Origin: Clostridiales bacterium
GTDB taxonomy: Bacteria > Bacillota > Clostridia > Christensenellales > Aristaeellaceae
Length of the DNA: 64,000 bases
Direction of reading: 5' to 3'
Assembly: GCA_015056145.1 (NCBI GenBank)
Contig: SVGY01000001.1
Coordinates: forward strand, 434,001 to 498,000
Position numbers and translations under genes: made by a program
The notes under the pieces: generated by a model
What the model was told of the DNA's origin: nothing
What the model saw: only the letters and a program-made list of their open reading frames with translations
Database searches by the model: none
Shown: positions 1 through 64,000 of the stretch, in pieces
Numbering within the stretch: position 1 is the first letter of the stretch
Layout of the letters: every line of letters starts with the position of its first letter

Positions 1-852
1 GTTGATGCTGTCGCCCAGCTTGACCCATTCCTCGTCGGAGAGCATACCATTGCGGACACGCTGCATATTCACGCCCGCCTCCGAGCACAGCAGACGCATA
101 CCGATCTGTTCCGCAGGCATTTCCAGGCTGAAAATAGCCACGCAGCGCTTACCCTTGGTAGCGGCAAACTGTGCAACTCCCAGCGCCATAGAGGTTTTAC
201 CCATGGCAGGGCGCGCACCCACCAGCACCAGCTCGCCTCCATGGAGGCCTGTCAGCATACGGTCCAGGTCATAAAGGCCTGTAGGCACACCGGAAAGGCG
301 GCCTTTCAAAAGGCTCTGCTGCTCAATTCGGTCAAAGGTGGAAAGCAGCACCTTCTGCAAGGGCATCAGGGTTTCTGCGCCGCTGCGCCGCATCACGATA
401 TCGAAGATCTGCCTTTCAGCATTCCGGAGCACATCCTGCACAGGGTCGGACTGGGCATAGCACTGTCGGGTGATCTCCTGGGAAGCTGCGATGAGCTTGC
501 GCAGGGTGGCCTTTTCCTGAACGATTTCAATATAGGTACGGGTATTGGCAGTGGTGGGCACAAAGCGGATGGCCTCCAGCAGATAAGCCGCACCGCCGAT
601 ACCGTCCAGAGTGCCCCGACGGCTCAGCTCGTTGGAGAGCGTCATCACGTCGATGGGGCTGCCGGAAATGTGCAATTCCCTCATGGCGCCGAAGATTTCC
701 TTGTGCTCAGCGCTGTAAAAATCTTCTGGCATAAGGGTTTCAAAGGCAAGGGTGGCTGCGCCGGTATCCTGCAGAACTGCGCCTATAACAGACCGCTCCG
801 CATCGATGCTGTTTGGCGGCACGGCGGTAATAAGTCCCGGCTGCTGTTCCAT
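1..852 (-). CDS. dnaB: Replicative DNA helicase DnaB (N-terminal part; runs off the window edge)
   Basis: Reverse-strand translation from ATG at 852: MEQQPGLITAVPPNSIDAERSVIGAVLQDTGAATLAFETLMPEDFYSAEHKEIF...GARPAMGKTSMALGVAQFAATKGKRCVAIFSLEMPAEQIGMRLL (DnaB N-domain and Walker A). Missing from the ORF track because it has no stop inside the window. Confidence 0.96.
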   Translation of the reverse strand, partial: MEQQPGLITAVPPNSIDAERSVIGAVLQDTGAATLAFETLMPEDFYSAEHKEIFGAMRELHISGSPIDVMTLSNELSRRGTLDGIGGAAYLLEAIRFVPTTANTRTYIEIVQEKATLRKLIAASQEITRQCYAQSDPVQDVLRNAERQIFDIVMRRSGAETLMPLQKVLLSTFDRIEQQSLLKGRLSGVPTGLYDLDRMLTGLHGGELVLVGARPAMGKTSMALGVAQFAATKGKRCVAIFSLEMPAEQIGMRLLCSEAGVNMQRVRNGMLSDEEWVKLGDSIN

Positions 853-889
853 GGCTGATCCCTCCTTATCCTCTGAATGAAAGCGTTGC

Positions 890-1339
890 TTACTTGGACA
901 TGGCCTCTACTTTTACCTTCATGTTAGCCTTAATGCCATTGTATACGGATACAACGACGGGATATTCGCCAGTCTGGCGGATGGGGTCGCATTCCAGCTT
1001 ACGCTTGTCGATCTGAGCGCCGTGCTGCTCCTTAAGGGCATCCACGATTTCCTGATTGGTAATGCTGCCGTAGAGGCGGCCGGTATCGCCGCACTTCACC
1101 TTCAGCTGGATGATCTTGCCCTTGAGGCTGTCGGCCACCTTCTGGGCTTCTTCACGGCGTTCCTGCTCCAGGCGGGCTTCATTGGCACGCTTGCGTTCGA
1201 TTTCCTTCACAGCGCCGGGAGTGGCTTCCACGGCCCACTTGCGGGGGAACAGAAAATTGCGGGCATAGCCGTCGGAAATATTGAGGATATCATCCTTTTT
1301 ACCGGTTCCCTTAACATCGCAGAGCAAAATGACTTTCAT
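890..1339 (-). CDS. rplI: 50S ribosomal protein L9
   Basis: [36 protein letters not shown] is the L9 signature; adjacent to dnaB. Confidence 0.97.
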
Positions 1340-2433
1340 TGTTCTTCCTCCTTGTTATTCTCTGATGAATTGCTTCCTGTTGCAAAGAAAAGGTATTCCA
1401 GAGGCAGGCAAAACACCATGACCTCGTAACACATTACCAGCATAATGCCGGCAAGCAGTCCCTTCCAGGGTGACGGACGCTTATCCTGGCCCTTGATCAT
1501 GCGCAGGAACGAAGCCGTCCCCGCAAGGGCATGGATACCCATACAGGACCAGAACACAAGTCCGCCCAGGATCTCCCATGCGCCTCCAGCCGGCAGCAGA
1601 ATCAGCGCAGAAAGAATCTCCACCGCAATTAGCCAGAACACTGTACGCCAACGGAGCGCCAGCATGGAAAAAATCACCGGCCGGGCGACCGTCACCTCTT
1701 TTTGGTTCTCGTCCCGGAGCAAAAGAAAGCTGCCATTGGCCCAGGTTACCCGAAGCAGCGTAAAAAGGGATGCAATCAGCGGTGTCCAGGTGATCACCTT
1801 TGGCAAAGCCGTCATCAACCCTTCTTCCAGCCTTGTGCCAAGAAGCAGCATCAGTTCCCTTTCCGCTTCGCTTCCGGCAAGCCCGGCGCTGGGTTCAGGC
1901 AGAAAACCGCCATAAACCAGGTACTCCATAAGGGAAGCTTTGTAAGGTAAGCTTTCCAGCCATGCACAGAAATGGGTCAGCATCCCCTGGATGATGCCTC
2001 CGGAAAACTTGTGGGAAAGCCACAAAAGCAACATCAGCACAGAAAAAACATATGCCGCCAGATATTGCTTTTGGTTTTTCAGACCCAGAGCAGGTTTTTC
2101 GCTCAGCAGGATGCGGGTGACCACGGCGGGAGCAAAAACCGTGCACAGCACCGCAAGCGCCAGCAGCCAGTCATTGGTCTGGATAAAGGAGCTTGCCGCA
2201 GGAATCAGCATAAAGACGACCAAAGAAACAGCGGTCTTTTTGTCTGCTCTGCCCAGCAGCGGACAGACCAGCACCGGCATAACAAAGGCTGCAATGAAAA
2301 AGAATCCGGGAATCAGCAGCGCTAATGTCCCAAGAACTGTAATACCCACAATTGCAGAGTTGATCTGGCTTTTTGTGGGAACAAGCGGAATCGTTTTCAA
2401 AGAGGCAGCTTCCTTTCCACGCCTTCCTGTCAT
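1336..2433 (-). CDS. DUF2232 (YybS-like) multi-pass membrane protein
   Basis: Hydrophobic multi-TM protein directly upstream of rplI, overlapping it by 4 nt; start set at [12 protein letters not shown] rather than the ORF-track extension. Confidence 0.7.
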
Positions 2434-2562
2434 GGCGTACCTTAAATTATACCAAAAGGTGCCTGTACAGTCAATGCAGGCTGTTTTTCCCACCCTATGG
2501 AAAAAATGCTGCCGCATCCGTTCCGCACCGGAAGGCTGCAGCAGCATTTCTGTCGGTCGCCA

Positions 2563-3888
2563 TTACTTGGTATCCTTGATCCGCCGGCGGATATCGTCCA
2601 GCAGGCTGGCAAGGCTGGGAGACTGCTTGATGGATTCCTCCACCTTGTCAATGGATGCCATGACCGTAGTATAATGCCGGCCGCCAAAGGCTTCGCCAAT
2701 TTTGGTAAGGCTGAGCCCCAGCATTTCCCGGGTAAGGTACATGGCAATCTGCCTGGGAACGGCAATCTCGTGGCTGCGGCGGGGACCCTTGAGATCGTTT
2801 ACATCCACGCCGTAATATTCTGCAACGGCTTCCTGAATGATATCGCAGGTGACCCTGCGGCTTTCGCTGTGATTGAAAAGCTCCCGCAGCGCTTCCCGTG
2901 CCAGCTGGATATCGATGGGCCGGTGGGAAAGGGCGCTGTAAGCGGTCAGGCGGGTCAGGCTGCCTTCCAGTTCACGGACGTTGGTATCGATCTTTTCGGC
3001 AATGAGTTCCAGAATATCATCCCCGACGACGATTTTTTCAAAATCAGCCTTCTTGCGCAGGATGGCCAGACGGGTTTCAAAGTCCGGACGCTGGATATCC
3101 GCAATCAATCCGCCCTCGAAACGGCTGCAAAGGCGTTCTTCCAGACGGTGGATCTCCTTGGGCGGCTTGTCGCTGGTCATAACGATCTGCTTGCCGGCCT
3201 CACGGAGATGGTTAAAGGTGTGGAAAAACTCCTCCTGAGTACTTTGCTTGCCGGCGATGAACTGAATATCGTCCACCATAAGGATATCTGCATTGCGGAA
3301 CCGATCCCGGAATTCCTGGGTCTGGTTGGACTGCATGGCGCTGATGAGCAGATTGGTAAAATCCTCGCTGGTGATGTAAACGATGTTCATATCCGGGTAA
3401 AGCTCGTGGGCATAGTGGCCGATGGCGTGCATCAGATGAGTTTTGCCCAGGCCCACGCCGCCGTAAATAAACAGCGGATTGTATGCCTTGGCAGGTACCT
3501 CCGCCACCGCCAGGGATACCGCATGGGCGAACCGGTTGCCGCCGCCTACAACAAAGGTGTCAAAGTTGTACTTGGGGTTCAGCTGGGCAAGGGTATTGCC
3601 GGTAACGGAGGCTTCCAGCTCCCTTACCCGGGTTTGCAAAGCGCCCTCACACAGGATCTCCAGTTTCAACGCCCGGCCGGAGGCGGTGTTGACAGCCTTC
3701 TGAATCTGGTTGGCAAAACGGGAAACGCCAAAATCCAGCATCACCGAATTGATGCACTCCAACACAAAAGTGTCACCAATGAGGGCGTGAGGTTTCAATG
3801 CGTTGGCAATCCAGGTGTCGTAGCTCACATGAGCCATCTCTTCCTGCAAAATTGCGCAAGCGCCCTCCCAAATGCTTTTAGCATCCAT
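2563..3888 (-). CDS. dnaA: Chromosomal replication initiator DnaA
   Basis: NPLFIYGGVGLGKTHLMHAIG, LMVDDIQFIAGKQSTQEEFFHTFN, and C-terminal GGRHYTTVMASIDKVE DnaA-box binding motif. Confidence 0.98.
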   Translation of the reverse strand: MDAKSIWEGACAILQEEMAHVSYDTWIANALKPHALIGDTFVLECINSVMLDFGVSRFANQIQKAVNTASGRALKLEILCEGALQTRVRELEASVTGNTLAQLNPKYNFDTFVVGGGNRFAHAVSLAVAEVPAKAYNPLFIYGGVGLGKTHLMHAIGHYAHELYPDMNIVYITSEDFTNLLISAMQSNQTQEFRDRFRNADILMVDDIQFIAGKQSTQEEFFHTFNHLREAGKQIVMTSDKPPKEIHRLEERLCSRFEGGLIADIQRPDFETRLAILRKKADFEKIVVGDDILELIAEKIDTNVRELEGSLTRLTAYSALSHRPIDIQLAREALRELFNHSESRRVTCDIIQEAVAEYYGVDVNDLKGPRRSHEIAVPRQIAMYLTREMLGLSLTKIGEAFGGRHYTTVMASIDKVEESIKQSPSLASLLDDIRRRIKDTK

Positions 3889-3899
3889 ACTCTTACCAA

Positions 3900-4300
3900 C
3901 CTTTTCTGTATATTATGCAAATCATATGTGGATAAATTGCGGCGATCTGCTCTTTGAAGAAGCTTCCGGCGATATGGAAAACTTCTTTCGGCTTTCTTCT
4001 TCGCCGTGTGAAAAAGCATGACTTATCATACCAAAAAACCAACACAAATTGCAAGCATATCCCTTTTCCAGCGCATGCATAACCGACCCCAATAGAATCA
4101 AGGGTGGCTTTCTAAGTCTTGTGCATGAAAAAATTTTATCCACAATCGGTGGTGGTTTGTGTGCATAAATTTACACAATATTCTTTTTATATTCATTTCA
4201 AAAGAAAAGATTACCACCCTGCGACACTTTCTTCATTTTTGACAAGGATTTATGACAAATAATGTAGAATTGTAACATGATAGCTTTTTTCATTTTTCGG
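3900..4300. other. Candidate oriC: DnaA-box cluster with AT-rich segment
   Basis: TTATCCACA at 4136-4144, its complement TGTGGATAA at 3927-3935, TGTGCATAA at 4160-4168, near-box TGTGCATGA at 4120-4128; AT-rich stretch about 4165-4210; next to dnaA. Confidence 0.75.
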
Positions 4301-4315
4301 AAAGGAGGAATATCC

Positions 4316-4804
4316 ATGGCTGTACCTGTTTCCCACGGGGAGCTGGAAGCGGTTCTGCGCCCTTGGCTTGGTTCGCTTTTTCTTTCCTCCAACCCGATGC
4401 TTATGCGCCTCACACAACTTTTGCAGGCATATGCCCCCTACAAACAAACCTTGGAAGACCTCCGGGATGAGGTGGAACGCTTCCTTGTAACCAACATCAG
4501 CGGCTACACCCGGGGCAGCATGCAGGTGCTCAACGATCAATACAAAACCCAGCGGCTCAATGCAGGCAACATCCGCTGGATCACCGACGAGGTAATGGGT
4601 GTTCTCTTTGACAAGCTAACTCCCTTCTCCGCCAATTTCATCAAGCTGAACGATTACAGCCTTCGGGTACAGAGTCTTTCCGCCCTTCGGGTACTGTACC
4701 AGAAATACAGTTCCTTCTACTCCCCCGAGGAGCTCAACGTGATGGTTTCTTTCATCAAGCGCACTTATTTGCCGGAAAAATACCGCAACTGGCTCATAGA
4801 ATAA
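4316..4804 (+). CDS. Hypothetical protein on the far side of the putative oriC
   Basis: MAVPVSHGELEAVLRPWLGSLFLSSNPML...; preceded by AAAGGAGGAATATCC SD; no family recognised. Confidence 0.75.
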   Translation: MAVPVSHGELEAVLRPWLGSLFLSSNPMLMRLTQLLQAYAPYKQTLEDLRDEVERFLVTNISGYTRGSMQVLNDQYKTQRLNAGNIRWITDEVMGVLFDKLTPFSANFIKLNDYSLRVQSLSALRVLYQKYSSFYSPEELNVMVSFIKRTYLPEKYRNWLIE

Positions 4805-4841
4805 AACCATCGCTTTATTTCACCAGAAACAAGGAGTCCTT

Positions 4842-6188
4842 ATGGAACAGCAAACCCTTTGGAGCAGTCTCCCCAACCATGAAACCCAACCGCCTCTTGC
4901 GGACCGCATGCGCCCCCGCACACTGGACGATTTTCTTGGACAGGAGCATCTTCTGGCTCCCGGTCGCCTTCTCAGGCGGGCCATTCAGGCGGACAGGCTG
5001 CAGAGCAGCATCTTCTGGGGTCCTCCCGGCTGCGGCAAAACCACGCTGGCTTCCATTGTGGCTCATATGACGAACAGCGCTTTTTTCAAACTGAACGCCG
5101 TCACCAGCGGTGTTGCTGATGTGCGTCAGGTACTTAAAGAGGCGGAAGACCTCCGGCTTCGCCAGGGCAGAAGTTCCTACCTGCTTCTGGATGAATGCCA
5201 TCGCTGGTCCAAAGCCCAGAGCGACAGTATCCTCCCCGCCATCGAATCCGGCCTTATCCGCTTCATCGGTTCCACCACGGAAAATCCCATGGTCAGCATG
5301 ACCCCTGCCATTGTAAGCCGCTGCCGTGTGTTTGAATTCCAGCCCCTGAGCCGTGATCATGTGGTGAAGGCTCTCCAGGCAGCCATCCAGGACAAAGAAC
5401 GGGGCTATGGTACGGAGGATATCCGTACCGAAGCCGGCGCCCTTGAATACATTGCAGGCGTTGCCGGCGGCGACGTTCGCACCGCCCTTGGCGCATTGGA
5501 GCTTGCCTGCCTGACCACTCCGGAAGAAATTGATCCGGAAACCGGCGAGCTCTACCGCCCCATCACCCTGGAAACCGCCCAGGAAAGCGTGCAGAAACCC
5601 ATGCTTAGGCTGGATGAGGATATGTACTACGATATGCTCTCCGCCTTCATCAAAAGCATGCGTGGCAGCGATCCGGATGCTGCCCTGCTCTGGTTCAGCC
5701 GCATGCTGTATGCCGGTGTCGACCCAAAGCTGATCGTCCGCAGGCTCATTGTTCATGCCAGCGAAGATGTTGGCCTTGCAGATCCCACCGCCATGCTTCA
5801 GGCATCCGCAGCCGCCACTGCGCTGGAATTTGTTGGCATGCCCGAAGCCCGCATTCCCATTGCCCAGGCTATTATTGCCGTCAGCATGGCCGAAAAAAGC
5901 AACTCTGTCTGCGCCGCCGTGGATGCTGCCAGGGCTGATGCGGAGAAAGGAAACTTCAGCCCCGTTCCTGTTTATCTGCGGGATCAGAGTTACTCCATCC
6001 CCCATGCCAACACCCCCGGCTACAAATATCCCCATGATTATCCCGGGCATTTTGTCCCCCAGACCTACATGCCCAAGGGCTACGAGCATACCGTGTACTA
6101 CCATCCCACCGATCAGGGGCACGAAGCCAAGTTGAAGGCCCGGCATATCCGACGTTATGGAGGCGAACATGAGAAAACCCGAACATAA
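4842..6188 (+). CDS. rarA: RarA/MgsA-family AAA+ ATPase, paralog 1
   Basis: LADRMRPRTLDDFLGQEHLL, GPPGCGKTTLA, LLLDECHRWSKAQSD, GSTTENPMVSMTPAIVSRCRVF, C-terminal YKYPHDYPGHFVPQTYMP. Confidence 0.92.
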   Translation: MEQQTLWSSLPNHETQPPLADRMRPRTLDDFLGQEHLLAPGRLLRRAIQADRLQSSIFWGPPGCGKTTLASIVAHMTNSAFFKLNAVTSGVADVRQVLKEAEDLRLRQGRSSYLLLDECHRWSKAQSDSILPAIESGLIRFIGSTTENPMVSMTPAIVSRCRVFEFQPLSRDHVVKALQAAIQDKERGYGTEDIRTEAGALEYIAGVAGGDVRTALGALELACLTTPEEIDPETGELYRPITLETAQESVQKPMLRLDEDMYYDMLSAFIKSMRGSDPDAALLWFSRMLYAGVDPKLIVRRLIVHASEDVGLADPTAMLQASAAATALEFVGMPEARIPIAQAIIAVSMAEKSNSVCAAVDAARADAEKGNFSPVPVYLRDQSYSIPHANTPGYKYPHDYPGHFVPQTYMPKGYEHTVYYHPTDQGHEAKLKARHIRRYGGEHEKTRT

Positions 6189-7038
6189 GCCTTCCCTTGA
6201 AAAAAATGCAGTATATGCCATCGTGGTCAATGCAATCCAAATTGCGGCCCTGCTCATTTTCGTGCTTTACGTCTGTCTGATGGATCTGACCGGTTACAAT
6301 CTGCTTGCACTGCGTATCATAGCGGTTCTGGGTGCACTTCTTGCCGGTATCGGCGCAGTGATCGATATACATGACGCCCGGCAGACCCGCAAACGTCTGC
6401 GCACCATTAACGAGCTGCAAATTGTCAACGATCAGATGAACGGCCTTAACCTCAAGCTGCGGGAACAGCGTCACGATTTTCTCAACCATCTGCAGGTGGT
6501 TTACAGCCTGCTGGAAATGGGCGAACACCAGGATGCCATCGAGTATCTTGAAACCGTATATACCCAGCTGCAGTCCGTTTCCAGGGTCATGCGTACAAAA
6601 GTAACGGCTTTCAATGCGCTGCTTCAGGCGAAAAATGCGGATTGCGAGCAGCGGGGCATCCATTTGGAGCTTGATATCCACAGTGCTTTGGAGGATATTG
6701 CTGCCCCCAGCTGGGAGCTGTGCTGCATTATGGGAAACCTTATCGACAACGCCATGGATGCGGCGGAATCCTCCAAGGATCCTCTGATCCGCCTTACGGT
6801 TATGGAAAGCCTGCGTGCTGTCGAGTTTCGTATTTCCAACAACGGCGCCTCCATTCCTGCTGAGATGAAGGAATCCATTTTTGAAGCGGGCGTATCCACC
6901 AAAGGGGAAGGTCACGGCATGGGGCTGAGCATCGTCCGCCAGCGCCTGCAAGAACTGGGCGGCATAATCACCTTGCTGGACGGCACCGAAACCACCACTT
7001 TTTCCGTGCTTTTGCCCCGAAAAACTGTTCAGAAATAA
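6169..7038 (+). CDS. Sensor histidine kinase, Spo0B-alpha/GHKL type, N-terminal TM segments
   Basis: LREQRHDFLNHLQVVYSLLEMGEHQDAIEYLE (H-box), GNLIDNAMDAAE (N-box), GHGMGLSIVRQRL (G-box); SD GGAGG 6 nt before ATG 6169; overlaps the end of rarA. Confidence 0.88.
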   Translation: MRKPEHKPSLEKNAVYAIVVNAIQIAALLIFVLYVCLMDLTGYNLLALRIIAVLGALLAGIGAVIDIHDARQTRKRLRTINELQIVNDQMNGLNLKLREQRHDFLNHLQVVYSLLEMGEHQDAIEYLETVYTQLQSVSRVMRTKVTAFNALLQAKNADCEQRGIHLELDIHSALEDIAAPSWELCCIMGNLIDNAMDAAESSKDPLIRLTVMESLRAVEFRISNNGASIPAEMKESIFEAGVSTKGEGHGMGLSIVRQRLQELGGIITLLDGTETTTFSVLLPRKTVQK

Positions 7039-7113
7039 CACGATACTTTTCCTTTGCACGAAATCCGCCGCCCGATTCGTTTTATTGGCAAAATACCAGA
7101 AAGGGGCCTCCCC

Positions 7114-7797
7114 ATGAAAAAATGGTTAGTGCTTTTCCTTTTCCTGTTGCTGACGCCCGCTTTTGCCAGTGCACAGAGCGATACATACATTTATGGCGGC
7201 AGCGGTGTTGATACCCTTGGCGGTGTTGCCGTAAGTTCCGATGGTCGCATCCTTTTGACCGGATATACCGAATCCTCCGACGGCACGTTGGAGGATCGCA
7301 CCAAAAACGGCCCGGCGGGCTGGGTTCTGTGCATTGACCATAATGGTGAAGTTCTCTGGAATTTCTGCCGTCATTACGCCAGGTACGAACGCATGGAGAC
7401 TCCCGTCTTTCAGCCGGACGGCAGTGCAACCGTGGTCTTCTGGACGGAACAAGGCGGCATTGGCAGGCTGGAGCTGCTCTCCCTGTCGCCGGAAGGTCAG
7501 CTGCTCTCCATCACGCCGCTGATTGAAGCAGCGGACAACATGATCCATGTACGAACCTGCGGCTTCATACCCGAAACGGGCTATGTGGTGCAGGAAATGA
7601 ATAAGCGTACACAATCATTGCGGTTGATGGTTTTCGGGCTGGATGGTCAATACGTCTGCGACCTGGATCATTTCGACGAAGACGATCCCCTGTCCGCCCT
7701 TTTCCCCAACGGCACCCGGGTCACTCTTCAGGATATCGAGCAGAACAACGGAGATGTACAGGTGACCTTTGAGGCTGATGAGCCGACCGGCATATAA
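7114..7797 (+). CDS. Secreted protein, probable beta-propeller-like repeats
   Basis: Signal peptide MKKWLVLFLFLLLTPAFASA; YGGSGVDTLGGVAVSSDGRILLTGYTESSDGTL repeat-like motif. Confidence 0.6.
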   Translation: MKKWLVLFLFLLLTPAFASAQSDTYIYGGSGVDTLGGVAVSSDGRILLTGYTESSDGTLEDRTKNGPAGWVLCIDHNGEVLWNFCRHYARYERMETPVFQPDGSATVVFWTEQGGIGRLELLSLSPEGQLLSITPLIEAADNMIHVRTCGFIPETGYVVQEMNKRTQSLRLMVFGLDGQYVCDLDHFDEDDPLSALFPNGTRVTLQDIEQNNGDVQVTFEADEPTGI

Positions 7798-7856
7798 AAG
7801 ACACTTCTTTCTTCATGCCCTCCCAAAGTTACAGTTTCCCTTTTCAACAACAAACC

Positions 7857-7880
7857 CCCGGAAAGTGCTTGCTTTCCGGG
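7857..7880. terminator. Intergenic terminator-like hairpin
   Basis: CCCGGAAAG-TGCTTG-CTTTCCGGG between converging genes. Confidence 0.65.
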
Positions 7881-7908
7881 AGTTTGCTTTTGAACGGAAC
7901 TTCCTCCG

Positions 7909-8715
7909 TTACTTTTTACCCACATACACCGCATGTCCACAGGTTTCCACAATTTCCTTCCGGGTGGAGGTTTCCTCAATCAGCTCATACACTCTGCTTT
8001 TCATCACCGGATCGCTGATGGCGCAGATCGCCTCCTCACGCTCGTAAGCAAAACCACGCACGGAGCGCAGGCCCAGCTTCACAAAGCCACAATCTGAAAA
8101 CAGGTTTTCCATCTCCCCGGATTCAGCATAGAAGCCTTCCTGAAAGCCGTATTCCGCAAGATTCACAAACTTCCCGGAACGGAACACTTCTAAAAGATTA
8201 CCTTCGTCCACCTGCGCAGGACTACGCACATATCTGTCCACAATGGCAATGCTGCCTGAAAGATACGGGATGAAGGCCGCCAGCGTCACTCCGCCAGGCT
8301 TCAGCACCCTGTAGATTTCCCTGACAGCCGCTTCCCGTTCCGCCGCCTCCGTCAGATGGTAGAAAGGGCCAAAGGCGATAACAGCGTCGAAAGTATCGTC
8401 AGCATACAGGGAAAGATCCATGGCGTTTACCACATCACAGCTTTTCAAAACTTTTCCGGTGTCTTTCTCCATGGCCTGCTCAATCAGCTTCTGGGAAAGA
8501 TCTGCCAGATACATCTCGTAGCCCATCTCCGCAAGAGGAAAACTGTATACGCCGGATGCGCCGCCAAGATCAAGTATTTTTCCCTTTTCGGGCAGATATT
8601 TCTGCAGGATTCTCAGGGACATTTCATATTCCAGCCGTCCGCTGGCATCCCACTTCAGCCGGTTGTCTTCATCAAAATGCTGATAATAATCCCTGACCCG
8701 GTCAAAATTCGTCAT
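7909..8715 (-). CDS. Class I SAM-dependent methyltransferase
   Basis: KILDLGGASGVYSFPLAEMGYEMYLADLS (motif I), DAVIAFGPFYHLTEAAEREAAVREIYRVLKPGG. Confidence 0.88.
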   Translation of the reverse strand: MTNFDRVRDYYQHFDEDNRLKWDASGRLEYEMSLRILQKYLPEKGKILDLGGASGVYSFPLAEMGYEMYLADLSQKLIEQAMEKDTGKVLKSCDVVNAMDLSLYADDTFDAVIAFGPFYHLTEAAEREAAVREIYRVLKPGGVTLAAFIPYLSGSIAIVDRYVRSPAQVDEGNLLEVFRSGKFVNLAEYGFQEGFYAESGEMENLFSDCGFVKLGLRSVRGFAYEREEAICAISDPVMKSRVYELIEETSTRKEIVETCGHAVYVGKK

Positions 8716-9617
8716 CTTGTTTCTCTCCTGACACGATCCACTATATTTTGATAGTTTTCCGGAGGCTGCGCTTCAAAATGCAGTCTTTCCCCGGTTCTGG
8801 GGTGATCAAAATCCAGCTTCCATGCATGGAGCATCAGCCGGGATGCCTTCACACCATTTTTTGCACCGTAGATAGGATCGCCCACCACCGGGTGATGGAT
8901 ATGCTGCATATGCACCCTGATCTGATGGGTTCGCCCGGTCAGTATGTGTACCTCCAGAAGCGTGCTGTTTCTATGCCGTTCAAGCACCTTCCACTCCGTC
9001 AGGGATTCCCTTCCTTCGGGATCCACCGCCATTTTCTTGCGATCCTTTTTGGAACGGGCAATGGGCTGGTTGATGCTTCCCTGTTCTTCTTTGAGGTTTC
9101 CTTCCACCAGCGCAAGATAGCGTTTATCCATGGTTCGCTCCTTCAGCTGCATGCTGAGGCTTTCGTGAGCCATATCATTCTTTGCGATCATGATAACGCC
9201 GCTGGTATCCTTGTCCAGGCGGTGTACGATGCCGGGACGTTTTACCCCGCCGATGCCGCTGAGATCTTCCATAGCGTAGAGAAGCGCATTGACCAGTGTT
9301 CCGCTTTCATTTCCGGGTGCAGGATGCACCACCATACCATAGGGTTTGACCACCACGGCCACATCTTCGTCCTCGTACAGGATTTCCAGAGGGATCTCCT
9401 CTTTTTCCACGGTCATTTCTACAGGATCGGGGATGCTGATCTCTACTTCATCCCCCGCCTGCACCTTGAAGCTGGTTTTGGTTTTTTCGGAACCATTCAC
9501 AGTGCAGTGACCTGCCTCGATCCACTTGGCTGCCTGAGACCGGCTGCACTCGGCCATCAGTGCCACCATCACATCCAGGCGTGCATCATTCTCCGCTGAC
9601 TTGTTTATCTTCTGCAA
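8712..9617 (-). CDS. RluD-family 23S rRNA pseudouridine synthase
   Basis: S4 domain plus GIVHRLDKDTSGVIMIAKND catalytic motif; GRTHQIRVHMQHIHHPVVGDPIYG. Confidence 0.95.
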   Translation of the reverse strand: MQKINKSAENDARLDVMVALMAECSRSQAAKWIEAGHCTVNGSEKTKTSFKVQAGDEVEISIPDPVEMTVEKEEIPLEILYEDEDVAVVVKPYGMVVHPAPGNESGTLVNALLYAMEDLSGIGGVKRPGIVHRLDKDTSGVIMIAKNDMAHESLSMQLKERTMDKRYLALVEGNLKEEQGSINQPIARSKKDRKKMAVDPEGRESLTEWKVLERHRNSTLLEVHILTGRTHQIRVHMQHIHHPVVGDPIYGAKNGVKASRLMLHAWKLDFDHPRTGERLHFEAQPPENYQNIVDRVRRETR

Positions 9618-10068
9618 TCTTCTCTCTCCAATCCTGAGGCCTGAACAAGAGGCTGATAATCAAAAGGGCTACCCCTGCGCAGATGGCGATATCCGCTACA
9701 TTGCAAATGAACCACGGCAAAAAGGGAAAGTAGATCATATCCACCACAGAGCCAAAAATCAGCCGCTCTGCAAAATTACCTACAAATCCGCCCAGCACAA
9801 GGCCTTCCACCACACGCATATAGCGGGTGGGAATATAACTGCGCAGCATATACCAGGCAACAATATTGATAATCAGCGGCATCAGCAGGGATGCGATCCT
9901 GTTCCCGGCCAGAAATCCAAGGGCCATGCCGTTGTTATGGGTCAGCCGCAGCTCCAGTATATTTGCAATGACCACTACGGCATCATTCAGCCCTTTTACA
10001 GCCAGCAGTTTTGTTGCCCAGTCCGTCAGGGCTACCGCCGCCGCCACAAGGATCATCAGCAGGATCAT
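9586..10068 (-). CDS. lspA: Signal peptidase II
   Basis: LTDWATKLLA..., LRLTHNNGMALGFL, VVDMIYFPFLPWFICNVADIAICAGV (catalytic Asp motifs). Confidence 0.94.
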   Translation of the reverse strand: MILLMILVAAAVALTDWATKLLAVKGLNDAVVVIANILELRLTHNNGMALGFLAGNRIASLLMPLIINIVAWYMLRSYIPTRYMRVVEGLVLGGFVGNFAERLIFGSVVDMIYFPFLPWFICNVADIAICAGVALLIISLLFRPQDWREKIAEDKQVSGE

Positions 10069-10082
10069 CCCTTTTTTCCTCC

Positions 10083-10484
10083 TCAGTCAGGCCGGATGGC
10101 CTCCATAATATAGTCAAGTACTTCGCCAATCCAGGGAAGGTTCTTTCTGGCCAGGTTCTGCAGCAACCATACCAGCAGCGCACCCAGCACTGAAAAGCCT
10201 ATGGCCATGCCCACACCCCGGGCGATGCCGCCCCAAAAATTGCTCCAGAACATGCGCTTGCGGTCGTCCACATACCGCATATAATCTGCCAGACGGAGTC
10301 GCTCCATGGACGCCGACCAGCGATCTATCTGCGCAACAAGGAAATGTACTCTGTCCGCATCCTCCCGAAGGCGCTTTTCATCCGGCAATCCATCCAGCGA
10401 TGGTCTTTCCTGCCGGGTTTGGTTTTCCGCTTTTGCCAAATCCGATTTGTTCTGTTCAGGTTTTACCTCTTTTTCCGCCGGCAT
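10083..10484 (-). CDS. Small predicted membrane-anchored protein
   Basis: 133 aa, charged N-terminus and one or two hydrophobic segments (GGIARGVGMAIGFSVLGALLVWLLQNL); upstream of lspA. Confidence 0.6.
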   Translation of the reverse strand: MPAEKEVKPEQNKSDLAKAENQTRQERPSLDGLPDEKRLREDADRVHFLVAQIDRWSASMERLRLADYMRYVDDRKRMFWSNFWGGIARGVGMAIGFSVLGALLVWLLQNLARKNLPWIGEVLDYIMEAIRPD

Positions 10485-10601
10485 ACTTTCACCCCCTTTG
10501 GTGAGTATGTGCCAAAAGCGGAAAAAGCTTGCAAAATGAAGCGCATATTCATTATAGCGGATTATTTTCTTTCGTCAATGAGTGGGATGAAAAGCTCAAA
10601 A

Positions 10602-10633
10602 AAAGAACCACCGCAGATGCGATGGTTCTTTTG
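10602..10633 (-). terminator. Intrinsic terminator of the rplQ operon
   Basis: Stem AAAAGAACCA/TGGTTCTTTT followed (minus strand) by a U-rich tract. Confidence 0.8.
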
Positions 10634-10654
10634 CGGTACCCGGTGCAAATGAGA

Positions 10655-11164
10655 TCAGATGATCTCGATCAGGCACATTTCAGCGGCGTCGCCACGACGG
10701 GGTCCCAGCTTGTAAATGCGGGTGTAGCCACCGGCGCACTTCTTTTCTTCGTTGCGCTTCTTGAACTTGGGGCCGATCTCACGGAACAGCTTCTCCACCA
10801 CGGGGTACTTAACGTCCTTGGTGCGCTCTTTCCATTCAGCCTTGTCTTCGTCCTTGCGCTTGAGATCCGGGATCTCGTAGAGGTAGCTCATGATGATGCG
10901 GCGAGCGTGGAGCTTGCTGGGTGCATCGTTCACGGTTTCGAGGGTCACGAGCTGACCCTTATCGTTATGGGTTTCTTTAGTGGTAGCGATGGTGTTATCG
11001 CACTCATTCACGGCCAGGGTGATCAAGCGCTCAGCCACACGACGAACTTCCTTGGCGCGAGCCTCGGTGGTCTCGATGCGGCCATACCAGATCAGGTTGG
11101 TGACCTGGTTGCGCAGCAGTGCTTTGCGCTGATCAGCAGTGCGGCCCAATTTGCGTTGTGCCAT
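10655..11164 (-). CDS. rplQ: 50S ribosomal protein L17
   Basis: [41 protein letters not shown]. Confidence 0.97.
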
Positions 11165-11198
11165 GGTCTGTATCCTCCTGCATGTTCATCAAAGGTGG

Positions 11199-12143
11199 TT
11201 AGTCGTCGCTGGGACGCAGGCCGAGGCCGAGGGCCTCCAGCTTCTGCTCCACTTCCTCCAGGCTCTTGCGGCCCAGATTGCGAACCTTCATCATATCTTC
11301 CTGATTGCGCTGAACCAGTTCGGCGATGGTGTTGATGCCTGCACGCTTCAAGCAGTTGTAAGCGCGGACGCTCAAATCCAGCTCCTCGATGGTCATTTCG
11401 AGAACCTTTTCCTTCTTGTCGTCTTCCTGATCGGTGAAGGCGATGGTGGTCACCTGCTCGGTGAGGCCCACGAAGAGGCTCAGGTGCTCGGTAAGAATCT
11501 TAGCTGCAAGGCTGATGGCCTCGTCAGGCTGCACGCTGCCGTCGGTCCATACCTCGAGGGTCAGCTTATCGTAGTCGGTAATCTGGCCAACACGGGTGTC
11601 GGTAACGGAGTAGTTCACCTTGCGGATGGGGGTGAAGATGGAGTCGATCGGGATCACTCCGATAGGCATGCCGGCATACTTGTTCTTGTCTGCGCTGACA
11701 TAGCCGCGACCGGTATCCATGGTCAGGGTCATCTCAAGGTGTGCATCCTCGTTCAGGGTGGCGATGTGGGCATCGGGGTTTACGAATTCCAATTCTTCGT
11801 CGGTGACGATATCCTTGGCGGTAACTTCGCAGGGGCCCTTCAGGTCCAGCGTGACGGTCTTCATCTGATCGGAGTAAATCTTGGCAGAAAGAGCCTTGAG
11901 GTTCAGGATGATCTCGCTCACGTCCTCGGTAACACCGGGGATGGTGGAGAACTCGTGCTGAATGCCTTCGATCTTGATGGTGGTCACTGCAGCGCCCGGC
12001 AGGGAGCTAAGCAGCACGCGACGCAGGGCGTTGCCCAGAGTGTTGCCGAAGCCACGCTCCAGGGGTTCGATAATGAACTTGCCGTATGCGTTGTCCTGAC
12101 TGAGCTCTGCACATTCGATGCGTGCTTTTTCGATTTCGATCAT
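11199..12143 (-). CDS. rpoA: RNA polymerase subunit alpha
   Basis: [34 protein letters not shown]-terminal [36 protein letters not shown]. Confidence 0.98.
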
Positions 12144-12193
12144 TCGTTTTACCCTCCTGTTTCACAATGGGTTGAGGGAGTAAAGCCTCACGA

Positions 12194-12820
12194 TTAACGA
12201 GAGTAGAACTCGACGATCATGTTTTCCTGCACATTGATGTCAACGTCTTCACGGGCGGGAGCAGCGTTGACGGTGGCAGTCAGGTTGGCGGCGTCGACGG
12301 TCAGCCACTGGGGAATGACACGGCTGACGCCTTCCTTCACAACCTGGAAATGAGCCATATCCTTGCGGGTGGAGCGGACGGAGATCACGTCGCCAACCTT
12401 GCAGGAGTAGGAAGGAATGTCTACCTTCTTGCCATTGACGGTCATCAGACCATGGCATACGAACTGACGAGCCTGAGCACGGCTGTCAGCCAGACCGCTG
12501 CGGTACACAACGTTGTCCAGGCGCAGCTCCAGCAGCTGGAGCAGGTTTTCGCCGGTGATGCCCTTCATGTGGCTTGCACGGTCGAAGGTGCGCTTGAACT
12601 GGCCTTCCATCAGGCCGTAGCAACGGCGGGCCTTCTGCTTTTCACGAAGCTGCAGGCCGTATTCAGAAGCCTTGCGCTGGCGGGCCTGACCATGCTGGCC
12701 GGGAGGGGTGGGACGGTTAGCAACCGCACACTTGGTGGAGAAGCACTTCTCACCCTTCAGGAACAGCTTAGTGCCCTCGCGGCGGCACATACGGCATACG
12801 GAATCAGTATATCTTGCCAT
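12194..12820 (-). CDS. rpsD: 30S ribosomal protein S4, Cys-containing form
   Basis: [32 protein letters not shown] (four Cys), [25 protein letters not shown]. Confidence 0.97.
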
Positions 12821-12840
12821 TTTAATTGTACCTCCTCGAA

Positions 12841-13242
12841 TTACACTCTTCTACGCTTGGGCGGACGGCATCCGTTGTGCGGAATGGGTGTAACGTCTTT
12901 GATCATGTTCACTTCCAGACCGGCAGCCTGCAGGGAGCGGATAGCTGCTTCACGTCCGGAACCGGGGCCCTTAACATAGACCTCAACGGTCTTCAGGCCA
13001 TACTCCATAGCGGCCTTGGCAGCGGTTTCGGCTGCCATCTGGGCTGCAAAGGGAGTGGATTTCTTGCTGCCACGGAAACCCAGTCCGCCAGCGGAGGCCC
13101 AGCTCAGGGCGTTGCCGTTGGTATCGGTCAGGGTAACGATGGTGTTGTTAAAAGAAGAACGGATATGTGCTGCGCCACGCTCTACGAGCTTCTTCTCACG
13201 GCGCTTGCGAGATACCTTCTTAAGCTTTTGCTTAGGTGCCAT
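12841..13242 (-). CDS. rpsK: 30S ribosomal protein S11
   Basis: [46 protein letters not shown]. Confidence 0.98.
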
Positions 13243-13285
13243 TTTGATTATCCCTCCATGCTACATAAGCGATGTGATCAGTGGC

Positions 13286-13660
13286 TTACTTGGCCTTCTT
13301 CTTACCTGCGATGGTGCGCTTGGGGCCCTTGCGGGTACGAGCGTTGTTCTTGGTGTTCTGGCCACGAACAGGCAGGTTACGGCGATGACGAACGCCACGG
13401 TAGCAGCCGATTTCCACAAGACGCTTGATGTTCATGGAAACTTCGCGTCTGAGGTCGCCTTCCACCTTCACATTGTGCTCGATGTACTCACGAAGCTTGG
13501 AAACTTCGCTTTCGGAAAGATCCTTCACGCGGGTATCGGGGTTGATCTCGGTGGCAGCGAGGATTTCCTTGGAGGAAGCCAAGCCGATGCCGAAGATGTA
13601 GGTAAGCCCGATTTCCACACGCTTTTCTCTGGGCAGGTCCACGCCCGCAATACGTGCCAT
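13286..13660 (-). CDS. rpsM: 30S ribosomal protein S13
   Basis: [26 protein letters not shown]...[35 protein letters not shown]; the ORF-track N-terminal extension is leader sequence. Confidence 0.97.
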
Positions 13661-13871
13661 TAGGTTACACCTCCATAGTATGTGCTCTCTTGAGCCAAGG
13701 GTCTCTTGAAGTTGGCTTTGTCCGCGTAGAGAGAGCGAAGCATCGCCCAAGACCCCGCACAGCGTAAGCTGCGCTTTGTCAATTGTTGTTGTTTCTGTCT
13801 GGCCCATGGTCACGCAGGTTTTGAGGCCCACATGCAGCCGCCCATGGCTCCGGGCATACTCCAACCTGTAA

Positions 13872-13901
13872 ATAATAGCATACATTTCCGGGGCTTGTAA
13901 A
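13872..13901 (-). promoter_or_regulatory. Predicted sigma-A promoter of the alpha operon (extended -10)
   Basis: Minus strand TTTACA-18 nt-TATTAT with TGC just before the -10. Confidence 0.55.
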
Positions 13902-14064
13902 GGTTTTTTTGAAATTTTTTTCAGGAGATTTTGCTGTTTTATGAGCGGCAAAATTTCATTTGCCAAATTAGAACATTTATATATGTTAATTACCAGTTCG
14001 ATGCAGCAACAAAAAAGTCCTTTTTTGGCGAGGGGATTCTTAAGGAACAATTTGTCCAACAACG

Positions 14065-14100
14065 AACAAACGAGCATCCGTGTTTGGATGCTCGTTTGTT
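14065..14100. terminator. 15-bp perfect intergenic hairpin, likely terminator after the MATE gene
   Basis: AACAAACGAGCATCC-GTGTTT-GGATGCTCGTTTGTT. Confidence 0.55.
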
Positions 14101-14205
14101 TATGTAGTCCTCAAACGCAATGCACAGGAACGGTGCGTATAATTGCGCCCTCACCTAACAAGGGAAAGTGGGCTTTAGGCCTGCTCGGCAAATTGGAATT
14201 TGTCA

Positions 14206-15519
14206 CTATGCCTTTATAAGTTCTGGCATCATATAGACTATTCCAATAATGGCAGCACCACTTTCTGCAATGGTGACTGCCCACCATATTCCGCTTCCGC
14301 CCATCAGCAATGGCAACACATACAGCAAAATCGCAGAAAGAATAACACCCCGCAGCATTGAAACAAGGGTTGCTAAATTGGCTCTCCCCACAGATTGCAG
14401 ATAGGCAGTTACGAATAGACTTATTGCCATGGGCAAGTAGGACATCGCATACACACGGATAATGTTCGGTGCAATCTCTGCTACGCCTGGAGTTACTTTC
14501 ATAAACAAGGAGACCATTTGCGACGGGAACAATGCGCATAGACCAAAGCAGACAAGCCCGGAAATGAGTGCCACTTTTAAGCCAAGTTTGCCGACGATTT
14601 GATACCTTTCTTTTTGGTTTGCCCCATAGTTTACGGACACTACCGGTTGGGCAGCCTGCCCGATTCCTGCAAAAATACTGATGAATAGTGCAGTTACGGT
14701 GGAAAGCATTCCGTAAACAGCAAGCGCATCCGAACCGGAATACTTCATGATCTGGTTGTTGATGATGTAGGTAACGAGCGTCATTGCGATTTGGGTAACA
14801 CCAGCACCAATACCCAGCGCGGAAATATTCTTAATGGCCTTGAACCATTGGAACGGTTTTGCAAGACGCAGGGAGGTTTTCCCAAGCAGGATATAGCGAA
14901 TCAGAATAACACTTTGAATCAACGAACCAAGCACGGTCGCCAATGCAGCGCCTGTCATTCCCATCCCCATGGGAAAAACAAACACAATATCGCCTATGAT
15001 GTTAATGATCCCACCGATCATTGTAACGTTCATAACGAACTTCGGAGCTCCATCTGTTCTGATGTATGCACCGAGAAAAGAAACCAAGACAAAGGAGGGA
15101 AACGCGGCAAAAATCCATCTGCCATATTCCATGGCGTAGGGCAGCAAAACATCATCGGCACCAAACAGACGGTAAATCTGTTCTTGAAACAAAATGCTCA
15201 AAAGCCAAAAGATGGCAGTAACGATGCCAACATAAATAAGCGATGCTGTAAAATAGGCATTGCCCTTTTCCTGATTTCCTTCGCCTCTTGCACGGCTCAT
15301 CAGGACTGAACCGCCAATACCACAAATCAAATCAATGCAGTGCGCGATCGTAAAGCAGGGCAACACAATTGCACAAGCAGCGGTCCCATTTGGACCAACA
15401 TCCTGGCCGATCACGATGGTATCCACGAAACTATATATTGCAATGGCAACCGCCGCACTCACAGCAGGAAAAAGGTATCTATAAAAGATTCTTATAGGAT
15501 TATCCTTTAAGAGATCCAT
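14206..15519 (-). CDS. MATE family efflux transporter
   Basis: Multi-TM MatE protein: MDLLKDNPIRIFYRYLFPAVSAAVAIAIYSFVDTIVIGQDVGPNGTAA. Confidence 0.93.
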   Translation of the reverse strand: MDLLKDNPIRIFYRYLFPAVSAAVAIAIYSFVDTIVIGQDVGPNGTAACAIVLPCFTIAHCIDLICGIGGSVLMSRARGEGNQEKGNAYFTASLIYVGIVTAIFWLLSILFQEQIYRLFGADDVLLPYAMEYGRWIFAAFPSFVLVSFLGAYIRTDGAPKFVMNVTMIGGIINIIGDIVFVFPMGMGMTGAALATVLGSLIQSVILIRYILLGKTSLRLAKPFQWFKAIKNISALGIGAGVTQIAMTLVTYIINNQIMKYSGSDALAVYGMLSTVTALFISIFAGIGQAAQPVVSVNYGANQKERYQIVGKLGLKVALISGLVCFGLCALFPSQMVSLFMKVTPGVAEIAPNIIRVYAMSYLPMAISLFVTAYLQSVGRANLATLVSMLRGVILSAILLYVLPLLMGGSGIWWAVTIAESGAAIIGIVYMMPELIKA

Positions 15520-15961
15520 CTCTCATATCCTCCTCAAATGCTTCCTTTAAGTTTTTGCCGAAATATTCAAGGGCCTCTATAAAGGTATCCGAGTATTTGT
15601 CCAACGTTTTTGTAAGTGCGGTACTTTCTGCACGATAAATGAAATCTAAAATCTCTCTTGAAAAGAGTTTACCGGTGTCAGTCAGTGTTATCTGCATTTC
15701 ACGCCGTTTCCCTGGTATCGCAGCTAAAGTCAAAACGCCTTGCGATTCCCATTTCTTTGTGATGGTATTGACCGTCGTTTTCGGCACGAGCCATTTGTCG
15801 CATATTTCCTTTTGCGAATGCGGCCGACCGTCATCGAGTGCATATAAAATGCAAAGTTCAGCATCGGATAACCGTCTTTTCTTTTCACTCGTGTAATAAA
15901 CCTCATCAATATTATACAATGCAAGGATGAGTCTTTTTGCTTTTACTCTGATATCTTTCAT
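15500..15961 (-). CDS. MarR family transcriptional regulator
   Basis: Winged helix: SQKEICDKWLVPKTTVNTITKKWESQGVLTLAAIPGKRREMQITLTDTGK; overlaps the MATE start. Confidence 0.88.
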   Translation of the reverse strand: MKDIRVKAKRLILALYNIDEVYYTSEKKRRLSDAELCILYALDDGRPHSQKEICDKWLVPKTTVNTITKKWESQGVLTLAAIPGKRREMQITLTDTGKLFSREILDFIYRAESTALTKTLDKYSDTFIEALEYFGKNLKEAFEEDMRDGSLKG

Positions 15962-15975
15962 TGAAACCTCCATAA

Positions 15976-16013
15976 TACGACATCGTACTATGATAGTATA
16001 GTCCGATGTCGTA
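15976..16013. promoter_or_regulatory. Long inverted repeat operator over the marR-MATE promoter
   Basis: TACGACATCGTACTAT-GATAGT-ATAGTCCGATGTCGTA (16-bp arms, one mismatch) overlapping minus-strand TTGACA (16018-16023)-17-TATACT (15995-16000). Confidence 0.85.
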
Positions 16014-16124
16014 CTTTTGTCAACGCGTTATACAAAAACAGGTGTCCCCGAAGTGACACCTTAATCAACGATCGTCAGTTCAACAAATTCAAGTTTATCG
16101 CTTTCATTCTATCACGCAGAACAA

Positions 16125-16156
16125 GAAACAGCAAGCCTTGGCGGGCTTGCTGTTTC
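16125..16156. repeat. 13-bp perfect inverted repeat of unknown function
   Basis: GAAACAGCAAGCC-TTGGCG-GGCTTGCTGTTTC in the marR/M42 divergent region. Confidence 0.7.
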
Positions 16157-16251
16157 GGTATTTCTTTGGTGCAAAGTGAAGGATAACTTCTTCCTTTCCA
16201 TCCTCCCAGCTGAACGCAATTTCCTTTTTCCCATTTCTCCCCCCTCCCCCA

Positions 16252-16280
16252 TTGCCACCGCAACAAAAAACAGCTATAAT
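16252..16280 (+). promoter_or_regulatory. Predicted promoter of the M42 operon
   Basis: TTGCCA-17 nt-TATAAT upstream of ATG 16328. Confidence 0.65.
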
Positions 16281-16327
16281 ACATAAACACCCCTGTGTAA
16301 CAAATCCAAACGAAAGGCAGATACTCA

Positions 16328-17404
16328 ATGGACATCTTTGCATATCTGGAAGGCATGGCTGTGCAGCACGGCCCCAGCGGCCACGAAGGTTCCGTTGCCC
16401 AGTGGATGGCAGAACGTTTCCGCCCCCTGTGCGACGAAGTGACCATCGATGCGCTGTACAATGTCATCGCAGTAAAAAAAGCCACTCTGCCCACCCCGGA
16501 CGGCAGTCCCGCTCCCCGGGTGATGCTGGCAGCCCATCAGGATGAAATTGCCCTGATGGTTTCCGATATTCTCCCCGACGGCACCCTGCGCATGGGCCAG
16601 GTAGGCGGCGTTGATCCCCGAATCCTCCCTGCCAGCACCGTCACCGTGCACGCCAGCGGCAAGGGCGAAACCCAGAAGCTGCTGGGCGTTGTGGGCGCAA
16701 CTCCTCCCCATTTGCTCAGCGCTGCAGACCGGGCCCATAACTACAAACGGGAAGATCTGTTTGTGGACCTGGGCATGGCCGCCGACAAGGTCAGGGAGCT
16801 GGTGCAGATCGGTGATCTCATCACCCTCCACGGCGAGGCCACCAAGCTGCTCAACCACCGTGTTGCTTCCAAAACCATGGACGACCGTGCCTGCGTGGGC
16901 TGCCTGCTGATGGCTGCGGAGCGCCTTCAGACCATGCAGCACATGTGCGATATCTATTTCGTAGCCACCAGTCAGGAAGAAGTGGGCTGCAAGGGCGCAG
17001 CCACCGCAGCCTTCTCGGTGGATCCCGATCTGGCCGTGGCCCTGGATGTAACCCACGCCACCATTCCTGCCAGCCGCCCCGATACCACCGTTCCGCTGGA
17101 TGCTCCTGCCCTGACCTACGGCCCTTACATCCAGCACAGGCTTCTTGAGCGCATGAAGAAGACTGCACGGGATAACGGCATCCGCATCAATACCGAGCTG
17201 GCCTCCAGCGCCACCCACACCGATACCGACAATATCCAGATCGCCCGGGCAGGCGTACCCTGCGTGCTCATCGATCTGCCGCTGAAATACATGCACACCA
17301 CCGTGGAACTGCTTGACATGGACGTAATTTCCGAATGCGGAAGGCTTCTGGCCCTGTTCCTGGCAGGCATCGACGAGAAATGGGAGGATGGCTTATGGAA
17401 CTGA
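16328..17404 (+). CDS. M42 family metallopeptidase (1 of 3)
   Basis: LAAHQDEIALMV, KTMDDRACVGC, VATSQEEVGCKGA, ALDVTHATIP, YMHTTVE metal/active-site motifs. Confidence 0.92.
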   Translation: MDIFAYLEGMAVQHGPSGHEGSVAQWMAERFRPLCDEVTIDALYNVIAVKKATLPTPDGSPAPRVMLAAHQDEIALMVSDILPDGTLRMGQVGGVDPRILPASTVTVHASGKGETQKLLGVVGATPPHLLSAADRAHNYKREDLFVDLGMAADKVRELVQIGDLITLHGEATKLLNHRVASKTMDDRACVGCLLMAAERLQTMQHMCDIYFVATSQEEVGCKGAATAAFSVDPDLAVALDVTHATIPASRPDTTVPLDAPALTYGPYIQHRLLERMKKTARDNGIRINTELASSATHTDTDNIQIARAGVPCVLIDLPLKYMHTTVELLDMDVISECGRLLALFLAGIDEKWEDGLWN

Positions 17405-18435
17405 AACAGCTGTGCGAAATGCAGGGCATCAGCGGACGGGAAGAGCTTGTCCGCATGGCCATCTACAACGAATGCGTGGAAGTGCTTGGCAAAGACAGCG
17501 TAAAGCTGGATCGCATGGGCAACGTTATTGCCCACAAGGCCGGCTATGACAAGGACGCTCCCCACGTCATGCTTACTGCCCATATGGACGAAGTAGGCCT
17601 CATGGTTATTAACGCCACCGAGGATGGCTTGCTCCGGGTACGGGCCATTGGCGGCATTGATCCCCGTGTACTGGTTTCCAAGCGGGTCAAAGTGGGCTAT
17701 GCCCTTCCTGCCAAGGAGGATCAACCCGAAAAGAAGCCTCTCAACGGCGTAATCGGCGCCATGGCCATCCACCAGCAGACCGCTGCGGACCGGAAAAACG
17801 TGCTGCCTATTGACCAGCTCTTCGTTGATATTGGCGCAAGGGACAAGGACGAGGCCCTGTCCAAGGCTCCTGAGGGCACGCCCATTACCTTCGCCACGGA
17901 GTATACCCCCTTTGGTGATGACATGCTGCTGACCAAGGCTGCCGACGACCGTGTGGGCTGCTACAACATGCTTCGCCTGCTTCACGCCAATGTAAAGGGC
18001 GATACGGACTTCGTGTTCACCTGCCAGGAAGAGGTGGGTTGCCGTGGTGCAACCGGTGCAGCCTTCCGCATTCAGCCTGATGTAGCCATTGCTCTGGAAG
18101 GCACCACTGCCAATGATGCAGGCGATATGCCTGAGGTTTCCAAGGTGTGCCAGTGCGGCAAAGGCGTTGCCATCAGCTTTATGGATAACGCTTCCATTGC
18201 CAATCCGGAGCTGTTCCGTGAAATGCTTGCCGTCGCAAAAAAGGCAGGAGTAAACCATCAGGTGAAGATGAGCGTTTCCGGCGGCAACGAAGGCGGCGCA
18301 ATGCAGCGTTCCGGCTCCGGCGCACGCACCGTGGTGCTCAGCGTTCCCTGCCGCTACATCCATTCCCCCTCTACCGTGTGCTCCCTCAGCGATATTGAGG
18401 CCCAGTACCTTTTGGCCAAAGCCTATCTTGAATAA
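17395..18435 (+). CDS. M42 family metallopeptidase (2 of 3)
   Basis: LTAHMDEVGLMV, DDRVGCYN, TCQEEVGCRGA, ALEGTTAND, YIHSPSTV. Confidence 0.92.
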   Translation: MELKQLCEMQGISGREELVRMAIYNECVEVLGKDSVKLDRMGNVIAHKAGYDKDAPHVMLTAHMDEVGLMVINATEDGLLRVRAIGGIDPRVLVSKRVKVGYALPAKEDQPEKKPLNGVIGAMAIHQQTAADRKNVLPIDQLFVDIGARDKDEALSKAPEGTPITFATEYTPFGDDMLLTKAADDRVGCYNMLRLLHANVKGDTDFVFTCQEEVGCRGATGAAFRIQPDVAIALEGTTANDAGDMPEVSKVCQCGKGVAISFMDNASIANPELFREMLAVAKKAGVNHQVKMSVSGGNEGGAMQRSGSGARTVVLSVPCRYIHSPSTVCSLSDIEAQYLLAKAYLE

Positions 18436-18470
18436 AAGTTGAGAAATATGTGATGAACGGAGGTTCTCCT

Positions 18471-19457
18471 ATGTTTGAATTGATTCGCACGCTGGTCAAC
18501 GCCTATGGCGCCACCGGCCGTGAAAAAGCGGTTTCCGAAGTGATCGAATCCCTTGTAAAGCCCCATGTGGACAGCATTTCCCGGGATGCGCTGGGCAACC
18601 TGATCTGCGTAAAGAAGGGTACCGATGAAAACGGCAAGAAAATCATGCTTTCCGCCCATATGGACCACATCGGTTTCATTGTTGTGGCTGTAGAAAAGGA
18701 AGGCTTCCTCCGGGTGATGCCCGTAGGCGGCATCGGCCTCAACGTCAGCAAGACCCGTCACGTCAGCTTTGAAAACGGCGTGCAGGGCATCATCGTGCAG
18801 CAGCCCGTAAACGAAGGCGAGACTCCCGCCATGAAGCACATGTTCATCGACATTGGTGCGGAAAGCGACGAGGAAGCCCTCAGCATGATCCAGCTGGGTG
18901 ACGTAGCCGTATACAGCAATGATTGTTTCCGCCTTGGCAAGAACCGTGTTTCCGCCCCCGCCATGGACGACCGCATCGCCTGTGCGTTGCTGGTGAGCGT
19001 GCTTCAAAACCTGCCCGAAACCAAAAACACCGTGTATGCCGTGTTCTCCACCCAGGAGGAAGTGGGCTGCCGTGGTGCGAAGGTTGCCGCCTTCGGCATC
19101 GAGCCTGACGTAGGCATTGCCCTTGACGTAACTGCCAACGGCGACACTCCCGAAACCAAGCTGCCCGCCGTGAAGCTGGGCGCAGGGGCCGCCGTAAAGA
19201 TCATGGACCGTGGCAGCATTTCCAACCCCGATCTGGTAAACGAGCTGCTGGATGTCGGCAAGCGTGCAGGCGTACCCACCCAGCGTGAGGTACTTCCCTT
19301 CGGCGGCACCGACGCCAGCGCCATCCAGCTCAGCCGCAGCGGCGTGAAGGCCGGCACCGTTTCCATCCCCTGCCGCTATGTGCACAGCGCCTGCGAGGTG
19401 ATCGACCTGCGGGATGTGGAAGCCTGCAAGGGTCTGCTGCTGGAGTACCTGAAATAA
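18471..19457 (+). CDS. M42 family metallopeptidase (3 of 3)
   Basis: LSAHMDHIGFIV, PAMDDRIACALL, STQEEVGCRGA, ALDVTANGD, YVHSACEV; SD GGAGG before ATG. Confidence 0.92.
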   Translation: MFELIRTLVNAYGATGREKAVSEVIESLVKPHVDSISRDALGNLICVKKGTDENGKKIMLSAHMDHIGFIVVAVEKEGFLRVMPVGGIGLNVSKTRHVSFENGVQGIIVQQPVNEGETPAMKHMFIDIGAESDEEALSMIQLGDVAVYSNDCFRLGKNRVSAPAMDDRIACALLVSVLQNLPETKNTVYAVFSTQEEVGCRGAKVAAFGIEPDVGIALDVTANGDTPETKLPAVKLGAGAAVKIMDRGSISNPDLVNELLDVGKRAGVPTQREVLPFGGTDASAIQLSRSGVKAGTVSIPCRYVHSACEVIDLRDVEACKGLLLEYLK

Positions 19458-19477
19458 GTCGCAAACAGCATTCCTGG

Positions 19478-19514
19478 CATACACAGCAGCATTGTCTGCT
19501 GTGTATGTTTTTTC
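19478..19514 (+). terminator. Intrinsic terminator of the M42 operon
   Basis: CATACACAGCAG-CATTGT-CTGCTGTGTATG followed by TTTTTTC. Confidence 0.88.
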
Positions 19515-19635
19515 AATAGATTTCCAACACCGGACATGCCGTGTCGGGTAGCAAAACAGGGCATTTCCCGCTTTGTGTCCTGTTCATTGCCCGCCACGGC
19601 TGATAGGATGTCCTTGAAAGGAGGAAGCACCGGCA

Positions 19636-20151
19636 ATGGATCAGAAAAAAATCGGCGTTTTCCTGAAGGAATTGCGCAAGCAGAAAGGGCTCACGCAAGA
19701 GCAGCTTGCAGAGCGGTTCAGCGTATCCGGCAGAACCGTATCCCGCTGGGAAAACGGAAACAACATGCCGGATCTGGATATTCTGATCGAAATATCCGAT
19801 TTCTACGAGGTCGATCTGAGAGAAATTCTGAATGGAGAAAGGAAAAGCGGGAACATGAACAAAGAAAACAACGATACTGTATTGAAAGCTGTGGATTATA
19901 CCAACGCAGAAAACGAAAGGGCCAACAAGCGGATCCGCATCTGCAACGCCATCGCCATGCTGCTGATCGTATTTTACATGATAGCAAAGGATACCGCCCT
20001 CTATGCCAGCAATTCCTTTATTGCTGCGGCTGCCGATTTTGCGCAGGGGGCAGGCGTCGGAATGTTGCTGGTGGGGCTGATCACCTCCGGGCGACATGGC
20101 GCAAAAATCAGGGCCTTCAAGCAGAGATTGCTGCACAGATCTGCCGAGTAA
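19636..20151 (+). CDS. XRE-family HTH regulator with C-terminal hydrophobic region
   Basis: IGVFLKELRKQKGLTQEQLAERFSVSGRTVSRWENGNNMPDLDILIEISDFYEVDLREIL; hydrophobic segments downstream. Confidence 0.88.
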   Translation: MDQKKIGVFLKELRKQKGLTQEQLAERFSVSGRTVSRWENGNNMPDLDILIEISDFYEVDLREILNGERKSGNMNKENNDTVLKAVDYTNAENERANKRIRICNAIAMLLIVFYMIAKDTALYASNSFIAAAADFAQGAGVGMLLVGLITSGRHGAKIRAFKQRLLHRSAE

Positions 20152-20170
20152 CCGAACAGTGCTTCACGCA

Positions 20171-20207
20171 CTCCTCCGCAATCCGTTTTTGCGGGGGAGC
20201 TTTTTTT
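20171..20207 (+). terminator. Intrinsic terminator after the XRE gene
   Basis: CTCCTCCGCA...TGCGGGGGAG then CTTTTTTT. Confidence 0.88.
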
Positions 20208-20235
20208 GACTTTTTTACCGTAGTTATGCTATTCT
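20206..20235 (+). promoter_or_regulatory. Predicted promoter for the leader/MFS transcript
   Basis: TTGACT (20206-20211)-18-TATTCT (20230-20235), TGC extended -10. Confidence 0.5.
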
Positions 20236-20258
20236 AAATTACAAGAGAGGTGAACCCA

Positions 20259-20321
20259 ATGAGCTTAGGCGCATTTATCCGGGCCTCCGCTGCCCAAGAC
20301 ATGGCTCCGCACACAGTCTGA
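20259..20321 (+). CDS. Putative 20-aa leader peptide MSLGAFIRASAAQDMAPHTV
   Basis: ATG...TGA with SD-like GAGAGGTGA 7-8 nt upstream; first arm of an attenuator hairpin lies inside its last codons. Confidence 0.6.
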   Translation: MSLGAFIRASAAQDMAPHTV

Positions 20322-20418
20322 TAAGGACGGTACTTGTGCGGAGCGGTATTCCTTTCGTAGGCAATCACCGTCCTGTCAGGCTTTGTGCTTTCTTACCCAG
20401 CTGAAAAAAGTAAGGAGC
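20304..20418 (+). promoter_or_regulatory. Attenuator-like 5' region: mutually exclusive hairpins and SD-sequestering hairpin
   Basis: GCTCCGCACA (20304-20313)/TGTGCGGAGC (20335-20344); AGGACGGT (20324-20331)/ACCGTCCT (20367-20374), extendable by CTGA/TCAG; CTTAC (20392-20396)/GTAAG (20410-20414) overlapping the SD AAGGAG. Confidence 0.65.
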
Positions 20419-20425
20419 AAAAGCC

Positions 20426-21754
20426 ATGAAAAACAATAAAAAAAGTATATTCTCATCCCTGCGCAGTTTTCTTGCACTGTGGGGCTCTCAGAGCGTATCC
20501 TCCATGGGTACCGCTATGACGGAGTACGCCTTGATCGTTTGGAGCTATGGCCAAAGAGGAAGTGCTTCCAGCGTTACCCTTTTGACCCTCAGTTCCTTTT
20601 TGCCGACCATTCTTTTCCGCTTCCTGGCGGGCGCTATTGCAGACCGCTGGGATAAAAAGCGCATCATGCTTCTGGCTGATTTCGTCGCAGCCTGCGGAAC
20701 CGTTGTCATTTTTGCATTGCACTCAGCATCAATGCTGCAAATCTGGCATCTGTATGTGATCAACTTTCTGCTGAGCCTGATGAATTCTTTTCAGGTACCA
20801 GCCGCCTATGTGGCCACCAGCCTGCTGGTACCCAAGGAGCACTACACCCGAACTGGCGGCCTGCAAAGTATTTCCGGCGCAATCGTCTCCATCCTCTCCC
20901 CTGCGCTGGGCGGGCTCGTCCTTGCCCGGGGCGGATTAGCTGCGGTGCTGGTCATCGATCTTTGCACCTTCGCCGTCGCCCTTCTGACACTGGTGTTTCT
21001 GCCCATTCCCAAGCCGCCGGCAGCCCCCGAAAAGGTCAATGAATCCTTCTGGCAGAATTGCCTCTCGGGGATAAAGTATCTGAGGCAGCACAGGCATCTG
21101 ATGAAACTGACCATGTTTATAGCAGCAGTCAATCTTCTTGCGAAACTTGGGCCGGACGGACTGATGCCTGCGTTTATCCTGAGCCGTACAAACGGCAGCG
21201 AAACAACGCTGGGACTCGTGCAAGCCTTTGTAGCCATCGGCATTATGGCAGGAGGGATGATCCTTGCCCTGTCAAAAGCTGAAACCAGCAGCATCCGGGC
21301 TGTCTTCCTTGCCTGTGTATGCATCTTCCTTACCGGCATGGGGCTTTCCCTCAGCCGCAGCGCTGTTGGATGGTGCCTGTTTGCCTTTTTGCAATATCTG
21401 TGCGCCGCTGTTATGAATATCCACTGGGGTACCATTATGCGCACGGAGGTTCCGCTGGCACTGCAGGGAAGGGTGTTTTCCGCAAGGGATACGCTGCAAA
21501 ACATCACCATTCCCGCTGGATTGTATTTGGGCGGCGTGCTTGCAGATGCCATTTTTGAACCGCTGATGAATGAAACCACCGCCATTGGCAGGGCTCTTCT
21601 GCCGCTCTTGGGCGGAGCAGGCGGTGCAGGCATTGCGTTTCAATTCCTGCTGGTTTCCGGCATTGGCTTTGTTCTCAGCCTTGTCTGTCTGAGTAACCCG
21701 GGCTTCCAGCCCACCCGAGATGCATCGAAAGACGGCGCATCCCCCGAGGAATAA
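20426..21754 (+). CDS. MFS drug-efflux transporter (MFS_3 / macrolide-efflux-like)
   Basis: SLRSFLALWGSQSVSSMGTAMTEYALIVWSY..., FLAGAIADRWDKKRIMLLADF; 12-TM pattern. Confidence 0.82.
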   Translation: MKNNKKSIFSSLRSFLALWGSQSVSSMGTAMTEYALIVWSYGQRGSASSVTLLTLSSFLPTILFRFLAGAIADRWDKKRIMLLADFVAACGTVVIFALHSASMLQIWHLYVINFLLSLMNSFQVPAAYVATSLLVPKEHYTRTGGLQSISGAIVSILSPALGGLVLARGGLAAVLVIDLCTFAVALLTLVFLPIPKPPAAPEKVNESFWQNCLSGIKYLRQHRHLMKLTMFIAAVNLLAKLGPDGLMPAFILSRTNGSETTLGLVQAFVAIGIMAGGMILALSKAETSSIRAVFLACVCIFLTGMGLSLSRSAVGWCLFAFLQYLCAAVMNIHWGTIMRTEVPLALQGRVFSARDTLQNITIPAGLYLGGVLADAIFEPLMNETTAIGRALLPLLGGAGGAGIAFQFLLVSGIGFVLSLVCLSNPGFQPTRDASKDGASPEE

Positions 21755-21796
21755 AGCGTAAGGTCAGACCAAAAACCTATAGGGATCCACAAAACC

Positions 21797-21835
21797 GCAG
21801 CTCCGAACCCGTCAAAGGTTTGGAGCTGCTTTTTG
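21797..21835 (+). terminator. Intrinsic terminator after the MFS gene
   Basis: GCAGCTCCGAACC...GGTTTGGAGCTGC followed by TTTTT. Confidence 0.8.
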
Positions 21836-21853
21836 TACAAAGGCCACCACGGG

Positions 21854-22315
21854 TTATTCTCCTGCGGCTTTCCCCTCCGCCAGTCTTTTTCCCGAAAGCC
21901 CCTCCAGCGCAGCTTTCAGCTTTGCGGGCACGGGCACGCCGCAATATGCCAGATTTTCCACCAGGGAAAGAGCTTCGCTGCCGATATAGAACCACGCAAC
22001 AGCCGATAGAAACATACTGTTGCCCTTATTCACAAACACATCCAGCCCATGGGCAAGGCCCACCACAAGAAAAATAATGCCTTTCTTCGTCAGGCCTTTG
22101 AATCCCGCTTTGCTTCCAAGCTTGCCGTCTCCGGGCTTTGTGTTTTTCCCCATGGCGGCCGCCGTCACGCCGGTGATATAGTCCACCACCATCAAAACCA
22201 ACAACAGAACCACATACCGCTTCCCTTCGCCGCCAAACATCCCCGCCAAAAAACCTCCCGCAGCGGTCAGGCCCTTGAGAAGCAAATCAAATGTATGCGC
22301 AAAAAAATCCCGCAT
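21854..22315 (-). CDS. Phage-holin-4-family (Cph1/toxin secretion) membrane protein
   Basis: RYVVLLLVLMVVDYITGVTAAAMGK...LGSKAGFKGLTKKGIIFLVVGLAHGLD...ALSLVENLAYCGVPVPAKLKAALE is the Holin_4_1 pattern. Confidence 0.85.
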   Translation of the reverse strand: MRDFFAHTFDLLLKGLTAAGGFLAGMFGGEGKRYVVLLLVLMVVDYITGVTAAAMGKNTKPGDGKLGSKAGFKGLTKKGIIFLVVGLAHGLDVFVNKGNSMFLSAVAWFYIGSEALSLVENLAYCGVPVPAKLKAALEGLSGKRLAEGKAAGE

Positions 22316-22387
22316 TTTCCCGCCCTCCTTGGAAAATCCTATGAGGCGCAAAGCAGAAAATGCAGGATTTGTTTATTTGCCGATCTG

Positions 22388-23368
22388 TTACTTTTGATGA
22401 TCGACCACCGGTGCATCACCCCGTTCATTGAGGTAACGGTCGATGATGAAACGGGGACGGCGTTTGGTTTCGTTGTAGATCTTGCCGATGTATTCGCCGA
22501 TAACGCCAAGGGAGAGAAGCTGAATGCCACCGATCATCCAGATGGAAGCCAGCGTACTGGTCCAGCCTGCCACGGTGCTGCCGGTAATCCAGGAAATAAA
22601 GGTATACAGCAGCATACACAGCGACACCACAAAAATCACGATACCAGCGTTGGTAATCAGCCGGAGGGGTTTTACAGAAAAACTGGTGATACCGTCGATG
22701 GCGAAAGCCAGCATCTTTTTGAGGGGATACTTGCTTTCTCCTGCAAAGCGTTCGCTGCGTTCATAGTACACCACGTCGTTCTGGAATCCTTCCAGCGGTG
22801 CAATGCCTCTGAGGAACAGATTTACTTCCTCAAACTGGCTCAGCGCTTCCAAAGCCCGGTTGCTCATAAGGCGATAATCCGCATGGTTGAAAACGATATC
22901 CACACCCATACCGCTCATGAGCCGGTAAAACAGCTGCGCCGTCTCCCGCTTGAAAAAGCTGTCCTTTTCCCGTTTGCTGCGCACACCGTAGACAATTTCG
23001 CAGCCCTCCTGATACTTCTCAATGAATCGGTCCATTGCATCCATATCATCCTGCAAGTCCGCATCCATGGAGATGCTGATATCGCAGCGTCCTTTTGCAG
23101 TCATAAGGCCTGCCAGCAGGGCATTCTGATGCCCACGGTTGCGGCTCAGTTTCAGGCCCTCGTACATGGGGTTTTCCCCGTGAAGCTGGGTAATGATCTC
23201 CCAGGTGCGATCCTTGCTGCCGTCGTTTACCAACAGCACCTTGCTGTCCTCCGTGATATAGCCTTTTTCCATCAGGGCATGCATTTTTTCCGTCAGCCGT
23301 CGGGAGGTTTCCGGCAGTACTTCCTCTTCGTTATAGCAGGGAATAACCACCATCAGTCGGTTGGCCAT
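22388..23368 (-). CDS. Family 2 glycosyltransferase, GtrB/DPM1-like
   Basis: MVVIPCYNEEEVLPE, LLVNDGSKDRT, SMDADLQDD, two C-terminal TM segments. Confidence 0.93.
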   Translation of the reverse strand: MANRLMVVIPCYNEEEVLPETSRRLTEKMHALMEKGYITEDSKVLLVNDGSKDRTWEIITQLHGENPMYEGLKLSRNRGHQNALLAGLMTAKGRCDISISMDADLQDDMDAMDRFIEKYQEGCEIVYGVRSKREKDSFFKRETAQLFYRLMSGMGVDIVFNHADYRLMSNRALEALSQFEEVNLFLRGIAPLEGFQNDVVYYERSERFAGESKYPLKKMLAFAIDGITSFSVKPLRLITNAGIVIFVVSLCMLLYTFISWITGSTVAGWTSTLASIWMIGGIQLLSLGVIGEYIGKIYNETKRRPRFIIDRYLNERGDAPVVDHQK

Positions 23369-23383
23369 TTTGTTGCCTCCTTT

Positions 23384-24898
23384 CTATTCAAGCACAAAGG
23401 GTTCAGAATACTCTGTGAGGGTTCCGTCGTTGAGAGTGGCCTGGGCCCGGATGCGATAGGTTCCGGCTGGGGCCGTGGTTCCATCCTTGAGCTTTCCATC
23501 CCAATAAAGGGTACTTCCGTTCAGGCCCATGGGACGACTGCTGCGCCGGTGGCAAAGCCGGTACACCACACGGTCCTCCTCATCCAGCACCGCAACGCTG
23601 AGGGCACAGGGATAATCGTGGCCGAGATAGATAGCAAGCTCCTGTCCCTGAGACGGCGCAAAGCTTTCTCCGGCCTCTACCGCAAAGCTTCGGCCTTCCA
23701 TGTTGGGCGCAACGCACAGCACCCGGCCGGCATGCACCCGCACCTTTCCCTGATCGATACTCAAAAGCTGAATGAGTACATAGCCGTAATGTTCCTGCGC
23801 CAGTTCATCCAGCCGGAGGGTACGTTGCTTCCAGCCTGCGGACACTGCACCGGCCTGGTTTCCAAAGGCAGGCAAACGCTCTGCTTCGTCATAGATCAAC
23901 TGAGCATTTTCAAACTCCCAGCGACCGTCCCGCTGATATACCAGCTGATATGCCACACGCACGGGTCTTACGGCGATAAACTCTATATTCAGCTGATTGT
24001 TGGCCTGATCCAGCATGGTGCTGGAAAAAGTAACATCCATAACAGGCGAACGCATTCCCCCCATGCTCTGCGTTTCCTGGGTATCGTAGCGGAAAAGCAC
24101 AAAGGAATCGTTCTGGGGGTACATCTGAGGAGTGGAGGCTGCATGGTTCAGCGTGAGATAATCGTATAATTCCCGGAGGGTGATGCTTCCATCCCGGTTC
24201 TGATCAGCAGGAAAGCCGGTTTCCAGACCCATCGCATCGCACAGGGCCTGGGTGAAATAGAAGGTGCCCTGTCCTCCGGATTCCCCTGATGAGCTGTTCC
24301 AGTACCAGCTTTGCTCCATGGCGCCGCTGGAAGTGAGCACCTTGAAATCTGCCCCCTGAAAAGCAATGTTTTCCGGCGGACGCTCCATGCCCTTGCCGAT
24401 GAATGCGCCACTGTTGCAGGCATCCAGCACGATCACCTTGGTGCCCTGGATGCCCTCGAAAGCTGCCTCCAGCTGCTGGGGACTGATAATGTTTTCCACC
24501 ACGCCGTCGCTGAGCAAAAGTCCGGGCTCGATCCCCTTTTCCGGATCAAAAACACCGTGAGTACTGATGTAGAGATAATTCACATCCCCGGGTTCCGATG
24601 CGCCGAAGGTTTCCCGGATCAGGGCCGTAAGCTGCCCGGGGGTAGCCACCGGCGTTTCCGGTATCATCAAAACCTCCAGCGGATACAGGGAGCTTTGGAA
24701 CATCTCCTGCATGGCATTTACGTTATTGGTGGAGCTGGGAAAGACGCTGGGCTGGGTAACAAAATCGTCAATGCCAATAAGCAGCGCCCTTTCCCGGCGG
24801 GGAACAGAGCCGCTCTCCTCATGCGCCATCGCCGGGAAAAACATGCCCGCAAACAGGACAGCAGCAAGAAAAGCCGCCTTGATCCGCACCCGTTTCAA
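23384..24898 (-). CDS. Secreted caspase-family (C14-like) peptidase with EF-hand-like loop and C-terminal FlgD-like Ig domain
   Basis: Signal peptide; RRERALLIGIDDF; YLYISTHGVFD (His); KVIVLDACNSGAFIGKG (Cys); DQNRDGSITLRELYDYL; LYWDGKLKDGTTAPAGTYRIRAQA. Confidence 0.78.
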   Translation of the reverse strand: MKRVRIKAAFLAAVLFAGMFFPAMAHEESGSVPRRERALLIGIDDFVTQPSVFPSSTNNVNAMQEMFQSSLYPLEVLMIPETPVATPGQLTALIRETFGASEPGDVNYLYISTHGVFDPEKGIEPGLLLSDGVVENIISPQQLEAAFEGIQGTKVIVLDACNSGAFIGKGMERPPENIAFQGADFKVLTSSGAMEQSWYWNSSSGESGGQGTFYFTQALCDAMGLETGFPADQNRDGSITLRELYDYLTLNHAASTPQMYPQNDSFVLFRYDTQETQSMGGMRSPVMDVTFSSTMLDQANNQLNIEFIAVRPVRVAYQLVYQRDGRWEFENAQLIYDEAERLPAFGNQAGAVSAGWKQRTLRLDELAQEHYGYVLIQLLSIDQGKVRVHAGRVLCVAPNMEGRSFAVEAGESFAPSQGQELAIYLGHDYPCALSVAVLDEEDRVVYRLCHRRSSRPMGLNGSTLYWDGKLKDGTTAPAGTYRIRAQATLNDGTLTEYSEPFVLE

Positions 24899-25002
24899 GC
24901 ATGCTCACCCCCTGACGGAATTGTTTCCTCCATTGTACCTTATGGCAGCATAAGAGTATAGCCATTTTGGCCTGTTACCAGCAATTAACGCTTTTCTGTT
25001 CG

Positions 25003-25944
25003 TTATTCCTCTGTTACCATCCAGTTGGCAGGATCATCAAACTCCACCTGCATCACTTCCAGTTCAAGTGCCTGCTGGGTTTCACGGTCTGCGATGCCGG
25101 TGGCGGTCTTATCCTGCATCCAGTTCTGCTGGAAATCCATCAGGGCAGCACGGGTGTTGCTGCCGCATACGCCGGTAATGTGCCTTTCGTCCAGGATGCC
25201 GATGCGGTTCAGCTTTTTTTGCAATTGCAACACCTTGTCGCCTTCATTGCCAAAGCGGATGGTAGTATCCACCCGGTCTTCCGGCAGGCCGAAACCCAGA
25301 ATCTGACTGTTGTCCAGCGGATAGCTGTTACGCTGCACGCTGGATGGATTGTTGCCCTCAATCACATGCACAAACACTTCGCCCATAGAATTGCGGGTGC
25401 AGTACTCCACAAGGGCAACATGCTCCGTATCGCCGGCCTCATTGTAGCTGAAGAACATCAGATCGCCGGGATAGGGGATGTATTCGTTTTTTTCCAGTTC
25501 GTGATCCGCATCAATAACCCACTGATGGCCCCAGTCCGGCGCAAGCCCACGGCGGAACACAAAGCGGCCCCTTTTTATAAACCATTCCTTACCGGTGTTC
25601 TGGCCACTGTACTTGGGGTAAACCACATTGAGCAGTTCCGTGCCCTGTTGCTGATCCACCTGATCCACGCACCAGCACACAAACTCCGCACACCAGGCAG
25701 CGTTGGGATCACCGGCCCATTCGCCGTACTTGGAATAGTTGTTGCCGCCTTCTTCGTAGCCGATTTCACCTTCGGCCACTTTAAGCAGCTGTGTCACATA
25801 TTCCGGAACCGGGCCCTGGTCAATAACCACTTCATCCGCAGCCTCTGCAACGCCCGTCACCACAGGCATTTCTTCCTCCTGCGCAAAAGCTGTGCCGCAC
25901 ATCAGCATACATACCGCTGTAAAAACGCTCAGCCACCGTTTCAT
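25003..25944 (-). CDS. Secreted CHAP-like amidase with C-terminal peptidoglycan-binding domain
   Basis: Signal peptide; AAWCAEFVCWCVDQV; GDLMFFSYNEAGDTEHVALVEYC; VLQLQKKLNRIGILDERHITGVCGSNTRAALMDFQ. Confidence 0.82.
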   Translation of the reverse strand: MKRWLSVFTAVCMLMCGTAFAQEEEMPVVTGVAEAADEVVIDQGPVPEYVTQLLKVAEGEIGYEEGGNNYSKYGEWAGDPNAAWCAEFVCWCVDQVDQQQGTELLNVVYPKYSGQNTGKEWFIKRGRFVFRRGLAPDWGHQWVIDADHELEKNEYIPYPGDLMFFSYNEAGDTEHVALVEYCTRNSMGEVFVHVIEGNNPSSVQRNSYPLDNSQILGFGLPEDRVDTTIRFGNEGDKVLQLQKKLNRIGILDERHITGVCGSNTRAALMDFQQNWMQDKTATGIADRETQQALELEVMQVEFDDPANWMVTEE

Positions 25945-25955
25945 GGGATCGTCCC

Positions 25956-27512
25956 CTATCTTCCGAAATTCTGGATTCCTCTGAGAAGCTCAAACTCACG
26001 CAGGGTTCGTACCGTGGTGTACATTTTGCGGGTCAGAACGGATCCCTGCCGGTAGAACAGGCACACAAAGGGCGCATCGTATGCAAACTGCTGCTGGATT
26101 GCCTGGGTGGTGTAAGCAAAATCGCTCTGATCCTCGTTGGTGCGCAAAGTGTCCACAAGGCTGGTCATGTCGGAACTGACGTACTTCATGTAGTTGCCTG
26201 TATTGCCCTTGCGCAGCATAAAACCGTAATCCGGCAGGATATCCATCTGAAAGGCACACACAGCCAGCTCAAAGCCGCCGGTCTTCAACTCTTCGGAAAC
26301 CTCGGCATAATTCATGGTGGTGGGCTTGACCGTGATGCCCACGTCTGCCAGCATATCCACGATCATGTTGGCGGTTTCAAAGCGAACATCGTTTTCCGGG
26401 TCCTCATATACGCACAGCTGCAAATGAAGGTGTTTTACACCGTCACCCACCACTTTATCCAGCGTGCCGTCGCCATCCATGTCCGTCCAGCCATCCTCTT
26501 CCAGAAGCTGTCTGGCTTTGTCGGGGTTGTACACAAAGGTGCTCTCCTGGTCGTAGTACAGCCAGCTTTCCGAAGGCACCGGCGTATCCGCATCCAGCGT
26601 CATACCCATGTACACATTCTGGGAAATAAGGTTGATGTTGATGGCATAGCGGATGGCCTGGCGCACCTTTACACTGTCCAGCGGGAAGGCAGTGTGGTTG
26701 AGCAAAAGCACTTCCAACTGACGGGTGCTGTAGGCGATGGACAGGGAGTTGATACCGCTCTTGTACTGGGCTGCAGCCACAGAACGGGTAAAGGCCGTAT
26801 CCACCTGTCCATACTCGTAGGCGTTGATAAGTTCCTTATTATTGGGGTAGAAGGTAGCGGTGATGTACTGCACCTGAGGCTGCATCTGCCACCAGTTGGG
26901 GTTTGCGCTGAGAAGCATCTGTTCGCCGGGCACAAAGCTGGTTACCACATAGGGCCCGCTGCCGATAGGATTGGGCATATCCACCTGAGAGGCGGGCAGT
27001 ACCGGAAAGGTCAAGCAGTAGAGCACGCCATAATAATCCCGGCCCTCCGCAGCTTTGATGATCACCGTTTTGTCATCGGGAGCGGAGGCAGAAGCGATAA
27101 CGTAGCGATAATTCTGATAAAAGCCCTTGTCCGCAACCTCGTCGTTTTTGGCAACGCTGAGAATGTGATTCAGTGTGGCCACCACATCCCCGGCGGTCAG
27201 GGGCGTGCCATCGGAAAACGTCAGGTTGTCACGCAAAGTAAAGGTCCAGGTATTGCCGCTGCCGGTCTGGCTCCAGCTTTCCGCCAGATAGGGCTGAGGA
27301 ACGCCGCTGTCATCAATGGTTACAAGGCTTTCATAAATGACGCCGTACAGGGACATGATCCCCGCCTCCTGAGGAAACAGCGGGCGGATTTCCGGGGTGC
27401 GGCTTTCCAGGGAAACCATGCCCACGATCAGGGAATCCGTCACGTTTTCTGCAAAGGCGAAAAGAGGCAGCTGCATTAGTACAAGCAGCAGGCAAAGAAG
27501 TCTTTTTTTCAT
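25956..27512 (-). CDS. Peptide/oligopeptide ABC transporter substrate-binding protein (SBP_bac_5), no lipobox
   Basis: YGVIYESLVTIDDSGVPQPYLAESWSQTGSGNTWTFTLRDNLTFSDGTPLTAGDVVATL; signal peptide lacks a Cys. Confidence 0.9.
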   Translation of the reverse strand: MKKRLLCLLLVLMQLPLFAFAENVTDSLIVGMVSLESRTPEIRPLFPQEAGIMSLYGVIYESLVTIDDSGVPQPYLAESWSQTGSGNTWTFTLRDNLTFSDGTPLTAGDVVATLNHILSVAKNDEVADKGFYQNYRYVIASASAPDDKTVIIKAAEGRDYYGVLYCLTFPVLPASQVDMPNPIGSGPYVVTSFVPGEQMLLSANPNWWQMQPQVQYITATFYPNNKELINAYEYGQVDTAFTRSVAAAQYKSGINSLSIAYSTRQLEVLLLNHTAFPLDSVKVRQAIRYAININLISQNVYMGMTLDADTPVPSESWLYYDQESTFVYNPDKARQLLEEDGWTDMDGDGTLDKVVGDGVKHLHLQLCVYEDPENDVRFETANMIVDMLADVGITVKPTTMNYAEVSEELKTGGFELAVCAFQMDILPDYGFMLRKGNTGNYMKYVSSDMTSLVDTLRTNEDQSDFAYTTQAIQQQFAYDAPFVCLFYRQGSVLTRKMYTTVRTLREFELLRGIQNFGR

Positions 27513-29065
27513 TATTTCCCCTCCTGATCACTGAAATACAGCCGTTGATAGATGGCAAAGTCACGGGTCACACGGATGGCGTACTGCTTTGTGGGCCCGT
27601 CGGCCATGTTATCCAGATTCAGCGTCCAGCCGTCGCTGGAATATTTGGACGAGTTGAGCCAGTTCTGCACCTGTTGTGCGCCTGCGTGGTAGGCGGCGGC
27701 TACGCACACCGGGTCTCCCCGGAAACGCTTGCTGAGCTGGCCCAGGTAGTGGCAACCGAAGATGATATTGGTTTCCGGATCATAGAGCATGTCAAAGGAA
27801 TAATTGGACATACCCAGCTCTTCGGCGATATCTGCGGCGGTAGGCTCCATCACCTGCATCAACCCCCTTGCGCCCACATTGCTCTCGGCCCGGGGACGGT
27901 AGGAGCTTTCATTCATGATAAGGGCCGATACAAAAGCAGGATTGAGGTTGTTTTTGGCGGCTTCCCGCTCGATCCACTCCTGATACTCAATGGGATACTG
28001 CTGAAGGATCCGTTCCTCCGCCCTTCTGCGGTTATCCAGTACCCGGTTGGTTTCATCCGCATAATGAACCTGCAGGGCAAAGAGCACTGCGGCAATAAGC
28101 GCAGCGGCAAAAACGCCTATAATGATCCAGGTTTTCAGGGTTTTCAGGGGAGATACTTCCATCTCCTCCTCGTAGTATTCCTCGTATTCTTCATAGGAAT
28201 CGTCGTGCCTGTCCCGCTTTGGTGCGGGCTGAGGATATTCATTTTCCGTCCTGGGGGGATGGTACTGTCGCTGGGGCGGGGTTTGCGCATAATAATCCGG
28301 ATATGCCGAAGCAACGCTTTCCTGCTGCAGCTGGTACCGCCGGACGGCTTCAGCCCGCTGCATCCGTTCCTGCTCTGTCAGCGGACGGCGGCGGGGCGCA
28401 GTGGCGGCAGGCTCCGGCGCAGATTCCCTGGGGGCCGGGGCGGCACGCATAGCGCCGTGACGCTTGCGGTTTTGTATCATGGATTCCTCTTCGGATATCC
28501 GCTGTTGTTCCAGAATCAATTCTTTAGGATAACCGGCTCTTTCGTAAAAGGCTTCCCGGCTGGTGGGGATATTGGCGGCCTGCTCCATGTTGCGCCGCAA
28601 AGGTCTGCCCAGTGCATCCCGCTGAGGCTCGCCCTCCTCCGCCTCAAAAACCGTAGCCGCTTTTACCATAGGAGTGTTGCGGCGACGCTCATCGGGAGGG
28701 GCGGCATTCTGCTGTGCGATACGGTACCATTCCGGAAGCTGCGGCATGGCAGGGGCTTCAAACTCCGACCCATCCTCAGCAAAAAAGCTGGATTTCTCCG
28801 GCTGCGTCCTCTGCGGACGGGGCGGCTCCGGCCTGGGAGCAGTGGAGGCGTAAGGATTGGCCGGTATTTCCCGACGGTCATCCTCAAGGGGGGTGTAGTA
28901 AGCAGAGCGGGGTCTTTCCTCCTGATATGGCACGCCGGCTGGCTGCCGTCTGCTGCGGCGCCGCTCTATGGGCTGAGATGCGCAAGAAGCCCCCTGCCCC
29001 TCCGGGCGGCGGCTGTCCGTGAAGCGATAGTCATCATCCCGATAGCGGTATATCGGATGCATCAT
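27512..29065 (-). CDS. Membrane-anchored lytic transglycosylase (SLT) with long disordered N-terminus
   Basis: TM WIIIGVFAAALIAAVLFAL; ALIMNESSYRPRAESNVGARGLMQVMEPTAADIAEELG; AAYHAGAQQVQNWL. Confidence 0.9.
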   Translation of the reverse strand: MMHPIYRYRDDDYRFTDSRRPEGQGASCASQPIERRRSRRQPAGVPYQEERPRSAYYTPLEDDRREIPANPYASTAPRPEPPRPQRTQPEKSSFFAEDGSEFEAPAMPQLPEWYRIAQQNAAPPDERRRNTPMVKAATVFEAEEGEPQRDALGRPLRRNMEQAANIPTSREAFYERAGYPKELILEQQRISEEESMIQNRKRHGAMRAAPAPRESAPEPAATAPRRRPLTEQERMQRAEAVRRYQLQQESVASAYPDYYAQTPPQRQYHPPRTENEYPQPAPKRDRHDDSYEEYEEYYEEEMEVSPLKTLKTWIIIGVFAAALIAAVLFALQVHYADETNRVLDNRRRAEERILQQYPIEYQEWIEREAAKNNLNPAFVSALIMNESSYRPRAESNVGARGLMQVMEPTAADIAEELGMSNYSFDMLYDPETNIIFGCHYLGQLSKRFRGDPVCVAAAYHAGAQQVQNWLNSSKYSSDGWTLNLDNMADGPTKQYAIRVTRDFAIYQRLYFSDQEGK

Positions 29066-29081
29066 AGGTTCTCCTTCCCGC

Positions 29082-29681
29082 TCAGGTCGGTTGATCCCAT
29101 TCCTGATAAAGCGTCTTGATCATTTGCTCAAGCTGGCAAAGAGGCCGGTCTGTATCGATTACCAGATGGCTTTGCCTGGCCTTTTCTTCATTGGGCATCT
29201 GGCTGTTTATACGGCTCAGGGCCTCCTGCCGGCTAAACCCGTTACGGCTGTGCAGCCGTTGAATCTGCACCTCTTCGGGAGCCACGGCGCACACGGTGAT
29301 ATCCGCAAGCCTGTCCCCGCCGGTCTCAAAGAGCAGAGGTACATCCAATACAACGAATCTCAGCCCCTTTTCCCGGCAGGAATCGATTTCCTGCTGGATT
29401 TTTCCGTACACCATAGGGTGAAGGATGGCGTTGAGCCGCTCTCTTTTTTCCTCATCGGAAAAAACAATATTTCCCAGCGCTTTGCGGTCCAGTTTACCCT
29501 CTTGGGTAAAGACTTCCGGACCAAATGCCTGCAATATCAGCGGCAAAGCCTCGCCTCCATCGGCCGTGAGGCTGCGGCTGATCTCATCTGCATCGATAAC
29601 CGTTGCGCCAAGTTTCTTCAGCATACCGGAAATGGTGGTTTTGCCGCAGGCGATGCCGCCCGTAAGTCCGATTACTTTCAT
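29082..29681 (-). CDS. coaE: Dephospho-CoA kinase
   Basis: MKVIGLTGGIACGKTTISGMLKKLGATVIDADEISR. Confidence 0.95.
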   Translation of the reverse strand: MKVIGLTGGIACGKTTISGMLKKLGATVIDADEISRSLTADGGEALPLILQAFGPEVFTQEGKLDRKALGNIVFSDEEKRERLNAILHPMVYGKIQQEIDSCREKGLRFVVLDVPLLFETGGDRLADITVCAVAPEEVQIQRLHSRNGFSRQEALSRINSQMPNEEKARQSHLVIDTDRPLCQLEQMIKTLYQEWDQPT

Positions 29682-29693
29682 CTGATTCCTTCC

Positions 29694-32405
29694 TCAGTGT
29701 GCTTCGTCCCAGTTCTTGCCGGAGGATACCTCTGCCACCAGCGGAACCTTCAGCTCCACCACGTTTTCCATGACGGACTGGAGCAGCCCGGACACCTCGT
29801 CCCTGAGCCGGAGGGGGCACTCCACCACCAGCTCGTCGTGCACCTGCAATATCAGTCTTGCTTCCGGATATTCCTCCCGAAGCCGTTTGTCCACCTGCAC
29901 CATGGCCAGCTTGATGATATCGGCTGCGGTGCCCTGCACAGGGGTATTCATGGCCGCACGTTCTCCGAAATTGCGTACGTTTCGATTGGCGGATTGCAGC
30001 TCAAACAGTTCTCTGCGGCGGCCGAACATGGTCTGGGCATAGCCGTTTTCATAGCCCTGCCGGACACAGTCGTCCATGAATTTTCTCACGCCGGGATACC
30101 GCTCAAAATAGGTAGCGATGAACCGGTCGGCCTCCTTACGGGCAATGCCTGCGTTCCGTGCAAGGCCAAAGCCGCTGATACCGTAAACAATGCCAAAATT
30201 GGTTGCCTTGGCGGCACGGCGCATGTCTGAGGTAACATCCTCCATGGCAACGCCGTTTATCTCCGCAGCGGTGCGGGTATGGATATCCTGATTTTTCCGG
30301 AATGCGTCGCACATGTTTTCGTCATTGCTGAGGTGAGCCAGCACCCGCAGCTCGATCTGGCTGTAGTCAGCATCCAGCAGGATCATATCCTCGCCTGCCA
30401 CAAAGGCCCGGCGGATTTCCCGGCCTTCCTCGGTGCGGATGGGAATATTCTGCAAATTGGGTTCAAGGCTGGAAATGCGGCCGGTTACAGTGGCTGTCTG
30501 GTCAAAGGTGGTGCGCACCTTGCCGTCCTTGCCCCGGAGCTTTTTCAGGCCCTCGATGTAGGTGGACTGCAGCTTGCTCAATTTGCGGTAGGTAAGCAGA
30601 GGCTCAATGCAGGGGTGATAGGGAATCAGACTTTCCAGTACCTCCGCATCGGTGGAATAGGTTCCGCTCTTGTTTTTCTTCTGGGCAGGCAATCCCAGCT
30701 TGTCAAAGAGCACCTCGCCCAGCTGTTTCGGGCTGTTGAGGTTGAAATCCGGAGTATTGGTGTATTCGTATACCAGCCGGCGGCTTTCCTCGATCTGGCT
30801 TGTGAACTGCTGACCCAGCTGGCTGAGGGTCTCTTCATCCACACAGAAGCCTTCCTTTTCCATGTGGAATAGCACACGGGTCAGAGGCTGCTCCATGGTT
30901 TTGAGCAAATCCGTCAGGTTGCGTGCGCTGAGGCGCACATCCTGCCGCAGCTTCATGCCATATACATCCAGCGCTGTAGGCAGGGTGAAATTGTCTGCAT
31001 CTGCTCCATATTCTGCAGCAAGGGATACCTGCAGGGAGTAGCCCTTCTGGGCCGTGTGCAGCAAATAGGCTCCAAGCATGGTATCGTGCAGGACCCGGGG
31101 CACAGGCAGCGAAAGGCGGCTCAGGGTATGGAACAGCGTCTTTGCCCCGTGAATCATCATGGGCAGAGAGGCAAATACCGGCGCAAGCCCGGCAAAAATC
31201 TGCTCTTCGTAAAGACCGTTGCCCAGCAGATCCCGCAGAATGGGCATATGCCAAAGCTCTTTTTCCGGGGTAAGCAAGGTGATTTCATTTTCGTTCTGGC
31301 AGAAAACCACATACTCGGGCTTTCTTTCAGTCAAATCCTGGGCGGCAGCGAGCAACTGTCCCTGATCGGCAAAGGTTTTTTCAGCTGTCGCAACGGGCTT
31401 CTCGGGCAGATCGGTTTCCTGCTGCATGCTGACCGCCACAGAAGCGGCTGCTTTAGGAGCGGCCTTTCCCCCACCGGCACGGCGGCCTGCGGCAGTGGAG
31501 CGCACTTCGGGCGCAGCAGAAACGCTCTCGCCGCCAAGCAAACGCTGCACATTTCTGGCGATCTGGTTCAGGCCATAGCTTTGCAGCATTTCAAGGCCTG
31601 CGTCCATATTCTTCCAGGTGCAGGCTGCAAAATCCGGCTGGATGGGCGCCGTGCGGCGGATGGTGCCAAGGTCACGACTGAGCAGGGCAAGCTCTTTCCC
31701 GGCGCGGATTTTTTCGCCCAGCTTACCCTTAATTTCCTCCGCATGTTCCAACACGCTGTCCAGCGTGCCATATTCCATCATCAGTTTGAGGGCGGTTTTC
31801 TCGCCCACGCCTGCAATGCCGGGGATATTATCGCTGCTGTCCCCCATAAGGCCCTTCATATCCGGCACCTGCTGAGGCGTGAAGCCATAAACTTCCTTCA
31901 CCTTATCCGCATCCAGCAAAAGGCTTTCAGAAATGCCAGTCTTGGTAAGAATGACACGGGTATTGCCGCCCACCAGCTGCAGGCTGTCCCGGTCGCCGGT
32001 GAGGATATAGGCCTCATAGCCCTGCTCGCCCGCCAGACGGGAGGCCGTGCCCAGCAGGTCGTCTGCCTCGTAGCCTTCCAGCTCGAAGGTTTTTATGTTC
32101 ATAGCCTGAAGCAATTTTCTCAGCAAGGGCAGCTGCGGACGCAGTTCCTCGGGCATGGGCTTGCGGGTGCCTTTGTATTCCTCGTAAAGGCTGTGGCGAA
32201 AGGTAGGCGCATGCACATCCAGCATCACACACAGACCATCAGGCTGATAATCTCCCAACGCCTTCAATAGCATGCTGAAAAAACCGTGCACCGCATTGGT
32301 GTAGGTGCCGTCCGGGCCCGTCAGCAGGGGAAGGGCGTGAAAGCCCCTGAAAATCAAACTGTATCCGTCTACCATCATCACCGAGGGTTTTGATGCGTTA
32401 TTCAT
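29694..32405 (-). CDS. polA: DNA polymerase I
   Basis: 5' nuclease domain, DADYSQIELRVLAHLS, RRAAKATNFGIVYGISGFGLA, LQVHDELVVECP. Confidence 0.98.
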   Translation of the reverse strand: MNNASKPSVMMVDGYSLIFRGFHALPLLTGPDGTYTNAVHGFFSMLLKALGDYQPDGLCVMLDVHAPTFRHSLYEEYKGTRKPMPEELRPQLPLLRKLLQAMNIKTFELEGYEADDLLGTASRLAGEQGYEAYILTGDRDSLQLVGGNTRVILTKTGISESLLLDADKVKEVYGFTPQQVPDMKGLMGDSSDNIPGIAGVGEKTALKLMMEYGTLDSVLEHAEEIKGKLGEKIRAGKELALLSRDLGTIRRTAPIQPDFAACTWKNMDAGLEMLQSYGLNQIARNVQRLLGGESVSAAPEVRSTAAGRRAGGGKAAPKAAASVAVSMQQETDLPEKPVATAEKTFADQGQLLAAAQDLTERKPEYVVFCQNENEITLLTPEKELWHMPILRDLLGNGLYEEQIFAGLAPVFASLPMMIHGAKTLFHTLSRLSLPVPRVLHDTMLGAYLLHTAQKGYSLQVSLAAEYGADADNFTLPTALDVYGMKLRQDVRLSARNLTDLLKTMEQPLTRVLFHMEKEGFCVDEETLSQLGQQFTSQIEESRRLVYEYTNTPDFNLNSPKQLGEVLFDKLGLPAQKKNKSGTYSTDAEVLESLIPYHPCIEPLLTYRKLSKLQSTYIEGLKKLRGKDGKVRTTFDQTATVTGRISSLEPNLQNIPIRTEEGREIRRAFVAGEDMILLDADYSQIELRVLAHLSNDENMCDAFRKNQDIHTRTAAEINGVAMEDVTSDMRRAAKATNFGIVYGISGFGLARNAGIARKEADRFIATYFERYPGVRKFMDDCVRQGYENGYAQTMFGRRRELFELQSANRNVRNFGERAAMNTPVQGTAADIIKLAMVQVDKRLREEYPEARLILQVHDELVVECPLRLRDEVSGLLQSVMENVVELKVPLVAEVSSGKNWDEAH

Positions 32406-32614
32406 GGTTCCTCCTTTGGGCAAATTGGCAACAGCCCACCCATTATCTTTAAATTATACCACAAATTCCCATAGGCTAAAAGTGCAGGAACGTAAAAATG
32501 CAATTTGCCCGAAAACAGGCTTGCCGCCCTTCTTTTCATTGACAGCCCGCCCCTGTTTCGCTATAATTCAAGCAAACGTTTGTTCGCCGTTTTGTTGCAG
32601 TCAGGAGGTTTTTT

Positions 32615-33937
32615 ATGGATCAGCATTCTTTCCTTGAATACAGCGCCGCCCAGCCCCTGGCCGCCCGTCTCCGTCCACAGTCCCTTGATGAATTTGTGGG
32701 ACAGACCCATCTCATCGGCCCGGGAAAGGTGCTCCGCCGCCTTATTGAGAACGATCATCTTTCCTCCATGATCTTCTGGGGGCCGCCCGGCGTGGGCAAA
32801 ACCACTCTTGCCCGCATCATCGCCAGCAAAACCAAGGCCCGTTTCATCGATTTTTCCGCCGTAACCAGCGGTATCAAGGAAATCCGAGAGGTTATGAACA
32901 AAGCCGAGCAAAACGTGCTCTACGGCGAAAAAACCGTTGTTTTTGTGGATGAGATCCACCGTTTCAACAAAGCACAGCAGGATGCCTTCCTGCCCTATGT
33001 GGAAAAAGGCAGCATCATCCTCATCGGCGCCACTACGGAAAACCCTTCCTTCGAGGTGAACGGGGCACTCCTGAGCCGTTGTAAAGTTTTCGTGCTTCAC
33101 GGCCTTACCGAAAACGACATTCTCTGCCTTCTGCGGCGTGCCCTCAGCGACAAACGGGGCTTCGGCGACGACAAGATCAACATTGCCGACGAGCTGCTTT
33201 CCATGCTGGCGACCTTCTCCAACGGCGACGCCCGCACCGCCCTTTCCACCCTTGAGATGGTGGTTCTCAACGGCGATTTTGACGGTGAAAGCACCACCGT
33301 TACAAGGGAAACCCTTGAGCAATGCATTTCCAAAAAATCCCTTCTTTACGACAAGCAGGGGGAGGAGCACTACAACCTGATATCCGCCCTGCACAAATCC
33401 ATGCGCAACTCCGACCCGGATGCCGCAGTATACTGGCTTGCCCGGATGCTGGAAGCCGGCGAAGATCCGCTCTATGTGGCACGCCGGGTGACCCGCTTCG
33501 CCAGCGAGGATATCGGCATGGCGGACCCCCGTGCACTGGAGCTGGCAGTGGCTGCCTATCAAGCATGCCATTTCATCGGCATGCCGGAATGTTCCGTCCA
33601 TCTGACCCAAGCAGTGGTATATATGTCCCTGGCGCCCAAATCCAACGCCATATATACCGCCTATCTGGATGCCCGCAAAGATGCACTCACCCAGCTGTCA
33701 GAACCGGTGCCGCTGGTAATACGCAACGCCCCCACCTCCCTCATGGCGGAACTGAACTACGGCAAGGGCTATCAATACGCCCACGACAGCAAGGACAAAA
33801 TCACAAACATGCAATGCCTTCCGGATTCCCTGCTGGGCCGTGAATACTACCGGCCTACGGAACAGGGGCTGGAAAGCCGCTACAAGGAGCGGCTCGACGG
33901 CATCAAGGAATGGAAAAAGCAGCACAAAAACAAATAA
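32615..33937 (+). CDS. rarA: RarA/MgsA-family AAA+ ATPase, paralog 2
   Basis: [83 protein letters not shown]. Confidence 0.96.
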
Positions 33938-33958
33938 AGCCTCTGTTCATTTATACAA

Positions 33959-34011
33959 AAACAGCGCCCTTTCTCAGGCAAAAATCACCTGCAAAAGGGT
34001 GCTGTTTTTTT
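33959..34011. terminator. Terminator-like hairpin after rarA paralog 2
   Basis: AACAGCGCCCTTT...AAAGGGTGCTGTTTTTTT. Confidence 0.75.
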
Positions 34012-34537
34012 ATTTCAGATACTTATCACACCAGAGCTGTGCCTCTACATAGCCCCTTCCTGCCGCCTGTAGAAGGGCCTGCAAATCGCCGCCGTATCTT
34101 TCCAATTGCCGAAAGAACTGCTCCTTCGTGAGCACCTCCACAAAGCCTTGTCTTTCCATTGTGGAGCCGCTGTCCCCCACTGTGAAGCTGATGTGTTCCG
34201 AGGCCACGTCACTCAACGGAAGTCTTGTTTCCACGCCATTTCCAAACCATTCCCGCAGGTAGTCGCTGCCCTCCACCACAAAGGAAAGGGGATGCGTCTC
34301 TTCCGGTTTGCCTCCCAATTCCAGAAAATGCTTAAAGAGAAATTCATCCTGGCGTTTTCTGAGGGAATAGTAATTATCAAAATCCGCAAACCGCCCAAAG
34401 GCAGTGGTATCCGGGTGTTTTTTCGCAAAGCGTGCTGCAAGGCGGAAGGCCTCCGCCTCAGGCAGACGCATAATATTCAGCATCGGCGTGCAATCCGGAT
34501 GGCAGTAATTCACAAGAGTGTAATCCTTATTCTGCAT
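34010..34537 (-). CDS. Hypothetical protein
   Basis: 175 aa; overlaps the upstream DUF3237 gene by 11 nt; no family recognised. Confidence 0.65.
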   Translation of the reverse strand: MQNKDYTLVNYCHPDCTPMLNIMRLPEAEAFRLAARFAKKHPDTTAFGRFADFDNYYSLRKRQDEFLFKHFLELGGKPEETHPLSFVVEGSDYLREWFGNGVETRLPLSDVASEHISFTVGDSGSTMERQGFVEVLTKEQFFRQLERYGGDLQALLQAAGRGYVEAQLWCDKYLK

Positions 34538-34907
34538 AGATTCGCACCCACACGCACTCCTCCGTGGGCGTTACCACGGATTTCAGCGGGATCTCCTCCC
34601 AATGGGCCAGCGCCTGGCTATCCGTAACCAGCATGGGTGTCAGCTGCTCCAGGCTGTGTCCGTTATTCTCCACGAAAATGCGGCAGGGCTTACCTTCGCA
34701 ATCCTTTCCCTCCAGCATATACCTTGCGGAAAGCGCAAAACTGTCCGGGGTGATTTTCTGGGTGTCACAGCCAGTACCCATCACCTGCCCCTGAAAGTAG
34801 GGGCCGCCTGCTTTTCCGGTAAAGGGCAGCATGACCACTTCCTGCTTTTTTCCCTTCACATTCATTGCCCCCGTCAGATGCACTTCTATTTCCAAAAGCA
34901 ATTCCAT
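34527..34907 (-). CDS. DUF3237-like protein
   Basis: MELLLEIEVHLTGAMNVKGKKQEVVMLPFTGKAGGPYFQGQVMGTGCDTQ. Confidence 0.6.
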   Translation of the reverse strand: MELLLEIEVHLTGAMNVKGKKQEVVMLPFTGKAGGPYFQGQVMGTGCDTQKITPDSFALSARYMLEGKDCEGKPCRIFVENNGHSLEQLTPMLVTDSQALAHWEEIPLKSVVTPTEECVWVRIYAE

Positions 34908-34959
34908 TCCTTTTCTTCCTCCGTACTTTTTTTACATCATACCACAACGCTCTGAAACA

Positions 34960-35655
34960 TCAAGTCCCCTCATTTTCCAAAGCTTGCCTCAGCAGCTCGA
35001 TGGCGTGCTTTTCCACACGGGAGACATACGACCGTGATATCCCCAGCATTTTTGCAATTTCATGCTGCGGATGCATCAGTCCGTCCTTCAGGCCGTAGCG
35101 CATGGTCAGCACGGCTTTCTCACGCTCTGGAAGATTTGGCAGATGTCTTCGCACTGCTTCCAGGGTGATGCGCCTGCGCACCTCTTCCTCTACCAGGTCT
35201 GGGGCTGTGCCCAGCAGATCCGCAAAGGAAATGGCGTTGCCGTCGTGGTCAGTGCCAAGGGGTTCGTTCAGGCTGATGTCCCCCTGCTGCTTTCTGCTCT
35301 GGCGCAGGGACATGAGTATTTCGTTTTCTATGCATCTTGCCGCATAGGTGGATAGTGAGGTGCCTGTATTCGGCTTGTAGCTCTGTACCGCCTTGATCAG
35401 CCCGATGGCGCCGATGGAGATCAGGTCGTCAAAGGTGCAGCCGGGAACCTTGTATTTCCTTGCAATGTGAACAATAAGCCGCATGTTGTGCTCGATAAGC
35501 CTCTGCCGGGCTTCCTCGCTGCCCTTGCTCATTTCCTCAAGCGCCTGCCTCTCTTCCCCGGGGCTCAGCGGTTTCTGGAAGCTCTGCCTGCCGGAAATAT
35601 ACCCCAGCATCAAAAGACAGTCCTGAATAAGCCATGTGATCAGTGCCGATATCAT
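34960..35655 (-). CDS. sigK: Sporulation sigma factor SigK, uninterrupted
   Basis: KPLSPGEERQALEEMSKGSEEARQRLIEHNMRLIVHIARKY, DLISIGAIGLIKAVQSY, STYAARCIENEILMSLR, C-terminal EIAKMLGISRSYVSRVEKHAIE. Confidence 0.9.
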   Translation of the reverse strand: MISALITWLIQDCLLMLGYISGRQSFQKPLSPGEERQALEEMSKGSEEARQRLIEHNMRLIVHIARKYKVPGCTFDDLISIGAIGLIKAVQSYKPNTGTSLSTYAARCIENEILMSLRQSRKQQGDISLNEPLGTDHDGNAISFADLLGTAPDLVEEEVRRRITLEAVRRHLPNLPEREKAVLTMRYGLKDGLMHPQHEIAKMLGISRSYVSRVEKHAIELLRQALENEGT

Positions 35656-35720
35656 ACAATCCCCCCTTCCCCAAAAAATATGGCGGATGATGAGAATTTA
35701 TGTCCGAAAAATCTTGCAAA

Positions 35721-35736
35721 AGTTGTACCAACAACT
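35721..35736. promoter_or_regulatory. GntR/AraR-like palindromic operator upstream of GH27-GH51
   Basis: AGTTGTACCAACAACT; predicted promoter TTGCAA (35750-35755)-17-TATTAT (35773-35778) follows. Confidence 0.5.
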
Positions 35737-35819
35737 ACCCCTGGCCCCCTTGCAAATCCGGAGCGAACTGTGTATTATTTTATCAATAGACACCCCATAT
35801 TGAAAGGACGGAAATATAC

Positions 35820-37106
35820 ATGGATACCAGGTATCTTCTGCCCAAGGACATGGTGGCGCTGACCCCGCCCATGGGCTGGAACAGCTGGGACTGCTACGCC
35901 GCCACCGTCAATGAGGAACAGCTCATGGGCAATGCGGAGTACATGGCCAAACATCTGAAGGAATACGGCTGGGAATATATCGTGTGTGATATTCAGTGGT
36001 CAGACCCTGTGGCCGGTTCCACCGATGTAACCTATATCAACTTTGCCAGGTTGAATCTGGATGAATACGGACGGCAGGTTCCCCCTGTGGAGCGTTTCCC
36101 CTCTGCCAGGAACGGCGTTGGCTTCCGGTCCATCGCCGACCGTATTCACAACATGGGGCTGAAATTCGGCATCCACATCATGCGGGGTATTCCCCGGCAG
36201 GCTGTGCACGCCCGCCTGCCTGTCAAGGGCACCGGCACCACCGCAGACTGCATCGCCGACCCCTTTTCCATCAGCCGGTGGAATGGCGATATGTACGGTA
36301 TTCTCAATACGCCCGAAGGCCAGGCATACTACGATTCCATCTTTGAGCTCTACGCACAGTGGGGCGTGGATTATGTAAAGGTGGATGATATCTGCAACAC
36401 CAATCTCTTCCCCCACAATCCCTATTCCGCAGCCCACGAGATCGAGATGATCGCCAAAGCGATCCAGCGCAGCGGTCGTCCCATGGTACTGAGCCTCTCC
36501 CCCGGACCGGCGCAGATCGACAAGCAGTGGCATTTGACCCAGTATGCCAATATGTGGCGTATCACTGACGATTTCTGGGATGACTGGAAGCTGCTCAAGG
36601 AAATGTTCTGGCGCTGCGAAGTCTGGAGCGGTCAGGGCCGGGAAGGCTGCTGGCCGGACTGTGATATGCTGCCCCTGGGCAAGTTGCGCATTGGCTTCCA
36701 CGATCCGGGCTGGACCCGTTTCACCCAGGAAGAACAGCGCACCGTCATGACCCTGTGGAGCATTTTCCGCTCGCCTCTTATGATGGGCGGCGAAATGCGG
36801 GAAAACGACCAGTGGACGCTGGATCTGATCACTAATGCGGATGTACTGCGGCTCATCGGTCACAGTCATCACGCACGCCAGCTGTACCGCACAGAAAATG
36901 CGGCTGCATGGCACAGCTATGACGAGGACGGCAGCGAATATCTGGCCCTGTTCAACCTCAGCGACGACACTGCAGAAGTTTTTGCAGACCTGCCCTGGGA
37001 ACCCGGTGACGTAAAAGAGCTCTGGGGACGGGATGAGCTGCTCACCAGCGCCGTTTCTGCCCGTATTCCCGCTCACGGCGCTGTACTTATTCGCCGCAAG
37101 GCATAA
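35820..37106 (+). CDS. GH27 alpha-galactosidase-like glycoside hydrolase, no signal peptide
   Basis: [32 protein letters not shown] (nucleophile Asp region); [17 protein letters not shown]. Confidence 0.9.
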
Positions 37107-37135
37107 TCATCACTATCATACACGGAGGGAAAACC

Positions 37136-38599
37136 ATGGCAACCATCACCATCGATGCAGCCCACAAGGGCGCAAAAATCAACAAAAACATTTACGGCAA
37201 CTTCTCCGAACATCTGGGCCGTTGCATCTACGGCGGACTGTTCGTTGGCAAGGATTCCGAAATTCCCAATGTGAACGGCATGCGCAAGGACGTTGTGGAA
37301 GCCCTGAAAAAGCTGAATCTGCCCGTGCTTCGCTGGCCCGGCGGATGCTTTGCCGACGAATATCACTGGCGTGACGGCGTAGGCCCTCAGGAAGGCCGCA
37401 AGCGCATGGTCAATACCAACTGGGGCGGCGTTGTGGAGGATAACTCCTTTGGCACCCACGAATTCCTGGAGCTCTGCTCTCAGATCGGCTGCGAGCCCTA
37501 CATCAACGCCAACGTGGGCAGCGGCAGCGTGCAGGAAATGGCCGAATGGGTGGAATACCTCAACTCTGACGGCGATTCCACCATCGCTCAGCAGCGTTGG
37601 GCCAACGGCAGCAAGGAGCCCTTCAAAGTAAAGTACTGGGGCATCGGCAATGAAAACTGGGGTTGCGGCGGCAACATGCGTCCTGAGTACTATGCTGATG
37701 TATATCGCCGCTATCAGACCTATTGCCGCAATTACGGCGCAAACAAGCTCTACCGCATTGCCTGCGGCCCCAGCGGCGACGACTGGAACTGGACCGAAGT
37801 ACTTATGAAGAACGCTGCCCCCTTCCTGGACGCCATCACCCTGCACCAGTACACTCTGCCCGGCGACTGGACCGACAAGGGAAGCAGCACCGAGTTTGAT
37901 ACCGAAACCTATCTCACCACCCTGAAGAAAGCCGCCGATATCGAGCGGATGATCGACGGTCATCTGAAGATCATGGATAAGTACGACCGTGAGCACCGTG
38001 TAGGCCTTATCGTGGATGAATGGGGCTGCTGGTACAACGTGGAGCCCGGCACCAATCCCGGCTTCCTCTACCAGCAGAACACCATGCGTGATGCCATGGT
38101 AGCCGCCATTCATCTGGATATTTTCAATCGCCATGCGGATCGTGTGGTCATGGCCAACATCGCCCAGATGGTCAATGTGCTGCAGGCTGTCATCCTCACC
38201 GATGGCGCCGAAATGCTGCTGACCCCCACCTATCATGTTTTTGATATGTATCGTCCCCACATGGAAGCGGAACTGCTGGATTGCGCTGTGGGCAGCGACA
38301 TTCTCAGCGGCAGCCTGAAGAAGATCACCGCTTCCGCCTCCGTGAAGGATGACGTTGTCACCCTGACCTGCTCCAACCTTTCCAGCGAAGATGCTGAAGA
38401 AGTGCTGATTCAGGTAAACGGCCTCAAACCCGCCGATGTATCCGTGTCCATCCTTACCGGCGAATGCCACGCCATGAACACCTTTGAGGATAAGGAAAAC
38501 GTTACCGTAAAGGCATTCCACGATTTCACCGTCACCGAAGCCGGCATCAGCCTGAAGCTGCCCGCCTGCTCCGTTGCCGCTGTTACCATCCGTGGCTGA
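37136..38599 (+). CDS. GH51 alpha-N-arabinofuranosidase
   Basis: [52 protein letters not shown] (acid/base), VDEWGCWYN (nucleophile). Confidence 0.95.
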
Positions 38600-38861
38600 G
38601 CGTGTCTGCCGCTGCCTTCTCCGGGAGACGGAGTCCACCAGGCCGATGTACGAGCTGGTCAGGGAATATATCGATTCCCTTCCCGAGGAGCAACGGGCTG
38701 ATGAACCGCTCTATCAGTCAAGGCTTGCCCAGTGCAAGGACTGCACCGAGCTGAGAAACGGCACCTGCGTGCTGTGCGGCTGCTATGTGGAAATGCGTGC
38801 TGCAAAAAAACGCATGAATTGCCCCATGGTTCCTGCCCGGTGGAAGGCAGAACAACTGTAA
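38592..38861 (+). CDS. Small Cys-rich protein (DUF6171-like)
   Basis: [31 protein letters not shown]; probable GTG start overlapping the GH51 stop. Confidence 0.6.
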
Positions 38862-38865
38862 GCTG

Positions 38866-38895
38866 TACCCCACGGTATGAAGATGCCGTGGGGTA
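38866..38895 (+). terminator. Terminator-like hairpin
   Basis: TACCCCACGG-TATGAAGATG-CCGTGGGGTA followed by TTTG. Confidence 0.65.
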
Positions 38896-38977
38896 TTTGA
38901 ATACAGCAATACAAATCAAGCCTTGCCTTCATCCGTAGTGTATGATATAAGGGAAGCAATGAAAGGGGCTGAAAGGA

Positions 38978-39946
38978 ATGACCTTGTGGCTGAAAAACAT
39001 TCAGGGGCTGATTGAAAAAATCGACAGCTGCATTCAGGATGGCAATGACGAATCCCTGAGTCTTCGCCGGCTGGCACAGGATTTTGGCTATTCAGAATAC
39101 CATTTTTCCCGCAAATTCAGGGAAATATCGGGTATGACCTTCCGGGATTACCTGCGTTACAGAAGGCTGTCCTTCTCCCTCAAGCGTCTGCGGGATACTG
39201 ACGAGGGCATCCTCAGCATTGCGCTGGATTACGGTTTTTCATCCCACGAGGCCTTTTCCCGGGCTTTCCGGGAGGCATACGGCGTGAGCCCCACAGAGTA
39301 TCGCCGTCATCCTGTACCCGTTGCGCTGCGCACCATCATCAGGCCCTTTGATTGCTATCTTCTGGAAAACGGAGGGACATCCTTGCAAAGCACATCCTCA
39401 GGCGTCAAAACATATTTCATTACCATTCCTGCCCACAAATTTCTCCACATCAAAAACCTTCAAAGTATCGGATACTGGGATTTCTGGCAGAAGCAAAGCC
39501 TGATCCCCGGTCAGGATTGCGAAACCATCTGTGGCCTTTTGGACAGCATTCAAGGCAAACTGGACGACGTGGGCGGCACTGCGGCAGACAGCAGCAGCGG
39601 CCAGATCATGGCCTTTATCAATGATCCTGCCGGGCGTATATGCAGCTGGGGCATTCCTCTTGCGGAATGCTACGGCGTAAGGCTTCCTGCGGATTACCAG
39701 GGAGAGATTCCGTCTCAAATGCTCCTCACAGATGTGCCAGAAGGCGAATATCTGGTCTTTGAGCACGGCCCCTTTGATTTTGAAACGGAAAACCAGCTGG
39801 TGGAGCAAAAAATTGAGAAAGCTATGAAGGAGTTTGATTACGCTTCTTCCGGCTGCCGGCTGGATACCACTGCCGGCCGTGTATTCTATTTTTACCACGA
39901 CTGTTCCCGTTTCTGGAAATATGTGCGTCCCATCAAGCGCCTGTAA
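38978..39946 (+). CDS. AraC-family regulator with GyrI-like effector-binding domain
   Basis: AraC HTH LAQDFGYSEYHFSRKFREISGMTFRDYLRYRRL...ALDYGFSSHEAFSRAFREAYGVSPTEYRR; C-terminal GyrI-like sequence. Confidence 0.88.
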   Translation: MTLWLKNIQGLIEKIDSCIQDGNDESLSLRRLAQDFGYSEYHFSRKFREISGMTFRDYLRYRRLSFSLKRLRDTDEGILSIALDYGFSSHEAFSRAFREAYGVSPTEYRRHPVPVALRTIIRPFDCYLLENGGTSLQSTSSGVKTYFITIPAHKFLHIKNLQSIGYWDFWQKQSLIPGQDCETICGLLDSIQGKLDDVGGTAADSSSGQIMAFINDPAGRICSWGIPLAECYGVRLPADYQGEIPSQMLLTDVPEGEYLVFEHGPFDFETENQLVEQKIEKAMKEFDYASSGCRLDTTAGRVFYFYHDCSRFWKYVRPIKRL

Positions 39947-39960
39947 TTTCCCATCTACAC

Positions 39961-39994
39961 AAAAAACCCGGAGCAACAATGTCTCCGGGTTTTT
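39961..39994. terminator. Bidirectional terminator
   Basis: AAAAACCCGGAG-CAACAATGT-CTCCGGGTTTTT. Confidence 0.88.
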
Positions 39995-40005
39995 ACTTTG
40001 CCTGT

Positions 40006-41217
40006 TTACCTCTTTGTATTGTACCGCCTGTTAACGGTCTGGGCCTGCAACGCCAGCCCCGGCATGGAGGCTGCACTGCGGTTTCGCACAACGTTCAGCA
40101 CAAGGCCAAGGCCTGCCATGTTCGTCATCATGTTGCTGCCGCCGTAGCTGAGGAAGGGCAGCGGAATGCCGGTAACCGGCATCAGACCCGTGGTCATGCC
40201 CACGTTTTCAAACACATGGAACAGCAGCATGGCCATCACGCCCAGGATCACCATCTGTCCAAAACGGTTCAGCGTGTAACGGGACAGGTACAGCATGCGC
40301 AGAATAATCGCCAGATAGGTCAGGATCACCAGTGCACAGCCGATAAAGCCCCAGGCCTCGCCAATGGTGGCAAAGATGAAGTCCGTCCAGTCCTCAGGCA
40401 CATAGTCCAGCTGACTGAAGCTTCCCTGCACAAAGGTGCCAACGCCGGTAAGGCCGCCGGAGCCGATGGCGATCTTTGAGTTGTTGACCTGGTAGGTGGC
40501 GCCGTCATCCACAAGGTCAGGGCGGATGAAGCTGAGGATACGCACAATACGGTAGTTATCCGTACCAGCCACAGTGATGAATGCGCCAAGAAGGGCAATG
40601 CCGATGGCAGCCACCACAACGAATGCAGCAATCAGTTTGCCCCGTATGCCGCCGAAAAACATCATTACAATGAAGATGACAGCCATAACCAGAACGGAGC
40701 CCATTTCGCCCTGAGCAAGGGTCAAAAGAGCAGGCAGGCCCATCAGCATGCCAAGGCGCAGCCAGCTTTTTGCATCGCCAAGGGGATTATCGTTGGTTTC
40801 CAGGTATTTGGCAAGGGCGACAATACAGGCCAGCTTAACAAACTCGGAAGGCTGAATAGTGTAGCCCCAGATAATATCCGTCCAGGCTTTAACGCCCTGG
40901 GCCTGGTTACTGACCAGCGTGATGAGCAAAAGGGCACAGGCCAGGAGATAGAATTTATTGGCATGCCTGCGGATGAGCTCGTATGGTGCGTAAGTGATCA
41001 CGCCGACAATCAGCGGTGAAACCAGGAAAAAAATGGCTTGTCGCATGCCGTAGTAACTGGCCACAATGTAGTTCAGCAGCGTATCTTCCGCTTCGGAAGA
41101 AATGGAGAACGTGGCAACAGCCACCGCCAGAATACCAAAAGCTGCAAGGCCGTACACCATTACCGTCAGAGGGATATCAAAATGCGCCCGGGATTTCCGG
41201 GACTCGTTTACCATCAC
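40006..41217 (-). CDS. rodA: Rod shape-determining SEDS protein RodA
   Basis: FtsW/RodA/SpoVE family; WGYTIQPSEFVKLACIVALA; GGLTGVGTFVQGSFSQLDYVPEDWTDFIFATIGEAWGFIGC; GIPLPFLSYGGSNMM. Confidence 0.93.
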   Translation of the reverse strand: MMVNESRKSRAHFDIPLTVMVYGLAAFGILAVAVATFSISSEAEDTLLNYIVASYYGMRQAIFFLVSPLIVGVITYAPYELIRRHANKFYLLACALLLITLVSNQAQGVKAWTDIIWGYTIQPSEFVKLACIVALAKYLETNDNPLGDAKSWLRLGMLMGLPALLTLAQGEMGSVLVMAVIFIVMMFFGGIRGKLIAAFVVVAAIGIALLGAFITVAGTDNYRIVRILSFIRPDLVDDGATYQVNNSKIAIGSGGLTGVGTFVQGSFSQLDYVPEDWTDFIFATIGEAWGFIGCALVILTYLAIILRMLYLSRYTLNRFGQMVILGVMAMLLFHVFENVGMTTGLMPVTGIPLPFLSYGGSNMMTNMAGLGLVLNVVRNRSAASMPGLALQAQTVNRRYNTKR

Positions 41218-42002
41218 AGGGATATACCTCCCTTCCCGGCGCTCTTTTTGTGCCAGTGTCTGAGCTTGCCCGGCGCAGGCATTTCCACATACTGGCCAAG
41301 AAAGCGCTGACAGATGCGCTCTACCGCTTCAGCGGCAGGGCATTTTTTGTCCATAAAGTTTTCGTGAGTGTTCAGCGAGGCAACGATCTGGCTGTCCTCA
41401 GGAATATAACCCAGCAGCGGCACATCCAGCTGATTTGCCACCACCTGTGGGGTATAGGTGAGGCCTTTTTTCAACAATTCCTCCCGCACCCTGTTCACCA
41501 CAAGCAGCGGTCTCTGCTTGTGATGCTGTTCCATTACGCTGATGACCCGCTCCGCATTGCGGATGGCCACATCATCCGGGGTGGTCACCACCAGGCAGTA
41601 ATCGCTGGGGGCGATGAGATTGGTCAGCCCATGCTCAATACCGGCTGGCGCATCGGTGAGGATATAGCCAAAGCGTTTCTTCAGTTTGCAGAGGATCTTC
41701 GCAAAGGCCTCTCCGTCAAGGTCGGTATGGCCTGCGCTCTGGGATGCCGGCAACAGGGAAAGATAATCGTTGCTGCCGATCAGCGCAGATTTCAGCATAC
41801 AATCCCGGTTGGCAACGTCCACCAGATCGTACACCACCTGGCTGTGCAGGTTCATGAGCATATCCAGATCCCTGAGTCCGAGATCCGCATCCACACAGCA
41901 GGTTTTCATCTGCCGCTTTGCCAAGGCATAGCCAAGGGCAGCCGTAAGCATGGATTTGCCTACGCCTCCCTTGCCAGATGCGATAAGCCAGGACTGACTC
42001 AT
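41214..42002 (-). CDS. minD: MinD-like septum-site ATPase
   Basis: WLIASGKGGVGKSMLTAALGYALAKRQMKTCCVDADLGLRDLDMLMNL; YILTDAPAGIEHGLTNLIAPSD. Confidence 0.9.
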   Translation of the reverse strand: MSQSWLIASGKGGVGKSMLTAALGYALAKRQMKTCCVDADLGLRDLDMLMNLHSQVVYDLVDVANRDCMLKSALIGSNDYLSLLPASQSAGHTDLDGEAFAKILCKLKKRFGYILTDAPAGIEHGLTNLIAPSDYCLVVTTPDDVAIRNAERVISVMEQHHKQRPLLVVNRVREELLKKGLTYTPQVVANQLDVPLLGYIPEDSQIVASLNTHENFMDKKCPAAEAVERICQRFLGQYVEMPAPGKLRHWHKKSAGKGGISL

Positions 42003-42021
42003 ATGCTCCTACGCCTCCTCG

Positions 42022-44649
42022 TTATGGTGCCAGCATGTTGCCGGCGGGGAATATCACGTCGGTGGTTCTCAGGGTCTTCTGGTCCATATACCAGCCGATA
42101 AACTCACGGGCAGCCATACCGGCTTCGCCTCCCGAGAAACCGCTGGGTATGAACACAACCACGGCGATTTCAGGTTTTACAGTAGTTACCGGCGTGCCCC
42201 CCTCTTTATAGCCCTCGGACCCGTAGGGGGCAAGGCAAACGAACCAGGCGTTGTTTTCCAGGTCGATGGTGGTAACCTCGGCCGTTCCTGTTTTTGCACA
42301 GATGTCATCTTTGTAAGCCCAGCCCCGGAAGTACTTTTCTGCGGTACCGGAATCGTCAACTACGCCCTTCATTCCTTCCAGGATATAGGCCAGATAGGTG
42401 GGGGTTTTGTCAGAATCCTGATTGAAATCGTGTATCAGGGTAGGATTGCGTTCACTGATGATATCGCCCTCGGGGGAGGTGATGGAGTCCACCAGCATCA
42501 GGTTATATACATAGCCACCGTTGCCCAGGGCAGCTACATAGCGGCTGACTGCGGCCGGCGTAACCACCGTAATGGACTGCCCGATGGCCACCTGTATGGT
42601 CTGGCCACCGCCCCACTTGATATCGTTGAGGTAGTTGTATGTATCGCCAATGACGGCTTGCAGATAAACCATCTCACGGCTCATGTTCAATTCTTCCATC
42701 AGGATGGGGCGCATATACTGCAGCCAGTCACCCTGATTGGTGTTCACAGCCATGTCCATCAGTCGCTTCACGCAACGGTTCAGGCGGTCGTCATCGTAGG
42801 TGATATTGCGGCTGGCGCCCTGGTTGCGCAGATGCTTCTTGATGGAGTTGAACACGATGATGGGAACAGCCGTGTCCTGGCTTGCTTCGTCCATGGCCTT
42901 GTCCGGATCATACAGGCTGGTTTGGCAGCCTACAACGCTTCTTTCCTCGCCGGGCAGGTCTACGCCGGTTTTGCTGGTAAGGCCGAAGTCCGCTGCGTAC
43001 TGATACATGCGGGTTTCGCCAAGGCGGCTGCCCAGGGTGTAGAAGAAGAAGTTGCAGCTGTGGGAAAGGCCTTCTACCACCGTCTGGTACTGATGCTTGT
43101 ATCGCTGGGATTCAGAGATCCAGCATTTAGGTGCAGTGGACTGGTCGGTGGTATAGAGCATGAAGTAGCCGCCGTCGGAGATGGTTTCGTCGGTATAGAG
43201 TTCGCCCTCGATGAGTGCGCCCAGAGAGGACACCATCTTGAAAATGGAACCGGGAGTGCCTCGGGCGTGGATGTTGTAGTTCATCAGCACGTTTCGGCTG
43301 TCCATAAGGATCTCCTGGCTTTCCGGGCCGGCGGCAGACAAGGCGTTGAGATCGAAGGTGGGATAATTGGCCATGGCCAGAACCCGTCCCTCCATATCCA
43401 CAACCATCATTGCCGCACGTTCGGCCAACGCAAGAGGATACTTGACCCAGTTGCGGTTTTCAATATCCACCTTGTTGGATTCAAGCCAGTTGTTGTCCAT
43501 CAGCTTGCCCTCCTGCACCGAACGGGTGGAGGCCACGTTTTCCGCAAGGGCACGCTCGGCCTGCTGCTGATAACTGGCGATGATGGTAAGCTTTACATTG
43601 TTGCCGTCTTCGGGCTCGGTATAGCTGAGCTCACGGGTGATCTTGCCCACACGGTCACGCTCTACCACACGGTAGCCCTGGCGGAGGTCGCTGTTCTGGG
43701 TCAGCCAGTCTTCCATGGAGGCTTCCACACCGTCCACGCCGATGGTATCGCTGTACTGGTAGCCCTTCTGCTTCAGCTCTGCCCACTTGGTGGCGGAGGG
43801 AATAGATCCCATGTAGCCGATGACCTGTGCGGCCAATGTGCTTCTGGGATACACTCGCTTGGTACCGATGGCCACTTCCATGCCCGGAAGCGTCATGGAA
43901 CGGGTTTCGATTTCGATAACCGTCACATAGGGAACATCCTTGGCAATAACGATGGGCTGGGAGTTGAACAGGTTCATCTGCATTTCCGAGTAAACCGCCA
44001 TAACTTTCAGCATGGTTTCCTCGTCCATGTAGACCCGGCTTTCCAGCTCCGTCTCTTCCAAAACGCCGATATCCTCATCCGTATAGATGCGGAAACGGGA
44101 TTTCAGCTTGGTCATGGCATCTGCGGCGGTAGGCACGCTGGTTACGGTAAAATAGTTGTTGCTGCGCCACTGGTTTTCACGAGTCTGCAGCACGCTTTCG
44201 CTTACGCCCGTACCAAAGTGGAATTCCCACTCGCCGCTGTTTTCGTTGCGGCGGATAACGAAATCCACATCCAGCTCGTTGCCGTTGCGCTCGATGATCT
44301 CCACGGTTTCCATGATGGATACCGTAAACTCACGGTACTGGCTCTTGCTGTTCTGGCTGGCGTCACGGTAGAAGGTTACGTTGTAGATAGGGTCGTCCTT
44401 TGCCATGATAACGGCGTCAGCGTCCGTGATCATACCACGGCTGCCACGCAGCACCACGGTGGTGGTACGGCGGCTTTCCGCCTTTTCGCCATATGTCTCG
44501 CTGGATTTGAGCTGCAGGTCGACAAGGCCTGAAAACAGATAGGCAAACATACCCAGAATGACCAGTGTCATAACCAGATAGCGTGTATTCATATTATAGG
44601 TCTTTTCCCGCTGCGGGCCTCTGCGGATCCGCAATCTTCTTCTGGGCAT
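42022..44649 (-). CDS. mrdA: Penicillin-binding protein 2 (class B transpeptidase)
   Basis: HARGTPGSIFKMVS (SxxK), LSHSCNFFFYTLG (SxN), DICAKTGTAEV (KTG); within the mre cluster. Confidence 0.93.
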   Translation of the reverse strand: MPRRRLRIRRGPQREKTYNMNTRYLVMTLVILGMFAYLFSGLVDLQLKSSETYGEKAESRRTTTVVLRGSRGMITDADAVIMAKDDPIYNVTFYRDASQNSKSQYREFTVSIMETVEIIERNGNELDVDFVIRRNENSGEWEFHFGTGVSESVLQTRENQWRSNNYFTVTSVPTAADAMTKLKSRFRIYTDEDIGVLEETELESRVYMDEETMLKVMAVYSEMQMNLFNSQPIVIAKDVPYVTVIEIETRSMTLPGMEVAIGTKRVYPRSTLAAQVIGYMGSIPSATKWAELKQKGYQYSDTIGVDGVEASMEDWLTQNSDLRQGYRVVERDRVGKITRELSYTEPEDGNNVKLTIIASYQQQAERALAENVASTRSVQEGKLMDNNWLESNKVDIENRNWVKYPLALAERAAMMVVDMEGRVLAMANYPTFDLNALSAAGPESQEILMDSRNVLMNYNIHARGTPGSIFKMVSSLGALIEGELYTDETISDGGYFMLYTTDQSTAPKCWISESQRYKHQYQTVVEGLSHSCNFFFYTLGSRLGETRMYQYAADFGLTSKTGVDLPGEERSVVGCQTSLYDPDKAMDEASQDTAVPIIVFNSIKKHLRNQGASRNITYDDDRLNRCVKRLMDMAVNTNQGDWLQYMRPILMEELNMSREMVYLQAVIGDTYNYLNDIKWGGGQTIQVAIGQSITVVTPAAVSRYVAALGNGGYVYNLMLVDSITSPEGDIISERNPTLIHDFNQDSDKTPTYLAYILEGMKGVVDDSGTAEKYFRGWAYKDDICAKTGTAEVTTIDLENNAWFVCLAPYGSEGYKEGGTPVTTVKPEIAVVVFIPSGFSGGEAGMAAREFIGWYMDQKTLRTTDVIFPAGNMLAP

Positions 44650-44674
44650 ATCATCGCCTCCTTTCTCAGAATGA

Positions 44675-45220
44675 TCAACGAGCTTTTTTCAGTTTGTAGG
44701 TTCCAAGCCACCAGCGGGTGGGAAACTGCAGCACCGCAGACAGCAGCGTGGTATAACCCACATCGATAAGGGCCCGGCTCCAATGCCCTCTGTCCAGCTC
44801 CACGCCGGTGAGGTAGATGTACAACAGGTGAATCCCTTCAAAGATGAGAATGCTCACAAGCGCAGCCAGCGGCGTACGGATATGCGCATTGATCTGCTTG
44901 CCTTGTTTGCCCTGGGTGCGCTCTTCCTCGATCTTTCTTTCAGATTTGTCAGAGAAGGCAAGTGCAGCCAGCATGGCGGCCACAGGGTACAGGAGCAGGT
45001 TGATGTAATCCAGGCTGGGAACCATGATCTCCGTGCAATAGCCGATGGTCATAGCCATTACAAAGGTGTACTTCCTGCCCAGGGCCACCGTAACAATGGA
45101 AACCAGCGCCAGGGCGATGTTGGGAGCCACATCCTTTATGGCGATATAGTCTGCCGCCGTCACCTGCAGAAGATAGGCAAGCAGTGTCAGAAGAATAAAC
45201 TTGAGTATTTTCCCCAGCAC
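44675..45220 (-). CDS. mreD: Rod shape-determining protein MreD
   Basis: Multi-TM 181-aa protein between mreC and mrdA. Confidence 0.85.
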   Translation of the reverse strand: MLGKILKFILLTLLAYLLQVTAADYIAIKDVAPNIALALVSIVTVALGRKYTFVMAMTIGYCTEIMVPSLDYINLLLYPVAAMLAALAFSDKSERKIEEERTQGKQGKQINAHIRTPLAALVSILIFEGIHLLYIYLTGVELDRGHWSRALIDVGYTTLLSAVLQFPTRWWLGTYKLKKAR

Positions 45221-45223
45221 TTC

Positions 45224-46477
45224 TTAGTCCTCCTCTACGGTAAAGTCCATGGGAGGGGGCGTAGGCGTGGGCGTTGCGGTAGGCGCAAGGGTGAAATCGA
45301 AGGAATTGTTGGTCTGTGCGCCTTCGGGCAACTGGTACTCCAGATTTCCGTTGGGGGTTACAGAGGGCGCAGGCGTATCCGTGAGGAGTCCTTCGGCAGT
45401 GGGGCTTGCATCAGGCTCCAGCGTGGGCTCCGGCGAGGGAGTAAGGGTAGGAGCAAGCTGATAGAAATCGCTGCCGATCTGGATGGTGGGCACAGGCATG
45501 ACCGTATCCAGCGGCACATAGCCCAGCTCGTCGTTGCTGGAGGCACGTTCCTCCACATCCTCCGCAATGGCCTGATAACGCCATACGATAACGTATTCCA
45601 CATGCTGGAAGTCTGCCAGGGGTTCCACAACGATGTACTGCTTGTTGCTTTCCATGCCACGGGTACTTTCCCTGACGGTGCCGATGGGGATTCCCTTGGG
45701 GAAGGATTTGCTCACGCCGCCATCATTGATAAGGTCGCCAACACCGGAGGTGACCACCATATCGCCCGGGCGGGGCAGGTGATCCTCGGGCAGATAATAC
45801 ATGCGGCACATGGGCTCGCCGTTGACGCCCAGCGTGCCACGGACGGTGCCCTGGTCACGGGAGGAAGTAATCAGGCCTGCAATGCTGGCCTCACTGTCAA
45901 TAATGGTACGGACAGAAGCGCTGTTGGGCTTGACGTTGTAGGTGTAGCCGATAAGTGCATTATCCACCGTAACGGCCATGTAGTTCTGCACGCCGTCGTT
46001 GGAACCCTTGTTGATGACGAATACCGAGAAGTAGTTGCCCGGATCCTTGCCCACAACGGTGGCTACCAGCGGATTCATACTGTCGTTAATGCTGATATCG
46101 TCGTAGAGGGTTTCGTATACGTTCAGCTTGTGCTGCAGTTCATCCGCCAGCATGGCCTGATAGGTCAGCTGCTCGTTTTCCTGCCTGAGAGTATTATACT
46201 CCAATTCAAGCCGGGAGCGTAGTTTCAGATTGTAAAAATAGTTGTCTATCCAGTTGACTACCTTCTGGAAGCCGTTCTGGATGGGGGTCAGAATACGGGA
46301 GACCAGCTTTTCGGGGCCGGCGGTGGTATCGTTGCCGTTAATCAGCACCAGCAGGTGCATACCAGCAAAAAACAGCAGGATCAACACAATAATGATAACC
46401 ACGGTGTTTCGGAAAAACTTTCTTCCACGACCGCTCGTACTTCTTTTCCGTTCGGTTTTGGGTGTTTTTATGTTCAT
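45224..46477 (-). CDS. mreC: Rod shape-determining protein MreC with Pro/Thr-rich C-terminal tail
   Basis: N-terminal TM, coiled coil, VATVVGKDPGNYFSVFVINKGSNDGVQNYMAVTVDNALIGYTYNV, VVTSGVGDLINDGGVSKSFPKGIPIGTV. Confidence 0.93.
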   Translation of the reverse strand: MNIKTPKTERKRSTSGRGRKFFRNTVVIIIVLILLFFAGMHLLVLINGNDTTAGPEKLVSRILTPIQNGFQKVVNWIDNYFYNLKLRSRLELEYNTLRQENEQLTYQAMLADELQHKLNVYETLYDDISINDSMNPLVATVVGKDPGNYFSVFVINKGSNDGVQNYMAVTVDNALIGYTYNVKPNSASVRTIIDSEASIAGLITSSRDQGTVRGTLGVNGEPMCRMYYLPEDHLPRPGDMVVTSGVGDLINDGGVSKSFPKGIPIGTVRESTRGMESNKQYIVVEPLADFQHVEYVIVWRYQAIAEDVEERASSNDELGYVPLDTVMPVPTIQIGSDFYQLAPTLTPSPEPTLEPDASPTAEGLLTDTPAPSVTPNGNLEYQLPEGAQTNNSFDFTLAPTATPTPTPPPMDFTVEED

Positions 46478-46500
46478 TGCCTACCCTCCAAGTAACCGTG

Positions 46501-47529
46501 TCAGGCCTCCTTGAGGAAGCTGGTTCTGCCAAGCTGCTCCAGCAGGTCGAGGTTTTCAATGATGTAACCGAGGCCAAGAGCGGCACAGTCCATGGGTTCC
46601 CGGGCCAGAAGCACCCGGATGCCCAGTTCGCTGGCGATCATCTGATCCATGCCGTAGAGCAGCGAGCCGCCGCCGGTCAGATAAATGCCGTTGTGCATTA
46701 CGTCGGACGCCAGTTCCGGGGGCGTGCGTTCCAGCACCCACTTAATGGCCCGGACGATGGCCTGGCAGGGTTCCCGGATGGCCTGATAGATCTGGGTGGA
46801 GTTGATCTCGGAAGTTTCCGGCAAGGTAGTGACCACATTTTTGCCACGGATGCGGGCACGGCGTTCTCCCTGCAGGGGCAGCGCAGCGCCAAGATCCAGC
46901 TTGATCTCCTCGGCAGTGCGTTCGCCGATGCCCAGGTCGAATTCACGGCGGATATATGCAGCAATGGCTTCGTCCATTTTGCTTCCGCCCACACGGATGG
47001 AGTGGCTGATTACCACGCCGCCAAGGCTTACCACAGCTACGTCCGTGGTGCCGCCGCCGATATCCACCACCATGCTGCCGTTGGGCTCAAACACAGGAAG
47101 GCCGCAGCCAAGTGCCGAAAGAAAGGGTTTTTCCACAAGGAATACCTTCCTGCCGCCGGCATAGCGGGCCACTTCACCCACAGCGCGCCGCTCAATGGCG
47201 GATATGGAAGAAGGATAGCTCACAAACAGTCTGGGGCCGACGATATAGCTGACACCGATAGCCTTGCGGATAAAGGACTCGATCATGACTTCCGTCAGGT
47301 CAAAATCCACAATAACGCCTTCCTGCATGGGACGGGCAGCGATAAAGCCTTCAGCAGTACGGCCCATCATAATTCGGGCGTCGTCGCCAACGGCAGCTGC
47401 CCGGCGCTCGTTGCCTGCCTCCACAAGGGTGATGGTGGGTTCGTTGATGACGATGCCCTTATGCTTTACATAAATCTGCGTATTGCAGGTGCCAAGATCG
47501 ATTCCAAGGTCACGGGCGATAAATCCCAT
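46501..47529 (-). CDS. mreB: Actin-like protein MreB
   Basis: RDLGIDLGTCNTQIYVKHKGIVINEPTITL; MVVDIGGGTTDVAVVSLGGVV. Confidence 0.96.
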   Translation of the reverse strand: MGFIARDLGIDLGTCNTQIYVKHKGIVINEPTITLVEAGNERRAAAVGDDARIMMGRTAEGFIAARPMQEGVIVDFDLTEVMIESFIRKAIGVSYIVGPRLFVSYPSSISAIERRAVGEVARYAGGRKVFLVEKPFLSALGCGLPVFEPNGSMVVDIGGGTTDVAVVSLGGVVISHSIRVGGSKMDEAIAAYIRREFDLGIGERTAEEIKLDLGAALPLQGERRARIRGKNVVTTLPETSEINSTQIYQAIREPCQAIVRAIKWVLERTPPELASDVMHNGIYLTGGGSLLYGMDQMIASELGIRVLLAREPMDCAALGLGYIIENLDLLEQLGRTSFLKEA

Positions 47530-47568
47530 TATTTCACATCCATTCCGGAGCCTGCTCGCTCCTGGTTC

Positions 47569-48180
47569 TTATACTTTGAAAAAAAGCTTCACTCCGGCAT
47601 TTTCAAGGAACCGTGCCACGGTTTCCATGGGCATGCCCACCACGTTGGAAGGGCTGCCGGTGATGCGGGTCACAAAGGCTCCAGCCCGGCCCTGCACGGC
47701 ATAAGCGCCGGCCTTGTCCATGGGCTCGCCGGTATCCACATAGCGGCGGATGTTATCCTCGTTGAGGGAGGCAAACTCTACATCCGTCAGGCATACTTCT
47801 TCCTGCACCGTTCCGTCAGGACTGATGAGACACACGCCCGTCGCCACCTGATTGACCCGGCCGCTGAGCAGCTTCAGCATCCGGCAGGCCTCTGCTTTGT
47901 CCGCAGGTTTTCCAAGCACCTGTCCCTCTACGCTTACCAGCGTATCCGCTGCCAATACCAGTCTGCCCGGCATTCTTGCAAGAACTTCTTCCGCCTTCCT
48001 GCGTGCCAGGATTTTTACACGCTGCGGGCCGTCGCCCAAAACGTCATCCTCGGGGGCAAGGGACGGAACCACCTCAAAGGGCACGCCCATCTGAACCATC
48101 ATTTCCTGCCTTCTGGGCGATGCGGAAGCCAAAATAACCGGAATCCGTTCGTTCATTCTGCCCAATGCCTCCTCACACAA
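47569..48180 (-). CDS. maf: Maf-family nucleotide pyrophosphatase
   Basis: VILASASPRRQEMMVQMGVPFEVVPS; LVLAADTLVSVEGQVLGKPADKAEACRMLKLLSGRVNQVATGV. Confidence 0.95.
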   Translation of the reverse strand: MCEEALGRMNERIPVILASASPRRQEMMVQMGVPFEVVPSLAPEDDVLGDGPQRVKILARRKAEEVLARMPGRLVLAADTLVSVEGQVLGKPADKAEACRMLKLLSGRVNQVATGVCLISPDGTVQEEVCLTDVEFASLNEDNIRRYVDTGEPMDKAGAYAVQGRAGAFVTRITGSPSNVVGMPMETVARFLENAGVKLFFKV

Positions 48181-48276
48181 GCATGAAAACCCATTTTAAC
48201 AACTTATTATACCATATTTTCCATGCAAAGCAAACCATAGCGGAAATATTTACAAGCCGGGTTTTTTCACGAAAAA

Positions 48277-48298
48277 ATGCGACCTCTCAGGGTCGCAT
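48277..48298 (-). terminator. Intrinsic terminator of the 48318-48929 gene
   Basis: ATGCGACC/GGTCGCAT stem with A-run (U-tract on the minus strand) at 48272-48277. Confidence 0.8.
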
Positions 48299-48317
48299 CA
48301 TGCGTTTATTCCATGAT

Positions 48318-48929
48318 TTACCAGTCTTCCTCCGACAGATTGAACTCTTCATCCATTTCTATTCCGAAATTGTCGCCGGCGCAGTCCAGCAATTCGCCCC
48401 GGAAGGAATCGAAATCGTCGTATTCTCCGTCCGCAAGCCCGTTCCGATAATGATTCAGCAGGCTCTGTGCAGGAGTTTCCCCTTCTTCATCCTCGTAAAG
48501 GAGCGATTCCAGAAGCTCTGCTGCCTGTTCCTCCGTAAAGTGGCTCAGGTACTTGTCCAGCAAAGGCAGATACTGATCCGCACCCTCGTGCTCGGCGGAG
48601 AATTCCTCCGGACGCATGCAGTGAGCGCAGCCCAGCTCCGGAAACTTGCTCATATCAAAGTTTTCCAGTAGATATTCCAGCGGATAGTCCAGCACCCGTC
48701 CGTCCTGAGGGCATTTCCACGAGGCGTCCCCATCGTTGTTCAGCCGGAAGAATACCGGTTGCTGCCCTTCTTCCAGTCGGGACTGTTCCGATGTCAACGT
48801 TTCCTCCCTGCTGCACACAGCACAACGGTAGGTCAGGGTATCTTCCTCAAGATCCACAGCGCATGGCAGCATCCAGCCGCCGCAGGGGCAGGTATAAGCA
48901 TCCTTCAACAAATAGTCAGCCATAAGCAC
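48318..48929 (-). CDS. Hypothetical acidic protein with N-terminal zinc-ribbon-like CxC...CxxC
   Basis: DYLLKDAYTCPCGGWMLPCAVDLEEDTLTYRCAVCSREETL; Asp/Glu-rich remainder. Confidence 0.6.
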   Translation of the reverse strand: MLMADYLLKDAYTCPCGGWMLPCAVDLEEDTLTYRCAVCSREETLTSEQSRLEEGQQPVFFRLNNDGDASWKCPQDGRVLDYPLEYLLENFDMSKFPELGCAHCMRPEEFSAEHEGADQYLPLLDKYLSHFTEEQAAELLESLLYEDEEGETPAQSLLNHYRNGLADGEYDDFDSFRGELLDCAGDNFGIEMDEEFNLSEEDW

Positions 48930-49058
48930 ACTCCTTTTTTCAGTTATCCGTCCTCTCCCATGGAGGATTAAGTTTATAGCATATTATATCACAGAAGCGC
49001 CTCTGCCTTCAAGCACCGAAAAATGCAAAGGTGGAACAATCCGAACCCTTTCCCTTTC

Positions 49059-49086
49059 TTGACTTTGGAAAATCAGCCTGTATAAT
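49059..49086 (+). promoter_or_regulatory. Predicted promoter of the ferredoxin-kor operon
   Basis: TTGACT-16 nt-TATAAT. Confidence 0.6.
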
Positions 49087-49136
49087 ATATAAGATCCTGT
49101 TTTTATAGACGGAACTCTTACTTAGGAGGTGCGGAT

Positions 49137-49343
49137 ATGGCAAACGCAATTGTTAACGAGGACGTCTGCAAGGGTTGCGGCCTGTGCATCGACGCATGCC
49201 CCAAAAAGATCATGGAGATCGACCATAGCCATTTGAACCGCAAGGGATATCATCCTGCACACTGCGCAAAGCCCGAAGAATGCATCGGCTGCGCTTTCTG
49301 TGCCACCATGTGTCCCGACGTGGCCATCACCGTGGAAAAATGA
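49137..49343 (+). CDS. korD: 2x[4Fe-4S] ferredoxin subunit of 2-oxoacid:ferredoxin oxidoreductase
   Basis: CKGCGLCIDACPKKIME and CIGCAFCATMCPDVAI; immediately upstream of korA. Confidence 0.92.
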   Translation: MANAIVNEDVCKGCGLCIDACPKKIMEIDHSHLNRKGYHPAHCAKPEECIGCAFCATMCPDVAITVEK

Positions 49344-49381
49344 CCGGCTTTTGCAGGTTTGGAAAGAAGGAATAGCATACC

Positions 49382-50752
49382 ATGAAAAAACTTATGAAGG
49401 GTAACGAGGCCATTGCCGAGGCGGCAATCCAGGCCGGATGCCGGTTCTTCTTCGGCTACCCCATCACTCCCCAGAATCAGATCCCCGAATACATGTCAAA
49501 GCGCATGCCTCAGGTAGGCGGCTGCTTCCTCCAGTCCGAAAGCGAAGTGGCTGCCATCAACATGGTGTACGGCGCAGGTGGCGCAGGTGCCCGTGTTATG
49601 ACCAGCTCCTCCAGCCCCGGAATCAGCCTCAAGCAGGAAGGTATCAGCTACATCGTTGGTGCCGAGGTTCCCTGCGTTATCGTCAATATGGTTCGTGGCG
49701 GCCCCGGTCTTGGCAGCATTCAGCCTGCTCAGAGCGACTACTATCAGGCCACCCGTGGCGGCGGACATGGCGACTACCGTATGTGCGTGCTGGCTCCCAG
49801 CTCCGTGCAGGAAGCCGTTGACCTTACCCAGGAAGCCTTTGATATTGCGGACCGTTACCGCAACCCCGTTATGGTTCTTGGCGACGGTCTCATCGGCCAG
49901 ATGATGGAACCTGTGGATATGGATCTGTGCAAGGATCGCAAGCCTGCCGAGGACCTTACCGAAAAGACCTGGGCTGCTACCGGCCACGTTGCCACCGAAG
50001 AAGCTCCCCGTGCCATCATCAACAGCCTGTACATTCAGCCTGACGTGCTGGAGAAGCATTGCCAGAAGCTGCAGGCAAAATACGATGCCATCGAAGCCGC
50101 CGAATGCCGCTGGCAGGAGGAAGAAACCGAAGATGCCGAGATCGTCATCGTTGCTTACGGCACCACCAGCCGTATCTGCCGCAGCGCCATGCGCAAGCTG
50201 CGCAAGGAAGGCATCCGTGTGGGTATGATTCGTCCCATCACTCTTTGGCCCTTCCCTGAGGCCGCTATCCGTGCCACCCTGAAAACCGCCCGTCAGTATC
50301 TGTGCGTGGAAATGAGCATGGGCCAGATGATCGACGATGTGCGCCTCGCCATCAACGGCGAACGCCCTGTGGACTTCTACGGCCGTACCGGCGGCATGGT
50401 TCCCACCGTTAACGAGATCGTCGAAAAAATCCGTGCCATGTACGAAAACGATCCGCTTCACAAGGCCACAAAGGGCGTGACCGAGGCTATGGATGCCGTC
50501 GGCAGCGCTTTTGACAAAATGGGACAGAAGATCGGCAAGGCCGTTTCCGATGCCGAGCTGGACAAAAAGGCTGATTCCTTCCGTCAGCAGGCCTCTCAGA
50601 TGGTGGATCGCACTGCCAGCAGCATCGCCAAGGGCGTAGATGCCGTAGCCGATACCCTCGGCAAGGCTTTCAGCTCCATCTTTGGCGGCGGCCAGAAGGC
50701 TCAGGAGACCACTAAGGCTCCCGCAGAAAACAACGAAGGAGGCGAGCAGTAA
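49382..50752 (+). CDS. korA: 2-oxoacid:ferredoxin oxidoreductase subunit alpha (KorA/VorB type) with C-terminal extension
   Basis: [74 protein letters not shown]. Confidence 0.93.
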
Positions 50753-51504
50753 TGGCAACCGTATTCAAAAAGACCGGCATGCTCACCGATAAGCCCTTCC
50801 ACTATTGCCCCGGCTGCACCCACGGTATCATCCACCGCATCACTGCCGAGGCCATGGAAGAACTGGGCATCGGCGAAACCGCCATCGGCGTTGCTCCTGT
50901 TGGTTGCGCTGTTTTCGCATACGATTATTTTAACTGCGACATGATGGAGGCCGCTCACGGTCGTGCTCCTGCTGTTGCCACCGGCATCAAGCGTGTGCAT
51001 CCCGACAAGGCCGTATTCACCTACCAGGGCGACGGCGACCTCGCTTCCATTGGCGCTGCGGAAATCGTTCATGCTGCTACCCGTGGCGAGAAGATCACCG
51101 TCATCTTTGTCAACAATGCTATTTATGGCATGACCGGTGGCCAGATGGCTCCCACCACTCTGCCCGGCCAGGTGACCACCACCAGCCCTTATGGACGTGA
51201 CACCAATCACTGCGGCTTCCCCGTGCACGTCAGCGAGATGCTGGCTACCCTCAACGGTCCCGCTTACATTGAGCGGGTAAGCGTTCACGATGTTGCCCAT
51301 GTGAAGAAGGCCAAAGCCGCCATCAAGAAGGCTTTCCAGATGCAAATGGAAGGCAAGGGCTTCTCCCTCATCGAAGTCATTTCCTCCTGCCCCACCAACT
51401 GGGGCAAGACCCCCAAGGAAGCCCTGGAGTGGGTCAAGAGCGACATGCTGCCCAACTATCCCCTTGGCGTATACAAGGATATCACTGCCGGAGGTGACGA
51501 GTAA
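50752..51504 (+). CDS. korB: 2-oxoacid:ferredoxin oxidoreductase subunit beta (TPP-binding)
   Basis: [64 protein letters not shown]. Confidence 0.95.
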
Positions 51505-52049
51505 TGGAAAAGCAATTCCTTATCGCTGGTTTCGGCGGGCAGGGTGTTCTTTTGATCGGACAGCTCATCGCCAAAGCCGCCATGAAGCAGGACTATGAAG
51601 TTAGCTGGATGCCTTCCTATGGCCCCGAAATGCGTGGTGGCGAAGCCAATTGCGCCGTTGTGGTCAGCGACGAACCCATCGGCAGCCCCTTGGTCAGCGA
51701 GCCTCCGGTGCTTATCGCCATGAACAAGCCCAGTCTCGTCAAGTTTATGCCCATGATGCCCGCCGGTGGCGTTCTGCTGTACAACTCCTCTCTTATCGAG
51801 GATCCGGAACTTCGGGATGATATCAAGGTCATCGCTGTTCCCTGCAATGAGATTGCAGAAAAGCTGCAGAACACCCGCACCAGCAACATGGTTATGCTGG
51901 GTGCAGTTCGCCAGGCAACGGATGTGGTCAGCGAGGAAAACCTCATCGCCACCCTGCAGGATTGGCTGGGCGAAAAGAAGGCCCACATGCTGGATATCAA
52001 CAAGCAGGCCATCGCTGAAGGTGCCGCCATTGTTGCTGCCGCTCAGTAA
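51504..52049 (+). CDS. korC: 2-oxoacid:ferredoxin oxidoreductase subunit gamma
   Basis: FLIAGFGGQGVLLIGQLIAKAAMKQDYEVSWMPSYGPEMRGGEANCAVVVSDEPIGSP. Confidence 0.95.
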   Translation: MEKQFLIAGFGGQGVLLIGQLIAKAAMKQDYEVSWMPSYGPEMRGGEANCAVVVSDEPIGSPLVSEPPVLIAMNKPSLVKFMPMMPAGGVLLYNSSLIEDPELRDDIKVIAVPCNEIAEKLQNTRTSNMVMLGAVRQATDVVSEENLIATLQDWLGEKKAHMLDINKQAIAEGAAIVAAAQ

Positions 52050-52074
52050 CGGGTTTTACAACATTTTGAAGGAT

Positions 52075-52140
52075 GCTTCCGGCGGCTCTGCCGGGGGCGT
52101 TCTTTTCTTCTGAGAAGAAAAGAACCAAAAGAAGCCCCTT
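52075..52140. repeat. Dispersed-type intergenic repeat, copy 1
   Basis: GCTTCCGGCGGCTCTGCCGGGGGCGTTCTTTTCTTCTGAGAAGAAAAGAACCAAAAGAAGCCCCTT; internal palindrome GTTCTTTTCTTC/GAAGAAAAGAAC. Confidence 0.85.
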
Positions 52141-52183
52141 TATTTCTGGTCTTATGAGTCAAACGGGTTTTCTTTGTTTCTTT

Positions 52184-52250
52184 GCCTCCGGCGGCCCTGC
52201 CGGGGGTGTTCTTTTCTTCATGAGAAGAAAAGAACCAAAAGAAGCCCCTT
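52184..52250. repeat. Dispersed-type intergenic repeat, copy 2
   Basis: GCCTCCGGCGGCCCTGCCGGGGGTGTTCTTTTCTTCATGAGAAGAAAAGAACCAAAAGAAGCCCCTT; near-identical to copy 1. Confidence 0.85.
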
Positions 52251-52282
52251 CTTGCCGGTGATTACTGGCGAGAAGGGGCTTT
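52241..52282. terminator. Terminator between korC and the mgl operon end
   Basis: AAGCCCCTTCTTGCC...GGCGAGAAGGGGCTTTT. Confidence 0.8.
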
Positions 52283-52287
52283 TACCA

Positions 52288-52515
52288 TCATTGCTGCGGA
52301 GTACCGGTGATGATACCGTAAATCAGCAAACCGACGATCAGCAATGACGTTGCGATGATGATAATGTCTATTGTGCGTAAGGAAACGTTTTCCTTGATTT
52401 TGTCGTACAGTCTATACCGACGGGGTCCCGTTTCAGCAGAGAATTTTTTTTCAGATTCTTTCTTTGCCGCTTCCATTTGTGCACGGGCCAGGCGGCCCTC
52501 CTGATTTTCCTTCAT
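52288..52515 (-). CDS. Small single-TM protein at the 3' end of the mgl operon
   Basis: 75 aa; charged N-terminus, TM IDIIIIATSLLIVGLLIYGIITG; starts 4 nt after the mglC stop. Confidence 0.7.
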   Translation of the reverse strand: MKENQEGRLARAQMEAAKKESEKKFSAETGPRRYRLYDKIKENVSLRTIDIIIIATSLLIVGLLIYGIITGTPQQ

Positions 52516-52518
52516 AGC

Positions 52519-54195
52519 TTACTTCTTAACGATGTACTTGCGCACGTCGATGGAAACAGCCAGAATGATGATCAGACCGCGAATGATGTACTGGATATAG
52601 GGGTTAACGCCCAGGAACTGCAGTGCATACACGATAGCCTGAAGGATAACGGCACCGATAACAACGCCCTGAATGGTACCAACACCGCCGGAGAAGCTGA
52701 CGCCGCCAACAACAACAGCGCTGATAGCATCGGTTTCGTAGTTCAGACCAGTGTTTGTACCAACAGCGGTAATACGTCCAGCTTCCAGGAAGGCGGCGAT
52801 ACCGTAAAGGATACCAGCCATCAGGTATACCAGCATGATGGTCTTTGCAACGTTAACGCCGGAAACAGCAGCAGCTTCCGTGTTGCCGCCCACAGCAAAC
52901 ATGTTCTTGCCCAGCTTGGTCTTGTTCCAGATGACCCACATAATTGCAGCCAGAACAATGAAGTAAAGAACGACCAGCGGGATGCGCACATTGCCGATCT
53001 TGATAGCGCCGGCAGCAACATTCAGGAAGGTGGAGTCAAAGGTGGACAGAGCCTGAGCCGTACCGGAAGGCTGGGATTCGATGTACAGGCAGTTTGCACC
53101 ATAAGCGATCAACTGAGTACCCAGCGTAACGATGAAGGCATGCAGGTGCAGTTTTGCAACACCAAAACCGTTGATCAGGCTGAATGCCACAGCCACAGCG
53201 ATGGAGGCGAACAGCGGGATCAGCAGACCAAAACCACCCAAAGGTTCCACCATAGTGGGGAACATACGGCTCATATAGGTAGTAGACTGTACCAAGGAGG
53301 CCGTAACTGCGGCAGAAACACCAAGCACACGGCCGATGGACAGGTCCGTACCGGCAAGAACGATCAGACCGGCGCAGCCCAGAGCAAGGATACCCTTGGT
53401 AGAGGCGTTCTGCAGGATATTAAGGATGTTGGTCATGCTCAGGAAGTCGATACGGATGATGGATACCACCACCAGAATCAGACCCATGATGATGAACAAT
53501 GCGTAGTTCAGCAGGAAAGAGGTTACCTTCGTCACCTTGGGATTGGCTGCCTTGGTGCGGGCACGGGGCTTAATATCCATGGACTGAATCAGGAAATAAG
53601 CCAGGGCTCCTACGATGAGCACAATACCGATAAACTGAATGCTTATGGCATTGGTCATATGTTTGTTGTTCAACAGACTGGGCAGCACATCACGATACAT
53701 GCCGATCAGCGTTTCGTTGCTGGCAATCTTATCAAATTCAGCCTCGTCTTCGATGCCGATCTCAGCCATAGCCATGGCCTTGCGCATAGGTTCGCATTTT
53801 TCCCGATCCTTGATCAGCGCAGTAACATCATCATCGGTAACGATGGACGGATCCACGCTCTTGGCGTATTCAGAAAACAGAGCTCGATCCTTGGCATTGG
53901 AAACGGCTGTTTCGTAGGCAACACGCTGGTCTACAGCCGTATCAACCGCAGCGGCATCCACTCCATAGTCCTTCAGGAATGCCTTGACTTTGTCCGGGCC
54001 AACCTTTCCTACATTGCCCAGTTCCGTCAGCTTGGAAGGATCCTGAATGTAGGACATAGCGGTCTTCTTATCGCCGCCAAGCATCTCAGCGGCTCTGTTA
54101 TAGATCGCCGTACCGGTGCTGCCGTAAATGGCGCAGGCGACGCCGGCAAGCAGCACAACCAACATGATGATGCTTAATATTCTCTTTTTAGTCAT
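52519..54195 (-). CDS. mglC: MglC-type sugar ABC transporter permease with long N-terminal extracytoplasmic insertion
   Basis: C-terminal 330 aa: NILNILQNASTKGILALGCAGLIVLAGTDLSIGRVLGVSA...; extra ~200 aa between two N-terminal TM segments. Confidence 0.9.
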   Translation of the reverse strand: MTKKRILSIIMLVVLLAGVACAIYGSTGTAIYNRAAEMLGGDKKTAMSYIQDPSKLTELGNVGKVGPDKVKAFLKDYGVDAAAVDTAVDQRVAYETAVSNAKDRALFSEYAKSVDPSIVTDDDVTALIKDREKCEPMRKAMAMAEIGIEDEAEFDKIASNETLIGMYRDVLPSLLNNKHMTNAISIQFIGIVLIVGALAYFLIQSMDIKPRARTKAANPKVTKVTSFLLNYALFIIMGLILVVVSIIRIDFLSMTNILNILQNASTKGILALGCAGLIVLAGTDLSIGRVLGVSAAVTASLVQSTTYMSRMFPTMVEPLGGFGLLIPLFASIAVAVAFSLINGFGVAKLHLHAFIVTLGTQLIAYGANCLYIESQPSGTAQALSTFDSTFLNVAAGAIKIGNVRIPLVVLYFIVLAAIMWVIWNKTKLGKNMFAVGGNTEAAAVSGVNVAKTIMLVYLMAGILYGIAAFLEAGRITAVGTNTGLNYETDAISAVVVGGVSFSGGVGTIQGVVIGAVILQAIVYALQFLGVNPYIQYIIRGLIIILAVSIDVRKYIVKK

Positions 54196-54209
54196 TCGTT
54201 TTCACCTCA

Positions 54210-55742
54210 TCACACATACTTGGCTGCCAGCGCCATAATGGTTTCCTGTTCACCGGGGATATCGCCGAAGTCTTTTCCACGTTCCACGATACCTGCCAGC
54301 CGTCCGTTGGACATGACCAGAATTCGGTCGCAGATACCGAGCAACTCCGGCATTTCCGACGATACCATCATTACGCCTTTACCCTGTTCAGCCAGGTTCA
54401 GGATCAACTGATAAATCTCGTATTTGGCGCCTACGTCAATACCGCGGGTGGGTTCATCCAGCAGCAGTATGTCAGGCTGAGTCAACAGCCAGCGGCCAAT
54501 GATAACCTTTTGCTGGTTACCACCAGAGAGGCTCTTGATATGCGTTTTCTTGCTGGGCGTCTTTACCTTGATAGCCTCAATAACCCAATCCGTGTCCTTA
54601 TCCATCTTCTTGTTGCTAAGCAGCGGACTGCCGTAGCTGTCCACGTTAGCAATAATGGAGTTGAACAGAATAGATCCTTCGCCAAAGATACCGGTGGCAC
54701 GACGTTCTTCGGTAATCAGGGCGAAACCGTTTTTACGGGCTTCATCGGTGGTTACGTTATTGATGACCTTGCCACGCATGGTTACTTCGCCGCCGCCCTT
54801 GGTATAATATCCAAAGAGAGAGTTAAGGAGCTCCGTACGGCGGGAACCCACCAGGCCTGCCACACCCAGGATTTCGCCTTCATGCAGCTGGAAGCTGACA
54901 TCGTGACAGGTTGGCTCGTACATACCGGAAAAGTTCTTTACGTCCAGCAACACTTCACCGATCTGATTGTTCTTGGGGGGGAACTGATTGTTCATTTCAC
55001 GACCCACCATCAGACGGATAATCTCGGCTTTAGTTAGTTCTTTCGCTTCTTTTGTGGCAATCCACTGACCATCGCGCATGATGGTCACCTCGTTGGAGAT
55101 GCGCAGAATTTCGTCCATTTTGTGACTGATGTAGATAATGCCTACACCCTCACTTGTAAGCTGATTCATAATACGGAAGAGGTGCTCAACTTCGTCTTCC
55201 GTCAGGGAGCTTGTAGGTTCATCCAGCACGAGAATCCGTGCATTGTAGGATACTGCTTTTGCAATTTCTACCATCTGGCGCTTAGAAACAGACAGCTCAC
55301 CGATGATCTGCTTCGGATCCACGTCTATTTCCAGCCGCTCAAACACCGCTTTGGTATCTGTATACATTTTTTTGCTGTCTACGGTACCAATTTTCGTGGT
55401 GGGGAAGCGGCCCAGCCACAGGTTTTCCATTACGCTGCGACGCAGCACCTGATTCAATTCCTGATGCACCATGGCAACACCATTATCCAGCGCATCCCGG
55501 GGGCTTGAGAATGTAACGGGTTTTCCATCCATCAGGACGGAACCGCCATCCCGGGTATAAATTCCGAAAAGGCACTTCATCAGGGTGGATTTACCGGCGC
55601 CGTTCTCACCCATCAGGGCATGCACCGTGCCGGGACGCAGCCGTAACTGTGCGTGATCCAATGCCTTTACACCGGGAAATTGCTTCTCAATATCCAGCAT
55701 TTCCAGCAGGTATTGATTTTCCTGGTTTTGATATTCGGACAT
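54210..55742 (-). CDS. mglA: MglA-type sugar ABC transporter ATP-binding protein (duplicated ABC domain)
   Basis: [57 protein letters not shown]; second ABC domain [38 protein letters not shown]. Confidence 0.95.
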
Positions 55743-55882
55743 GTCTCATCCTCACCACTTTTCAGCTTAATCTATGGGTATGGAAACAATGCTTCGTTTC
55801 ATATCCGCTTTTCAAAACAGTTCCGGCAGCCGAAGCTGCCGGAACCGAAAGGTTTCCAAAAGTCAAATCAAGTTTCGCAGGA

Positions 55883-56932
55883 TTATTCGCCCACGTTCTC
55901 GACGGTGATCTTGGAGTAAGGAATGAAAACGGAGCAGCCATCTTCATTCAGGGTGTACTTGTCTTCCAGGCCTTCGATCCACTTGCCGTTCATCAGGTAG
56001 TTGAGAGCAAAACGGAGGTTAGCTTCGCCCATGGCGTCGCCGTCCTGCTTAACGGTAGCGGTCATCTTGCCAGCCTTGATGGCTTCCACGCCAGCGTCGG
56101 TAGCGTCAACGCCGATAACTGCGATAGCGGGATCGCCTTCGTTGCCGGTGTTGTAGCCAGACTGATTCAGAGCGCCGATTACGCCCAGAGCCATGTCGTC
56201 GTTGTTAGCGAAGACCAGCTCGATTTCGGGATGAGACTGCCAGGTGGACAGCATGGCTTCGTTGGCCTTGCCGTTGTCCCAGTCAGCAACGATAACGTCA
56301 GTTACCATTTCCATGGGAACGCCCAGTTCGCGGGCAGTTTCTTCGGAATACTGGGTACGAGCGATAGCTTCGGGGTTGTTGGCAACGCCCTTGAACTCGA
56401 CGAACTGCACAACGCCGTCGCCGTTCTTGTCGATCTTAGCGGGATCAGCAGTCCACAGATCGTACAGGATTTCGCCCTGCATGTCGCCAGCTTCACGGGG
56501 CAGAGTGCCGATGAAGAAAGCGCCGGGGGTCTTTACAACAGACTCGTAGGTCTCGTCAGACGGCGGAATGTTGTAGAACAGGAAAGGAATGCCAGCTTCG
56601 GTGAAGGTGTCTACCAGAACCTGTCCACCAGCGGGGTCAGCCAGGTTGATGATAACGAAGTCAGGCTTCTGGCCAACAATACGGGTGGCCTGCTCAACCT
56701 GCTTGCCCATATCGTCCTGAGCATCGTCCATGGTCAGGTTGATGGTAACGCCCAGTTCTTCTTCCAGCAGTTCTTCCCACTTCATCATGCTCTGACGAAC
56801 GGTGGAACCGTAGGTGTCATCAAACTTCCATACCAGCACATGGATGTTGAATTCCGTCTTGCCTTCGGCAACAACGGACATGCAACCCAGAGCCAGAACC
56901 AGGGTCAACAGAATGGCAACGAGTTTCTTCAT
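55883..56932 (-). CDS. mglB: MglB-type sugar-binding lipoprotein
   Basis: Lipobox LALGC in MKKLVAILLTLVLALGCMSVVAEG; periplasmic-binding-protein type 1 fold sequence, VFANNDDMALGVIGALNQSGYN. Confidence 0.92.
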   Translation of the reverse strand: MKKLVAILLTLVLALGCMSVVAEGKTEFNIHVLVWKFDDTYGSTVRQSMMKWEELLEEELGVTINLTMDDAQDDMGKQVEQATRIVGQKPDFVIINLADPAGGQVLVDTFTEAGIPFLFYNIPPSDETYESVVKTPGAFFIGTLPREAGDMQGEILYDLWTADPAKIDKNGDGVVQFVEFKGVANNPEAIARTQYSEETARELGVPMEMVTDVIVADWDNGKANEAMLSTWQSHPEIELVFANNDDMALGVIGALNQSGYNTGNEGDPAIAVIGVDATDAGVEAIKAGKMTATVKQDGDAMGEANLRFALNYLMNGKWIEGLEDKYTLNEDGCSVFIPYSKITVENVGE

Positions 56933-57091
56933 GGGGTTGTCCTCCTTCAATTTTTCGGCGAATAACGCCGCTATCTCAAAACAGTATGCCCACTGTTTTA
57001 AGTACAAACAAAAACAAATAGGTTGGATCAGCAATAAATCCGTCCCGATGAATATGATTCTAAGTTTGTTAGCCGATTAATCTACGGTCAC

Positions 57092-57120
57092 ATTATAGCA
57101 GATAAAAACCCTCTTGTCTA
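57092..57120 (-). promoter_or_regulatory. Predicted promoter of mglBAC
   Basis: Minus strand TAGACA-17 nt-TATAAT with TGC extended -10. Confidence 0.6.
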
Positions 57121-57216
57121 CCTTTTGCATGTAAAAAATGTTTTTATTTTTTCCAAATGTGCCAAAACCCAGTCTACACGCCCGGATCAGCCCTTTGGGG
57201 TTCCCTTCTGAATCGC

Positions 57217-57252
57217 AAAAAAAGGAAGGCACCCACCGACAGGGCGCCTTCC
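57217..57252 (-). terminator. Intrinsic terminator after the aldolase gene
   Basis: GGAAGGC...GCCTTCC stem with 7-A run (U-tract on minus strand). Confidence 0.82.
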
Positions 57253-57262
57253 ACGAACTGGA

Positions 57263-58105
57263 TCACATGATCCCGGAGAAAACCCGCATAGCCTTCTCCA
57301 CGTCCTTTTCCATGGCCGTTTGCGCAGCCAGCGCAAGGTCGTGGAAAAAAGTAACTTCGTGATCGTCCAGCATTTCTTTCACAGCGTTAACGCCCGCTTT
57401 GGACATATAACTGTAGTAATTCACCTTACGGATTCCATTTTTGATGGCGATGCGGTAGTCTTCGTCGCTTACGCCGCTACCGCCGTGCATTACGAGAGGG
57501 AGACCTGTTTTCTCCGCTATGGCCTTAACCCGTTCCAAATCCAGCACAGGCTTGCTTTTATAGATACCGTGAGCCGTGCCAAAGCTGGGCGCCAAAGCAT
57601 CGATTTCCGTTTCTGCGCAGAAAGTTTTTGCCAGATCAGGATCCGTATACACAGGCCCGGCAGCGTTTTCACCCTCTCCCCCTTCTCGTGCCGCCATTTG
57701 GCCAATTTCCGCTTCCACGCTGGCGCCGTATTGCCTGGCCATAGCCACCGCAATTCGGGTATTAGCAACATTTTCTTCATAGGGAAGCACGCTGCCGTCA
57801 TACATTACGCCCGTAAAGCCAAGCTTCAGCGCTTCTTCCATATAGGAAAGCGTTTCGCAATGGTCCAGATGCACGCAAACGGGTACTTTGGCCTTTATGG
57901 CAGCCTGCACCATAACCGGACCGATAACGCTGAGCGGGGCCACAGGTTCGTGCAGTTCAGCATGGCTGATGATAACGGGGGTTTCCAGCCTTTCCGCAGC
58001 ATTGAGCACAGCGGTCAGGCATTCCAGATTCGGGGTATTGAAAGCGCCGATGGCGCAGTTCTTTTCCCGGGCGATTGCGAGAATTTCATTCAGCGTTACA
58101 AGCAT
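57263..58105 (-). CDS. Class II (zinc) ketose-bisphosphate aldolase family
   Basis: VPVCVHLDHCETLSYMEEALKLGFTGVMYDGS; ALAPSFGTAHGIYKSKP; LPLVMHGGSGVSDEDYRIAIKNGIRKVNYYS. Confidence 0.92.
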   Translation of the reverse strand: MLVTLNEILAIAREKNCAIGAFNTPNLECLTAVLNAAERLETPVIISHAELHEPVAPLSVIGPVMVQAAIKAKVPVCVHLDHCETLSYMEEALKLGFTGVMYDGSVLPYEENVANTRIAVAMARQYGASVEAEIGQMAAREGGEGENAAGPVYTDPDLAKTFCAETEIDALAPSFGTAHGIYKSKPVLDLERVKAIAEKTGLPLVMHGGSGVSDEDYRIAIKNGIRKVNYYSYMSKAGVNAVKEMLDDHEVTFFHDLALAAQTAMEKDVEKAMRVFSGIM

Positions 58106-58107
58106 TG

Positions 58108-59574
58108 TCAAATCTCCTTATAGAATGCTCTGAGTTGTTTGTAGAGTTCATAGCGGTCGTTATAAACGCTCTGATGTACGGGATTTGGGCGAATAGGTTC
58201 CGCATATTGCCAGAACCGCGGCGCAAGCGTCCAGGGGCTGATGCCCATTACTGCGGCAAAGCCAAGAATGGCGCTGCCCATGGCCCCGGTTTCCTCCCTC
58301 TTCACGGGGATGATCTCGCATCCCAGGATATCCGCCTTGATCTGAAGCCACACAGGGGAGCGAGCGCCGCCGCCGCAGGCCAGAAGCCGCTTGATATGAA
58401 CGTCTCCCTTGGACAATCTTTCCATATTGTAGCGCATTTCAAAGGTAATGCCTTCCAGTATGGCCCTGTAAATGTCCGGCAGTCGGGTCTGGGTGGTCAG
58501 CCCGGCGATCAGGCCCGTGGCCCTGGGATCCACATCCGGCGTGCCGCCCATGCCCTGCAGGAAAGGCAGCACCATCAGTCCGGTAGGTTCACAAGGCGCC
58601 GTTTCGTTCAATACAGCATAAACGCTTTTACCTTCTTCCTTCAGGTGCATGCCAAGAGCATCCCGGCACCAGCGGACAACGCTTCCGGCGGAGATATTAT
58701 AGGCATAGGTTACATAACCCTTGCCTTCCAGATAGGGAACGCAGGCAAAATTATCACGCTGAAAATCAAGCGTATCTGGAATTTGCGGAAAAAGCGGCGT
58801 AATGCACTCACAGGTGCCGGAAGTATCCACAGCATCGCCAAGTTCCTTCACACCGGCGCCCAATGCATTCACGATCTGGTCATGGGTACCGATAACCACT
58901 TTCACATCCTCTTCCAGTCCCACCTCCTCGGCAATTTCCGGAAGCAGATTGCCCAGCAGCGTACCTGGCTGCACAATTTCAGGGAGCTGGTTTTCGCTGA
59001 TGCCGGAGGCCTCCAGCAATTCCCGGGACCAACAGGCTTTTTTCACATCATACAGAAGAGTCCTGCAAGCCAGTGACACGTCTGTGGCCGTCCTGCCCGT
59101 AAGCCGGTAGCAGATAAAGCCCGCTATAAAGAGGAATTTCCATACTTTTCCCGGAGCTTTCTTATTGGTGTAGAGCATTTTCGCAAGGGAATAGGATGCA
59201 TCCGGAAGAATCCGGCAGATCTCCATAAACTTTTCCGCCCCCACGCAGCGAACCAGCTCGTCAAAGGCTGCGCTTTCCGCATTGCCGAAATACAGCAGAA
59301 TATCGTCCAGCGCACAGCCCTTATCATCCACCGCCACAAAGGATTCCCCAAAGGACGATACGGTGATGACGGCAATTTCCTTTTTGTTCTCCAGTTTGTT
59401 TGCGCAGTCCCGGATCACACGGAAAACAGAGGAAGCCAGCACCTCCGGCGGCAGGTTCACCATGCCTGCCGCCAAAGGATATTCCTCATAATCCACCGCC
59501 AGCTGAGTACCGTCATCGGAGAAGGCGACACATTTGCAGCCCGTGCCGCCGATGTCAATACCAAGACTGATCAT
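58108..59574 (-). CDS. FGGY-family carbohydrate kinase
   Basis: MISLGIDIGGTGCKCVAFSDDG; VKVVIGTHDQIVNALGAGVKELGDAVDTSGTCECITP; LLACGGGARSPVWLQIKADILGCEI. Confidence 0.93.
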   Translation of the reverse strand: MISLGIDIGGTGCKCVAFSDDGTQLAVDYEEYPLAAGMVNLPPEVLASSVFRVIRDCANKLENKKEIAVITVSSFGESFVAVDDKGCALDDILLYFGNAESAAFDELVRCVGAEKFMEICRILPDASYSLAKMLYTNKKAPGKVWKFLFIAGFICYRLTGRTATDVSLACRTLLYDVKKACWSRELLEASGISENQLPEIVQPGTLLGNLLPEIAEEVGLEEDVKVVIGTHDQIVNALGAGVKELGDAVDTSGTCECITPLFPQIPDTLDFQRDNFACVPYLEGKGYVTYAYNISAGSVVRWCRDALGMHLKEEGKSVYAVLNETAPCEPTGLMVLPFLQGMGGTPDVDPRATGLIAGLTTQTRLPDIYRAILEGITFEMRYNMERLSKGDVHIKRLLACGGGARSPVWLQIKADILGCEIIPVKREETGAMGSAILGFAAVMGISPWTLAPRFWQYAEPIRPNPVHQSVYNDRYELYKQLRAFYKEI

Positions 59575-59586
59575 TTTGCACACCTC

Positions 59587-60987
59587 TTAGTCGATGTCCA
59601 CCCAGTCATAGCCCAGGTAAGTGGTAAAGGCCTCTTCCAGAATGGCCTTGTAATGGCCTTCGCAAATGGCAGTATGATGTTTGAAACCGCCCCGTGCCAG
59701 CCGGATCAGCTTATTCTGCAGATCATCGATTTCCGCAACGCCGCCACAGCCGAAGAATTCCGGCTCGATAACATCATCAGTGAACCGGCCTTCGCTGGCG
59801 TAAATGACAATTTTTCCATCCTTGGTCTGGCAATTGGAAATGGTAATGGGCATGGGCTTGATGCGGCCTTCATTGCAGCCCCATCCGCTGCCGGGATCAT
59901 TTTTGGCAAACATCTTGTGCTCGGTAACAGTTCCCTTGCAGGTCATCAGGCTCTGCGCCACCGGGCCGCAATGGAACAGGATGACCTTGTTCTCATCATC
60001 GCCGTAGTTGTTATTCCAGTCCAGCACCGCCGTTGCGCCCTCGGATGCAAGCTGCATGGCCCGCATGGTAATGGCGGAGCACATATCGATCTCGCAGGAG
60101 GCAACGATGCCACGGTCGTTCAATTCGCTCAACAGCACGCAAGGGCACACCCGCAGGTAGGTTTCCATTTCGTTCCAGCAGCGCAGGGCCAGCGCATCCA
60201 GATGGTATTCCTCGATGTACTCGTCAATCACCACGGAAACCTTGGCAAGGGTAAAGGCGTTCTCGGCCGGAACCAGAGAGAAATCAGTATAGTTTTTCAG
60301 GTGTTCCAGCTTTGAAAGAACAACGGGATCATCATCCTTCTTGGCCCTGACTTTTTCAAACAGTTCGCTGAGGTCGAAGGATTCAACATTGATGCCATGC
60401 TTCTGCATTGCGATTTCATCAAAGCGCACCGTCTTGAATGCAGTGGTTCGTGCGCCGATGCAGCCCAGATTGAAACGTTTCATGCCATTCACCACACGGC
60501 AGATGGCGGCAAAATCACGAAGGTTCTGCGCAAAGGCGGGGCTCAGGGGGTGAACAACGTGGGGCTTCATCACGGTGAAGGGTACATTGTACTGGCAGAA
60601 CACATCCGTAACGGAGAATTTGCCGCAATAAGCGTCCCTGCGGTGCTTGAAATCCATCTTGCCGATTTCATCCGGATAGGCCTGCATCAGAATGGGCACC
60701 CCCGCATCCTGCAAAGCGGTGATAGCGCCGTTTTCGTCCGCAAAGATCGGCATGGAGAAGATAACGCCGTCATACTGTCCCTCATGTTCCTTGAGCCACT
60801 TGGCATACAGGCGGCCCTCGTCCCGGGTTTCCACGCCGCCGTAGCGGGTCAGGGATGCATCCATGGCGATGTAGTCATATCCTGCATCCGTAACCGCCTT
60901 GATCATGTCCTCCCGTGCGCCGTAGATCAGTTCACCGGGCATAAAACCACGGTTGCAAAAGCAAAGTGCAAATGTCATTTTCTTCAT
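59587..60987 (-). CDS. L-fucose/L-arabinose isomerase-related protein
   Basis: ALALRCWNEMETYLRVCPCVLLSELNDRGIVASCEIDMCSAITMRAMQL; AVLDWNNNYGDDENKVILFHCGPVA; GFKHHTAICEGHYKAILEEA. Confidence 0.85.
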   Translation of the reverse strand: MKKMTFALCFCNRGFMPGELIYGAREDMIKAVTDAGYDYIAMDASLTRYGGVETRDEGRLYAKWLKEHEGQYDGVIFSMPIFADENGAITALQDAGVPILMQAYPDEIGKMDFKHRRDAYCGKFSVTDVFCQYNVPFTVMKPHVVHPLSPAFAQNLRDFAAICRVVNGMKRFNLGCIGARTTAFKTVRFDEIAMQKHGINVESFDLSELFEKVRAKKDDDPVVLSKLEHLKNYTDFSLVPAENAFTLAKVSVVIDEYIEEYHLDALALRCWNEMETYLRVCPCVLLSELNDRGIVASCEIDMCSAITMRAMQLASEGATAVLDWNNNYGDDENKVILFHCGPVAQSLMTCKGTVTEHKMFAKNDPGSGWGCNEGRIKPMPITISNCQTKDGKIVIYASEGRFTDDVIEPEFFGCGGVAEIDDLQNKLIRLARGGFKHHTAICEGHYKAILEEAFTTYLGYDWVDID

Positions 60988-61000
60988 AACGATAACCTCC

Positions 61001-61978
61001 TTACAATGTTTCAAAGCAGAATTTCACCTGGGTTGTAACGGTTTCAAATGGAGCTATGACCGGCAAAGTGCCGTTTTCCCGTTCGTTTTTGCGTCCCATG
61101 ATGTAGGAATTGGTGGGTTCCAATCCGCAAACATAATCTCCGCTTGCCATGCTGCGCCAATGGGCAAGAATGGGAAGGGTATCGCTCCAGGTCAATTCCA
61201 TGCGGGCATTGATATCCGGATTGACAAGAGCGGCTTTGTGCTCCATGTTTTCGTGGAAGAACACCCGCTCCTCTTCGCCGCAGGCCGGTTTGTCAAAGGT
61301 GGTCTCCCGGCCGATGCCGGTAGCTGCAAAAGGCGTTCTGGGGCTGGTTTTGCGTTCCTCGGGCAATTCCACATGAGCCTTTTCGGATACCAGGGGATAG
61401 CCAAAATTGCAATGATACAAAAGCGCATATTCCTCGGGGCTGTGCGCCATATTCGTCAGTTCATCCCTTACCGTCACCTCTGCGGCGAATATGGGGATAC
61501 GGATGGTGCGTTTCAGCACAAGGTTATGCCCGAAAAGGGCCGTCTCCCGTACCGTTCCCCGGATGACGATTTCGTTTCCTTCCACTTCCGTGCAGATGTT
61601 TTCTGCCGGGAGGCTGTGATAACGCCCATGGAGAGGGTGCCATTCCTCCCCGTCCCGGTGAGCGCCGCCGGTGCTTCTCAGGCCGCAGGTATAGAGCATT
61701 CCTCCGGGAAAGGTTTTCAGGAACTCCGTTTCGTAAGGGCTGATAACGGCTGGACTGTCGTAACCGTTTTTGCTGATAAAGGTCATGTTGATGCCCCTGA
61801 AGCGCACCTGACCAATATCCAGGCCTGCGTCCGGCAGGATATCCAGCTGCAGTCCGCCTGCGGTGCATACTTCAATGACGTCCGTATTTTTTGCTCTTCC
61901 TTCGCTGATGCTCACCCTCCGCAGGGTATACATCTGCTGGGGATGGCACAAGTATCCGCTTTTTTGAAGCTCTTCCAT
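61001..61978 (-). CDS. DUF4432 / aldose 1-epimerase-like protein
   Basis: IEVCTAGGLQLDILPDAGLDIGQVRFRGINMTFISKNGYDSP...HGRYHSLPAENI...YHCNFGYPLVSEKAHVELPEERKTSPR. Confidence 0.82.
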   Translation of the reverse strand: MEELQKSGYLCHPQQMYTLRRVSISEGRAKNTDVIEVCTAGGLQLDILPDAGLDIGQVRFRGINMTFISKNGYDSPAVISPYETEFLKTFPGGMLYTCGLRSTGGAHRDGEEWHPLHGRYHSLPAENICTEVEGNEIVIRGTVRETALFGHNLVLKRTIRIPIFAAEVTVRDELTNMAHSPEEYALLYHCNFGYPLVSEKAHVELPEERKTSPRTPFAATGIGRETTFDKPACGEEERVFFHENMEHKAALVNPDINARMELTWSDTLPILAHWRSMASGDYVCGLEPTNSYIMGRKNERENGTLPVIAPFETVTTQVKFCFETL

Positions 61979-62052
61979 AGCAAAACTCCTTTCGTGGATG
62001 CAGGTGTTTTCTGTTGGGACATTTCTTGCATTGTACATATCCTGGTGTTATC

Positions 62053-62130
62053 ATTGTAACGGAAATACTTGTCCAATACAATAGAACATCGTCCAAAAGA
62101 CTTAAAAATCGTACGCATTTCTGTTACAAT
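62053..62130. promoter_or_regulatory. Divergent promoter/operator: spaced inverted repeat plus direct GTCCAA repeats
   Basis: ATTGTAACGGAAAT (62053-62066) and ATTTCTGTTACAAT (62117-62130), inverted with one mismatch; GTCCAA at 62071 and 62091. Confidence 0.7.
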
Positions 62131-62163
62131 ATTCCTATTATCATCCTGAAAAAGGAGTTCTTT

Positions 62164-63018
62164 ATGGTATCTGTTTTTAATCTGGAGCAATTACTGGATG
62201 TGCTGAAAGATTTTTATCATATTACACGCATCCGCATCGCCGTTTTTGACGATCAATTCCGGGAATTGATTGCTTATCCGGAAAACCGCCCGGATTTCTG
62301 CCGACTGATCCGCTCCTGCGAAGCCGGAAAACGTGGCTGCGCCCAATGCGACCAAAATGCCGGCCGAATCGCTTCCAAGCAGAAAAGCGCCTACATCTAC
62401 CGCTGCCACGCCGGCTTGACAGAAGCCATTGTGCCACTGTATGTAGGCGAGGTGCTGGCGGGCTATCTGCTTTTCGGGCACATTTTTTCCTATGGGAGTT
62501 TCGATGCAGGCTGGGAAGTGATCCGCCAGTACTGCAAGGACTATCCCGTGGACATGGGTCAGCTGAAGGAGGCCTGCCAAAACAGGCCCCAAATTTCTGA
62601 CGATTATATCAAATCCGCCGCCCGAATCCTCCATGCCACAGCCTCCTATCTGGTACTGGAGCGCATGGCTATCCTCAAGGAAGATTCTGCCAGTGCCAGA
62701 CTGGATGAATACATCAACAAAAACTATACCCGTCCCCTTGATACGCACACAATCTGTCAGGCTCTGGGCCTGGGCCGAACCAAGCTCTACAAGCTATCAC
62801 GGCAGATGTACGGAACAGGCCCCGCAGAGCACATTCGGAATCTACGGATATCCAAAGCCAAAAAGCTTCTGGAAGAGCAGCCCGACATGAGCCTTTCGGA
62901 CATCGCCCAAGCTTGCGGCTTTGCTGATTACAGCTACTTTATTTCCGTATTCACAAAAGCGGTGGGCCTCTCTCCGGGCAAGCACCGCAGCAGGCAGAAG
63001 CAAGCAGAAGATGGTTAA
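62164..63018 (+). CDS. PocR-domain AraC-family transcriptional regulator
   Basis: CRLIRSCEAGKRGCAQCDQNAGRIASKQKSAYIYRCHAGLTEAIVPLYVGEVLAGYLLFGHI (PocR); AraC HTH at C-terminus. Confidence 0.9.
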   Translation: MVSVFNLEQLLDVLKDFYHITRIRIAVFDDQFRELIAYPENRPDFCRLIRSCEAGKRGCAQCDQNAGRIASKQKSAYIYRCHAGLTEAIVPLYVGEVLAGYLLFGHIFSYGSFDAGWEVIRQYCKDYPVDMGQLKEACQNRPQISDDYIKSAARILHATASYLVLERMAILKEDSASARLDEYINKNYTRPLDTHTICQALGLGRTKLYKLSRQMYGTGPAEHIRNLRISKAKKLLEEQPDMSLSDIAQACGFADYSYFISVFTKAVGLSPGKHRSRQKQAEDG

Positions 63019-63118
63019 TTTTTAAAAAATCGACTTTCGTTTCCCGTCATATATCAACGGTTTTGCTATTTTCAAATAAACAGGGAGACATAGATACATT
63101 TGGAAGCGAGGCAGTAAA

Positions 63119-63550
63119 ATGATCCGAATTATGAAACACAGTGACTTGGCACAATGTGGGTTGATTTACGCAAAGGCATTTCCTGTAGAGCATTGGGGAA
63201 TTGACTGGACGGCAGAAAATGCAAAAGAATATCTTCAGGACTATTTTAATCAGGAAAAATTCGTCGGATATGTATATGAAGAAAACGACGAAGTGTCAGG
63301 GTGTATATTTGCACTTCGCAAGATTTCAGGAAGCAAGGAAGAACTTTACATCAATGAGATGGCGGTGCTTCCCGAACATCAAGGAACGGGAATAGGCAAG
63401 CAACTCCTGAGCGCTGTTAAGGATTACTGCAAGAATAGAGGCCTTGCAGGAATTGTTCTGTACACAAGCGAGTATGCACCAGCTGCTACGTTTTATGAAA
63501 AGAACGGGTTCAAACTGTCTAAGGGGACTGTATGCATGTATTTAGAGTAA
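63119..63550 (+). CDS. GNAT family N-acetyltransferase
   Basis: LYINEMAVLPEHQGTGIGKQLLSAVKDYCKNRGLAGIVLYTSEYAPAATFYEKNGFK. Confidence 0.9.
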   Translation: MIRIMKHSDLAQCGLIYAKAFPVEHWGIDWTAENAKEYLQDYFNQEKFVGYVYEENDEVSGCIFALRKISGSKEELYINEMAVLPEHQGTGIGKQLLSAVKDYCKNRGLAGIVLYTSEYAPAATFYEKNGFKLSKGTVCMYLE

Positions 63551-63615
63551 CCAAGCCATTCGGCAAATACAGTTTGGCCGAACGAGGAATATCCTTTTGC
63601 CATATAGCAACGGAA

Positions 63616-63640
63616 GCAATGGCATTCACGACGCCATTGC
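63616..63640 (+). terminator. Terminator-like hairpin after the GNAT gene
   Basis: GCAATGGC-ATTCACGAC-GCCATTGC followed by ATTTTG. Confidence 0.6.
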
Positions 63641-63785
63641 ATTTTGTTTGAATAAAGGAACAGCACGCAGATTGACTGACCTATCTATAGCCCCGCAACA
63701 CAAACGAGCATCCGGTGTATCGCCGGATGCTCTTAATATTCATCATTACCAGATAAACCTGTCCTTAACAGTATGGCTTTCCCGT

Positions 63786-64000
63786 TCACAAGGAAATTGA
63801 TTTTTTCATTCTGATAGTATCAGTGGCACGGTATCCCGCTGCGGCATACACACTCTGTGCTCCGGTATTTGCCAGGCCCACAAGCAGCTCAAAACCGTGC
63901 AGCGGATAATTCGCTCTGCAATATTCCTCCGAAAAATCCAACAACCCGCTGGCAACTCCCCTGCGGCGATATTCTTCCATTACAAACAATTCCGTTATTT
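63786..64000 (-). CDS. GNAT family N-acetyltransferase (C-terminal part; runs off the window edge)
   Basis: ITELFVMEEYRRRGVASGLLDFSEEYCRANYPLHGFELLVGLANTGAQSVYAAAGYR; frame stays open to 64000. Confidence 0.82.
   Translation of the reverse strand, partial: ITELFVMEEYRRRGVASGLLDFSEEYCRANYPLHGFELLVGLANTGAQSVYAAAGYRATDTIRMKKSISL

Follow-up and report, generated by a model that had tools for sequence, protein, structure and literature searches.

The window, by which we mean the whole stretch of 64,000 nucleotides that was analysed, carries between positions 20206 and 20428 a promoter, a 20-codon leader ORF and three hairpins, followed by the gene of an MFS efflux pump, with all parts from promoter to pump on the plus strand. 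A terminator (20171–20199) is located upstream of the promoter, and just before it ends an ORF (19636–20151) for a Cro/RstR-type HTH protein with a hydrophobic C-terminal half. The promoter (TTGACT-18-TATTCT with an extended TG; 20206–20235) was found by a consensus scan and is followed by a leader Shine-Dalgarno (SD) sequence, GAGAGGTG (20245–20252), and the leader ORF (20259–20321), which encodes MSLGAFIRASAAQDMAPHTV followed by a stop codon. Terminator, promoter, leader SD, leader ORF and hairpins had been named in a preliminary description of the locus, and all of them were recovered in place.

The RNA between leader and pump can be divided into six arms. Arm 1, GCTCCGCACA (20304–20313), is supported by covariation and comprises the codons A-P-H together with the first base of the T codon. 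It is followed by the Val codon and stop (GTCTGA, 20316–20321), which form the left strand of an extension of hairpin B and pair with CAGGC at 20377–20381, and by arm 2 (GGACGGT, 20325–20331), the left strand of hairpin B itself. Arm 3, TGTGCGGAGC (20335–20344), is the right strand of hairpin A and arm 4 (ACCGTCC, 20367–20373) that of hairpin B, while arm 5, GGCTTTGTGC (20379–20388), serves either as the anti-SD strand of hairpin C or as the partner of arm 1 in the hairpin of the putative ON state. Arm 6, GTAAGGAGCAAAAGCC (20410–20425), is the right strand of hairpin C and holds the pump SD (GGAG, 20414–20417).

The pump gene (20426–21754) encodes a DHA3/Mef-like MFS efflux transporter of 442 amino acids. 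The protein matches Pfam MFS_1 and MFS_3 above cut-off, scores 216 bits against TIGR00900 (cut-off 319.6) and 128 bits against the Mef(A) model, far under the cut-off of 675, and reaches none of the curated NCBIfam cut-offs for Mef(A/B/C) macrolide efflux proteins. Judged by these profiles, it is a relative of Mef(A/B/C) within the same superfamily, not a Mef. A PADLOC search for defence systems gave no match to the pump.

Distribution of the element

Searched for by plain BLASTN among 61 relatives, the leader DNA turned up in nine, counting the window's own genome and one member of another family. Promoter, leader SD and ORF, the six arms and the pump SD are retained throughout these nine sequences, and the loops that separate them vary; TTGA and most of the -10 box are invariant in 9/9, as is the SD core GAGGTG. 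In the wider set, an SD-like sequence precedes nearly all other leaders, and a promoter match of comparable quality is present in only 13 of 65.

Scanning 85,462 species genomes for a pattern of the element yielded 63 stretches, nearly all from Clostridia MAGs of gut or rumen, plus Paenibacillus phocaensis. Since the pattern fixed parts of arms 1–3 and left arms 4–6, the upstream leader and the downstream gene free, the conservation of arms 1–3 in this set is partly by construction. A pump of the same family (38–70% identity) stands directly 3' of the element in 59 of the 63 stretches; as for the others, L036 and L062 are truncated by contig ends, and in L058 and L069 the gene is missing from this position. 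Across dozens of species, the leader ORF and the stems are kept together with the pump behind them, and the lack of conservation in orthologs that the preliminary description had named as refuting it was not observed. With a covariance model derived from 38 scan sequences, the element was detected in 22 of the 388 genomes examined from the class, representing 20 of 221 genera, as well as in 32 of 121 near relatives.

Several individual loci depart from the common layout. In the window's own genome, the covariance model also detected a second copy (G000:C4:111206-111336; L099, L130) before a paralogous MFS gene (39% identity); its leader, MILAIVSHPCKACRTICME, continues through the loop, as the usual stop is lacking. 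In L029 (around 1529–1600), a natural deletion downstream of hairpin A has removed arms 4 and 5, ahead of the pump SD, and resembles constitutive erm-leader deletions. In L058 (1988–2173), the switch lies directly 5' of a different gene, whose product begins FSGFPDRRFTDEIAGRL and which in L016 and L018 stands 3' of the pump, so that the pump gene appears to have been deleted. Lastly, L095 (G005:C42) encodes a pump of 48% identity behind a hairpin-C-like GGCTTTG/CAAAG stem, with no recognisable leader or arms 1–4.

A plasmid search with the leader peptide and leader DNA returned no match, and the element pattern was not found in viral contigs; on these searches, a phage or plasmid origin of the element was rejected. 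Two plasmid-labelled records do carry relatives.

Competing RNA structures and in silico ribosome masking

The 143-nt leader region folds at -56.6 kcal/mol (z = -6.7), and none of 200 shuffles was as stable. Hairpin A, which had been described as ten perfect base pairs with its left arm in the last leader codons, forms 10/10 pairs between 20304–20313 and 20335–20344. Hairpin B (20324–20331 with 20367–20374) can be extended as had been claimed, its extension running through the Val and stop codons to give a stem of 20309–20331 with 20367–20388. The third hairpin overlaps the pump SD by CTTAC/GTAAG, as the preliminary description had it, but is longer than described there, as 20379–20385 (GGCTTTG) additionally pair with AAAAGCC before the ATG. 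As to the postulated competition between A and B, it is extended B that excludes both A and the SD hairpin; the cores alone could co-exist as an H-type pseudoknot, which is sterically possible (L1 9–13 nt, L3 6–58 nt).

Pairing was scored on 39 non-redundant cores against shuffles. Hairpin A (arm 1:arm 3) is paired in 90% of cells (shuffle maximum 88%), hairpin B (arm 2:arm 4) in 94% (90.5%) and the base of hairpin C in 96% (95.2%), while the B extension via the Val and stop codons (GYCTG:CRGRC) is paired in 96% of cells, a value that shuffles reach as well. The distal C stem varies in sequence and usually still pairs (CTTAC/GTAAG, CTTTTCAAAA/TTTTGAAAAG). A further pairing, between GCRCA of arm 1 and TGYGC of arm 5, had been missed in the preliminary description; it is kept in 38–39 of 39 cores at four of its five positions, and its informative column (G-C 29, A-T 10) is paired in 39/39. 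In L085 and L086, arm 1 reads GCTCYATGCA and both of its partners, arm 3 and arm 5, have changed to match. Taken as one structure, the ON hairpin is paired in 96.1% of cells and contains 32 double-change cells, compared to 8.9 in shuffles (0/500), and pairing falls to 34–43% when its strands are slid against each other; RNAalifold recovers the same hairpin independently. By these alignments, stems A, B and C and the arm 1:arm 5 pairing show covariation. It follows from the covariation that arm 1 has three partners, namely arm 3, arm 5 and, via GCTCC:GGAGC, the SD, with its GCACA half pairing with arm 5 and its GCTCC half with the pump SD. Arm 5, in turn, can pair with arm 6 or with arm 1.

An Rfam scan of the whole window brought no family to its cut-off, and the identity of the element with a known RNA family was hence rejected. 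The nearest likeness is to uup RNA (RF03060), which precedes ABC-F genes and whose hairpin A arms are nearly identical (GCUCCGuACA/UGUaCGGAGC), with scores of 21.7 bits for the window and 26.5 bits for L004 against a gathering threshold of 36.8; none of 15 wider element loci held a uup RNA at cut-off. Membership of the same family via a shared LAPY/LAPH peptide was also considered and rejected, because arm 1 is read in a different frame at true uup loci, which the new model (R2) does not match. Small ORFs upstream of ABC-F genes may enclose the orphan uup RNA at two RF03060 loci (L020, L021), and this RNA may itself be a leader-peptide attenuator.

For the masking of the RNA by a ribosome, the 5' end was removed nucleotide by nucleotide and the cost of opening the segment from pump SD to AUG was computed in 67 homologs, with folding that ignores pseudoknots and co-transcriptional kinetics. 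The opening energy of the ribosome binding site (RBS) was about 9–10 kcal/mol unmasked, fell to 4.4 when the first free nucleotide was +4/+5 of arm 1, and was back at 10–12 kcal/mol once the whole of arm 1 was masked. The optimum lay at +3 to +5 of arm 1 in 53 of the 67 homologs. A dip of more than 2 kcal was seen in 54 of the 67 real sequences as against 0.6% of arm-shuffled controls; L010, L033 and L037 showed none. For the window, the energy was 3.9 at +2 to +5 (first free nucleotide 20306–20309), compared to 7.7–11.9 unmasked and up to 13.7 when masked further. In 21 more divergent relatives, which are not a fully independent set since most were retrieved by a model that had the ON pairs built in, the optimum was at +3 to +7 in 21/21 and the dip exceeded 2 kcal in 17. 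An initial coarse scan had looked flat because 3-nt steps and the use of SD-unpaired probability hid the dip, which was resolved by 1-nt steps and the RBS opening energy.

Masked to the optimum, the RNA has lost both hairpin A and the arm-1:SD pairing; the arm-1:arm-5 hairpin prevails, and hairpin C is reduced to 15%. The accessibility of the SD rises modestly (0.15 to 0.39) and stays near 0.17 in the window despite the drop in opening energy. An ErmC-like ON state with arm 3 paired to arm 5 is permitted by the sequence; it had a probability of 0.00 at every mask position and was discarded. The suggestion that a disrupted hairpin A would favour B and thereby change pump expression is supported by the in silico masking, in which the loss of A brings about extended B and the RBS becomes free.

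A ribosome's leading edge lies about 12–16 nt past the first base of the P-site codon. Combined with the masking optimum, this would place the P-site on codon 12 (Ala) or 13 (Gln) of the window leader (20292–20297), and we infer that this is where the ribosome stalls. In the proposed mechanism, the pump SD would be masked as long as no ribosome is stalled, either because arm 1 pairs with arm 3 and arm 5 with the SD region (A + C), or because the GCTCC half of arm 1 pairs directly with the SD; a ribosome running through to the leader stop would leave C intact and hence the pump OFF as well. A ribosome held at about codon 12–13 would cover only GCTCC, breaking both hairpin A and the arm-1:SD pairing, and GCACA would stay free. 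This would allow GCACA, the Val and stop codons and arm 2 to join up, as a single long hairpin, with arm 5, the sequence just upstream of it and arm 4. With arm 5 captured, hairpin C would open and the pump be translated, so that it would be ON only when a ribosome stalls on the leader peptide.

The leader peptide and the probable nature of the switch

An in-frame leader ORF with a start codon is found in every homolog with intact upstream sequence, and an SD is visible before nearly all of them. In frame, pN/pS is 0.41, 0.40 and 0.29 in three groups; in shifted frames it is mostly about 1–1.5 or more, with one exception (0.48, in one frame of a 5-codon subset). Judged by substitution patterns, the leader peptide is under purifying selection and the ORF is translated. 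Its C-terminus, A-P-[RHC]-x-[VA]-stop, lies inside the hairpin in nearly all homologs. Inside the hairpin, amino-acid replacements occur (codons CAC, CGC, TGC, and even Pro to Leu) with the pairing retained, and it is therefore the RNA that rules in this part of the leader. Further upstream, the three groups diverge (MSLG..ALAAQxM, MKHTRWGISLAADVS and M(x)LCI[AV]x), and as the residues upstream of the stall differ strongly between them, no single known arrest motif fits. A literature search for the peptide strings returned nothing relevant, unrelated dengue vaccine papers aside, and to our knowledge the peptides resemble no known leader peptide.

The most constrained leader positions of the family, on which the predicted P-site falls, are those at -4 and -3 from arm 1 (A12 and Q13 in the window), with Ala in 60 and Cys in 22 of 85 leaders at -4, and Asp, Ile or Gln in 81 of 85 at -3. 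Phenicols and oxazolidinones act preferentially on nascent chains whose penultimate residue is Ala (PMC8987054). As such, Ala at -4 hints at phenicol- or oxazolidinone-like inducers, which is a guess from sequence context, and the Cys subgroup departs from the published Ala rule (PMC8987054).

From our point of view, the element is very probably an erm-type attenuator of translation. Computation has established its conservation, the constraint on its coding sequence, the covariation and the sharp folding optimum. As such an optimum almost never occurs in shuffles, the element behaves like an erm attenuator, with a short leader ORF that appears to be translated, a gene start masked by a stem in the predicted default state, and an alternative hairpin that in silico is favoured by a stalled ribosome and would free the start. 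The preliminary reading as a leader-peptide attenuator upstream of an MFS gene largely holds, on the grounds of conservation and masking. We further suppose that a ribosome-targeting compound causes the stall and that the pump exports it. Like ermBL-ermB and ermCL-ermC, the element combines a short leader ORF, a predicted stalled ribosome and two exclusive hairpins that share a strand, with an OFF hairpin that covers the start site of the gene as in the ermB model (PMC11264731). Unlike ErmB and ErmC, it has an efflux pump downstream and an unrelated leader peptide, and its arm 1 would choose among three partners, half of it masked and half used.

It is unlikely, though conceivable, that the stall is set by a cell-state signal such as amino acid or tRNA shortage or elongation stress instead of a drug, as in amino-acid operon attenuators or toiL. 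The differences in leader peptide between the subgroups would suit such a signal, as would the E. coli toiL uORF of topAI, in which stalling likewise remodels the RNA around a masked RBS and several drug classes are sensed at different codons (PMC12121999); toiL is, however, unrelated in sequence, organism and target gene, and answers many drug classes. On the other hand, no single regulatory codon is repeated in runs along the leader, Ala or Cys occupies position -4 in almost every case, which suggests a peptidyl-transferase-centre context, and the downstream genes encode an efflux pump or a homolog of a ribosome-factor resistance protein. The latter refers to weaker RNA relatives that precede FusB-like and CD3324-family genes, a similarity that could again be read in favour of a cell-state signal.

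Four matches of the covariance model in one other family, presumably Paenibacillaceae, precede genes for FusB/FusD-like EF-G-binding proteins (L135, L136, L137, L139), 3' of leaders with the same alternative-arm layout and peptides such as MAIWIMPDCSFARKPYAKPE. Two further matches (L129, L134) stand before CD3324-family small proteins, the leader of L129 being MQNKPVLVIVSGSVQRL. In the leaders of both groups, which have the full set of alternative arms, the opening cost was lowest when the mask stopped immediately ahead of GCAAAG or GCGAAG (GGGCAG in L134), i.e. in the same geometry as in the pump leaders, with a small dip in L137. This suggests, from few loci, that the RNA architecture has been reused before FusB-like and CD3324 genes. 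One could tentatively go further and, at somewhat less than even chances, see here a previously unrecognised, widespread attenuator family of Clostridia and Paenibacillaceae, in which the half-masked, half-free arm is reused with unrelated leaders for Mef-like pumps, FusB-like EF-G-binding proteins and CD3324-family regulators as a general sensor of ribosomes inhibited at the peptidyl-transferase centre.

An RNA-only switch, i.e. a riboswitch, a thermosensor or a protein-bound leader to which translation of the small ORF is irrelevant, would agree with the several competing structures and the unusual stability of the naked RNA. We regard it as highly improbable, as ORF, SD and peptide are conserved with in-frame purifying selection and the RBS is predicted to open only under a ribosome-sized 5' mask that ends inside the ORF. 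Transcription attenuation, with hairpin B/B' as an intrinsic terminator as in mef(E)/msr(D), is the most improbable reading, since, notwithstanding the precedent of Streptococcus Mef(E) (PMC4335068) and the CTTTGCTTTTTT that follows the hairpin in some short-leader relatives (L106, L120), a terminator scan finds none between leader and pump, most members have GGCTTTGCGCCGC after the hairpin and no U-run, and the covarying final stem sits over the SD in nearly every member. The leader of Mef(E)/Mef(A) (MTASMRLR) resembles the window element in that a leader peptide precedes a related Mef-type MFS pump; it acts by an intrinsic terminator together with stalling at MRLR (PMC4335068), and the window element has neither an intrinsic terminator, according to the scan, nor the MRLR motif.

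Overall, the reading as an erm-type translation attenuator lends itself directly to testing, since folding alone pins the predicted stall point to one or two codons, and the leader offers a testable handle on the inducing compound and the substrates of the pump. If it is true, many commensal Clostridia of gut and rumen possess an inducible pump. Catalogues of resistance genes would not reveal its induction, given that the pump lies below the Mef cut-offs and the switch is absent from Rfam.
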